The notes under the pieces: generated by a model
What the model saw: the letters and a program-made list of their open reading frames with translations, nothing else
What the model was told of the DNA's origin: nothing
Database searches by the model: none
NCBI RefSeq assembly: GCF_008831285.2
Contig: NC_045144.1
Location: 21,157,716 to 21,221,715, forward strand
Direction of reading: 5' to 3'
Source of the DNA: Nymphaea colorata
Lineage: Eukaryota > Streptophyta > Magnoliopsida > Nymphaeales > Nymphaeaceae
DNA: 64,000 nucleotides
Program-made: the position numbers and the translations under genes
Shown here: in pieces, positions 1 to 64,000 of the stretch
Layout: the number at the start of each line of letters is the position of its first letter
How positions within the stretch are numbered: the first letter of the stretch is position 1

Positions 1-651
1 AAGGCCGTTCGTGCTCCATCCTCCTTAAGATAGACTTGAACCCATTTTAACTGAACCTGATTTGATCCGCCGGTTTAAGATGCATTTGCCCAGTCAATGC
101 ATTAATTCCTTCTGCTGAAAAGCTTCCATTTGAAGATCAAATATCAGCATATGTAGGAAAAAAAATTAAGTTGGGATCTCACAGTAAACCCCATATGATT
201 AGGAGTTCCTATCTTAGTCCCTCACAAAGTAAAAGCAGCTTTTGGATTTACAAGGAGATTAAAACTTTTAGGATTTCTTTTAAAAAAATTTTAAAATTTG
301 CTAAGATTTTCCAGAGTTCTTCAATTTTTTCATATTATACTTGTGAAAAATCTCGCTGTTTAAAACCCGAAAAAGAATCAGGGTTTATTGGATGGTTTGG
401 ACAGAACTTAAATAGACGTGTTCAATGGTGCATGCAATCCCAGGTGGGTTGGATCGACCACCTAAACTTTCACTACTGTATGCATGGGAAGACATGGAAA
501 TCAAGCGCCATGTGGTTCGACGCCAATGCAATCTTGAGAAATGAGATCAATAGCGAATACAAAGAATGACAAAAGGAAGAGAAAACTGGATGCCCTAGAA
601 AGATGCCCACAAATACAAATAAATCCAACAAACCAAGTTGTAACATGCTAT

Positions 652-862
652 CGGAATCGGTCGGGTTGGGTGGCATGTTATAGCCACATCCTTAGTTCGA
701 TTATAAAGTGTTTGTGGTTCATGGGTAGCGGAATCGGTCGGGTTAGGTGGCGTGTTATAGCCACATCCTTAGTTCGATTATAAAGTGTTTGTGGTTCATG
801 GGTAGCGGAATCGGTTGGGTTGGGTGGCGTGTTATAGCCAGATCCTTAGTTTGATTCCTGCA
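652..862. repeat. 77-bp tandem repeat, about 2.7 copies
   Basis: CGGAATCGG starts at 652, 729 and 806, exactly 77 bp apart. Each unit contains GGTGGC(A/G)TGTTATAGCCA and CCTTAGTT; the third copy breaks off after TTTGATT. Short open frames on both strands here are artefacts of the repeat. Confidence 0.95.
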
Positions 863-1167
863 ACGTGCTAACATCATGGTACTAAGAACTAGGGTTGATC
901 TTGAAATTAAGAATGTCAATATGAGGCCAATTAGGCCGGTTCTTGTCCTTTCGCTCTTCTCTCCCTCGCCAAGGGAAAACATGGAGTTTTCTTGATATGT
1001 CAGCCTCATGTGCAAGAGGTGTATGTTTCACATTTTTCCTCATTATGAATGATTCAGTCGATACATATAAGTATGTACATGGGCAAAGTTAGCTTCCAAA
1101 ATTCAAAAATTAGCGAAAGTTAGTTTCTGTCATTAAGGCAAAACACATACAAATATCAATTTCACTA

Positions 1168-1300
1168 TGCACCAAGCTAGTTGGGCTAATAGTAAGCTGG
1201 TGAGAATCTGGTCATCAGTTTGATTCTCCTGGGTGCTACTTCTCTGTACTGCAAACAGTAGTAATGCGGCACTCTAAATAACGGGCATACTATAAGTACA
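1168..1300 (+). mobile_element. Possible tRNA-derived SINE head
   Basis: CTAGTTGGGCTAATAGTAAG near 1177 resembles an A box and AGTTTGATTCTCC near 1217-1229 a B box, at tRNA-like spacing. No cloverleaf forms convincingly. Confidence is low because both boxes are short. Confidence 0.3.
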
Positions 1301-1819
1301 CTTTAAGTCCTGAAGCAGAATTGGACTCTTGAAGCAGGGGAAGGAAAGAAAGGTTCAACCCTTTTTCAAGTCCTATTGCAACTTGAAGTTGTCTTTTGTC
1401 CGAGTTGCATGAGACAAAGTAGAGAAAATGCGGTGCAGTCTATCACAAACCACAACTGAAATAGTCCGTATAGATCAGATGATCTAAGGCGCAGAAATCG
1501 TCGCTATTCTGGTGTTTGATCAATCACCAACTCACTGCAACCAACATTCTAGACCCTATGAAATCATCCTAAGGTAAACGGAACGATCTACCAAATGTAG
1601 CTTTCGGAACTTAGAAAGGTGGGTACCTCAATACCGCCGATCAAACACGATAGAATCGAAATAATGGACGGAAGCGCCGCCAAAGACAGATGTTGAATTT
1701 GATCAGAGTCCGGGTAGGAATCATATGTTGTATATTATACATTATATCAAGTCATAAAATGTAGTTTGATTTATACTGATCTTGAGTTTTGATAGGCCAG
1801 CCAGCTCTTTAGACCATCA

Positions 1820-1891
<72 letters not shown>

Positions 1892-1899
1892 GAGAGAGA
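1820..1899. repeat. Compound microsatellite (TA)n(TG)n(AG)n
   Basis: TA repeats pass to TG repeats at about 1835 and to AG repeats at about 1852, ending with one TG slip. Confidence 0.97.
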
Positions 1900-4170
1900 A
1901 AATTGAATGGTTTTTTCTAACTATCTAACCAAGAAAGTTTAGCCCAACACTATGAATGGTCAAAAGAAAAATAAGAAAAAAAGGGTGATGGGCAGTTCTA
2001 TCACCTACTATTAGTTCGCACTTCGCACCTTTTTTTTTCTTGTTTTTTTTCTCAATCATTCATTTGTTTGAGATAAACGGCTTGGTTAGATGGTTGGGTG
2101 ATTCTATAGAGCGATAGCCATCATTCTTTTTATATATATTGGTATATATAACCAGACACTTAGGATGGGGATAAAAGCTAGAGCCTTTATTTTTTTGCTA
2201 AAAAGTAAAAGTTTGCATTTTTTTATTATCAAAATGTTGATGCTACAGGGCCATCAACTTTTTTTTATAAAGCAATATTAAAGTCTAACAAATGGTCAAC
2301 TTTTTTTTAGTGTGAGTGTTTCATCGCCACCACTCAATGAAAGGCAACTACCTCCCTCTTTGTGTCCATCACCCTATAATTCACAAAGCTTGTGTTTGGA
2401 TTTATTACGGTATAGATGATGAGTGCACTGGATCGTAACAACGATCACAAAAATTTGAATCTCAAACCCCTCTGAAGTGGACCTCCTTGTCGCCGACTAC
2501 GCTACAACCCCTCGGATAATATATGTTTTGCATCAATTTATTCTTAAGATTAGGTTGGATTGACAAAAAAGAGAAAAAAAAAACATTTTAAACATTCTTA
2601 AGGTTATTTCATCTCTTTCTCTTACATGGTTTTCAAGGTATTTTTTAAAAATAAATAATATAATTTTGAAGAAAGTAATTAAAATTATGAAATATTTAAA
2701 AAACTGAAACATGAAACTCTTGAATCAGCAACCAAATCGAATCAGTTCGCCAAAAGTGTGCGGTTGATAATTCAGGCTTTTTCTAATAACACTGCCACAA
2801 CGGAAATTTTAAATTCTTGAATTCAAATTTCTAATTCACTGGAACTATGTGACCATGTAATCTGAAATCAGGTGTAGCCAAATGTTTCGTTAGCTACTTA
2901 AACAGATCTGATGAAATTTTTGCAGAACCATATAAATTACAAAGGCCAAAAAAATTAACTTGGCCCAAAGAAAGAAGAATCATGGAACTTGGAAGATATG
3001 TGATGTGATCTTGTCTCTAGTCGCTAGAGTCTTCTAAATTTACCATATTTATAGTGCATCAGAAAATGTGGTGATGTCTAGATGGTTCATGAATTTTCTA
3101 CTCCTCATAAAAACTGTCAAAATATCTTTTCATGGTGTATTTCAATATAGATAACTAGTCTTCAAATTGAAATATCACTTCAATGTCCTTAAATATCATC
3201 ATGTGGTATCTTTTATACAAGTATAACAACAATTTAGATTAACATTTTTCATAAATAATATTGCAATGTTAAAAAATAATGTCATAAATAGTGACATTAA
3301 GACTTAGTATCAAGTGAGTAGGGGAGACCCATTGTGTTTCAGAGAGCCAAAATTCCTACTCAACTCTTGTCTTCTTAATACATGGTTTGCTTTCGGTGCT
3401 TTTGTAACATAGTGCTTAGAGGCTGCTTGGCAATAGTAACAAATTGCTATCAATGAAACTGTCTCAAAAAATAGATCAAATTTATGAAACCTTGTATCAT
3501 AGTGTTTTATGAATATACCCTAAGTTTTTTGGTAAAATTAATTTTATATATGAATTATAAAATCAGGTTTGGATTATTAATTGAGATTGTGAATTAGAAT
3601 GGATAAGGTGTAGATCATCCATTCATATTTAAACATGAATTGAAATCTGAATAGGTGATTGTCCAAAAAAGTAGATAGAGATAATTATATCCGTTGACAT
3701 CCCTCCTCATATCATCTGTAAAAAAAAATGAACATCGATATTTAAATTATTTATAATTGGTTTTCTATCAACATATCGTCGAACCCAGCCTCTCATTAGA
3801 TTACTTATTTTAAGAAGACCATGTCGGTCCCCATACTGTTTTGGCAACTATTTAATATTATAATGACCATTTTGCAGCATAAGTCAATGAAGACCCGAAT
3901 ATTTTGGCCAAAATGAGAAGAAAATCTCAAAAATTGAGCTGTCACATCCAAAATGCCCCAAACTATCACATAAGCACACTTTATATATACAACAATCATT
4001 TAAAATCTCACATTTTCCGGAACTAATAACTTAATACAAACAGTATTTTATCCATAGAAATATAAATTTATTAAAAAAATATATCTTAAAGTAGAAAGAC
4101 ATCTTCACCCCAAGATCATGAGGATATATATAAAGAGAGGTTGGATTAATAGTTTCAACCAACCCAATCA

Positions 4171-4202
<32 letters not shown>
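4171..4202. repeat. (GA)n microsatellite
   Basis: A pure run of about 16 GA units in AT-rich spacer. Confidence 0.95.
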
Positions 4203-4206
<4 letters not shown>

Positions 4207-4716
4207 CCTTTATTTTGTTGCATCCTTTTGGTACTATTAACAGCTAGTAGAACCTAGAACCTATTCAATTCATCAGCTTCTTTTTTTTGCATTTCATCTC
4301 CAATCCTAACTAATTATTCTTTATTATCTTTCATCTCCTTCTTCTATTACAGTAAATTTTCTAGCTACTGGAGAAATAATATGAAATGAAATGCATAAAT
4401 GTCAAGTATCAATAGATTTTTCAAACACAAAGTCATTTGAGATATTACTAAAAAACTTGCATACACGTAGAACTAGGTCTCTAAATATTTCATACATGAT
4501 CAAAAGAATCAATGATTCATATCTGAAAAAAATGCAGGTCAGCCCAAGAAATATAGGTAGTTAAAAAGAACAGGTCGTCGAAGCAATACTTTCATGGACC
4601 ATTTGGCAACAATAACAATTTGTGTCCTAAAAATTAAAGATAGTATTTCATAAGTTTTGATGGTAAATTCATGGAGCAGTAGCAAACTCTATTCTGATTG
4701 CCAAACTCATCTTTTT

Positions 4717-5281
4717 CAGCCCAATCTCATCTTTGTATCTCATGTTTCTGCACCACCAGAAATGGTTGTCTCCCAAGTTCTCGATGTCCCCATTGTTGTT
4801 GCGGATGCAAGAACCGGAACGGCCTCCACTGCCACCGCTCCGTCAACGACTCCGACCTCCTATGCTGCAACCTACATTCTGGCTGTCGCCGTCGGGGGTT
4901 TTCAGATCTCTCGCCGCATCCCTCTTCAGAGACCTTCTCTTTCTCTGCTTGATGTCTCTCAATGTAGCACATTTTCCTTTCTCTTTCTCGTTGATTCCAC
5001 AAAGAACTTCCATCCGATCGACAAAAAAGAGAGAAGAAGATGCGCAGGATTGAGAGACATCTAGCAGAAAGTTTCTGAAGAGGAAGAGATCCCAAGACCC
5101 TGACGGCCGCAGCTAGAATACGGGTTGTAGCGTAGGAGCTCAGAGTCGGTGAGACGACGGTGGCAGCAAAGGCCGGTCTGGTCATTGCGCCCGCAACAAC
5201 GATGGGGACAACTGGAACCTAGAAGACTCCATTAATTTCTCGTGGTGTAGAAGCACAAGATTCGACGATGGGATTGGCTGG
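4717..5281. repeat. Long imperfect inverted repeat with an 85-bp loop
   Basis: The left arm (4717-4963) and right arm (5049-5281) are reverse complements apart from substitutions and short gaps. Matching landmarks, left versus right read on the other strand, are CACCACCAGAAAT/CACCACGAGAAAT, GTCCCCATTGTTGTTGCGG/GTCCCCATCGTTGTTGCGG, TCCTATGCTGCAACC/TCCTACGCTACAACC and an exact GATGTCTCTCAAT. Open frames run along both arms (4657-5064 plus, 4727-5185 minus) and encode related peptides, such as VPIVVADA against VPIVVAGA. No known protein is recognised. It may be a fold-back transposon or an inverted duplication of a gene fragment. Confidence 0.85.
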
Positions 5282-5315
5282 AAACTTTGAAGGTGCTCGA
5301 CTGAACTCTTCTTCC

Positions 5316-5350
<35 letters not shown>

Positions 5351-6049
5351 ACCGTTAACCCCATCGAGAGAGGCAGAGCAGCACGTTTTAAGCAATCGTT
5401 ATACATTTGAGTTGAATTTAGGAACGGGTGCACACAAAACCGTTCCAAAGAATCCGTTCCTAAATCCCATATTCCTTGTAGAAGACCATTCCGGCATCGA
5501 ACTGGTCGGTGCAGTCGTCCTTGAAGAGAAAGTGAACGATGGATGATCATGTTGTGCACGCAACAAGTATGCACCAAAGAGGGGTGCAGATATTCTTGAA
5601 TTTTTTTTATAAAATAATGGACAGTTTAGACTTTTCACTTTTTCATAATGGGGGCATTTTTGTCATTGCATTCTCATGCATAATTTTTAGCAATTTCGAT
5701 CCACAAGCAAAGAAGGTCAGTGTGATCTGTTAGGTTGAATTGGTGTATTTTATGGATTTTAAAATATGTCTTTTTTGAACTTAGGCTTTATTTTATACTA
5801 AAATGGTCATTACACCCCTCAACCTGGTGCACACGAGCATGCACATAACTAATTTCACTTGATCACCAAGCCCTATAACCACAAGCTTCATGAAAAGTGC
5901 ATCATTACATTAGGGGGGGAAAAAAACATGCATTTACTTAAGTGAGAAAAGAATGTATTTGTAAAAATACCTTACTTACGTTTGTGTCTGAATATCAGTA
6001 AAGGAGAATGCATATAACTAACTTCACTTGGCCGTCATGCCATGCAGCA

Positions 6050-6360
6050 GCGGACCTACCTTGCTGCTAGCGTGGGCAACTGCCCACCCCAGCTTGACTA
6101 ACTTCACTCCTGCATCAGGCCTAGTTTGCCGAATCCCAACCCTTTTATGTTAGCTTCTGTTTCAATCTAAAAAAGTTAGAAAGAAGAAACAGAGAGAGGG
6201 GGGAGATAATGAAGACTACCAATATTTGCTCATAATATGAGAATTCTTCAAGATTACTTGTGCATTTGCAGTCCGAGATGAGGTTTTGTTTCTAAACCAG
6301 AGGAGAAGATGGTCGTGATGTGACTCGTGTGGGCCACTGCCCACGCTAGCCCCTGAAATC
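6050..6360. mobile_element. Small element with GTGGGCA-type inverted ends
   Basis: GCTAGCGTGGGCAACTGCCC near 6067 and, on the opposite strand, GCTAGCGTGGGCAGTGGCCC near 6349 form inverted ends about 290 bp apart. The interior is noncoding. Related GTGGGCAAYTGCC words occur at 8076 and 59761, suggesting a dispersed family. Confidence 0.4.
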
Positions 6361-9300
6361 ATGTATTGTGGACTAAGCTGGTCTCATGTTCAGCTAGGTC
6401 CAGCCGCATATGGTGTTCACACGAGATTTAAGTTAGTGCCCACAAGCACTCATCCTCCTAAACGGAAGATCGATTAATGCTCCTCAACCAAAATTTTCTG
6501 GCGTGAAGAGGATCTAATTAATGGACAAAAACATATACTCTTTTTGTATGAACTGAACCTATTTTTCATAGCTTTCCAGTATATTCACTTGGATTCATTC
6601 TTTCTTTATCGGTACAATTAAAATGTTAAGAAATTTAAAATATTTATTTTTAAAAAATAGTTAAAAGCAGTGCCAGTTTCAGCCACCAATATGAATTAAA
6701 CATTGTTTTTAAATAGGTCATATGCAAGGTGGTACCTGAACTAGTTATCTGTTGCGACTCGGTCTCGAAATGGCTAAACTGCCCCTACCATAGACAAAGA
6801 TTAAAAAAATAAATGAATAAAAAGACCACCCCTTTAAGCACAAAAATAAAAAGGAAAAAATTGATGACAAAAAATGGGACATAGGCTCATTTTATAAGAA
6901 AATGAATAGAAAATATATGATATAGTGATCTGCCCAATAATAATTGGCGACCCCTTTACACACCGGCACAACATGATTTGATGTGTGGCTCAAATTCATG
7001 TCAAAAGATTTAACAAGAAAATCATATAAAAAATTAGTAATTAAGCTCAAATTTTTGTATTTCTGAATTTGATATCATAATTCAATTACCCGAAATGATT
7101 GGATTGATATGCGGATACTAAGCAATTACCTAATTACCTAAGTTTGAGTGGACATTGAGGGGCATTTTTGTCATTTAATACACATGGTGTTCTTTGGCCT
7201 TTCCAAGTTGGTCTTGTTCTTGGCAAGAGGAGTTCAACCAATTTTTATTTTTTTAATAGAGACATTTTAGCCATTTAAGTGATCAAATACTCTCCATGAA
7301 CAGGAACTCGCTACACTTCAACTTGCATATTGGTATCTCTTTTTTTGAGACCCAAAAAATTAACGCAGCAGCTTAAACACTCAACTACCATTTGGGCATA
7401 ATTCACTCGTTTGCATGCGCGCTCAGTTGGAGTTGTTGGTCCTACCTACCAATTCTGGTGGCATTCAAGAACGCTAGTGCTTGATGAAAAATTAGGAAAA
7501 AAATATATGTATCCTACATGGATAACCTCTATGCCTTTATCAGTGGGTCCAACAACTTTAGCATTTGTCGACAAGGATCTAAGTCGCTATCAAGTTGCCA
7601 ACAAAAATTTTGTAGGTTTTGTGGAAATATCTTATTAACAACATGCTTCACCTTGAGGGACCATAAAAGTAAGTTGGTGCTTGGAATATATTTTATATTT
7701 AGCAAATTTTATATATATATATATATATATGAGTGTGTGAACAACTAAAGTCACTCAGCCACCTAATCAAGACCGTTAATGTAAAGCAGATAGATGGTTA
7801 AGAAAAAAGCAAAGATAAAAATGTATAAACTAATATTATATAACAAAAATGTCAACTACTTTTTTCTTTTTGTTTTTCTCTTAACAATCTATGATGTTGG
7901 ATGATAAGTATATATTAAATGGCTAAGTGACTTTTAAAATTAGAATCATAATTCAATTTTCATATATATATATATATATATAGTTAGCTCAAATGATGCA
8001 AAAAATTAAACACGTTAGTTGCCCACACAAACTACAAGAAATGCAAGGGCAGAGGCATTGCAAGCATTGTGTTGTGTGGGCAATTGCCTACACTCCGAAT
8101 ATGTTAACTTTTGTATTGATACATCAGAGTAAATTTTCTCATTTATAAATTAATATTGCTTAAAATTTTATAATTAATACTGGTTAACCAGAATTTTCTA
8201 GCTTCATCCTTGCCACCACGAACCTATTTGTAATTAGGAACGGGTGCCATAAAAATTCCCCTCCCCCAATTTAAGTTGTAAAATGAAAATGTTTGAATTT
8301 AAGCAGTATTTTATCATTTCATTCAAAATTACGTAGAGAAAAGCAAAACCATCCACTCCTTTGTCTTCTTCTACATGACTCCCCATTCACTAAATGGGAC
8401 TCAAACGCCCACCGTGACATAAATATACATAGGGAAACTCAATGTTTATTAAAATATGATTTCTTATCAATGTAATTTGAAACAACATGTTTGGTAATCG
8501 GTCGATTCAAACATTCAATTAAATCAGTCGTGAATCAGCAAAAAAAAAAGTTCAAAATAAAAATAAAACTAAAAATTAGTAACAAAAAAAATCACATGAC
8601 GCCCTGAATGGCCCATTAATTCAATTTCATATATCACCAATCCTCTTTGAAGATGCCAATTGAGGTTTATTAGTTGATGTAAAAAGTTCGCATTGATATT
8701 AAATAAAACAAGATGTTAGTTATAGAAATATGGTAAAAAAAAATTAACATATTCATGTAATATTTTAATGTTTGATGAATTTAAAAAAAAATGAATCCGA
8801 TTCAAAAAAACAGTTACGAACTGTTTTATTTACAAACATGCTCGATAAAACTATTGTTATTAATAACAACATCACGACATTCAAGAGCCTAAGAACTAAC
8901 TTATATCGACATGTTTTAAAATAAAAAAACTGATTTATTATATTATATTATCAAATAAAAGGCCTATTTCGGCATCGCTAATAAAGAAGATCAATATTAA
9001 ATTGGATATATAAACTGCAATTCCGACCCGAATAGTTTGCAATTCGAAAAACAACTTTTTCTTTCTAGAAGTTTCTGCTGAATAAATGAAAATCCAGATC
9101 CGGATCATTGCTTCCAGCTGCGGCCGGTTCCCCGCCGTTGTGATGGGCCAATGTATATGGATTCAGATCTAGATTTAGATCCAAATTCAGATAAAGGTGC
9201 TTTGCCTACCTACCTAGGCTACCAACCAAATTAACCAATACAATACTTCGAGCTACCCAAGAAGGCGATGCGCGACCCGATCCGTTTCCCAGCGACAAGA

Positions 9301-10163
9301 CAACTTCTGGTGGCATCTTTCGGGGAATATACGCAAGGTAGAGGGGTCCACGGTAACAAATATCTTACGAATTTCTTTATTTTTCAAAAATGCGGCCTCA
9401 TTTTGAGGTATTAATGAAGGGCGATTAAACTTTTTCGAAATTGTCATTTACTTCACTGCGCTTTGCATACAAGATTTCGTTCTTTTTACTCTTCTTTGAG
9501 AAGCGAACGTGGATCGATGCACCGAATTTCTTACGTTTACTTGACGTGGGCGATTATTATCGGGATAAATAATAGGGTACATTAAGTTTTTATTCCTCCA
9601 ATTTTTCTAACAGAAAAAGGCCCATAAAAGATTCAATTGTTTGTCATATATATATATATATATATATATTTCATAAGTATTTTTTTAACATAAGCATTTC
9701 ACTTTATGTAAGCTAAACAAACAAAATGAAGGTTCACAATCTTATTATAAAACTATTTTTTTTAAACTAAAAACCAAGTTCTGATTAGCATAGTTAAACT
9801 ATAAACCATAGTTATAGAAAACGCATTTTCTTTGAAAAAAATGTGAAAAAAATATGATAAATTAAATGGCTGTTTAAAACTTTTTAAAAGTATGTTTTTT
9901 AAAAAACGTTTAAAAAATGCTTTTTTTGTGTTTTTTCAGTTTATTTATTTTTTTTTGTTTACCGCCAAACAGTTTTCTTTTCAATGTTTAATTTTTAATT
10001 GTTACAAATCTACTTTTAGTTTTGATGTTTTGTTATTAGTTTCTCACTTATTTTATTTTTTTTTACTTTTTAATTTTTTAAAATTTTAATTTTACTATAT
10101 GTTTTTCATTTTTTTCAAACTCAAAACATAAAAAAAACATTGTCGTTTTTGTGGCTATGCAAT

Positions 10164-10278
10164 AAACTACCATTAATATTCATATAGCTATTGTTTTTTA
10201 GTAACAAATTTTTAATTTTAAACTACCATTAATATTCATATAGCTGCTGCTTTTTAGTAACAAATTTTTAATTTTAAC
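10164..10278. repeat. 56-bp direct tandem duplication
   Basis: AAACTACCATTAATATTCAT starts at 10164 and again at 10220, with near-identical sequence through TTTTTAGTAACAAATTTTTA in both copies. The main differences are CTATTGTTTTT versus CTGCTGCTTTT. Confidence 0.92.
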
Positions 10279-10419
10279 TATCCAACAAAATCATATATTT
10301 AAATTGATGAAATATGATGTAAATATAAAAATATATATATATATATATACAACAAGATTATCAAGCTTCAACTATTTCTTTATGTTGTTATTTTCCTTTA
10401 TTTTCCCGATAAATAATGA

Positions 10420-10855
10420 TGCGGCGCAATCATCTGCGCGGAAAAGAACAAAACCGGAGAAGAAAGGAGAAAGCCAGGCGAGGGTAAGATTCCCGAGGCG
10501 TTATTTAATTATGAACGTCTATTTCTACACCAAACCATCAACGGCGGCAGGCCCATCCATACTTCCCTCTCTCACTCTCTCTCCTCAGTCACAGCAGCCA
10601 ACCGGAACCCGACGCACTCCGCTCACTTTCTCTTTCTCCACCAGCGTGGCCGCTTCCCCGTACCCTTCTCCTCTCTGGACATCGCCCTCTCGCTTTAAAA
10701 CCGCGGCGAGCAAAGGGGGGCCAGATAAATCCTTGGGCTCGTAGATTAAAAAAGAAGCCTGCCTCTCCTGGTTTCTGCCTCTCCGGTGTCGAACCCTACT
10801 TCTTTCTTCTTCCTCTTCGCTCGTTGCGTTCTTCGGTGTGTGGTTTTTGGGTGCC
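10420..10855 (+). promoter_or_regulatory. Probable core promoter and 5' leader of PFP-beta
   Basis: Base composition switches from AT-rich spacer to GC-richer DNA at about 10420. An AT-rich TATA-like patch lies at 10501-10511 and a pyrimidine-rich tract (CTCTCTCACTCTCTCTCC) near 10565-10583, a common feature of plant leaders. The transcription start cannot be fixed from sequence. Confidence 0.35.
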
Positions 10856-18384
<7,529 letters not shown>

Positions 18385-18433
18385 GATTTTGAGGGATTAG
18401 TGGATCATTCTAAGATGTCTGGTGCTTGCATGG

Positions 18434-18439
18434 AATAAA
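18434..18439 (+). terminator. Candidate polyadenylation signal of PFP-beta
   Basis: A canonical AATAAA lies 50 bp after the stop codon, in a T-rich 3' flank. Plant poly(A) signals are loose, so other sites downstream are possible. Confidence 0.4.
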
Positions 18440-19380
18440 TTTGTAGTAAAAGTTGCTTTATTATGTTGCTCGCTCATGATGACTGAGTCTAGCGATCAGT
18501 TTTCTTTTTTGACCAATGTAGTGCCCTGTAGTGTGAGGAGAAGTTAGATTTACCTTTTTGTTGTCATGTTGGTCACAGAGGTCATCAGGAATGTTTTGGG
18601 AAGGGAACTTGTCGGGGCTCTATGGAGTTCTGTTGGAACTAGATAGCTTCTCCTTTTGTGAAAGTTGAGCTCATGGACATCTTTGTAACATTCTTCCCTT
18701 GGTGGAGAGATCTCTGAATCAAATTTTGTGACAGAGCAGGCTGGATCCCCAGGTTATAATAATCCAAGCTTTTTTCCCGTCTGTAAATCCATTGATTTAT
18801 GCTTGTCATGCACTGTTGTCCTGGGTGTGCTCTCTTGCTTGATAGCCCACTTATTATTTTTGGAGCTTAAAAATCTCTCTGGTTGCTCGGTATTTCAAAG
18901 TGACTCTTTATTGTTAGGTGAATACTCTTTACCATTAGGAAATTTCACTCTTGGGGGAGAGTTCATTAAAACTTCTTTCTTTAGTTCTTTGTTTACTTCG
19001 CTTAATGTATATGTCTCAACCTTTGTTTAGTTCTTAGTTCTTTGTTTAGCTACCAGATGAAGGTTTCCTTGGTAGTTTATACCATTTTGGTTACTATACC
19101 ACTCAGCAAGTGATTGAGTCTTATATCTCTATTGGAGACCTATTGCTTTTGGTGTTGACATTGTAGGCTCATTTGCATCTAATTTGCTTTCTATCCATAA
19201 GTCATAGTATTCCAAGTGCAAGATTCTCTAGAGCTTCGAGTTTTAGGTTCATGATTTGTAGCCAGACTCGCATTTTTGGCTTCATTATATGAATTAGGTC
19301 TTTCATATGATCAAACTGCAAACTTGCAAGACCTATTGAGGAGAAAAGGATTTATATAACAAAGCTTTTAGGTTCCTTAA

Positions 19381-19905
19381 TAGGCCTGTTTGGACCTAAA
19401 GTGGTTTCTTCAAATGGTCTGATGTCATTTCTAGTGGATTGTTTTCATTGTTTTTGGTAAGCAACAATTTGAGGAACATCAAGGTAAGATGATTCCACGT
19501 TTTTACTTGATTCATCACTATGTTGGTTAAGAATATCATTTGGAATAGCATCATCGACAATATTGTGAGGCACCACGTTTTTGTTAAGCCCTTTTTTACG
19601 AGTTTTAGAAAGTTTACACTTGAATAAATAAACGACGACAGGAATTGTTTCCGCAAAAAACAAACTAGGAAGACGGCTTGAAATTATGAATGTTCGACCG
19701 GTTCCGATCATATGTTTATGTTTTCTCTGGACAACCCACATGAATTTTGGTGAATAATTCCTTTAAGTTTGAGATAGCTTTCAAATGTGATTTTTGGTGA
19801 ATAATTCATTTAAGTTTGAGATAGTTTTCAAATGTAAATTTTGGTGAATAATTCATTCAATGTTGAGATAATTTTCAAGTTACATTTGTGAAACACGCGT
19901 CAAAC
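19381..19905. mobile_element. Possible hAT-like nonautonomous element between PFP-beta and CNX5
   Basis: The left edge reads CTGTTTGGACCTAAAG and the right edge, on the opposite strand, reads GTGTTTGACGCGTGTTTC, resembling the TGTTTGG-type ends of plant hAT-derived elements. The interior contains a 47-bp tandem repeat (19745-19885) and a 98-aa minus-strand open frame (19445-19741) with no recognised similarity. This is a pattern-based guess. Confidence 0.25.
19745..19885. repeat. 47-bp tandem repeat, three copies
   Basis: The phrase TTTTGGTGAATAATTC starts at 19745, 19792 and 19839, each followed by a similar stretch ending in a run like TTTTCAAATG. Copies one and two are most alike; the third has diverged. 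Confidence 0.8.
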
Positions 19906-20299
19906 ACTATCTGCCTCACTGTTTACCACGGCAACATTGTTGTCTTCCAATGACGGTGTATGTATTTGAGCTCTCTCTCTTAATCACTATGGTTAATTTA
20001 CTGAAAATAAGACAGTTTATACAGTTTCACATTATTTTCAGCCTTAGATACGTCCACAGCGAAATCAAGCCCATTAACTGAGGGTTCCATAAGTCCCGTT
20101 TCTTTCATAGACAATTTCTGGCTCTGCCCATGATCATAGTCGCATATTATCATGTGACTTTGCTCGGTAGGCTGAATCTTTCACTTCAAATGATATTAAT
20201 AAGCAACATCTCTTTCTCTGTTCATGTTTTGAAGTAAAAAAGTTTTGCTGCATCTGCACAAAAACTCAATTCTACACAACTAGGAATCCAAAGCATTGC

Positions 20300-20645
20300 C
20301 AACTATGTTGCACAGAGGTACCTGTGTCAGCACGTAGGTATGGCGACACGGGTAGGGGTACGGCTGCATTTTTAAACATTTAAAATTATGCTTTCAAACT
20401 TAATTTTTTTTCTAATTTTTTATTCTTTCCTTCTTTTATATTTCCCTTCCATTATGATTCTATAGTTCCTCCTATTTTTCTTTAATTTTGAGAATTTTTG
20501 TGGATTATAAGACTACTAATGCTTTTTTTCATTTTATCATTTTTGAAAATATGAAATTTATCGTACCCTCGTACCTATAATTTTCAAAATTGTGTGTCCA
20601 AACTCGTATCGTTGCACCCGCACTCATGTGACATAGATTGCCAAT
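20300..20645. mobile_element. MITE-like sequence with imperfect inverted ends
   Basis: Left end GCCAACTATGTTGCACAGAG and right end on the opposite strand GGCAATCTATGTCACATGAG are similar, with GGGTGCAACG-like and GGTACGAGGGTACG-like stretches just inside. The about 345-bp interior is T-rich and noncoding. The GTGCGGGTGC composition recalls common plant nonautonomous DNA transposons, but no target duplication was confirmed. Confidence 0.35.
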
Positions 20646-21801
20646 GTTTTATACGTCAACATTCATGTTTTTTTTTTCATATCATACATCACCATGATTC
20701 GCTCATGTCCATCGAGCACTTTAATGTCATGTCTCACCTTCTTAATGAGTTGATACTATAGGCACATTGTACCCATCAACATATTTTCACAAACTCCTTT
20801 ATTAGATGTAGGATTTCATAGTTAGATTTGTTGGGTTTGTAAAGGATAATTGCAATGTCTTTGTTCTTCCATGATGAAGGAAACAAAGAGAGGCCAAGAT
20901 AGTGAAAGTAAATCAGACAAGAAAGGAGAAACACTATTGAAGCCTCTTGTACACAATGGGAAAACAAAGATGATGTACAACACTTTCATAAGACAATATC
21001 TTACTTGGTGTCCCACACATCACAAGAGAAATAAGAGATATGATTGAAGACATAATGAAGATATTTTATTTATAAGAAAGAGGTCAACCAGCTAGCTTTT
21101 GATACTATAGAATTCTAGCCCTTGGATAGTCCCAATGCCTAAAATGCCAAAGAGCCAGAATTTTTTTGTGAAAAGGGTCAAATTAAAGTTTCAAAATTTT
21201 AACAAGTGTCAAAATATCATTTTTCAAAATTTTTATATAAGGTAAGTGAAATTTTTTAAAATAAAGTTTTATTTTATTTTTAGGTGAGGCTAAAGCCCCC
21301 CTGATTCTGCCTCTGTTGCCAAAGGACTGTAGTGCCCATTGGACACTAGAAAATTCTCAAAACAAAGAAAATATTTGCATGAACAAAATAATCTTTATGA
21401 ATGTATATAAAAATGTGTGCAAATATATGGGATCAGGTTAAACGTTCGGCTGCTAAACACAATTATTTAATGTTGAACCTTTTTTTCCAAATTCATAGGC
21501 CTTTATGGGAGCAAAATATTTTCCAGAACAGCAACAGACGGTCGCTGTATCTTGTTCGCAGAAGAAAGCAAAGGATAAATGAATTATCGAAATGTAAGGA
21601 TCGGTCTTGAAATTATTGTCAGCTGATGGGCGCGAACTGAAAATTTGCCCCTAGCATATATTCCCGGGTCTCGATTCCAACAAGCGTGGCGTTCGTCTGA
21701 AACGAAAGAGTGCTGTTCGCGCAGCGACGCCACGAAGCGAGAGAAGGCGACCCAGTGGCCCGCGACGGCGGTTGGGAGCCCAGAGAGAGAGGCGGCCGAT
21801 C

Positions 21802-24800
21802 ATGGAGTTCTGCAATGGCGGAAGGAACGTGAAGGACGAAGAGAAGGCGGAGATTCTCCGAGAGATTGGGGAGCTCAAGCGAGAGAAAATGGACATAGAA
21901 CACCGAATCGGTGAGCTCGAGGCCCGGCTTAGAAGCAGCAGCGACGGCGTCGCTTCGAGAGAGGCAGAGAAGACTAAGGAACACGGGTTGACACGAGAGA
22001 TGATCTATAGATACAGCCGCCACCTGCTTCTCCCTTCTTTTGGTGTACAGGGTTGGTGCTTCTTCGTCCCCTTCTCCATCTTTGCTATGTTTTTGTCGCT
22101 TTCTCTACGTCATTGCGTATGCGTGAGATTTTTTCTGTTCGAAGCATTTGATGGAGATTCGCACAGCATTCTTCTAGCCAATGGTCGTTTCTGTGTTCCT
22201 CTGACTCTCTCGCCTGTGCTTGCTTCATGGAAACAAGAAGCTGCGGGCAATCTCGGTTGCTTGGGCTAGTGGCTTCCCGCGAATTGTTTGGTCAGGGATT
22301 TGGGTTTCGATAATAGCAACTGGAATTAGTTGATTTGTCCTGGGCATGGTATTCCATGTTGCTTTTCTTCTTTTAGATTTATTTAAAGGCAATCTCTTAG
22401 TTTGATTTTCTGGATGGAGATAATAAAAGAAATTCAAAGGCATTTTCTGTGAGCAGAGGTTCGTTTCTTGTGTTTAGCAATGCCCTGCATGTAACATGTT
22501 GTTGGGCTGATGGTGACTTCCTTTTGTCAACAGGGCAGTCAAATCTTTTGAAATCTTCCATTTTGGTGGTCGGGGCCGGCGGTTTAGGTTCACCGGCAGC
22601 GCTGTATCTGGCTGCTTGTGGCGTTGGTAAGCGTTTTGCTCCCATAGATGCTTCTTGGCAGCATGTTCCCTCAAGACTATTCTTAAGTTTTCACAGTAAA
22701 AAATGAGATCATATGCTTGTCTGCAGATAAAATTATGAACTATTGGGAGGTTTTTTTTAACAGAATGAACGTTTTTTGTGTTCTCTCCAAGATTTTGATG
22801 TTTTTTTTTTCCTCTTTTCAATTTCTACTGCCAGGTTGTATAGGTATAGTTGATCATGACGTTGTCGAGCTTAATAATCTGCATAGACAGGTAAATAATA
22901 GATTTCGTTTCTATTTTGTTTCCTATTCAATTTGTTTCATTTTGCACGTTATTTGGTCGATAAGCGAAGTTTACTTTTGAATTGACAGTAAGTTATTTAA
23001 AAATTCTTGTAATTGTGATGGTCACATGAGGATACGTGTGTCAATGTGGGGGAACATACTTTTCGATTCTAATAAGGTGAAATCAGACGTCTCCATGCAG
23101 AATGACGGCACAATTTAATCAATAAATTTCCTGCTAAAAAGAAGAGGACTAATTTTTTGGCGCAAACAAAAAGTGTACCTTTATTTCTACTTGTCAGAGT
23201 TGGGTTATATGGTAATGGAATTCAAAGCAGATTGTGGTCATGCTGAGCCAAGAAACCCAACAGAAAGCTGGGAAGTCTCTGCAATTTTTTTGTCCTTATT
23301 TCTCAGCCTTGGCTTTACTTTATCTAATATTAACTGTCAAGAGAGATAATAACCATGTTGATGATTGCACAGGGCTTTCTCAATCAAAGATTTTTCCTAA
23401 AGAGTATTTTTATTTCCTTTTTGGATGAAAGAATAAGATGGGCCACGATGTACTCATGCATCAGGTATTCAAGAAGTTTGTGGTGACTACAGTTGTAGTG
23501 CCTTCAAGAAGTTTCTGTTTAACCCATATATCTGGTCTTCAATTGTGTCACATAAGGGATTCATAGAGCACCAGCACCAAAATATTGTTCTTGGGCTGCA
23601 CACTAATTTGTGGATGGTATCATTTTAATGGTTGCCTTTTTTATTGGTATTCTTTTCTTGAAGGTCTTAGATGGGCAAACAAATTTTTACATGTTTTTAA
23701 TAATAATCATGCTGACTATCCTTATCTTAAATATTCTGCATGTTGATAAGTTCATACAACACATGTAGGTTTTTGCATAATAAACATGTAAGCGCTATGT
23801 GTATTACAAAGTTTGTGGTGGTTTTCACATTCTGCATATTGATAAGTTTTGTGATGAGCAAAAAACTTGAAGAACAATAATTGTGCTAACATGTTGAGAA
23901 TCTGAAACTAAAAGTTGTTCCATAGGGATATAATTTGTTTAGAGAATGTGTCTTTGATAATGTGCTTGGACATGAAGCACTAATCAATTATTCATGTGAT
24001 ATGATTTGAACCGGACACATAATTGGTCATATAATTGTGTGAAATTGCCTTGCAAAGACATAATTGAGAACAATGTTTATGGATAAATGTACATGTACTT
24101 ACCAATAGTTATTTCCTATTTTGCATGTTATGTTTTTCATGTAAATGCTTGTGGCTACATTATTTTATTCTATTTTATTTGCTTTAGATATTACATGCTT
24201 ACAAAATGATGTGCTCTTTGAGTCCATTAAAGTATCTGCCCAGTAAATTTAACTATTAAAGGCCAATACAAATTATTAGATTTTGGAATGCTATCAATGT
24301 GTCCTAGCTTCCAAGATTGCATAACTGAAAAGACTTGAGCTTTTCTGTTTTAACATTTTTTAGATTTTATTTTATTGTATATTGAATTTGGGTTATAATA
24401 TCAGGTACACTGCAAGGTTGATCTCCAAATTTAGCATGTAACTAATTGGTTCATGAATTGCTTGAGGACCTAGAACTGTTTGGTGCCTTTGTCATTCCTA
24501 CATGGGTAAGGAAGTCTACATAAAGACAAAACCTTGTAACTACACAAAGCAGGTTCTTGATCCTTTGAATACTAAAACATGGTGCAGCGTTTATCTGCTT
24601 CTCTCTAAGATGTATTTCCTTTGACAAACGCAATTATTCCAGTGTTGTGCTTTACCTCACATGATAACCATGGAATATGGAAGACGTAATGTAGCATCTC
24701 TTCCTAGTGTCTGGTTTACTTGAAGTCTTGAATTACTATTATGAGTTGAAGGCTTGAAGCTAATTACCTGCAATGTTTTATTGGGAAAAATTACATGTTC

Positions 24801-25375
24801 CATTATGCAATTCATAGTGCAGGTCATTCACACTGAAGCTTATATTGGAAAATCCAAAGTAAAATCTGCTGCAGCAGCTTGTCATGAGTATGTAATATTT
24901 CCTTCTGATATTCATTTCCTTGAATTTCAAGTTCCATTTACATACATAATGGGCTAAGATCGTTCGCCAATACTTTATTTTGAAAAAACATATTGATATT
25001 GTAGTTAGATTATCGGCACATCTGTTTGAAATGCTTGAAATGGATTTGTCTTCAAAGAGAAGCAATTAATATGGATGTCTGCTTTGCATTCTACATTTAC
25101 CTATTTTTGTCTACTCTGCTACAATTTAAAATGAACGAAACCAATGAAATTTTTTCTTGATGGCTAAGTCTCTAGCTACAAAAAATGTCATTGTTTTTCC
25201 TAGATTTTCTTTCAATTATTTAGTTTCCTGCCCTTTTGGTAAGTTTCTTGATTCTTAAAGCTAAAATGTATCGCCTCCCTCAGCTTGATGGCTCTGAGCC
25301 AACCCACATCTATATAAACACATATACATATGGTTGGATAAAACTTGTTAAAATAAAAATAATTCAAACAGATAA

Positions 25376-25455
<80 letters not shown>

Positions 25456-28400
25456 AAGGCATTAGGCATAGCCTAGGCAGTTCCTAGGGCCCTAGATTGT
25501 GGGCAGACTAGGCAGTGTAGGCTGGCCACCTCCTGGAAAAGGAAACCTATAGAAGGCAACACTAATTGGTAAAGTTAGTAATGAAATTGAGGCATTTTTC
25601 AATTAAAAAGCTATAACTATAAATTTTATAACAAAAACAAAAACATACTAAACATTTCATAACATGACAATAAACATAACTAAAAGTTCGAAAAATCAAA
25701 TTTAATGAACTTGAAAAAGTAAAGTTTACAAGTTATATAACACAGAAAAAACTTTCAAATAAATATCAATGCTTTTCAATGTTATAGACTATAGAGCATG
25801 CAAAATCTTACCTTTTCCTAAATGCTAACTGTTAAATCTCTATTTCTAGTTTCTAAAACTGAAAGGCTAAACCAAAACCTCAAAAGTTACTAATATAATT
25901 TAAAATAAAGAGGGAACATAAATCCTCAATGTAATCTTAGTTTATATGAACATTGGTGGCCATAAAATTTTGTTCTATTATAATTCTAATAAACAATTAA
26001 GAAGATAACAGATATATATCTGAGAGTTAAAAACTTAAAATAATAGAAATATTCAAACATAATATTATATGAATTGTAATTGTAACTGTAAGTGTGCTTG
26101 CAATTTGCATACACATGCATATACATTTAATGCAAAAAGAAAGAGTGAAAAAATTACACAAAAATAGAAGAAGAAAAAAACAAAAGATTTAGATTGTTAA
26201 TGAGAAAGAGTAGGCTTTGAGTGCCTGGCTGAACCTAGACATCCTAAGCAATGTTCTGGGCATTTTCAAATAGCAGGTTGCCCAAAACTAGCTAGCCTAG
26301 GCAATAAACTAAGCCTGAGAGCCTAGCTGAGCCTTTGACAGCACAGCTTGTCAATAGGGGATGCTAAAAATTCACTTATCATGTTTATATAAGAAGGGAG
26401 AAGTCTCCTTACGCTACTAGTAATGAACCTGAACAATCAGCTTGAGATAAGATCTGAAAGGATTCAGCACGCAATTCAAAGGTGGGTCAGTTAAGAAAAC
26501 TTCTCTATGTGTTTCAATTGTTTTTGATGGGCTAAGAAATATAATAAATCCACAACTTTTCATAAGGCCACAAAATTAAATAAGTGAGTTAAGGCAATGA
26601 GGCGATGAAAGTGTCACATGAATGTTGGATGTGGGAAGTTGTCCTCAGCGTAGTGGGCACAATTTTGTAGGTTCCTAGTGAATGTATAAAGTAAAGTACA
26701 AACCCAATGGTGGCATCAAATGATACAAAATAAGACTTGTGGCAAAAGCGTTTACTCATTATGGATAGGATGATGTTCGGGCATTTGACCCTGCAAGATG
26801 AATATTTTCTTTGTTGTTGACCATGGCAGTTATTGAATCGGTTAGATGTAAAAACTTCAAACATCATGGCTATTTAGAGAACAAGCAGTGACCCCCAAGC
26901 TATACAGGAGATGTCAAGGCATGTGTATGTGAACTAAAGAGGGCCACATATGATTTTAAGCATGCCTGCATGAGAGTTTTTCCTGAAAGTTCAGAAACAT
27001 GACTTTCCTTCAGCCTTCATTATCTATTTTCCAAAATGAGAATGCAATCACTCTGATGTTAATACATGTAGCTGACATAATTGTCACAAACAAGTTAAGG
27101 GATGCATATCTTATTGGCAAAGGACCTTGTGATCCAATGATTTGAGATGAATGATCTTGGAGACTTGATATATTTACTTGGTGTTGAAGTTGATAGGAAA
27201 GAAAATATTTCCATTGTAGCTAAGCATAGACTTGTTAGGCAAAGTAGAGAGGAGAGATTATTACAAACTCTTGGCTGCTATGAGTCTGTCGTAGAGCCAA
27301 GATATTTTTGGTTGAATGGCACTTGAGTCACCAGGGTCTATTGTGGGCACTGCATGTGGCTGGACAGAGATCCAGCTTCATCACAATGAAATTTTTCACA
27401 GGCTGGTGTGAGTAGTGGCCACATGTAGCTCCACAACTGCTCTGAGTGTACATGGAATCCCAGCTCCTGGGATGGGGATTTATACTGTGAATCCACAAGG
27501 TATCAAATTATTCTAGGCATGCTTCAGTCTTACCTTGACTTGATTAGATGTTCATTATGTAAAACAATTGTCACAATTTATGCATAAGCCGGGCAGCCAG
27601 AGACCAAACATATGGATGTGTAAAGAAAATAGGAATGGTTAGGTATGAGTTTTTTAATGGGATAAAGATACACAGGCTAGTGTATGCAAATGCAAATTGT
27701 GCAGGGGATCTAGATGGGAGAAATCAGTTTCTAGTCATTGTAGCAATCCAATGTATTGGAGCAGAAGAAACAAAAAGTTGTTACTGGATAAAACACAGCA
27801 AAATACAGAATTGTTGTTGCTACTACTTTTCAGGCTACATGGATCAGACATCTGTTCAATGAACTGTGAGAACCTATCGGAAGGCCACTTCTGTTATTTA
27901 ATAATGAAAAAACTATAAGTATTTCTATGAATCCAATTCATTAGAGTTTCTCAAAAAATATTACGATGCTTTCATTGCTTTAGCTAATATATTCATCTCT
28001 CTTCTAGGATTCAGCAATCCCAAAGTTTCTTTCTGGTCTGAGTCTGATCAAATAAGAAAAATGAAAAGGAAATTGACCCCTTTCTTTTCATGCTTAGAAA
28101 TATTCAGACTCATGTTGTGTAAGGAAAAAGGGTTGTTTGTGATGCTAATATGGACCACCAATAAATAACATAGGAATAAGATTGACCTTTTGTCTCATAT
28201 TGCTAACTCCATACATAATCATGTTATTGCAAAGCAATAATGATTTGCTAATATCGAACTAAATGTGTCATGCTATTGTTACTTATATATTAGTTATATA
28301 TTCCATATGGCGAAGACAGTCTTATTTTTTCTTGAAGTCAAATAAAAATTCATTGGCTTGGAGCCTGAGGGAATGCTAGACATTTGGTAAATTCTTAGTT

Positions 28401-29452
28401 GTTCTAATGTTGTATTATTTTCACCTGATTTAGTTTCTGAAATTTGGTTGCAGGATCAACTCTACTGTACAAATAAGAGAGCATGGGGTGGCATTGACAA
28501 CGGAAAATGCTTTGGATATTGTTAGCAAGTATCCTTTTCTCTACTAGATGATTGATCAAAACATTTTTGTTATGATACATATGTAAAAACATTTGGGCAA
28601 TGCCACACTGCTGCACATGATCTTAGTTGAAATTTTAGTTTTTCCTATGCTACATATTATTTTAGATATGATGTTGTGATAGATGCAACTGACAATGTGA
28701 CGACTCGGTACTTGATTAGTGATTGCTGTGTATTGCTAGGAAAGGTATGTCCTGCTGCCTTCATTAAAATTTTTGCAATCATACAAATTTGGAAAAATAA
28801 TTAATCCATCTGATGGCATGTTTTATTCATAGTATCAAATATTCAAGAGTTTATTTGTGTGCCCGACTTTGGTATATTGAGAGATCTCTGATTTCTTTTC
28901 AAAATCTTTATTGGTAACTGATTTGCTTCTTGACTTTTTCTGTGGTTGGTTTGTCATGGGCCTGTATTATGAAATTTTTTGAAGACGTGAGAAATATCAG
29001 ACTGTTATACGAAATATTTTATAGTTTTGAATATTTAATGTGGACAATGTAATGTGGGTGCTTGATATATATGCCTGTGTGGGTGCATGTGGGTGAATAT
29101 TTTTTTTTTATTTCAATGGAGAGTCCAAATATGTATTTACCTTTTTATTGGCAGTTTGTTGTTTGACAGCTAAGTCACACGGGTGCGCCAACTATGGTGG
29201 TGGACCCACACCAATGCGGGTGCGGCGCGACACCTGCTGCTGACAGCATCCAGTTTTCTTTTCTCTTGTTTTTCTTTTTCCTTCTCCTATCTTTCCCTCT
29301 TCTCTCTCACCCCCCTTATTTTATTTAATAAAACTTTGAATTTTGTATGAGATTAAGGTAACCTTGATAAAAAAAATTAAAAATATAGACAAATAAAATT
29401 ACTTATATAACATATATATGAGTGTGTGTGTGTGTGTATATATATAATATAT

Positions 29453-29530
<78 letters not shown>

Positions 29531-32500
29531 TATGCTCTCGCTGCATCCCGCACCCCAGTCCCATGTGATATAATTTGGCAGTGACAAATGGTCCCTCTGG
29601 ATTTCGAGCTTTTGACATCCAGCAATGTCTAGAAAATTTGACACTAAACCAATACTGAAATTCTTCGATAATTTCTGTGGACAGAATCAGAGAAACTGCA
29701 ATTAGTTTGTGACATTTTTTTTGAAATTGCAGCTAAAGACACTTGATCCTCCATTTCCGCATTTATCCTTATCCAAACGCGGCTATATGTAGTTTCACAG
29801 TCTCCTTGTTGCAAAACAAACTTTTGAACTCAAACACCTTTGTCAAACATATAGCAGAATTTTGAGATAAGAAAATCAATATATAGCCCATTTCTTTAAA
29901 ATTGCAATCATAAAGTCCTTTTTTTTTTGCATGAAGTGCCATTTGCTACTGAATTGATAAAGTTGGTGTGACATTCAGATGAATGCAGCTAATGATGTTA
30001 AAGTTACACAACCTAGCCCAATGTGAGCAGCACATATTTGTTTAACACCAAATGATTGCATGTGTTTCAAATCATCTATTTATTCAAGAAGCATTGGACA
30101 GAATCAACTGCACAAAAATTTTCATTTTTTTTAATGCAAATTTGGATGCAATCTATGTTGTTGATGTTTTCATTTGAAAATACCTAATGTAGTATATGTT
30201 CCTAAGTGGTTGATAACTTGATACATCCAAGGGATTAGATCAATTAAAAAAAAAAATACAAACAATGTTCGTTGTTTTCCATTGTCAGGATCCTCTTTTC
30301 TTATGCATGCAACGATAGAAATCTAGGTGTACATAGAGGTACTGCCCTCTGCGTGTATGAGCTTGCTTATTGACTGATGTTGTATTTTGCAGCCACTTGT
30401 ATCAGGAGCAGCACTGGGTTTAGAGGGCCAGGTAAATTACATGTATTCCATAGTCTTCCTACTGTAAGAATAATAATTCTTGTATGTATGTGCTCCGGTG
30501 CACCCACTTCTTTTTCTGAACTGTTGGATTGGATTTAAACCAAGGGTCTAGGTATTATATAGAAGAATAGAATGAGTTATTTAGTGTCATAATAATGAAT
30601 TTTCAAAAGTGAATGAGCATCCCAGCAAACGTGATTGAGATGACTCTTTCTCTACTATATAAGGGGACCAGTCTGAACTTAAATAGATCAGATAGCTAGT
30701 TAAAGGCAGGTGGTGGTTTGCCTCCCCGACGCACACCCATTGCTTGAAAATAGAACCGCTGGCGAGAGCCCTGTTGGGGCATCTCTGGCTTTTGAGGGGG
30801 GTGCAGTGTGCATCAGGCCCTCACTTTTTCCTATATATACATATATAATATGTATGCATGATACGTCCTGATGTGTGACAACTTTTATTTGGGACAACTC
30901 AAGCAATTCTCTTTATATCTTTACTCGTGAAATTAGATACATATGTGTGTATGTGGTAGCACTTAGCAGCTGCTACAAGTTCCTGCAAGAGAAAAGCAAA
31001 AGAATACACTCAATTCACCCTATCCTTAATCCAATTAGGGTAAACACTCTTAACTCTGAGGGAAAGCCTTCATTAATGCCATCATAATGAGGGCCTGGTT
31101 AACATGGGTCCAGGACCCGAGCCCCTTATTTATTAACTTCTTTTCTTTAAGACCGCCAACTTTGCAGCATTTGCATTTGTATCCTCTTGGCCATGACTAT
31201 CAGTGTATGTGAGTGTGTTCGATGTGAAGGGCATACTCTCCACTCTCATCACATGTCATATGGTATGATACTATGATAGGATTTTGAGGATGCATGTATA
31301 ACCCCTGCCATATTCTCACTCTCCTTAGATAATTGGAAACACATCTCTAACATTTCCAAAAATGCTTAGACCTTTTGCTGTGGTACCAGTCTTAATAATG
31401 CTAGACCAATATATTGGCCCTTTTTTTGTGCTTCATAAATGCAATTAGTGGGTCTAGTTTGATGTTGTCCTGAGCCACGCAAAGCATACAGGAATTAATG
31501 GTTGTTAGAAAAGGATACCATCTATCAATGTTGTAAAAGCATTGAGTGATGCAAAGTGCTGCACCCAGCCTTGAGGCAAGAAGCCTTAGAGTGTGATGTA
31601 TAAGTAAAATAATATGCATTCAACGAACAAATAATCTATCTACCAGCAAATAAATAATATCACAAAGAAGCTAAAGCTATCATATATAGACAGACACACA
31701 CAATTCAAGGGATTACACAAAAATTAAACAAACAAACAATGTGTGTATGAGCAAGTAAATAATAGAACAAAGAAGCTAAAACTATTATATATGGAGGTGC
31801 ACACACATAATCCAAGGGATTGGCCAATCAGCTAATCATATTACATAATCAGTACTCACACACAGAAGCAGAAAAAGCTTGCCTTCACTTTTTATGTCAG
31901 ATTATTGACATGTTTCCTCTGTTTAGCTCACAGTTTACAATCACAATGATGGACCATGCTATAGATGTCTATTTCCTACACCACCACCTACTGCAGCATG
32001 TCAAAGGTGTTCAGACAATGGTGTTCTTGGTGTAGGTATGCCTTGAACCCTTTTTCTTGATTTTGTTTATGTATTGTGTTACTCTTTCTTTCTTAACTCC
32101 CATTGCAGTTACTAGTTAAACATTTCTTTTTTCTACAAAGGTCCTTTCTCTTATATAAACCTAGTAATTTGTGGTGTTTATCTACCAGTTCCTGGAGTGA
32201 TTGGTTCCCTCCAAGCTTTGGAGGCTATAAAGATTGCAAGTGGAGTTGGTGATTCACTTTCAAGGAGGATGCTTCTATTTGATGCTTTATCTGCTCGTAT
32301 GCACATTGTAGGTTTCTTTTCCTATGGCTTTAAGTTCTTTTTGTTAGTTAAAGTCTTTCCTTTTTTATTCTCTCACCTATTCGCATTATTGCCTTGCATT
32401 TTTATAGGAATTAATTAATTTAAATTTGTGAAAAATAAATATTGTATTAAAACCTGCCAACTGTTTAGGATCTCTTGATAATAATAAGACACCTTGACTG

Positions 32501-35500
32501 ACAGAATGTTGTTAAGTAGAAGTTATAAGATGCCACCACTTCTAGCAGATCACCACCTAATGAACACTATGAACTATGAAGTACAAGCTAACAAATTGAT
32601 GCTTGACATCAACATGGTGTGTTACGAAAGAACTGCAAGATGGCACCTCAGGATGCTGGCATCATTAAGTATCAAAACTCGAAACATTTCAACCGGCTAG
32701 GTATGATTAAAAGAAATTGCTAAGATATTTAGACAATTCAACTAGTTCAGTGTCTTAACTATACATCACAAATTACTCTGCTCACTTATGTAAGTAGATG
32801 TGAGTGGTTGACGGTGTGGTATGATAAAACATAATCAGAAGTTGGCATGTGGACACTGCAGGCAAACATACACCAAGACCTGCAACATGCACACGGACAC
32901 ACATATTAGTATGAAAGCAAAAAAATTTGCTGCTTCAGGTGTCAAATCTTGATCATTAAATCCTATATAATAACTTTGACATTGTAATTGCAAAAAATGT
33001 AGAAAGAAAATCTGTAGAATAGATTAAAAAATGTAAGTGAATAATATAGACAAAGAAGAAAAAGGGAACAAGTGATTAACTGATTATAAATCATGCAATC
33101 AAAGGTTCAAAATTGTAAGGAGGAACACAACCCAAGTGAAAATATTTTGATTGTGTGTGACAACAGTTTGGTCCTGTTCATTAAGTTGGTGCATCCCAGA
33201 ATCTTGTTGGGGTATGTCATGTTGTTGGTGGGGTTTGCAGATTCTTATTTGGCTTTACCGAATCATAGTTCGGTTGTTTTTAGGAAAGAATTTGCTCCTA
33301 CTGTCCTACGACGTTGCTCAACAAGAATGGAAGGTTCCATATTAAATAAGCTTTCTATAGTTCTATAAGAAGCATATCATGCCGTTCATGTGAACCTTTT
33401 CCAAGTGTTGTAGCTTTTTTAAATTATTATAAAAGCCATCCTCCAGATTTAGTGTAAATCTGATTTCTTGTAAATTATTTGTGAGTAAATATTGACCTTG
33501 TACCTTTTATAGGTTAAGATAAGGGGGAAATCTTCACACTGTGCAGCTTGTGGAGAAAATGCAGAGCTTACCTTTCAAAAGTTCCAAAAATTTGACTATG
33601 AGGAGTTTACACAATCCCCAATGTCTGATAAGGTGCGGACAATTTTGACTTTCTTTCTGCTTTTCTTTTGGTTCCATGGATTTAATCTTTTGATGGCATG
33701 AACTCTGTGCCGATGTCGTTGTAATGCATGGAAATGGGCTTTTGGAATGATGAAATGTTTTGCCTGTAGCTGCACCTCATCTGTTAAGCAATGGTAGGAT
33801 ATTGATTGCACAAAATTCCTTCCTACTGCTAGTTAGTACTAGAGGAGAAGAAATTTGGTGAGACTTGTTAAAAGCTGAAGTCCTGCTTTATGGGAAGTTT
33901 GCTGTGCTCCTCTATGGAGGTAGCAAGAGGAACTGATTCAAGGACTTGAGACCTCCACAACTAATTCGAATCTGACTGGCTCTTCTACAATTGTCTCGCT
34001 GTCCAGAAATTATTCTGAAGTTTTTTGTAGGAATTCAAATATATTGGCAAGTAAAATGAGACAGTTGAAAATTGAACATTTTACAAAGAACTGCCCAACT
34101 TTTGCTCATATGGCAAAAACACACTGATGTTTTGGATCTTTTCATTGAATTGCCTGAGTTAAGAAGTTGTTTATAAAAAACTGGTCTTTCTGACTAACTG
34201 ACCAAAGCCACTCATGTTTTAGTTACTTTAACATTTTACTCTTTATTTTTGAAAAACATCTTTCTTTATTTGGTCTTTGTTAAGAGCATGTTGTTTTCTC
34301 CTCAATCTCTTCCGACCAATATGGTCATCCATTATTTTTTTTTTTCTTTTATTGCTGAAGAACATGGAGCTACTGTCCATCATCAAAGTCATCTGTCTCT
34401 TTCTCTCTCCAAAAAATGTAATGAGGCAAGCTGGTGGTATTGGGGTTCAGTGGTTTGGATTTTTTTTGTTTATAACAAGTCATAATTTAGCCCTTTGGGT
34501 TGACAGTGTGCAGCACTGGCATCCTCAATTTATCAGAATCCATTCTCATATTTGGTCATGGGAATGCAATGCCTTTTTCTAATAAAAATATACTTGAAAC
34601 TTGAAAGATACTAATATTTGTCTATATTAAAAGCCATTGGTTGGATTGGGCCCCCGTACTAGAACTGTAAATGCTTAGCTCAAGGCAAAATGAATTGGTC
34701 TCTGGCAATGCCACTGGCTGACATTAAGTGCTAGTACAGCTATGTGAAACCAGGTTTGTACACTATGGAGGGAATATGATACATTTCTGTTTTCTTTGAT
34801 ACAATTGGAGCCATCCCGTATTGTTACTCTAAGTTACTATTATGTCAGTCGTGCTTCTTTATTTTTTGAGACATGTTATTGTTGTGCTATCTATTAACTG
34901 AATGAACACTTAAGAATGCCAACAAAGGCACTCAATTGAACATTTTTCCTTTTGGAGAAGCAATGTAAAGTGTTGAGGTTCTATTCAAAGTGTTTAATGA
35001 TTATTAAATTGCAGAGTAATAAGTCTGATGCCAAGAAATAAAGAAGCAAAGTTATATGCCAGTCCACTTTACTTCCTTGAAATTTTACATTGCAAGTATC
35101 TAAAGAAGTTAAAAAAAATGACCTATTCAAAAAAAAAAAAATCTTCATTCGTTCCAACTGGTACCTTATCTTCCAAGCCTAAGCATAGCCTGGTTAGTTA
35201 TTTACATGGTTTACTTTGTTCCCAGATTTGGATCGATTGCCTAGTACTGTCCCTCTTGTGAGGTGCATATGATTGTTGCACTTTCTTAATGAGCACACTT
35301 CTGCCTGATTTCCTGGAAACAAGCACGAACTAACTTGTTTGTTGCATCATCAAATGGATTGTTATTAGATCATGTAGGTTGATGAGGATCAGTTGTTTGG
35401 CGTGCAGGCTTGTCAAAATGTAAGTCTCCTTCCCAGGGCTGCTCGGGTTAGCTGCATAGAGTATAATGAGCGTGTTCTGAAGAGAGAGCCGCACCTACTA

Positions 35501-35797
35501 TTGGATGTGCGTCCTGCCCATCACTACAAGATTTGTGCACTACCAGGGTCTCTAAGCATTCCATTAGCTGATCTGAATGATAAGGTAGGGGTGATCCATG
35601 AAGCTTTGCAGAAATTAGAAGTGGCTGAAGGCTCTGACCCTCAGAGTTCCTCCTTGTATGTGATATGCCGAAGAGGCAACGACTCACAAATAGCAGTTGA
35701 GTCTTTGCGCAGCATGGGCTTCAATGCTGCAAAGGATATTATCGGTGGATTGGAGTCCTGGGCACAAGATATAGATTCCAATTTCCCCATATATTAG
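21802..35797 (+). CDS. CNX5: Adenylyltransferase and sulfurtransferase MOCS3/UBA4 type (molybdopterin synthase sulfurylase)
   Basis: This cytosolic E1-like enzyme adenylates the C-terminal Gly of MoaD-type CNX7 and Urm1-type proteins, then sulfurates them for molybdenum-cofactor synthesis and tRNA thiolation. Exons: 21802-22051, 22534-22626, 22835-22890, 24823-24887, 28454-28528, 28666-28744, 30393-30431, 31927-32035, 32189-32307, 33513-33632, 35408-35797. They total 1395 nt (464 aa), the usual plant length. Residues 13-50 are a charged coiled coil; [11 protein letters not shown] follows. ThiF/E1 features are GAGGLG at 97-102, ELNNLHRQ at 126-133 and DATDN at 186-190. Zinc pairs are CYRC 230-233 and CAAC 305-308; C247 aligns with the conserved Cys before the S/A-D-x-GVLGV motif. 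The C-terminal rhodanese domain (about 345-464) has LLLDVRP at 365-371 and CRRGND at 422-427, with persulfide C422. No transit peptide is evident. Introns 3, 4, 6 and 10 exceed 1.6 kb; intron 4 holds a copia relic. The reading frame is intact. Confidence 0.96.
25379..25451. repeat. (AT)n microsatellite, CNX5 intron 4
   Basis: Pure AT dinucleotide run of about 36 units. It produces spurious Tyr-Ile open frames on both strands. Confidence 0.97.
25452..26345. mobile_element. Candidate nonautonomous DNA transposon with GCCTAGGC-rich inverted ends
   Basis: The left end (about 25452-25530) reads GTTAAAGGCATTAGGCATAG and is rich in CCTAGGC. The right end (about 26217-26342), read on the other strand, starts GTCAAAGGCTCAGCTAGGCT and is similarly built. 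Between them lies about 700 bp of AT-rich noncoding DNA. It sits directly against the (AT)n run at its left side. The inverted ends are imperfect, and the element family is not named. Confidence 0.45.
26610..27960 (+). mobile_element. Degenerate Ty1/copia retrotransposon fragment (reverse transcriptase to RNase H) in CNX5 intron 4
   Basis: Translating in shifting frames gives a chain of copia pol hallmarks in the right order: a WEVV-like stretch near 26626; YKPNGGIK[18 protein letters not shown] (about 26695-26765), like the family's YK.DG..ERYKARLVAKG; LNRLDVK near 26835; [14 protein letters not shown] near 26926, like [26 protein letters not shown] near 27050, where the catalytic YVDD has become [20 protein letters not shown] at about 27140-27195; and [14 protein letters not shown] near 27680, from the RNase H region. 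Stops and frameshifts are frequent and the catalytic motif is lost, so it is dead. It lies in the same orientation as CNX5. Integrase and gag were not recognised, and LTRs were not found. Confidence 0.85.
29165..29250. repeat. GC-rich transposon-end-like insert, CNX5 intron 6
   Basis: CTAAGTCACACGGGTGCGCC followed by GGACCCACACC and GGGTGCGGCGCGACACC stands out from the AT-rich intron. The first bases match the end of the MITE-like element in PFP-beta intron 4. A partner end was not found with confidence. Confidence 0.35.
29413..29527. repeat. (TG)n/(AT)n compound microsatellite, CNX5 intron 6
   Basis: A short TG run (about 29424-29437) passes into long AT runs with two one-base slips (TAAT). 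It accounts for the Tyr-Ile open frames on the minus strand. Confidence 0.95.
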
Positions 35798-35999
35798 CTA
35801 TAATATTTATTGGTTTTAATGTCTATGATCCATTAGTTGGTTACGGTATCAAAGCTTGTGCTATTCTGCCTCTCACGTCCAACATGTAATTCCTGTGCAT
35901 TAAGGTGGGTGTCGAAGACTTGAGCCTTGATATTCTTGGGCGTTTAGGGGGTTTGATGGCTTTGAATTTTGATTATAGAATTAAAATTTTATAAACAAA

Positions 36000-36350
36000 A
36001 TTCCACCTTAGAATTAGAATAAAGTTTCCACCTTCAGTTTTTTTTCCTTTGTGTTGGACAGTCTGGAATTTTGACTCTAGAATTGAAAATGACATGTTTG
36101 AGAAAATTTGAATTAAAATTTTAGAATTGATGAATTAAACCGTCACATGTTTGTTAAAAAAGATGAAAATTTTCTAAAATTCTAGAATCATAATTCCACC
36201 CTTAAAGTAGAATTACAATTTTAGAATTTTGATTCAAGAATGAGCTTAAAATTCTGGAATCAAAATTCTTTATTTGATAACTAAATACTCTTTTCATCAA
36301 AACTAAGAATTTTAATTCTAAATTCCACAATTCCAACCTCTTCAAACACA
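36000..36350. repeat. Locally repetitive AT-rich stretch after CNX5
   Basis: Short phrases such as ATTCTAGAATT, GAATTTTGAT and AAAATTCT recur in both orientations across about 350 bp downstream of CNX5. No coding content is seen. It may be a fold-back element, but its ends are not defined. Confidence 0.4.
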
Positions 36351-37479
36351 CTTTAGAGTCTTAATTTGCAAGTCAAGTACTCCCAGCCTTTTTTTTCTTT
36401 TGATAACTAAACAACTGAAGTTGGTCCTTGACTTTTGATCATCCAAAGAGGCACATTTAATATTTGGTAAAAGTTCTCTAATAAATAATTTGCAACTTGT
36501 GCTAACAGCAAAGGCAATTCCCTTTTCCATTCTTTTGAGTTTAAATATGTCTTTTTTTTTTTTACAAAATTTTGCTTATTCTCATGATGTTTAGACCCAA
36601 AGTGTTTGGCACGGTGGATGGGCCTTGGCTGTGGGCCTTGGCTGTTATTATGGGTAGCCATAGGTCAAAACACGCAGGAGTAATGGACAGAGTTTCCACA
36701 TCTGTTACTGCCTAAAATATCAGTTACTCTTTAATACCATCTAGGCATTATTTCATGAACAAATTAATGTTCTATCTATTTCACTTTGTGGTGTTTGATT
36801 GCCTCAATTCTAGTTTGCTTTTTAGATTTTCAGGGTCTGAGATCCTCTCTTCTCTGTTCAGATGTTCCCTTGAGAATCTTAGACTAGTTTGATGAACTGA
36901 TAGATTTTGGTGCGCATCTTTTGCAACATGAATAAAAGGCATGCTATATCAGATCCGTGGATTTTAGGTTGGAAATAATCAAATATGTATCAGCTCTTTG
37001 AGAGGAGAACCCCAATCAAACTTGAAGCTGAAGAGTAGAATACTAGAGATCCAACGCTCAGCCAGCTGATCATACTTTTGAAATTGGTTTTGCAGAGGAG
37101 GTACAAAGATAAGGATGACAAGAGGAATGACTAGGATTCAACCCCGCAACAGTCCGTGAAGAAAAAGTTAGAACAATTGTGATATAAAGTTGGCTTTTGT
37201 TGCCTTTAATCTGAGAAATAAGAATTTAAATATAGTTTATGATAATGACCTTCAAGAAGAAAATTGTAAAGTTTCAAGGTGTTGGGTAGATTGAGCATAA
37301 AATAGTCGCCATACAATTTAAAAGAGAGAAATCATTTTGTCAACGCCACTTAGAAGTTTAGACCCTGCCTTTCTCTGCAATTAACAAAACCATTAAAAAA
37401 AAAAAGCTACTGATTCAAATTGCTAACTGATTGTTTTCCTAATATTTTTGTAAACAAAACTTTCAACTGCAAGGATATG

Positions 37480-38115
37480 AGCATGTCCTTTAAAGGTCAT
37501 TTTGCGGCAAGAATATTCGGGGAATGTCTCATGAATCTGCCCAAAAGGTTAGGGCATATATATGGGACATTAGTTTTAGTGTTCCATGAATCTGCCACCT
37601 TCTTGAAGCATATTCATGGGACACTCGTATTATTGTCAAATGACATCTTAAAGGCTCTATGGAAAAATAACTTTATGTTACTTTCTCATGCATTCAACCC
37701 AAAAAATTAGTTAGATCTAACTAATTTTTTGGGTTGAATGCATGAGAAAGGAACATAATGTTACTATTCTAAAATGAATTCTAGAGCTGTTTGGGAACAA
37801 TAGCAATATGTTATTGTCCTATGTATCTGCCTTAAAAATTGGGGCAGATTCATGAACCACTTTTTAAAGTATCCAACAAATCTAATCAAGTTTTGAGAAT
37901 AACATCGTACCACTGTTTCCAAATGGCCCTTTAAGATAATTTGGCAGCAGAAACACGGTTACCTGTTCCATGAATCTGCCTCAATGCTTAGAATAGGTTT
38001 ATCATTCCATGAATCTACTCTAAGATTCAAGAAAGTTCATGGAACAATAATTGTAATGTCTGATGAACCTTCTCCAATCTTTGGACATATTTATGGAGCA
38101 CTTACAATATATCCC
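37480..38115. repeat. Clustered CATGAATCTGCC repeat region
   Basis: CATGAATCTGCC or close variants occur near 37530, 37586, 37822 (ATGTATCTGCC) and 37970, alternating with phrases like TTCATGGGACACT and TTTGGGAACAATAGCAAT. A further block with the same words is at 40270-40440. The words look like parts of one mobile family in both orientations. It contains no gene. Confidence 0.5.
37681..37750. repeat. Perfect 70-bp palindrome
   Basis: The 35-bp left arm (37681-37715) is the exact reverse complement of the right arm (37716-37750), with no spacer; the centre is AGATCT. Partial pairing continues outward (AACATA on the right against TATGTT on the left). It lies within a region of repeated CATGAATCTGCC phrases. 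Confidence 0.97.
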
Positions 38116-39239
38116 AGATGCCAAAGACCTCTCAAAATTGCAAATTTGTGGATCTAATCTTTCAGTTGTTTTTCCTATTTAAAACCCACGGGAACCAATC
38201 CCTTGCCCACTAAGAAAAAGTATTTCCATCAGTTTCCGTTGCAGCAAATGTTCTGAAATGTGTAAAATTATTCTTAGTAGCAGAGGTGTAACGGTTGTAT
38301 CAGTCTTATGTACCATGCTGATACGATATACAATGTGGCGACCCATATGGCCTCTCTTTAAAAAATAAAATAAATGGGATCCTGATTCGGCCTATATCAG
38401 CGATACAAACTCACAAATTAATAAACAATTATTAAAATAAATACTTAAAATAATATCTAAGGCCGATAAGACAATGTGGTGCTTCCAAATGTTTTTAATG
38501 GAGTTGAAAACTTACTTTTATAAATCTTTTGAAATATATTTCCTATTTTTTTATCTAATGAACTTTGTATGTTTTTTCTTCAAAAAGTATATAATAATCA
38601 CAAAGACATTTCTACAGTTTTATTTGTCTTGTTTAACTTTTATATGCTATTTTCTTCTTTTATGCATATAATAACTTTTGCCGGTTTAACATTCAGCCCA
38701 ATCAGCAGCCCAGCCGATTCGATTCAACGTCCGATTTTTACAACACTGTGGCACTTTATTAACCTTCCAGTTTGCGAAGCAAATGGCCTGAACAGATCTG
38801 GAGTGCCCTTGTCGGCAAGTAGTGTCTATTTCACGATTTGAGATTTAGAACAAAACTCTTATTAAAACGTCAAATCAATTGAAATAACGATTTTTTCCAA
38901 CCATGCAAATATCAAAATAGCATCAGTGGAGTAAACTAAGGTACAAGACCATGAGCTTATCAATCTATGACTTTACTCCTGCATCCGAGGTCTTGTGTTG
39001 CGTTGGGACTTCGGTATAAGGTTGGGCATTGGGCCGGGCTACCGGCAGCTACTTGGTACCCGGTCGACTCAGACCTGAAAAAAGGCGCCGGTCTGGTTGG
39101 CCCAATAATGATTTTTTATATTTATTTTATTAGTATATATAATATTTATTGCAATTAATTACATTTTAATATTATTTTATATTAAAAAATATTTTTTTAT
39201 TTATCAAGTCGGGCTAGGCGGGCTCGATGCTCAAGCTTA

Positions 39240-39357
39240 GTTGGGTGGAGTATAGTCAGCTATAATATTATGATCCACCCACCATGCGATTTAAGAGAGT
39301 AACAATTATAGGAATCGAACACACGATGCCTTTTTATGATCCAACCAACTATATTAC
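39240..39357 (-). mobile_element. tRNA-derived SINE-like remnant
   Basis: On the minus strand the sequence starts near GGAGTAATATAGTTGGTTGG, which resembles a Pol III A box, and has a perfect B-box core GTTCGATTCC (complement of 39311-39320) about 25 bp later. It continues into a non-tRNA body. It does not fold as a full tRNA, so SINE is preferred over a tRNA gene. Confidence 0.45.
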
Positions 39358-40606
39358 TCCTTTGAAGCGACTAAGAAATAATCTATCAAAATATATAATT
39401 GAAGTTGAAGAAATTCATATAAGAGTTTTATATTCAATGTGAATATCATATGAATCACGTAAGAAAAAATTATGGGGAGTTTGATGTTGTGCCGTGTTTG
39501 TATCTACTTGTCCAGGTTGACCTACAGCCTTCATATTGAAGGCGATTTGGAAGATCAATGTCAATCTCAAGAGTCAACAGTGTGCTTCACGCGTGACTTG
39601 GTGAGTTGACGTAACAACCTCCAACCTTGAAGAGATCCAAAGCCACGTAGCTGGAGTTTGCAGTCTTCGTCATATAATTATAGCTGCAAGTGGTAATGAG
39701 ACTTTTTCCACCAAGCAAACGCGAGATGCATTAGAGTTTTACATTACCAATATGCAGAACAAGGGAAGGTGCGCATACATTGCACACCGAAATAACGCAA
39801 AGGTAAATGTGGGATGAGTTGGATCTTCATATATTTGGATTTGGATATGAATGAGAAAAGCTCTGTACCATATCCGATTTTGTTTTTTCAATTTCAGGAT
39901 CCAAATCCAACTTGAATTCAACTTTTATTTTCACATCGGAATATGAATCCAGGTTTAAGTATACAACCAAATCTAAACCACGTTATGATAGCTTAAGAGC
40001 TGGCTTTCAAAATGAATGGGTATCGGATGTAATATATTTGGTTTGAAATCGAGTCTGAATCTGATCATATATTCATTTTAAAACATAATATGAATCCGAA
40101 TAAATGTCATTTCTTAAATCGAAATTTGATCCAATTTGTTAATCAAACGTTTCATATGTTTTTTAAGTAATAATTTAGATATCAGAAGTTGAATCTGAAT
40201 CCAACATATTAAAATAGGCCAAGATAAATGTGCATTTGGGTTAACAATTAAAATGCATAATGGCAAGTTAGTGATTCACATTGAGTGTTTAATGAATCTG
40301 CCTTAAATATTGGAACAGGTATTCATGCAACACTAGTTCTATTATTTTTTAAATATTAAAGCAGATTCATGTAACACTAATTCTATTATTTCCTAAATAT
40401 TGAAGCGTATTCATTCAACACTGGTTGAATGTCATTACTGCCAAACAAGAAAAAATAATGATATACGACACACAACGAGTTGAACTACTTGCATAATTAA
40501 AGGTGCAAAAAATTTTATTGCCATGAACTAGATCGTCACTAATTCTTCTCTAATGATTATTTTTAGTTATAAATTTTTAATTTATAGCCTTTCAACAATA
40601 TTCAAC

Positions 40607-40732
<126 letters not shown>

Positions 40733-41870
40733 ACAAATACAACACAGTCATATGCCAAATGTGAATTATTTGAGCCGTCGATTCTAATAAGATCAACGGT
40801 AAAAAGTTAAGTTGCAAATATCAAAGGCAAGCTGTGTGTTTTTTTTAGTAGTCTAAAGTGTCATTCAAAGGAATGAAACAAATGAATTTATTTAAACAAA
40901 ACCTCTTGTACCATTTGAGGAATGTTTTAAACTATTGAAATAACAACTTTGGTTTCTATATTTATAACTTAATATTCATCCTTTGATATCATCACCAGGT
41001 TTGACAACATAGACTCTTAAAAGCTAACTACTTGTTTATATATATATATATATAAATATCATGTGGTCTCTTTAAAGTAATCCTGAAATTGATATCTTCC
41101 TGTTTCCCGATTATTTTCATGTAAAAATCTCCAAGCTCAGCCTCTCCTTTGTTAGGTCCAGTTGAGCTCCAGCTGGCCCAACATACTTGCGAATGCCCAT
41201 AAATAGCATTACTAAACCAAACGTCTGACATGTTCTTTCCGATGTTATTGATATCAGCCTTGAATCGGCTAACTGATTCATTCAAAATCGGTAGCCCGAG
41301 TCGTGCGTCAGTTTTTAAATATTTTCTAACTATTCTAACATCTTTTCTTATTTAAGTTAAACATTTTAATACTCTCCTTTACTTTTTTGCCAGAGAATGT
41401 TTTTTTAAAAACATATATAGCCTATTTACAACCGATTCATGCTGCTGAATCAGTGAACAACCCGATACTCCGAGTCGTCATGTCGCCGATTCACTAGATG
41501 AATCGGTTCGTTTTCCATCGCTTTTCAATGTGGGACAGAAGCTGCAAAGCAAAAAGCCATAACGTCGTTCGGTGGAGGACGTTGGTGGGTGGGGGAGAGG
41601 CGCTCTCCGCCGTGTTCGTGTGCGACAGAAAATCAGGGAACTTTCTTTTCCACCATTTAAATGCTGGTTGAACTTCATCAACAAAATCCAGGGATGATAT
41701 TGGATATTGGTAAAAGGAAAAAATTATTCTGGAAAAATTTTTGAAAGGGCGTTCTCTGCATCGATTATCTGATTTCTGGGCTTATGTTAGACACAGACAT
41801 TCGAGTGAAAAAGAGAACAGTGAAAAAAAAAAGAAAAAAAAAAAGGAACAACGGAAATTAAAGATAAAAA

Positions 41871-42382
41871 TATAAAAGCAGAATAACAGAGAGGAAAAAG
41901 ACGGCTTAGTCCTGTGAGTACTGTCTCCCTCCTACCCATTTCTCCCCCTTCTCGGCTTCTTCTGTGTCGGCTTTTTTTAGGGTTTCCTGGTTCACCGTTT
42001 CGTGTCACCTAGCTCCCCCTCCACCCTCCACCCTCTTTCCTCCACCACCACCATCACCTCTACCACCACCTTTCTCTTCATAAGGCCTTCTTTCATCTTT
42101 TGTTCTTTTTTTCTGCATTTCTTTTGTTCATTCTTCTATTATTATCCCATTGCCAGCGACCATCGAATGCTTCTTTCCCGTTAGCGAACCCTCCACGCTT
42201 ATTGGATTCAACCCTCGTAGCAATCCCCTGCTGAGTGGTCCTTTTATTGTGCTCTCCCGACTCCCTTCTGATCGTTGAGAGAGTGTAGATACCTACCCAC
42301 CATCATTTTTTCTTCTCCGTCGTCGACTTCCTCTGTGTCTGTCTTTGTTCTAAGTGCTTTGATTCCGTGGTTTTGTTTCAGC
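41871..42382 (+). promoter_or_regulatory. Probable core promoter and leader of EBS
   Basis: TATAAAAG at 41871-41878 is a good TATA box match. It is followed by a CT- and CCACC-rich stretch (about 41925-42130), typical of a plant 5' leader, up to the ATG at 42383. The base before the start codon context is TTTCAGC, so a splice acceptor just before the ATG (a leader intron) is possible but unproven. Confidence 0.45.
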
Positions 42383-45300
42383 ATGGCGAAGACGAAACCG
42401 GGGAAGAAGGACTTGGATTCATACACCATTAAGGGGACAAACAAGGTCGTTAGAGGTATTTGCTTCGACCACCATCCTCATTTCTTGCCCCACTCTTTTT
42501 CCGTTCTCGTTCTTCCGCGTTTTGATGCTCGCATTGGAAGGGGCGGGGGCTGTGTGATGGGGTGGTATTGCCTGGAGTTGTGAGGCTTGTGTTTTGGCGT
42601 TGTTGGTCATCCAATGCCTGGGCTTTGGTGCAGCTGGCGACTGCGTCTTGATGCGGCCGTCGGATTCGGACAAGCCGCCGTACGTCGCGAGGGTGGAAAA
42701 GATTGAGGCCGATCATCGGAACAACGTTAAGGTTCGTGTGCGGTGGTATTACCGGCCGGAGGAGTCGATGGGAGGGCGGAGGCAGTTCCACGGAGCGAAG
42801 GAACTGTTCCTTTCCGACCATTACGACGTGCAGAGCGCCCACACGATAGAGGGGAAGTGCATTGTTCACTCCTTCAAGAATTACACGAAGCTTGAGAATG
42901 TGGGTGCCGAGGATTACTTCTGCCGGTTTGAGTACAAAGCTGCCACCGGCGGTTTCACTCCTGACAGGGTTGCTGTGTGAGTTCTTAGCTGGCTTTTGTT
43001 TCCTTCTCTGTTCTCCTTATTTGTTGTTTGAGAAAGGAGAATGATTTTCTTTCTTGCTTAGTGGCCGTTCGATTGAGGTGGTGGTGTTGTTTGCCTTGAA
43101 GGTACTGTAAATGTGAAATGCCTTACAACCCTGACGACCTCATGGTTCAGTGCGAAGGATGCAAAGACTGGTAAGGATGGCTGCTTATCTCGAAACTGGA
43201 AAATTCTGTTTCCATTTATGTGTACCGAGAGTTGCTTTACCGTTATATGAATGAAATCATTTGTTCAACAGCTTCCATTAGTGTTGAAACTTAGTTTATA
43301 AGCATAATCTTGTTGCTGCTCATTTCAAATCATAATTCATGCAGCAAACGATCTGTGGATCTCTGTTTCTTGAGGGAACTATTCGCCTCTGTACCATTGT
43401 ATTAGTTTAATGGCTTTAGTTCCCTGTACTGTTCTCTTGTATGATGGAAGCCCAATTACAGTTACAATGAGAGAATGACTAGTCGTGTCTTCTAGTTACA
43501 ATTATCTAAAATTAATATGGCAATATTTATTTATACATGCTACTCATCTTTATTTCCAAGTTTACATATGTTCATTCATCTTTGCATTTGATGAACATAA
43601 TAAATTTAGTCCGCATGTTCTTCCCTTTTCATTTGCTCTTGTTGTTGCTTTTTGCTAGATGTTCTTCATGCATCAAATTATAGAGTCAAAGATCTTGTGG
43701 ATGTTAAAAATACAGTTTGGTTGAGGTCAAGTTGGGCATTTTGTCATGCATGTCCTCTTCTTTTGGTCTATCATGTTAACCTTGTTGTTGAAATTAGCAA
43801 GTTCCAAGACAGATGGATGTGATATGAACATTAGACTGATAATCAATTTCTCTGATCAGGATCCATGGATCGGTATTAACTGTCCAACTATTTCGTCATT
43901 TACTCTTTGCTAAAGAAAATAACTGCTGTTGCACAATTAGTATTCTTCTTTTCTTGAGATTTTAAAGGTGAAGGAGGTTGTTTGGAGCATGTAAAGGGGA
44001 CTGTGTGCGAGTTGTGATATGAAGTTTTCATATCTGGAACTAACGTAATTGTTTTTGAATTTGCTTATCTGATATAACAAAATTCGTAGGCTAAGAGGGT
44101 TTAGCCGGATACTATCTCTGATGTGCAGAGTATGCACAAATGCCTGTACAGAGGAAAAGTTTAACCCATCTTTTATCTAAATATACTGCTCGTAGTATTC
44201 AAATACGAATGTTTTCAGGTGGGACAATTACTCTTTTGGACATGGAATATGATTTTCAACTGCATTGGGGCATCAAATGGTTATCTGTTTTGTTTGTTTC
44301 TAGGAAAAGATGTGTCTTCTCCAGCTAGTACAAATACAAGAAAATGGCATGGTGTTCAATGATAATGGCAATTTGTTGGAAGTTAAGGAATTCAAGAGAA
44401 GTTCATACTATGCAGATTATTGGTTTTCCAAGTAAAGTTGTTGGTTGGATTAAAAAAAGTACTTGGTCCATACCATAGTTTGGAATTTTCGGCAGCAAAA
44501 GTTGTTATTATGTCTTATGATGATGGGAGAAAATTTTGGGGCTTGTGTTTGCTACATCCAGATGAAACAACTTTGATGTGTCTCACAGACAAACCTCCAT
44601 ATGTAGTGAAAGTGCATACTTTCATTACATTACATACTTGTGGCATTTTCTGATGCAATAGAATTCAAGGAGCTGCCAAAGCACTACGAGAGCAATGCTG
44701 GAGACCAGCAAAATGCTTATAGCCACATATATTGTCACCACTATTTCATAAAATCCCTTTCATGCTTGTCAAACAGGCTTGCAGGCTAAGATACTAGTCT
44801 TTTGCCTGTATTGGCTCCATTGTTAAAGAAGTATTATATACCTTCCATGTGAACCATAATGTTATATGTCAGCTTAATTGTGTGTGTGTGTGAGGGAGAG
44901 AGAGAGAGGGAGAGAGAGAGAGTGAGTGATTATTCCATCATTGAGTCTTGTTCATTAATAATTGTCAAGGAACTTTTGTGAGAAGATCCCATGGTTCCAT
45001 TCTGTTGGGAGAGATTTTGATTTATAATTTCCATAAGCATGTATCAGGAGTAGGAATGGATAGTACAAAATTCAGAAGGTATTGTGCAAAATGAATCTGA
45101 ATCACAAGATTTTCACTTAGATGTAGATGTCATTATGCCAACTTCTATCTAGTTGGATTTGTTTTTTGAACAAACTCCCTTTTAGACGGGGCCATTCCTT
45201 AAGTGATCTATCAACTGTGAAATTGGATTCAACATATCAGATCATTCTATGATATGTAGGAGAGGGCTGAACTACTGCAACTTTTCAATGTTATACTTCC

Positions 45301-48300
45301 AATCTGGGCACCTAGGTGGTAGATATTTTATCAGAGTATGAACTTTGTCACCACAGAAAACAGGAGGAAAGAAGAGGAAGATGTGGTCAACCAGGGAGGC
45401 AGCTGTCAATTGAACCTGCCTCCTAACCATAATCATTATGTTTAAAACAGGATTATACACTTTGGAGTTTGGACAAAAATGCCCCTACAACACAATAATA
45501 AACAAGAAATGCCATTAATTTTTTGTAAGGCACATGCTAGAATAAAAGAAGTGCTAGGTTGGATGTGTTTGGATCTGGGTTCAAATTTGAATACAGTCTT
45601 AACACTAGGAACTTAACCAATGCTGCAACATGAGGAAATTCATTTATTCCATACTCATGGCTAGTCACTGTTAGTTGGACTTTGCTCAAAGAAGTAGACA
45701 TGTATTTCAGTTGCAGGATATGACAATTGTTACATGCTAAATTACAAGTGCCACTTGTAGTTCAGCATAACTAAGTTGATATTAGCTACTTTTTAGAAGG
45801 CCATTGAAAACTGTTATAGGCCATTGTGTCCTCATGGCTAGTCGATGGTCTGTGGCTATGGAAGTGAGAATGAACTGTGCTGTCAAAGTGCCAATATGGA
45901 TGGATCTCCTCAACTTTGTGGTTGAACTATGGGACAAGTATATTTTTTTATGACATAGCAAGGTTATTGGGTGAGGGGAAACCTTGTTCAGGTCAACTCC
46001 GTCCTCACATTTTGGTGAGGCTAGGTGTGCTTGAATATGGATAGAAGTTTCCTTAGCATTTACCCAAAATTGAAGGTGCTAAAATGGAAATGCAGTAAAT
46101 TTAGAAGTGGTGTATGAAGGTCTCACCAAATACTACAAGCTTTGCAGTGACATACTTCACAACCGTGGAGATGACCAAGGCCAATAGAAACTATAAGTAT
46201 GAGAGAAGAACTTGAAAGAGGTGCCTAACACAGGTGGTTCATTGAGAAGATAGCTATAATAGATATCTCAGTGTCCATGAAACCAGATAATACCATAATA
46301 GATTCATCGCCTTTTGATAGGAGGAACAGGTAAGAATAGAGATTAGAACCTACAATAGATGGGTCTTGGCAAAATAAGGAAATTACTCCTAACTTTACAA
46401 TGGTGCTGGAGGTAGAAACTAGATCTACAAAAGAGAAATAATTGCATGAAAGAAGACCTTGGACATCTAAGATTGCATGGGGAGGCACTTTGGGCACTTC
46501 TAATAGGAAGTTGAGGAGGCAGTTTTTGCATAAACACGGTAGATAATGCATCTCGACAAGTTCCTTGCTTTTTTCTACCACAGACATTGGTGCATCATGA
46601 GTTACACTTGCAATCCGAGGATTTTTTAGGAAAGTAAAGTTGGTTAGGAAAATCAACAAAGTCCCCTTAGTTCTCAATTTCTCATTTAGAGCTGCAAGGG
46701 CAATGCTCTTCCAAGGTTCTTCAGGCTGTTCCCACTCTCTATATAAGTTTATACCCAAAGTTATATGTGGAAAAATGAAGATAGTTTTGGAGATGACTAT
46801 TACTAAATCCCAATGTGCGTGCAGAAATTTTTGGCAATGTCATAGTGGCTCATGAGATGGTGAATTCCTTGCATCAGCAGTCCCCAAGCTCTTGCTTTCA
46901 ATTGGATTTAGTATATGATAGAATTAGGGGGAACTTCCTTCATATGACATTGGATGTAACACCTCATTGTGAAAAGGCTAGTTTTGTATGAAAATTTGTT
47001 GGAAATCTTTAAGAGCTTATGATAGGGTTGGTTAAATGATTGATTGTCTCGGTTCCTAGCCTTTTGGTGCAGGAACCGAAGTTATTAGGGAGCAGGTTAG
47101 GATTCTTAAAATCTAGAACTTGAGCTTGGTGCAGAAGTGGGCTGAATTATTAAAGGGTAGATTATAGCATGGATAGTCTAGTCATGTATTGAAGATTGTT
47201 GGAAATTTTCAAAGGCATATGAGGCGGCTGGTTAAGTGAGTTGTGTGGGTTCCTTATGGTTTTAGGGTAGGGACTAAAGTTGTTAGGGCAGGTTGAGATC
47301 CACTAAGCCAAGAGCCCAAGCTCAATGTAGGAGTGGGTTGGGTTATACTCTAAGTCACGGGTGGACCAAATTTGGTGAAGCACCCAAGTCGACTCGGGTG
47401 GTGGTGCGGCCCAACACGGTGCCTGACTGCATCAAACCAAGAGGTGACGCAGGGCTAACCCATTTAGTATTAGATTCTTTTTATTTGTTATATTCAATTT
47501 ATTGATTTGATTTTGTACGCTTTGATTTCCATTGATTTTGTCTTGGATCCAAAATAATTAGAAGGCCCTATTTAAGGGCACAAGTTGGTAGTTTACATTC
47601 ATTTGAAGTTGAGCAATGAATGTAACTCTAATTTGCTTTATTGATTTATTTTTATTCTTTTTTTTCGTTCTTTCAGTTATTTTTTTACTTCACCTTTTAA
47701 TTGCATTACTGTAGAGAATAAGGTGAGAAATCTTAATCATTGCATCAGATTGGTATTGGAGCCAGGATGTTTTCTGATCTTCATCATAGATGAAAATTTA
47801 AAGAATGATCTGGTTGTGGGAAAACAAAGGAAAAAATTGAATGTTTTGAAAAAAAGCTTGATGATCTTGTGTTTTGCCTAATCAAATATATAGATGGCCT
47901 ACACTATAGACAAGTGGACATGGAAGAAAATATGTGAGAGAGACAAGGGCATTGGGGAGAAGCAAATCAAGAAAGCAAAGTGCACATGAATCGAACTGCA
48001 TCTTAGAACTTTCATTTTCTTGTTCCTTTGTTTTTCTCATGGCTTGGTCATTCTTCAAATCTTAAGCCATGATGAAGACCGAAGAACAACCTAGCTCTAA
48101 TACCAATTTAATGTAGTGATTAGGATTTGTGGCCCAATCAGTGCAACAATACAATTGAAAAAGGAGTTGAAAAGTAATTGAAAGGGAACAAAACAAAGAT
48201 AAATCAAGACTACACAAATTAGGGTTATTGTTATTGCTCAACTTTAATAATAAATGCCAAAAGCTGGACTCTCATGGCCTTTAATAGGATCTTCCAGTAA

Positions 48301-51300
48301 TTTTGGATCCAATACAGAAATTAATGGAAATAAAAGGTTCTAAAAGCAGTAAATTGAATGAAACAAATAAAATGGATCAAATCCAAAATGGATCAGCCCT
48401 ACATCAAGAGGTCTCGAACTAGGTGATCCTCTGTCACCTTTGTTATTTATGGTGGTCATGGACATACTTCTTTGAAGGGGTTGAATTCAGTTCTGATTGT
48501 GGTCCCATTCCATGTCCTTGGGGATACTAGGGAGATGATTAAAGGTATTATAGGTAGGAACTAGGAACCTTACCCATCTTCTGCTGGCTTATCGAGGGTT
48601 TCTTCTCTTTGTGGGGAAAACACATACTTCCCACTGTGAAAATCTTATCAAGAAAATCCTAGTAAGGCTGTCGAAGTGGAAATTGGCTGCTTTATCTTGT
48701 CTTTGCAGGCTGTGCCTTCTCAACCAAAATACATAAGTGCAGGTACAACAGTATGGCATGGCAAGAAAGTATAGAGAAAAAACTGAAAGCCATGAAAGAG
48801 AATGGCCTTGATCTGGATATTATCCAGATCTGGACCATGAACTATCTAGTACACTATAAGTACTTGTGCGGTTGTGCCCCTAAATTACCATACGGACATT
48901 GGTGTGTCACCCAAGATGGAGTACCCATGTTACTTATCTTCTCAACCATAATCTGTATCCCATTCTTCTATTTTTGTGTGCCTTCTTTATGATCCATGGT
49001 TCTGCTATGAAAATAATAAAATCTTTAGCATAAAATTTCTTTTCACGTTTGACTGAAAGAATAGCCACAAGAATCATCAAATATCTTGGGGCAGTATTTC
49101 CATCCTTAAACTGAACAGGGGTAGGCGTAAATGACATTATTGATCTAAATTAAGCCTGCCTTAGATACTTGGCTCTGCAATCTGCATATTTATCCAAGGT
49201 AGGCTTTATGGGATATAATCAACAAATATCTGAAATATCATAGCTTGTGGATGTGAACCAGCAAATCCAAAGATACCTGGAGCTGGAGAAGTCTTTTATG
49301 GAGTTGGAAGAGCATTAACGACAAGGGTGAGTGGAGAATAAGAAATGGAAATATCACTAGAATCTGTCATGATGATTGGGGTCATGGGATTGTTATTTAC
49401 AGGGTTGCAGGGAATGGGTTCTAGAACGTAGAAGCTCAAGCATGTTTGCCAATAGCCAGTGTTGTTGATTCCTGGATGCACAAAGTTTCTAGCAGCTGGG
49501 AGGTGCAAAGGATAGTTCAGGATCTTCCCCTTAGCAAATTGTAGGATGAATGGACTTAGGACAGCAAGGCCTGAAATCATTTTGTAAAGGAGCATGAGAT
49601 GGCATTGTATCAGAAGCAAGAGCCTTAAGGACTCTAGGCATCGGCAATTTTGCCCCTCTCCTCCACAGCCACTGGTTTCTGTTTCTAGTGAGGGAAGGGT
49701 GCCTTCAAGTTCAAACTCAGCATCACCTGAAAAGAAGGGTCTACCTATTGCTAACAGAGGCATCTTTCATTCTTTTATGCGGGGAAGAGGAAACCAATCT
49801 GCATCTCCTGTTTGACTGCTTGATATCTAGAAACATTTGGATGTCTATTCTTGCAAGTTGGTATCTAGAAAAATTTGGAAGTATATTCTTGACAAAATGT
49901 GGCAAAACGTTGTGGAACATAAAGGATTGTGGATGAACTTGGTTGGTCTCTTTGTATTTCAAAAGAGGGCAGTTGAATAAATATTTGAGAATAAGAATTT
50001 GGGAATATGGATGTTGAGGAACAAATTGACTTTTCAGGGTTCCTTGAGCATACCCACGTCTACCTTACCTAGAATGATATGGATGGACCAGAAGAAGCAT
50101 TACCTGAATATGAAATCCAAGTAAACCAAGAAAAGGAAAGAAAGAGATGGCTTTCTATGGCCTCATCCCTGGTCTCTGTTGAAGCAAGTATAAGTTTGAT
50201 AGCATCGTGAACATCCTTAGTGAGTTAAAGGAGACATTAGGAAGATAGCTGCTATGTTCTCAACTAATTTCCAGGTCATTAACGGCAGATATCTCTGATA
50301 TTGTAAATCAAGTCATCATTGTCACAAACACCAAAAGGTAGGCTATATGGCTATAGTGAAGCTACCAACACTAGAGAGTGACCAAGTTTCCATCTACTCT
50401 AGGAGAAGTTTCTCATATGTGCATCAAGAGAATACTTCTAAAGAAATGTTAAGTCCCTACTAACTCCCTTTTGTAACCTTTGTTGGGTTGTCTTCCTTTG
50501 GGAGGTTTTTGGGTTCTCTGTCACCCAGTTTTTTTTCTCATCTGATAAAGAGGTTGGGTTCGATCCTTAGCAAGCTTACATTGGAGAGCTTTCAGACTCA
50601 TTGATGTAAGAGCCTTGATTATAAAAAAAGCATTGGCCCTACTTGATATGTTGTTGAACGCTAGGATGTTACTGTGGCTGCTTGTTCGTACTTATGTCAA
50701 ATTTATTTGGTGACACCTTGTTTTGCCTATTATGTACAGATTCTGCAATTATTATCCATAAGCTGCAAGAAGCATGGATGAATATGCTGAATGAATGCTG
50801 CTGCATACATTTACATATTGCAATCCCATGACGTATGCACATGTCTGTTTGATATATTAAGTTGCTTGGACATCATGTCTGCTTATCCTAACTCTTGTGA
50901 TTGTTGCATTAGTAGTATTTACCTAGGACTCTAGGTCTTTGGTTCAATTGTGCTTGATGGTTAATTTCTAAACTTGTTGCACTTAGTACAGAATTATAAT
51001 ATGATGGCGATAGAATCATTGGGGAGTTATCTGAATTAGATGCAACATGAGCTTGATTTGATTCTTGTTGCCTCTCGATTCCTGCAATTAACTGCTTGTG
51101 CTGGATATTCTAGACAATTTTGTCTCTAGGGCCTGATTGAGCTTGCTTTTTACGAGTACTTTACCTGCTTGTATTGCTCTCCATACTCTGACTATTGTTA
51201 TGGACGTGATATTTGAAGGCCCATGATCATCTATAGTATGCAGTATTTGAAGATCCATGATCATGTGTTGCATGCAACTTAATTTTATCATGTCTAACAT

Positions 51301-54300
51301 TGCAGGTTTCATCCATCTTGCATGGGTATGACTATAGAACAAGCAAAAAAGTTAGATCACTTTTTATGTTCTGACTGCTCCTCTGAAGATGAAGAGAAGA
51401 AGCCAAACAATGTATATCCTGTTTCACCTTTAGCTGAACACAAGGTCAGAAAATGTTTTCTTCTCTGGAATATACTTATCCATTATTTTGTTTTTATGCT
51501 TCTTATCCTTGGTGAGGGTTACATCTATCATATTGAATAACTGACGTCTTAGTGAATGGCATAATTAACAAAAGAGCTTCAATCATTCTTCCTGTGAGTA
51601 TGTGAGGTTGACAAGCTATTTCGTGATATTATGGTATATAATTGATTTTGATTCTGTTGTCACTCTTCAAAAAGCACATCGCTGCTAATAGCATTATGAG
51701 AAAGTAAATGCATCTGATCATGCAACTATGTATGTGTGCTTCAAAGTTTCCTTTTTTCTTTCCTCTTATTTCATGATTTTCTAGTGTAATTGTTTTTTCA
51801 CATCTTTAAGATAACAAAAAGGCAAAAGGCGGTGGATTGAAATTACTTTCCTTAGGTTATCTAATCAAAGGTAGCAGAAGGTCTTTCTTTTTTTTCTGAG
51901 CATTGTTTGGAATGAAGGGGCCTGTACAATGTGCCTTCATTGAACAAGCAGCGATGTCCTTAAGATAAAACCAACAAATGCTTCATTATCCCATCATCTT
52001 CTCTTTTTTTCTTGGCATATCCATTCTTATTGTTCTCCATGCCCTCTACTTTAAGCTAATGAAAAGGAAAACAGTCTTCAATTGGGGAACTTGCTTTCTT
52101 TAGATTACTGACTCAAATGTAGCACAATGGTCTTTGTTTTCTTTTTTAACATTGTTATTATGTTACGGAAGGGCCTGCACAGAGGTGTTTCATTCGAGGA
52201 GTGGTCTTGCCCTGAAAAGAACACTACAATGCATTATTATCTCTTCAAACTTCTTTTTGCATATCCGCACTCTCTCTCTCTCTTCTTTTTGTGCATATGC
52301 TGCCATGAGTCTGTTGCTTTGTAATCATATTCGTTAGATTTATTAGAAACTTAGATCTAACTGTTGTATGCAAAAGTTAAGTACTTGGGTTGCCTTTTCA
52401 TGTAGATGTGCATGAGTTGCCAATCCGGCTTTGTCTACCTATGCATGACAGTTGAGAAAGGATCTATCCTGTCACTTGACTTTGATGGGGTAATGATGTG
52501 AATGTCATATACAAGCCTAGGCTTCTTTGAGGACATTGAAATCAAAGATTCGATGGAATTTACTAATTTAGATTTATTTCCAAAAACATGATCACAGTTA
52601 TGGTTGAACTGAAAACTAGTGCTGAATCTATTTATTTCATCAGATTTAGCAAAATAACTTTCTTATATATATTTATTTTTATGATTTGATTGTGACATAT
52701 GAGCATATTTCTCGTGAGCCACAAAAGTTAACATCCATAGTATATTGAAACTTGGCAACTCAAGAAATCATTCTTTCATCTATACCCAAAAGTTAACATC
52801 CACGTAAGGGAAGAAAATTCTATATTCTGATCCTTAGGGAACAAACAGTTCCAGCATGTCTATATGATTAGATAATGAACAATTTGCACCTGAATTTCCA
52901 CTTCAAGATGAAAGAAATCATTCTTTCATCTATACCCAAAAAGTTAACATCCACGTGAGGGAAGAAAATTCTATATTCTGATCCTTAGGGAACAAACAGT
53001 TCCAGCATGTCTATATGATTAGATAATGAACAATTTGCACCTGAATTTCCACTTCAAGATTACTGTATCTCCATCAATACCAGATATTTATCCTACATAG
53101 TACACATAGTCATATGCACTTGCAAAAACTATATATTCCTAGTGGCAGATTAGTTTCCATAGTAATCTTGCTATATATTTAGCAGAACATATTTACTTTA
53201 TTTAGTGTAATCATCTTTTTTAGAAATTTAAATTATCTATAACCATTTTACACTAATCCAAATTATTAATAACCAGGATAAAAAGGAGTTGACATCGATT
53301 ATAGATGGAAAATACCCAAATTTTTAGGTTATTTTGCAAATCAGGAGATAAGTTAAGAAAGCATTGATTGAACTAAGATATTTGTGAGATCTTTTTTTTG
53401 GTCAAAATTATGACTATATATATGTGTATCCTATGTTGCCAATTGCACTTGATATCCTTTTCCAAAAAGCAGCAATGACCTTGTTTTTGTTCACTGAATG
53501 TGCATTGCGATGGGGATGCAGTCATGAACTCAAATGGATCCAGCTTACGCATGTCTGTGACTCTGTGTGCATGTGCAATTGTTTTACTGGCTTCTTGAGA
53601 CTCTGCACTTTTTTCCATTTCCGCACCCACACCAAGTGACAGAGCTTACCATTGCATGGGAATCTAGATGTCTAATGATGTTTCATTGATTTTTGAATAA
53701 TTTTGCTTGTATGATTTGAAGGGTGAAAACTGAATTGACATCAGGTTCCCACCCATTGGGGTTGTCCGATTATCTCCTCTGTCTCGGTTTTCAGTGTACT
53801 CATAAAGGTATATTGACAGACCAAATGAAAGGTTCCCATGACCAGGTGACCCTTTAGGGTGAAATGGGTGCCACCTGATCCTCTCTTGTGTAAACATGCT
53901 CTAGTAGTTTAAAGAGGTTTTGGTCTTAGTGTTTGAATTAGCACAAGTTCATTTAGAGTTTTCCTTTCCCATAAAGCTCGTGACTTCTTCTTTTGTTCAT
54001 TTTGATAACAAAATTATAATATTGCTTTCTGCTCTCTCTCGCGCTCTCTCTTTGTGATTGCATCACATGTCAAGGAAATGATGGGTTTCAATTTTTTATC
54101 ACTTTAAAAGCTGGGTCCACCAGGTCCTCTTCATCAAGATGAACAGTTATTTTCCAATATCCAGGACTCTCTCCTTCTCTCTCTCTTGCTGTCTAGAGAT
54201 ATGCTGCCTTGTTATTCTGAACCTTTAAAGCTCCTTCGGTAAATCTAATTCACAAATGGATATTACTTATCCAGAATCTAGGGGAAAATTTGTAGAGTAG

Positions 54301-55996
54301 ATTGTATAGGTTGAAATGGCTTAGACTGTAGATTCTTAAATCAATCCGTATAAAATTATTGATTATCTTTTATTTTTGAAATATGTACATGGGAACCATG
54401 CGTTTAGACTTTAGAATTACAAAAGAAGATGCTGTAGTGCTGGACGATTGTCCAGGTTTCAGAATGCTGGTCAACATAAAAGTCCCCTCATTGTAATTGG
54501 ATTATGGAACTAAGAGGGTTATGTAATTCCATATGTGTACATCTGTTTTTGTGCTTCTTGTGAGTGAGTGCTTTCTTTTGCATTTCTGTTAGTTTATCTG
54601 CATTAAATGTTCCTTCTTTTTTTTGTCTAATCAACTTGATAATTTATACAAAATAGAAAAATCTTATCTTCTTTCAAAAGGTAAAAGATTTATTTACCAC
54701 TATTTTTTTTTCCTCGCTCTGATGCTACTATGCAACCAACCGTCAGGGCACTATGATTATCCATTCTTCAGCACATTCATGTATGCCATTGCAATTTCAT
54801 GGCTACTGCCACGTCTTTCCTGTTACCACCGTGCCTTATTTTCTATTTTCATCCCAATAAAAGGTGATTAAAGTTAAAATTTGAATTTGCTGCTTCTGTG
54901 TTGTTTCCCGTCTCTTTCTTCTTTCTTTAACATGTTAGGTCCTCAAAGCTGGTTATCTTTTTAAATGATGCAGTAGCAGAGGGTAAACATAGCAACTTGT
55001 GTTTTTTATGGTTGATCAAAATCAGAACTAAATTCAGTAGTGTATTGGTTTTTACGTTAGTGTTTCTCTTCCTCGTATGTTTTAATTTGGAATCTGCTTC
55101 GAGTTATAGTGGGGTTGATGTGATGATCATATGAACTCTTGAACTTCAGTTACATAGCAGCTCCTCAAAGTTTTCAGTACAAGTGATCAGCAGTATTCGC
55201 GCTTCTAGGGTTCTATTCATTTCAAATATTTGGGATGAGGAACCTAGATAAAATATGTGCCTTCGAACTCAAAAGCTCTCTGGCTATGTTTTTTCTTTTC
55301 AACCAAGTTTTCTGATAAAGTAGGCTTCAGAAGCTAGGAACAGTTCTTAGTTGTGGATCTTCTTTACTGAGGCCTATTTTGTCAAAACAAAATGTTTTAT
55401 GTTTCTTGTGAAGAAGAAAATGATATGTACCTCTTAGGATTTAAGGTGTATGGAGCAATGCTGGTATTGTCATTGGATTCAATATGGTTGTGATTAATCA
55501 TCGTGACGAGTTTAAGGCAGCAAATTTCTTAAGAGATTTTGGGTGTCTGCAAAATCCTTGAAAAAGTAAATTTTAAAAATTTTGCAAATATTTGTTTGAA
55601 GGTAGCCTTATTTTCTTATCAAGGAGTTTTCAGCAATTTATGATGACATGAGACATGTTCACAAGTTTCACCTTAAAATTGTAGTGAGGTGCCATATTGC
55701 CCTTTCTGTCTGTTCTTCTTAGCAAGAAGGCAGTGATATTTTTGAGGGGTATCAGATTTGTGAGTCTCATCATTTACGTATCTCATACAGGCAAAGCACT
55801 CGGTTTTCTATTTACAGAAGAAAATGTCCTTGATTATGGGCCATGTCCAAATGGTGCACAACTTGTGCAACCATTGTTTTGTTGGTTAATTTATCCTTTA
55901 GCTTTTTTGAATGCGACTTCCGCCAAAATTTCACGAAAGTTCTTTAATGACATGGCATTGGTGTTTCAGGTGGAACCTAAACGTCGCAAGAGATAA
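42383..55996 (+). CDS. EBS: BAH-PHD chromatin reader, EBS/SHL family
   Basis: EBS-type proteins bind methylated histone H3: the PHD finger reads H3K4me2/3 and the BAH domain H3K27me3, acting in the nucleus to repress floral genes such as FT. Exons: 42383-42455, 42634-42976, 43102-43170, 51306-51444, 55970-55996, totalling 651 nt (216 aa), slightly short of the usual 228-234. The start [20 protein letters not shown] matches EBS more than SHL. The BAH domain spans about residues 25-140 ([51 protein letters not shown]). The PHD finger has C141, C143, C156, C159, H164, C167, C183 and C186, a C4HC3 set, with W162 for the aromatic cage. The last exon is only 27 nt and adds the basic tail PKRRKR, a likely nuclear signal. 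Introns 3 (8.1 kb) and 4 (4.5 kb) are filled with repeats. The last exon is the least certain part. Confidence 0.94.
43171..46639. other. First part of EBS intron 3, unassigned
   Basis: Mostly single-copy-looking AT-rich intron with a TG/AG microsatellite at about 44879-44924. The part next to the LINE (about 45900-46640) may be its decayed upstream section, including a 177-codon minus-strand frame at 46225-46758 that matches nothing I know. Confidence 0.45.
46999..47390. repeat. Diverged 200-bp tandem duplication in LTR-like sequence
   Basis: TTGGAAATCTTTAAGAGC at 46999 and TTGGAAATTTTCAAAGGC at 47199 begin two related units that share GGTTAA, TTCCTA/TTCCTT, GAAGTTATTAGGG/AAAGTTGTTAGGG, GCAGGTT and GGAGTGGG-like words. 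They lie just upstream of, and probably belong to, the + strand LTR. Confidence 0.6.
47455..47855 (+). mobile_element. LTR end, primer-binding site and leader of an LTR retrotransposon (+ arm)
   Basis: The LTR part contains CTATTTAAGGGC (TATA-like), GAAGTTGAGCAATGAATGTAA and a T-rich tail. It is followed by GATTGGTATTGGAGCC (about 47749-47764), a slightly mutated form of the TGGTATCAGAGCC site primed by initiator tRNA-Met. The leader then runs GATCTTCATCAT and on into a Lys/Glu-rich frame like the start of a gag. No pol follows. Its mirror copy is at 47985-48390. Confidence 0.75.
47985..48390 (-). mobile_element. LTR end, primer-binding site and leader (- arm), inverted copy of 47455-47855
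   Basis: Read on the minus strand, this copy has the same order as the + arm: GGATCCAAAATTACTGGAAG, CCTATTAAAGG, AAAGTTGAGCAATAAC, then AAATTGGTATTAGAGCTAGG as the primer-binding site (complement near 48092-48111), then GGTCTTCATCATGGC and AACAAAGGAACAAG. The two arms therefore face each other with about 130 bp between. It is diverged from its partner by substitutions and small gaps. Confidence 0.75.
51836..52330. repeat. Old tandem duplication, unit about 247 bp, EBS intron 4
   Basis: CTTTCCTTAGGTTATCTAATC near 51846 and CTTTCTTTAGATTACTGACTC near 52093 start parallel stretches sharing GTAGCA, GGTCTTT, AAGGGCCTG, TTCATT and GGCATATCC/TGCATATCC words. The copies are well diverged, with length differences. 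Confidence 0.6.
52763..53060. repeat. Recent tandem duplication, unit about 149 bp, EBS intron 4
   Basis: Two copies (52763-52912 and 52913-53060) are nearly identical; I see only one A inserted in CCCAAAAAGTT and one A to G change in CACGTAAGGG versus CACGTGAGGG. The near identity shows the event is recent or the copies have been homogenised. Confidence 0.92.
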
Positions 55997-57204
55997 AACT
56001 GTTAATCCGAAAAGGGAACGTTGCCTCTTCTGCACAGGGGGTGAGCGTTGTCTTTTAGAAACTTGTAGCCTGTATTCCTGTGTGGAACTGTACAGTGCAG
56101 TGAGCAGTGCTTGCATCAACTGAAGGTTTTAGATCTACTTAGTGGTTTAACTTATATCATATTCTAGTGTTGGGAATGGATGGTTTACCCTGTTTACTTT
56201 GCCTTTCTCTGTTGGGAACAGTGGGAACTAGTGAGACACAAAATATGCATTGCCGGTTTTGTCATCGTGTTGTACAATCTGTTCAAACTAGTATATGTGT
56301 TGTTCAGGCATGTGAATTATTTTACCTTTTCACCAAGACCCACCAACATCTTGGTCGGCTGGAAACAGATTTTATGTCCTGGTACCCATTCTGCTTGCAC
56401 CAGTAGCTAAATGCTAATAGTGATATGCAACCTGGTTCCTTTGATGGTGCCTTCTTGTCATTTGATAATGGATCTACTGTCCGAGAACTGTGTTTTGATA
56501 CTTGGAAGCTGGGTCTTTGTTTTAGCTTTTTCTGCTAATAGCCGTTGGACCAGGCGACTCAGATTGACTCGGACAACTAGCAAGTGTCAGATGTGAAATA
56601 TGAGACAATTGTGTAAACTTTTAACCACGGATTTCAAAGTAGATTAGAATTTCATTGTATTTGTCCATACATGTGATGTTTCTGCTTTATCTACTTTTAA
56701 TACCTTACTTTTTTGTTGCGGGCGCAAAAGAGATGCGATGGGTGTCAAATTGAATGTCCTGAATCAATTTTCATCTCTGCCAGTCTGCATCCTGAGCTTT
56801 TTCCTGTCATCATCGTAAGACTTGATGGTAAGAGCTCACTCAGAGTTTTTCCTTTTGAAGGTTTCTCATCATCAAACATAACAAAATCTGGGTAGCAACT
56901 CAGGTTTTCCAATTAAAATTACTGGAGTAGTTGTATTTGAGAAGACGCTAGTTTACACAGCAGGAACGAGAAAGGAAATCAAACATGCGTCATTTGCAAC
57001 ATGGGTTTGAAACAACAAATGGCTGCCGTTGCTGAAGATCAGAATTCCTGAACAAGATCTAACAAAAGTTACAGACTGAGGAGAGAAGCATGTTCTGTGA
57101 GCATATGCTAGCGTAACCTACCAACTATGGTTGCATTTATAATAGTTTTCAATCTGCAATTGAAATTTACTGCCTCTGTCTTACCTCACTAATTGCATCA
57201 TTAC

Positions 57205-57375
57205 TCGAAGCGAAAAGATATGGTTCCATTCATGCAATTGACGTGCTTTGGATTTACCTCACTAGCTGCGTGCAAAGATATGATTGCATTCATGCAATTG
57301 ATGTGCCTCGGTTTTATTTTACTAGCTGCATCATTTTCCCAAGTGCAAAGATATGGTTGTATTCATGTTAACTAG
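57205..57375. repeat. Short tandem repeat after EBS, three copies of 60-73 bp
   Basis: AGATATGG or AGATATGATT begins at 57216, 57276 and 57349. The first two copies continue into CATTCATGCAATTGA; the third reads ATTCATGTTAAC. A similar CTCACTAGCTGC phrase lies between copies. Confidence 0.7.
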
Positions 57376-59269
57376 TAAAAAATTTCAACTGACCTATCTA
57401 AGTTAAATAGTCTAAAAAAAGACTTCTATCTTTTGGGTGGTTTTTCTGGGCTGTCTTCCCCGTTCAATCAGCAGCGAATCCAACAATTTGGTGGTCTATG
57501 TCGTTGCAAAAACGGTTCAAATCATATGATAGAAGATGAAGAAGCAAGAGACTTGCAACAAAAGCAGTGACCACCTGCTTACAAGATTGAATTTTAAGAC
57601 CTTGAAGTTGAAAGAGCTTAAGTTTTCAGTAATTGAGACGTCTTTTGGCACAATCCAATAAAAGTCTGCCCACCACCAACTTGTCTTTCAAAGGATAGAA
57701 GAAAACCAGAGATTCGTCACATGAGTTGGTCTCAATTTGTTCCAAATCTTACTTATCAAGGGGAAAGGGCAAGAATGCTCAACACAACTTAACAGAAAAA
57801 CGTCAGAAATGTGAGATTGATTTAAAGGCCTTTTGTGAAAATTCTTTTGTAAGTTGATAAAGGATCCGAACGTGGAAATTTAACGTAATCAAACTGATTT
57901 TGATGGACATTGCAGTTTGATTTTCACATAAAAATTTGGTTCTAAGTTTAAGTTACATTGATTAGTTATGCACGGAAAATAGTTGGAACAACTGATAGAT
58001 AGGGTTGTACGTTAACCAGGCTCAAACTGGCCTTGGCCTGCCTGAACCCGGTTTGATCTTGATGGGTCCTGACCGAGACCTGATGCTAGCCGGCCCTCAA
58101 AAGCTAACAGTTCTTTAATTCTGCTTCTAATGAGCATCATGTGTATGCATTCAATAATGGGCATTGGATGCACGTTAATTTCAAATTCCTTCAACTATCT
58201 TCTCTCATTAGGAAACAAAGATAAGGGGTTAGTTAGAAATTGGTATTCTTTTATGGAGAATTATATTATGTTGTTGTGTACTAAATGTTGCCGAATGGTT
58301 AAAAACTAAAATCCGTCTCTAAAAATAGTAAGAATCATTGTTAAAAACACCATGAACTGGTGCTCCATCATAAGTCATTTCTAATGCCCATGTAATGACT
58401 GTTTTTTAATAGATTTTTTAACTATCTGGAAACATCCACGCATAACAGCATATAATTCCCCGCATCTTTTTTTATGTAAACTACATTTAAAATTTAAGAA
58501 ATACAACTATAGTATTATCATTATAATAACATAGTATTAATATTAGGTTAGTATTTTAAAATTTTGATTATTTTATTTCATTGGGACTTAAATTGGCTTC
58601 ATGCCTTGATCCATTAATTTTGGCTGGAAGTCAAAAGAGTGTGCTGACCCATTGCCTTTGCTCGCATCTTGAATTCCTGATGGAGTTTGATGTTGATTTT
58701 GGACGACTGGTAGGGTGAAGTCCCTGATCAGATGCTGCCAAGCCTACCTAAAGGTTCACGTGACCTACTAAAAGAAAAATAATTAAAACTAATTTACATT
58801 TTTTTTTAAGAAAATAAAACTTAGGTGATCATTGACCTCTCCGCCTCAAGACTATGCTTTGAACATTATGATTTTTAATAAGTATTAAGCTCAATTTTTT
58901 TTTTTGCTTAAAATTGATTAAACTATGTTTTCATGGTATTATATTAAATTTCTTGCAAAAGTTGTTAAAAATTTATTGGTTCACAAATCCTTAAAATGGA
59001 CGGGCGGACTGGAATGCGTTATGAGGCACGTCAACGTTCAATCATGTATCGAAAAAGAAAGGTGGGTCCTACCAATGGTGAAGCTAGAAATTTCTTGTTA
59101 AAGTGAATAATTTATTTTAAAATTTACATTCTCAAATATACTTATATGTAAAAAAATGAAAACTAGTGAAATACACATGTACATATATTTTTTAGGGTTA
59201 ACATGAATAATTGTCTACACCAGCCACAATATAGGGTTACTATTGCGTCTTATATAGGGGTGAACACGA

Positions 59270-59660
59270 GTCGAGTCAAGCCTGAGTTCAGTTAGTTTAG
59301 TTAGCTTGAGTTTGACTCGCTCGAGCTCGAGAATAGGTCGACAGAAGCAACTTGAGCTCAGTTCGGCAGTTTACATGTTGAGCTCGGGCTCGACTCGATT
59401 AAGGCTCGACAAACTCGTTTGAGTATAATTTATATTCATCATTACGTGTTGAGCTCGAGCTCGACTTGATCAAGACTCGACAAACTCATTTTATTCATAA
59501 AACTGATATTCATCGTTACGTGTTGAGTTCGAGCTCGACTCAATCAAGGATCGGCAAACTCGTAACTCATTTGAATATATCGACTTGATTAAAGTTCAAC
59601 AAACTTGATTAAGGCTCGAGTTCAACTTGTTAAGTAAATTACTCGGTTCAAACTCGTTCA
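59270..59660. repeat. Degenerate 72-bp tandem repeat rich in GAGCTCGAGCTCGACT
   Basis: Units starting TTACATGTTGAGCTCG (59371), TTACGTGTTGAGCTCG (59442) and TTACGTGTTGAGTTCG (59516) each continue with CGACTCGAT-like and GACAAACTC. Broken pieces of the same words flank the array on both sides. Similar GAGCTCGA arrays are common inside plant transposons; no coding content is seen. Confidence 0.75.
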
Positions 59661-60169
59661 CGAGTGAAGCTTGTTCACCCATAATCCTACATGCAAGTTG
59701 ACCCATGTGAGATCCAACTCTATACTCAAACGCACTCGTGGAGCCACAATATTGGTTCATGTGGGCAGTTGCCCACACCCGTTCCAATTTTTTCTTTATT
59801 TTTATATAGATGACTTTAAATATTTGTTTATTTATATGTACTAGTTCCTTATGAGAAATCAAAATTTTTGAAATGGTATTTTTCAATCAGAAAGATTCTG
59901 ACTCTCAGTACAAAAAGGCAAGAAGAATGAGGTGAAAGCTTTTTTTAGCACCACATATGAACTGCGTTGTTGAATTTCTTCAGCACAAGAAAAAATGAAT
60001 TTCTTCAGCACAAGAAAACACATAATACTTTGTAAGTTAACTGTATTTGCAAATAAATAAAAATTTGGAATTTTTGTAAATTGTTTTATTGATGCCTTTA
60101 TTCCACCATTATCCGCGACTAATGATTTTCAAATGATCAAGAATAAAAAATAGTTTCACCAGAAAGATG

Positions 60170-60440
60170 ATTAGCAGGAATCGTGGTAGGTCGGATCGTG
60201 GATGGGGTTAGAGTTAGATGAGCGGCGTCCGGTGATCCCGACGGGGTGACGTCGTGCGGGCGGCCGTACCTGATCCTCTCTCTCTCATCTCGTTGACGGC
60301 GGCGGCGGCAACATCCCCTGGTTGGTGGTTTCATCCTGGAAGCCCCGACTTCCGGGAGAGAGGGATAGAGAGGAGCGAGCGAACACGTCTCCCTTCGCTT
60401 CTCGGCCTCTCCCTAGCTCACCGCTTCCCAGGAGTCACCG
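60170..60440 (+). promoter_or_regulatory. GC-rich proximal promoter/leader of the MPC gene
   Basis: A sharp rise in GC from about 60170, with CGGCG and CTCTCTCTC words, leads to the ATG at 60441, whereas the DNA before 60130 is AT-rich. No clear TATA box was fixed; the A-rich GAATAAAAAATAG at about 60141-60153 is one candidate. Confidence 0.35.
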
Positions 60441-61168
60441 ATGGCTGCCGCCTCCAAGCTCCAGGCTCTCTGGAACCACCCTGCTGGGCCCAAAACCAGT
60501 AAACCCTCTCCCCTTTTCTCTTTCGGGATGGATTCGTTTCTTTTCTTGGTGAATTGAGGGAATCCTCGATCTGATCTTGTTCGCGGTTTATTCTTATTGG
60601 GCACTCGTTCCTTTTCAAGCGTCGTGCGATGGGTTTTTACCTTCTTGTTTGAGTCATATATTTCTGCTGCCGTCGGTAGATTGGCCTGCTGGATCCGGAA
60701 TTGCGGAAGATGGTTGATGGGGGAAATGGATTGTCGATGCCCGATTGAATTGATTGGATTTTGTGGGAAGGAAGAAGGTTTAAGGCTGTCAGTCTGATAA
60801 AATAGGTTGATTGGTTCTTGTGTGAAACTGATGGGTCGTCGTTGTTATTTTGGTGCCCGATGGTACGGGGTTTTAGTGAATGGCAAGCAGATCGCTCACA
60901 GATTACCTATTCTCTTTCCGCCGTTACTCTTGCACTTCTCTGATGTTCTGTGCACCATCTACTACTGTCTTCAACAATATATCAAATCAACAGGTGCTTT
61001 AGTTTTACAAATTCGGGAGGCTTTCAGTATTTGCAACAGAATATTTGGTTCATGTCTTTTTGAGCAAAGAAGAGAATTATCCTCGCTCTCTCGCTTAGTT
61101 TGGCAACTTCGAGAGGCTGTCAGTGTTTCCAACAGAACATTTGGTTTATCTCGTTTTAAGCTGAATTA

Positions 61169-61206
<38 letters not shown>

Positions 61207-62605
61207 GTCTCGGTTATCCATATGAGGGTTATCCTTCTGAAATGACCAAAAACGTAGGACTTTTTTTAAATCAAAGCAACACGTTGTGAGACCGTTTGTT
61301 GCTAATGAAAAATCGTGCACCTCCACGACATAATTTCAATGTTCTTCATTAGGCGACTAATTGTATGAAAGACCAAAAATGTAAGGTTGTAGATTCATCA
61401 AAACAACATGTTATGAGACTTGTGACATATAAATCAATGTCCATCTCGATAGTATAATTCTTCACACACGGTGTGGTTGTCAGCATTCATGAAGTTATTA
61501 AGCTGCAGTACTCATCTAAAAACTCAGAGCTCATCCAGCTGCATTCCTCACAACCTCGTAGTTGCTAATTAGGAGCTGACGGACTTCCTTTCATGATTAT
61601 GCTAGAAACTTCGACATGAGTCTGGTGCTTTGTCAGAAGGGTGAGTGTGGATCCCATTTAGTTTGACAGAGTACTTGCTCAAGCGTCTCAGACCTTTGTG
61701 TCTATTCAGGATTCCGATCTGTAGACTTCTTTACTAGAATGGACTAAAGTGTTTTCTCTTTTCTTGTCCCCTTTTCTTACAATAGTTTGAGGCAGAGTAT
61801 GAAAAATAGGTTTGCCTTTCATTTGTAGCCAATTTTAGAAGTTCATGTGTTATCCTTTTTCATGTTTGCGTTCATCTTTTCATTCATTTACAAAGTTCTC
61901 TGTTCATTTGCAAATCATTAATTGGTGGATATTACATTTTTTTTTTCTTTTTTGTACTCATCGACTTATGACAACATGCATTTTATCTTGTTGTGAATGC
62001 TTGGTGTGCATCTTTCTATTGTCAGTATATACTTTCTATTTTGTTATTTGCTGGAGGGAATACAACAATCCTTCAGATATCTCATTATATTTTGATTTTC
62101 AGGCTTGCGGAGTTGTTAGCCGACATTATGCTTCATACACTAATATATGAGGAACTACATCAGTGAAGGGCTTAAATTCATTTTTTGCATATTTCTTTGA
62201 AACTTTGAAAGTAAATACATATATAGGTCTTCAGTTGTCGTCTCATTCCTTTGCTGTATTTTCTCCAAGTAATTTTTGTGCTTTCTAGTGCTTTTGGTTT
62301 GCTTAGCCATGATGTATCTCAATTATTGTAATTGTAGTTCACTTCTGGGCACCAACTTTTAAGTGGGGCATTAGTATAGCTAATATTGCGGACTTCTCAA
62401 AGCCACCTGAAAATATTTCCTATCCCCAGCAAGTAGGTGAGTTCCCTTCGTAATTTGAGTTTGTTTTCATCAGGTAAGGAAAGAATGCAGGTTTATGAAC
62501 GGCTCTGATGTCTTTGACTCTCTTATTGATGGTTCACTCCTTTTACATTCAGCTGTTGCATGTACTGGCCTCATCTGGTCCCGCTACAGCACAGTTATAA
62601 AACCG
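60441..62605 (+). CDS. Mitochondrial pyruvate carrier subunit, MPC2 type (5' part, gene runs off the window)
   Basis: MPC proteins form a heterodimer in the inner mitochondrial membrane that imports pyruvate. Three exons are present: 60441-60498, 62338-62436 and 62553-62605, giving 70 codons that end in frame at a GT donor. The protein begins MAAASKLQALWNHPAGPKT, then IHFWAPTFKWGISIANIADF, KPPE, YPQQ, and GLIWSRYSTVIKP. NHPAGPKT...FWAPTFKWG and WSRYS..I.P are the diagnostic MPC2-family words, and the first membrane helix lies about residues 22-40. The expected continuation KNWNLFSVN was not found before 64000, so the last exon or exons lie beyond the window. A GC-rich leader (about 60180-60440) precedes the ATG. 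Arabidopsis MPC3/MPC4 are the closest type I recall; the exact paralogue cannot be chosen. Confidence 0.93.
61165..61210. repeat. (CT)n microsatellite in MPC intron 1
   Basis: A CT run with two TTT or TG slips inside the 1.84-kb first intron. A similar CT-rich run lies at 63498-63537. Confidence 0.93.
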
Positions 62606-64000
62606 GTATGTATGCTAGAGCTTGTATAAGCTGTCTGAACTTCCAAAATGGTAGTATTCAATTCCAATAGTGAGCTTTCTGATCTAGCATTCTTGTGCAT
62701 CTACTAAGAAAGCTGAACTAGTACACATTATTATCCAAGTTTTCTAGAGTAAAGTTACCTATAGCATAGCAACTTCTAGTAAGTTCTGTGAAGAATTCAT
62801 TAATATGTTAATATATCCTTTTAGATGATCAAGAAAGTCACATTTATGATATATTCACTTTTTCCTTCTGTTTCAAGCTTTCAATATTCAATATCTATGT
62901 TGGTTAAAAGATTAATGTATTGTGTAGATGGAAGGCAAAAAATTCTTCTACATCATACACGTTCTTGAAATGGTCTTATAAAAGTTGAAAACATGTTTTG
63001 GGTCACCCCTTCCGGTTTTGTTTTCTCGGGAGAGTAGGTACTGCCTCCTTCAACCCCTTCGTGCCTTTTTTCTTTTGTTTTGATGGCACATGCTTCGAGA
63101 AGCATTGTGCATAAGCATATGAAAACTACTGCTAGAGTAATTGTTGTCTGCTCCAAATCCACTAGAAAATCCATTTTAAGCATTCCAAGCGATTGGGTGG
63201 ATGCAGAGGCAATGAAAGAGTTCTTGGTGCTGCTATGAGGGATGTAATGAGAGTGTCAGGTTGGGGATGAGACTGACGAATATGGTGACCTTGTGAGAGA
63301 TCTGGAAATGTTCATTGCGCTGTATAACATGGCTACCAATGTATAGTGCAGCATATATGTTGTCTGTAGACTCATTATATTTAAAAATAAATGTCTGTGT
63401 GCTTGCATGTTTTTGTCTATCTTGTGGAGGAAAAGGGTGGTGTCATTGTTGAAAGGCCATTGGTCATTTTAAAAATGGTAGAAGAGGATAGTTACTCTGT
63501 CTCTCTGTCTCTCTTTCTCTCTCTGTCTCTCTCTCTCATACACCGATATGCTTTCAGTTGTTGATGTCATAAGGCAGTTTGTGCCCCTCCAACACTTGGT
63601 TCAGCTGCCTTTTATGGACCAATGCCCCAAAACAGATTAAAAGAAAAGGTGTAACTAATTAATTTCTTCAGTCCTTGTTAAACTCAATAAAGTGCTAATG
63701 TACAAAGTTAACAATCTGAACATCTTAGAGTGAAAATTAATGTGAACGAGCTAACTTATCTTCATTATGGACAAACTCTTTTCTGGAAATAAATTAGTTG
63801 TTCTTTAAGATTGACTAATAAGAGTGATGAGGGTAAGGATGAGTGGTTGTTTAGTTTTAAATAGCAAAGAGGTGCAAGGTGGCATCCTGAAGGCCTAATT
63901 TGCACCAAAAAAAAATTTACCATCCTAGTCTGCACCCAAATGTTCTAAGGTAGGTACTTTAACATTAATTTGAAAGAACAAAAAATCATTACAAAAGATG
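62606..64000. other. MPC intron 3, open at the window end
   Basis: No exon encoding the KNWNLFSVN continuation was found in any frame, so this is read as intron. It holds short open frames without domains and a CT microsatellite at 63498-63537. Confidence 0.6.

Follow-up and report, generated by a model that had tools for sequence, protein, structure and literature searches.

Ordinary plant LTR retrotransposons, class I elements primed by tRNA-iMet, are the closest described systems, and the locus studied here shares with them an LTR of about 300 bp bounded by TG...CA, a primer-binding site, a leader, a putative gag start, and a 5-bp target duplication. Here, however, the LTRs are inverted, with U3 at both termini, and the whole insertion is only 962 bp long, leaving no room for pol, a polypurine tract, or a direct 3' LTR. 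TRIM and LARD elements are likewise short, nonautonomous, and LTR ended. Their LTRs are direct, and they remain open to copying (TRIMs are described with two terminal direct repeats in the available text of PMC6934838), whereas the present layout would be unable to complete strand transfer. DIRS elements resemble it in having inverted terminal repeats but differ from it in the primer sites, TG...CA ends, and 5-bp duplication found here; they are not known to make a target duplication. They use a tyrosine recombinase and circular intermediates, according to the accessible portion of PMC5633606. Given the 5-bp duplication and the fact that no tyrosine recombinase could fit in 962 bp, we rejected a DIRS assignment. 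We also rejected a terminal-inverted-repeat or fold-back DNA transposon, which should have termini unrelated to LTRs and no primer site, as the arms consist of LTR, primer site, and leader and run colinear with a one-way genomic copy.

Two further comparisons concern aberrant or inverted products. Auto-integration of Ty1 (Garfinkel, 2006) is reportedly an aberrant outcome for LTR cDNA in which segments can become inverted, and it reportedly yields circles without an outer target duplication. An outer duplication is present here, and we rejected auto-integration, from which such a duplication is not expected. Mu killer of maize (Slotkin, 2005) is said to be a naturally occurring inverted duplication of a DNA transposon that starts silencing. 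It resembles this locus in placing a transposon end in an inverted duplication capable of giving hairpin RNA, but the locus described here is an old LTR element without a sign of silencing activity. Fold-back template switching at DNA breaks likewise yields an inverted duplication with a loop at short microhomology; in the available portions of PMC11724301, PMC11292364, and PMC7467729, however, it involves breaks, repair polymerases, or transformed oligonucleotides rather than retroelement cDNA that integrates with a target duplication. Fold-back switching inside extrachromosomal single-stranded DNA is considered possible in the accessible text of PMC11724301. In the literature searched on inverted or palindromic LTR insertions (largely nonsubscription papers, in their available text), no U3-to-U3 palindromic LTR insertion is described: the "LTRs in opposite orientation" of one plant paper are marker primers, and the "palindromic LTR" of another paper refers to circle junctions.

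In the window, by which we mean the entire 64,000-nucleotide stretch analyzed, positions 47445 to 48406 hold the front end of one LTR element in two copies that face inward, each running from the LTR through a tRNA-iMet-type primer site and leader to a putative gag start (Table 1). The LTRs have TG...CA ends, except that the inner end of the right LTR reads TA in place of CA, and the alignment to a one-way genomic copy, C10, begins with the same TGAC as the left LTR. A TATA-like CTATTTAAG is recognizable by eye at 47568 in the left LTR. Scored against a 13-nt iMet core, both strands of the window contain 16 sites matching at 10 or more of 13 positions and only 2 matching at 11 or more, which are the primer sites lying just inside the LTRs of the two arms, as the initial annotation had proposed. 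The LTR pair is inverted, and no direct copy of the LTR was found in the window at an E value of ≤1e-3 (BLAST of 46001-49500). Between the LTRs there are only primer sites, leaders, and putative gag start, with neither gag-pol nor a polypurine tract. A frame in the left putative gag start (the 47764-47979 piece) encodes a reading of 16 residues or more; Pfam returned 0 families for this piece and for the gag-region pieces of C10.

Table 1. Features of the inverted LTR composite and its surroundings (window coordinates)
Feature	Position	Strand	Basis
Target-site duplication, left copy, AGAGG	47440..47444	.	Letters; 5/5 match flush with TG/CA termini
Left LTR, 303 bp, TGACGCA...TGCATCA	47445..47747	+	Sequence ends and alignment to right arm
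Left primer-binding site, tRNA-iMet type, TGGTATTGGAGCC	47751..47763	+	11/13 to iMet core
Left leader and putative gag start (gag from ~47816)	47764..47979	+	Colinear with C10 copy
Arm-meeting zone, most likely 47980-47983	47980..48009	.	BLAST and local alignment ends
Inverted leader and putative gag start of right arm	47984..48092	-	Alignment to C10 copy and left arm
Right primer-binding site, TGGTATTAGAGCT	48093..48105	-	11/13 to iMet core
Right LTR, 298 bp, TGATGTA...TACATTA	48109..48406	-	Alignment to left LTR
Target-site duplication, right copy, AGAGG	48407..48411	.	Letters match left copy
EBS intron holding the whole element	43172..51306	+	Limits approximate, set by protein matches rather than splice sites
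Likely upstream LINE reverse-transcriptase remnant (NVIVAHEMV...)	46840..46980	+	Translation, by eye
Likely downstream LINE remnant with later zf-RVT-like piece	48407..49936	+	Weak Pfam matches

The similarity of the arms is far above background, which bears out the earlier description of facing LTR-primer site-leader segments and the alignment that it had called for. BLAST of 46001-49500 against the window pairs 47445-47835 with 48406-48020 on the minus strand (71.6% identity over 402 columns with gaps; E = 4.7e-47), and the local alignment holds 305 identical positions, 60 transitions, 38 transversions, and 29 gap columns (75.7% ungapped identity; Kimura two-parameter [K2P] distance, 0.30). 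Its score is 333, whereas none of 200 dinucleotide shuffles scored above 61, and we rejected chance similarity on these scores. In the multiple alignment, ungapped identity is 70% and the K2P distance 0.40. An assembly or read fold-back artifact is unlikely and was rejected, as the arms differ by a quarter. With dust filtering on, an E value of ≤1e-5, and a length of at least 60 nt, the arms are the sole inverted pair in 94 kb (the window plus L005, L006, and L007); with dust off and an E value of ≤1e-4, an additional 74-nt pair appears in L005, so shorter inverted pairs do occur.

The arms nearly abut. Left-arm BLAST homology, colinear with C10, stops at 47979, and right-arm homology starts at 47984; a weaker local alignment of the left arm to C10 continues to 48009, overlapping the right arm, while the arm-to-arm alignment stops at 47990 on the right-arm side. 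The two arms of the initial annotation therefore stand, with limits shifted to 47445 to ~47979 and ~47984 to 48406. The stretch of about 130 bp that it had placed between them exists, but it is left-arm sequence: positions ~47878 to 47979 form a loop without a partner in the right arm, and a spacer of foreign DNA was rejected because of the colinearity with C10. The right arm also aligns with C10, so it is not unrelated sequence, as it might have proved to be. Just before the meeting zone, GCAAA (47975-47979) is the complement of TTTGC at 47873-47877, a possible microhomology at the junction that is suggestive only.

The AGAGG repeat lies flush with the TG/CA outer ends of both arms and matches at all 5 bases. 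By local composition, such a match is expected by chance with a frequency of 0.0012, and 124 of 63,028 5-mer pairs at the same distance in the window match (0.002). We infer that the fused form is what integrated, because a common 5-bp target duplication lies at both outer U3 ends, and the sequence favors a U3-to-U3 palindrome that integrated once over nested insertions or later rearrangement. Post-integration rearrangements are common in plant genomes, and the other sites found here also contain no complete element in the stretches examined; nevertheless, two opposite or nested insertions followed by an inner deletion, or some other rearrangement after integration, would predict no common repeat outside both U3 ends, whereas all 5 bases agree at a chance of 0.001 to 0.002, and we consider this origin distinctly unlikely. 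Very improbable, in our estimate, is an integrase-free origin in which end joining at a chromosomal break captured two cDNA pieces in inverted arrangement. Yeast breaks do take up Ty cDNA and inverted fragment pairs, according to the available text of PMC11724301, but LTR termini that are exactly TG/CA and flanked by a 5-bp duplication resemble the work of an integrase and would arise by end joining only by chance.

How might such a palindrome have formed? The explanation we prefer, to which we give about an even chance of being correct, is that plus-strand cDNA switched strands before a single integration. Plus-strand DNA would have extended from the LTR past the primer site and leader some 160 nt into putative gag, and then switched template at the GCAAA/TTTGC microhomology, either by folding onto its own strand or by moving to a sister plus strand, so that synthesis would have returned through leader, primer site, and LTR to a U3 end. 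Once double stranded, this product would have resembled a normal element with two LTR ends to integrase, which may have inserted it with the AGAGG duplication into an apparently dead LINE of the EBS intron. The insert has no room for pol, a polypurine tract, or a direct 3' LTR and would therefore have been incapable of copying itself again, and it has decayed. The origin offered by the initial annotation, fused 5' ends or an aberrant reverse-transcription product, is thereby retained and sharpened by the common AGAGG; self-insertion, its other suggestion, is not favored.

Several observations fit a fold-back. The arms join without filler, the unpaired part comes from one arm only, as in a fold-back loop, and the arms end within ~100 nt of each other, which should be rare if a several-kilobase element had broken independently. 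Other observations do not: because only a single LTR end is free in a hairpin, a further step would be needed to supply the second, and the K2P distance of 0.30 to 0.40 between the arms means that identity at birth must be assumed. A close rival, although in our judgment a minority possibility, is that one integrase complex took a U3 end from each of two sister cDNAs in the same particle and inserted the two ends together with a 5-bp stagger, after which the free inner tails were trimmed and end joined. Sister cDNAs would also account for the flanking repeat and the abutting arms, would allow the arms to differ from the outset, and would make hairpin opening unnecessary; the break points of both tails, however, would have to lie no more than about 100 nt apart in a several-kilobase element. 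Yeast provides a partial precedent: in the available text of PMC11724301, inverted insertions arose from a 69-nt single-stranded DNA that carried an 8-nt inverted microhomology; 16% of 342 were intramolecular, and 84% of the inversions joined two molecules. The intramolecular inversions are a precedent for the fold-back, and the two-molecule majority counts against it.

The kinship of the arms was compared with that of their relatives in the genome. Each arm is the best genomic match of the other (left arm, 179 bits, followed by 112 and 87; right arm, 181 bits, followed by 78 and 57), and site patterns favor a sister pairing of the two arms in each of 3 quartets (14:9:4, 18:13:12, and 15:6:7, one of them narrow), both in keeping with a fold-back. 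Counting against it are a bootstrap value of only 30 with five sequences and stretches that seem nearer to other copies, such as the left arm to C11 around the TATA box (by eye). In the stretches covered by an incomplete search, no inverted partner was found at three other relatives, and none of the genomic places found held a full-length relative with the pol domain order that separates the Ty1/copia and Ty3/gypsy lineages. An assembly search for an empty site returned none, with the downstream flank matching itself alone, a further point against our preferred explanation.

If the duplication is what it appears to be, a plant LTR integrase accepted a substrate ending in U3 on both sides, and a single integration by an LTR element can suffice to create a long inverted repeat. 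That U3-to-U3 palindromic insertions are a recurring by-product of LTR retrotransposition, each planting a ready-made inverted repeat whose young, perfect hairpin could silence its own family, is an extrapolation that we regard as rather unlikely. Such insertions may have been overlooked, as LTR finders seek direct repeats and finders of terminal inverted repeats would file them as fold-back or MITE-like DNA transposons. A simple signature for finding them genome-wide would be inverted arms of LTR plus primer site with a common 4- to 6-bp duplication.

The RNA is predicted to fold strongly (-344.2 kcal/mol; z = -15.7 versus 20 shuffles), with 324 inter-arm pairs, 320 of which are kept when 500-nt flanks are added. 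The hairpin with arms of about 400 nt that had been envisaged thus persists as a strong predicted fold, but its longest uninterrupted helix is only 18 bp, and its longest Watson-Crick run is 13. CpG observed/expected ratios are 0.24 and 0.18 in the two arms versus 0.50 in the window. The fold and this CpG depletion, which fits past methylation, might suggest that the inverted repeat in the intron serves today as a source of hairpin siRNAs acting on EBS or the element family; with no predicted helix of at least 21 bp and 0 Rfam matches at the gathering score over 46800-49200, we find this hardly probable. The element is probably an old, inert relic.

The placement in an intron of EBS, about 8 kb in size, agrees with the initial annotation. 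Solved structures of EBS match the BAH exon (5z8n; E = 5.3e-71), and PHD exon pieces lie on either side on the same strand, at 43103-43171 (100% to a PHD probe) and 51307-51447 (60%). Judging from the flanks, the composite probably sits within a decayed LINE. Downstream, Pfam gives RVT_1 (E = 0.078, 0.048, and 0.24) and zf-RVT (E = 0.0082), all under curated cutoffs; the upstream piece alone has no Pfam match at an E value of ≤10. LINE-like sequence on both sides of the insert, despite weak scores, is in line with a fold-back that integrated once. The right flank is LINE-like, but the 460 bp immediately to the left of the insert are not clearly so, which counts against our preferred explanation and weakens the claim that the joined flanks restore a LINE reading frame. 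That claim is also weakened by the peptide to the left of RGL, which falls two codons short of the usual spacing of this motif.

Window positions 47445-48406, inside an intron of EBS, hold two facing arms that BLAST and local alignment trace to the front end of one LTR retrotransposon. When one arm was aligned with the reverse complement of the other, 305 of 403 ungapped columns were identical (75.7%, with 29 extra gap columns), and the score of 333 compares with at most 61 among 200 shuffles. This confirms the inward-facing LTR, primer site and leader segments described in the initial annotation, with corrected limits. The primer sites of both arms match an iMet-type core: across both strands of the 64-kb window, two sites match at ≥11/13, corresponding to the two arm sites, with none at ≥12/13 and 16 at ≥10/13.

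Layout of the proposed palindromic insertion (window coordinates)
Feature	Position	Strand	Remark
Flanking AGAGG, left	47440-47444		
Left LTR	47445-47747	+	sequence letters rechecked
Left primer site	47751-47763	+	followed by leader and putative gag start
Right arm, same order as left	from 48406 inward	-	sequence letters rechecked
Flanking AGAGG, right	48407-48411		

The repeat AGAGG, which we read as a target-site duplication, lies immediately outside the left-arm TG and the right-arm CA. A 5-base match has a chance of 0.0012 from local composition, and 124 of 63,028 position pairs at equal distance in the window match over 5 bases. The common flanking stretch is really 8 bases, CAAGAGGT, because the CA and T next to AGAGG match the LTR end letters, so the limits of the duplication depend on the TG/CA rule. 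The outer ends are both U3 ends bounded by a single shared target duplication, from which we conclude that the insert would have been head-to-head DNA, integrated once. Later rearrangement, or capture of the DNA at a break by end joining, could also produce a palindrome; the flanking repeat argues against both, and we disfavor them.

The insert lies in what is likely a decayed plant LINE (46680-49936). The downstream flank resembles a LINE reverse transcriptase on the + strand (RVT_1, E values of 0.048, 0.078 and 0.24; zf-RVT, 0.0082; all below the Pfam cutoffs). Farther upstream, a piece containing NVIVAHEMV appears by eye to be of the same kind and strand and has no Pfam matches; the two look like pieces of one reverse transcriptase, the upstream piece being separated from the insertion by ~460 bp of other sequence. 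Searched against the genome, the downstream flank matched only itself (one of one candidate), and an empty site was not found. A little to the left of the palindrome, two direct copies of ~120 bp (46970-47294; 71% alike, 200 bp apart) seem to interrupt the LINE. By eye, GACTGCATCA (47425-47434), 10 bp left of the insertion and with no primer site following, is identical in letters to the LTR end of a C10 copy; it may mark where a further LTR-like insertion ends, or may be a chance match.

The arms appear to meet directly. C10a, a one-way copy of the LTR family on C10 (stretches L004 and L006), is colinear by BLAST with the left arm and onward to 47979; a more permissive local alignment extends this homology weakly to 48009. 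Right-arm homology to C10a reaches inward to 47984, so foreign DNA between the arms is unnecessary. Thus, the ~130-bp spacer proposed initially does not separate the arms but is left-arm sequence, the inverted arrangement itself being upheld. The meeting zone is 47980-48009, with 47980-47983 the most likely position. About 100 nt of the left arm (~47878-47979) have no right-arm partner, and its terminal GCAAA (47975-47979) is the complement of TTTGC (47873-47877), which sits about where right-arm homology ends. This is the geometry of a putative fold-back with a loop of ~100 nt, with the caveats of a short microhomology and an old sequence.

Strand switching by plus-strand cDNA, onto itself or onto a sister, would yield near-equal arms and a one-sided loop. 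A yeast report (PMC11724301) describes inverted insertions from single-stranded DNA with inverted 8-nt microhomology, 16% of 342 arising within one molecule and the remainder between molecules, which makes both routes chemically plausible. Tail-to-tail joining of two sister cDNAs would account for the same flanks with no hairpin to be opened, but both tails must then break at nearly one place; we favor template switching as the leading proposal. The earlier suggestion of fused 5' ends or an aberrant reverse-transcription product is partly supported, and the target duplication and junction make it more specific. From what LTR replication requires, the insert, too small to hold pol, a polypurine tract or a direct 3' LTR, should be incapable of further self-copying.

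Relatives were sought in the 407.8-Mb genome (783 contigs; the window is C7:21157716-21221715), all match counts being lower bounds. The left arm matched at least four places (four of four candidates: itself, the right arm, C11 and C10a), as did the right arm (four of four: itself, the left arm, C10a and C10b, a further site on C10); a leader-gag query matched at least two (two of two: itself and C10a). The composite has a single matching place in each of C10a and C11 (10 kb each), and opposite-strand BLAST matches within C10b (3,068 bases) are ≤33 nt, with E values of 0.001 or weaker. A second LTR was not found within 19.5 kb around C10a, which besides itself gave only a 29-nt match. L006:3740-4912 is a one-way fragment of the family (LTR, primer site, leader and gag-like frame), near an open frame resembling, by eye, an Smr-domain gene.

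A five-sequence tree groups the arms with a bootstrap of 30, and site patterns favor them as sisters in three of three quartets, one narrowly (18:13:12); by eye, some arm stretches appear nearer to other copies. The K2P distance between arms is 0.30 pairwise and 0.40 in multiple alignments. Assuming that the arms started out identical, and with plant substitution rates of 1.3e-8 to 6.5e-9 per site per year, the insertion would be roughly 12-30 million years old, an order of magnitude rather than a date.

For the + strand, which is sense for EBS, the predicted folding energy is -344.2 kcal/mol, versus -206.7 ± 8.75 for shuffles (n = 20; z = -15.7), with 324 predicted inter-arm pairs (286 Watson-Crick, 38 G-U), 320 of which are kept with 500-nt flanks. 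Unbroken helices reach at most 18 bp, and Watson-Crick runs at most 13. If its arms were then identical, the young palindrome would have formed an almost perfect hairpin of ~420 bp; the present one is predicted to be a poor hairpin and is probably inert today. The CpG observed/expected ratio is 0.24 and 0.18 in the arms and 0.50 in the window, a shortage that fits past methylation.

A limited literature search found no description of a U3-to-U3 palindromic LTR insertion. The interest of the present one lies in what it tells of LTR integration, and in possibly representing a class that standard finders would hardly be expected to detect. Elsewhere in the window, by eye from the open reading frame list (10800-36000), a phosphofructokinase-like gene lies at about 11-15 kb and, at about 22-36 kb, a MOCS3/UBA4-like gene that ends in a rhodanese part.
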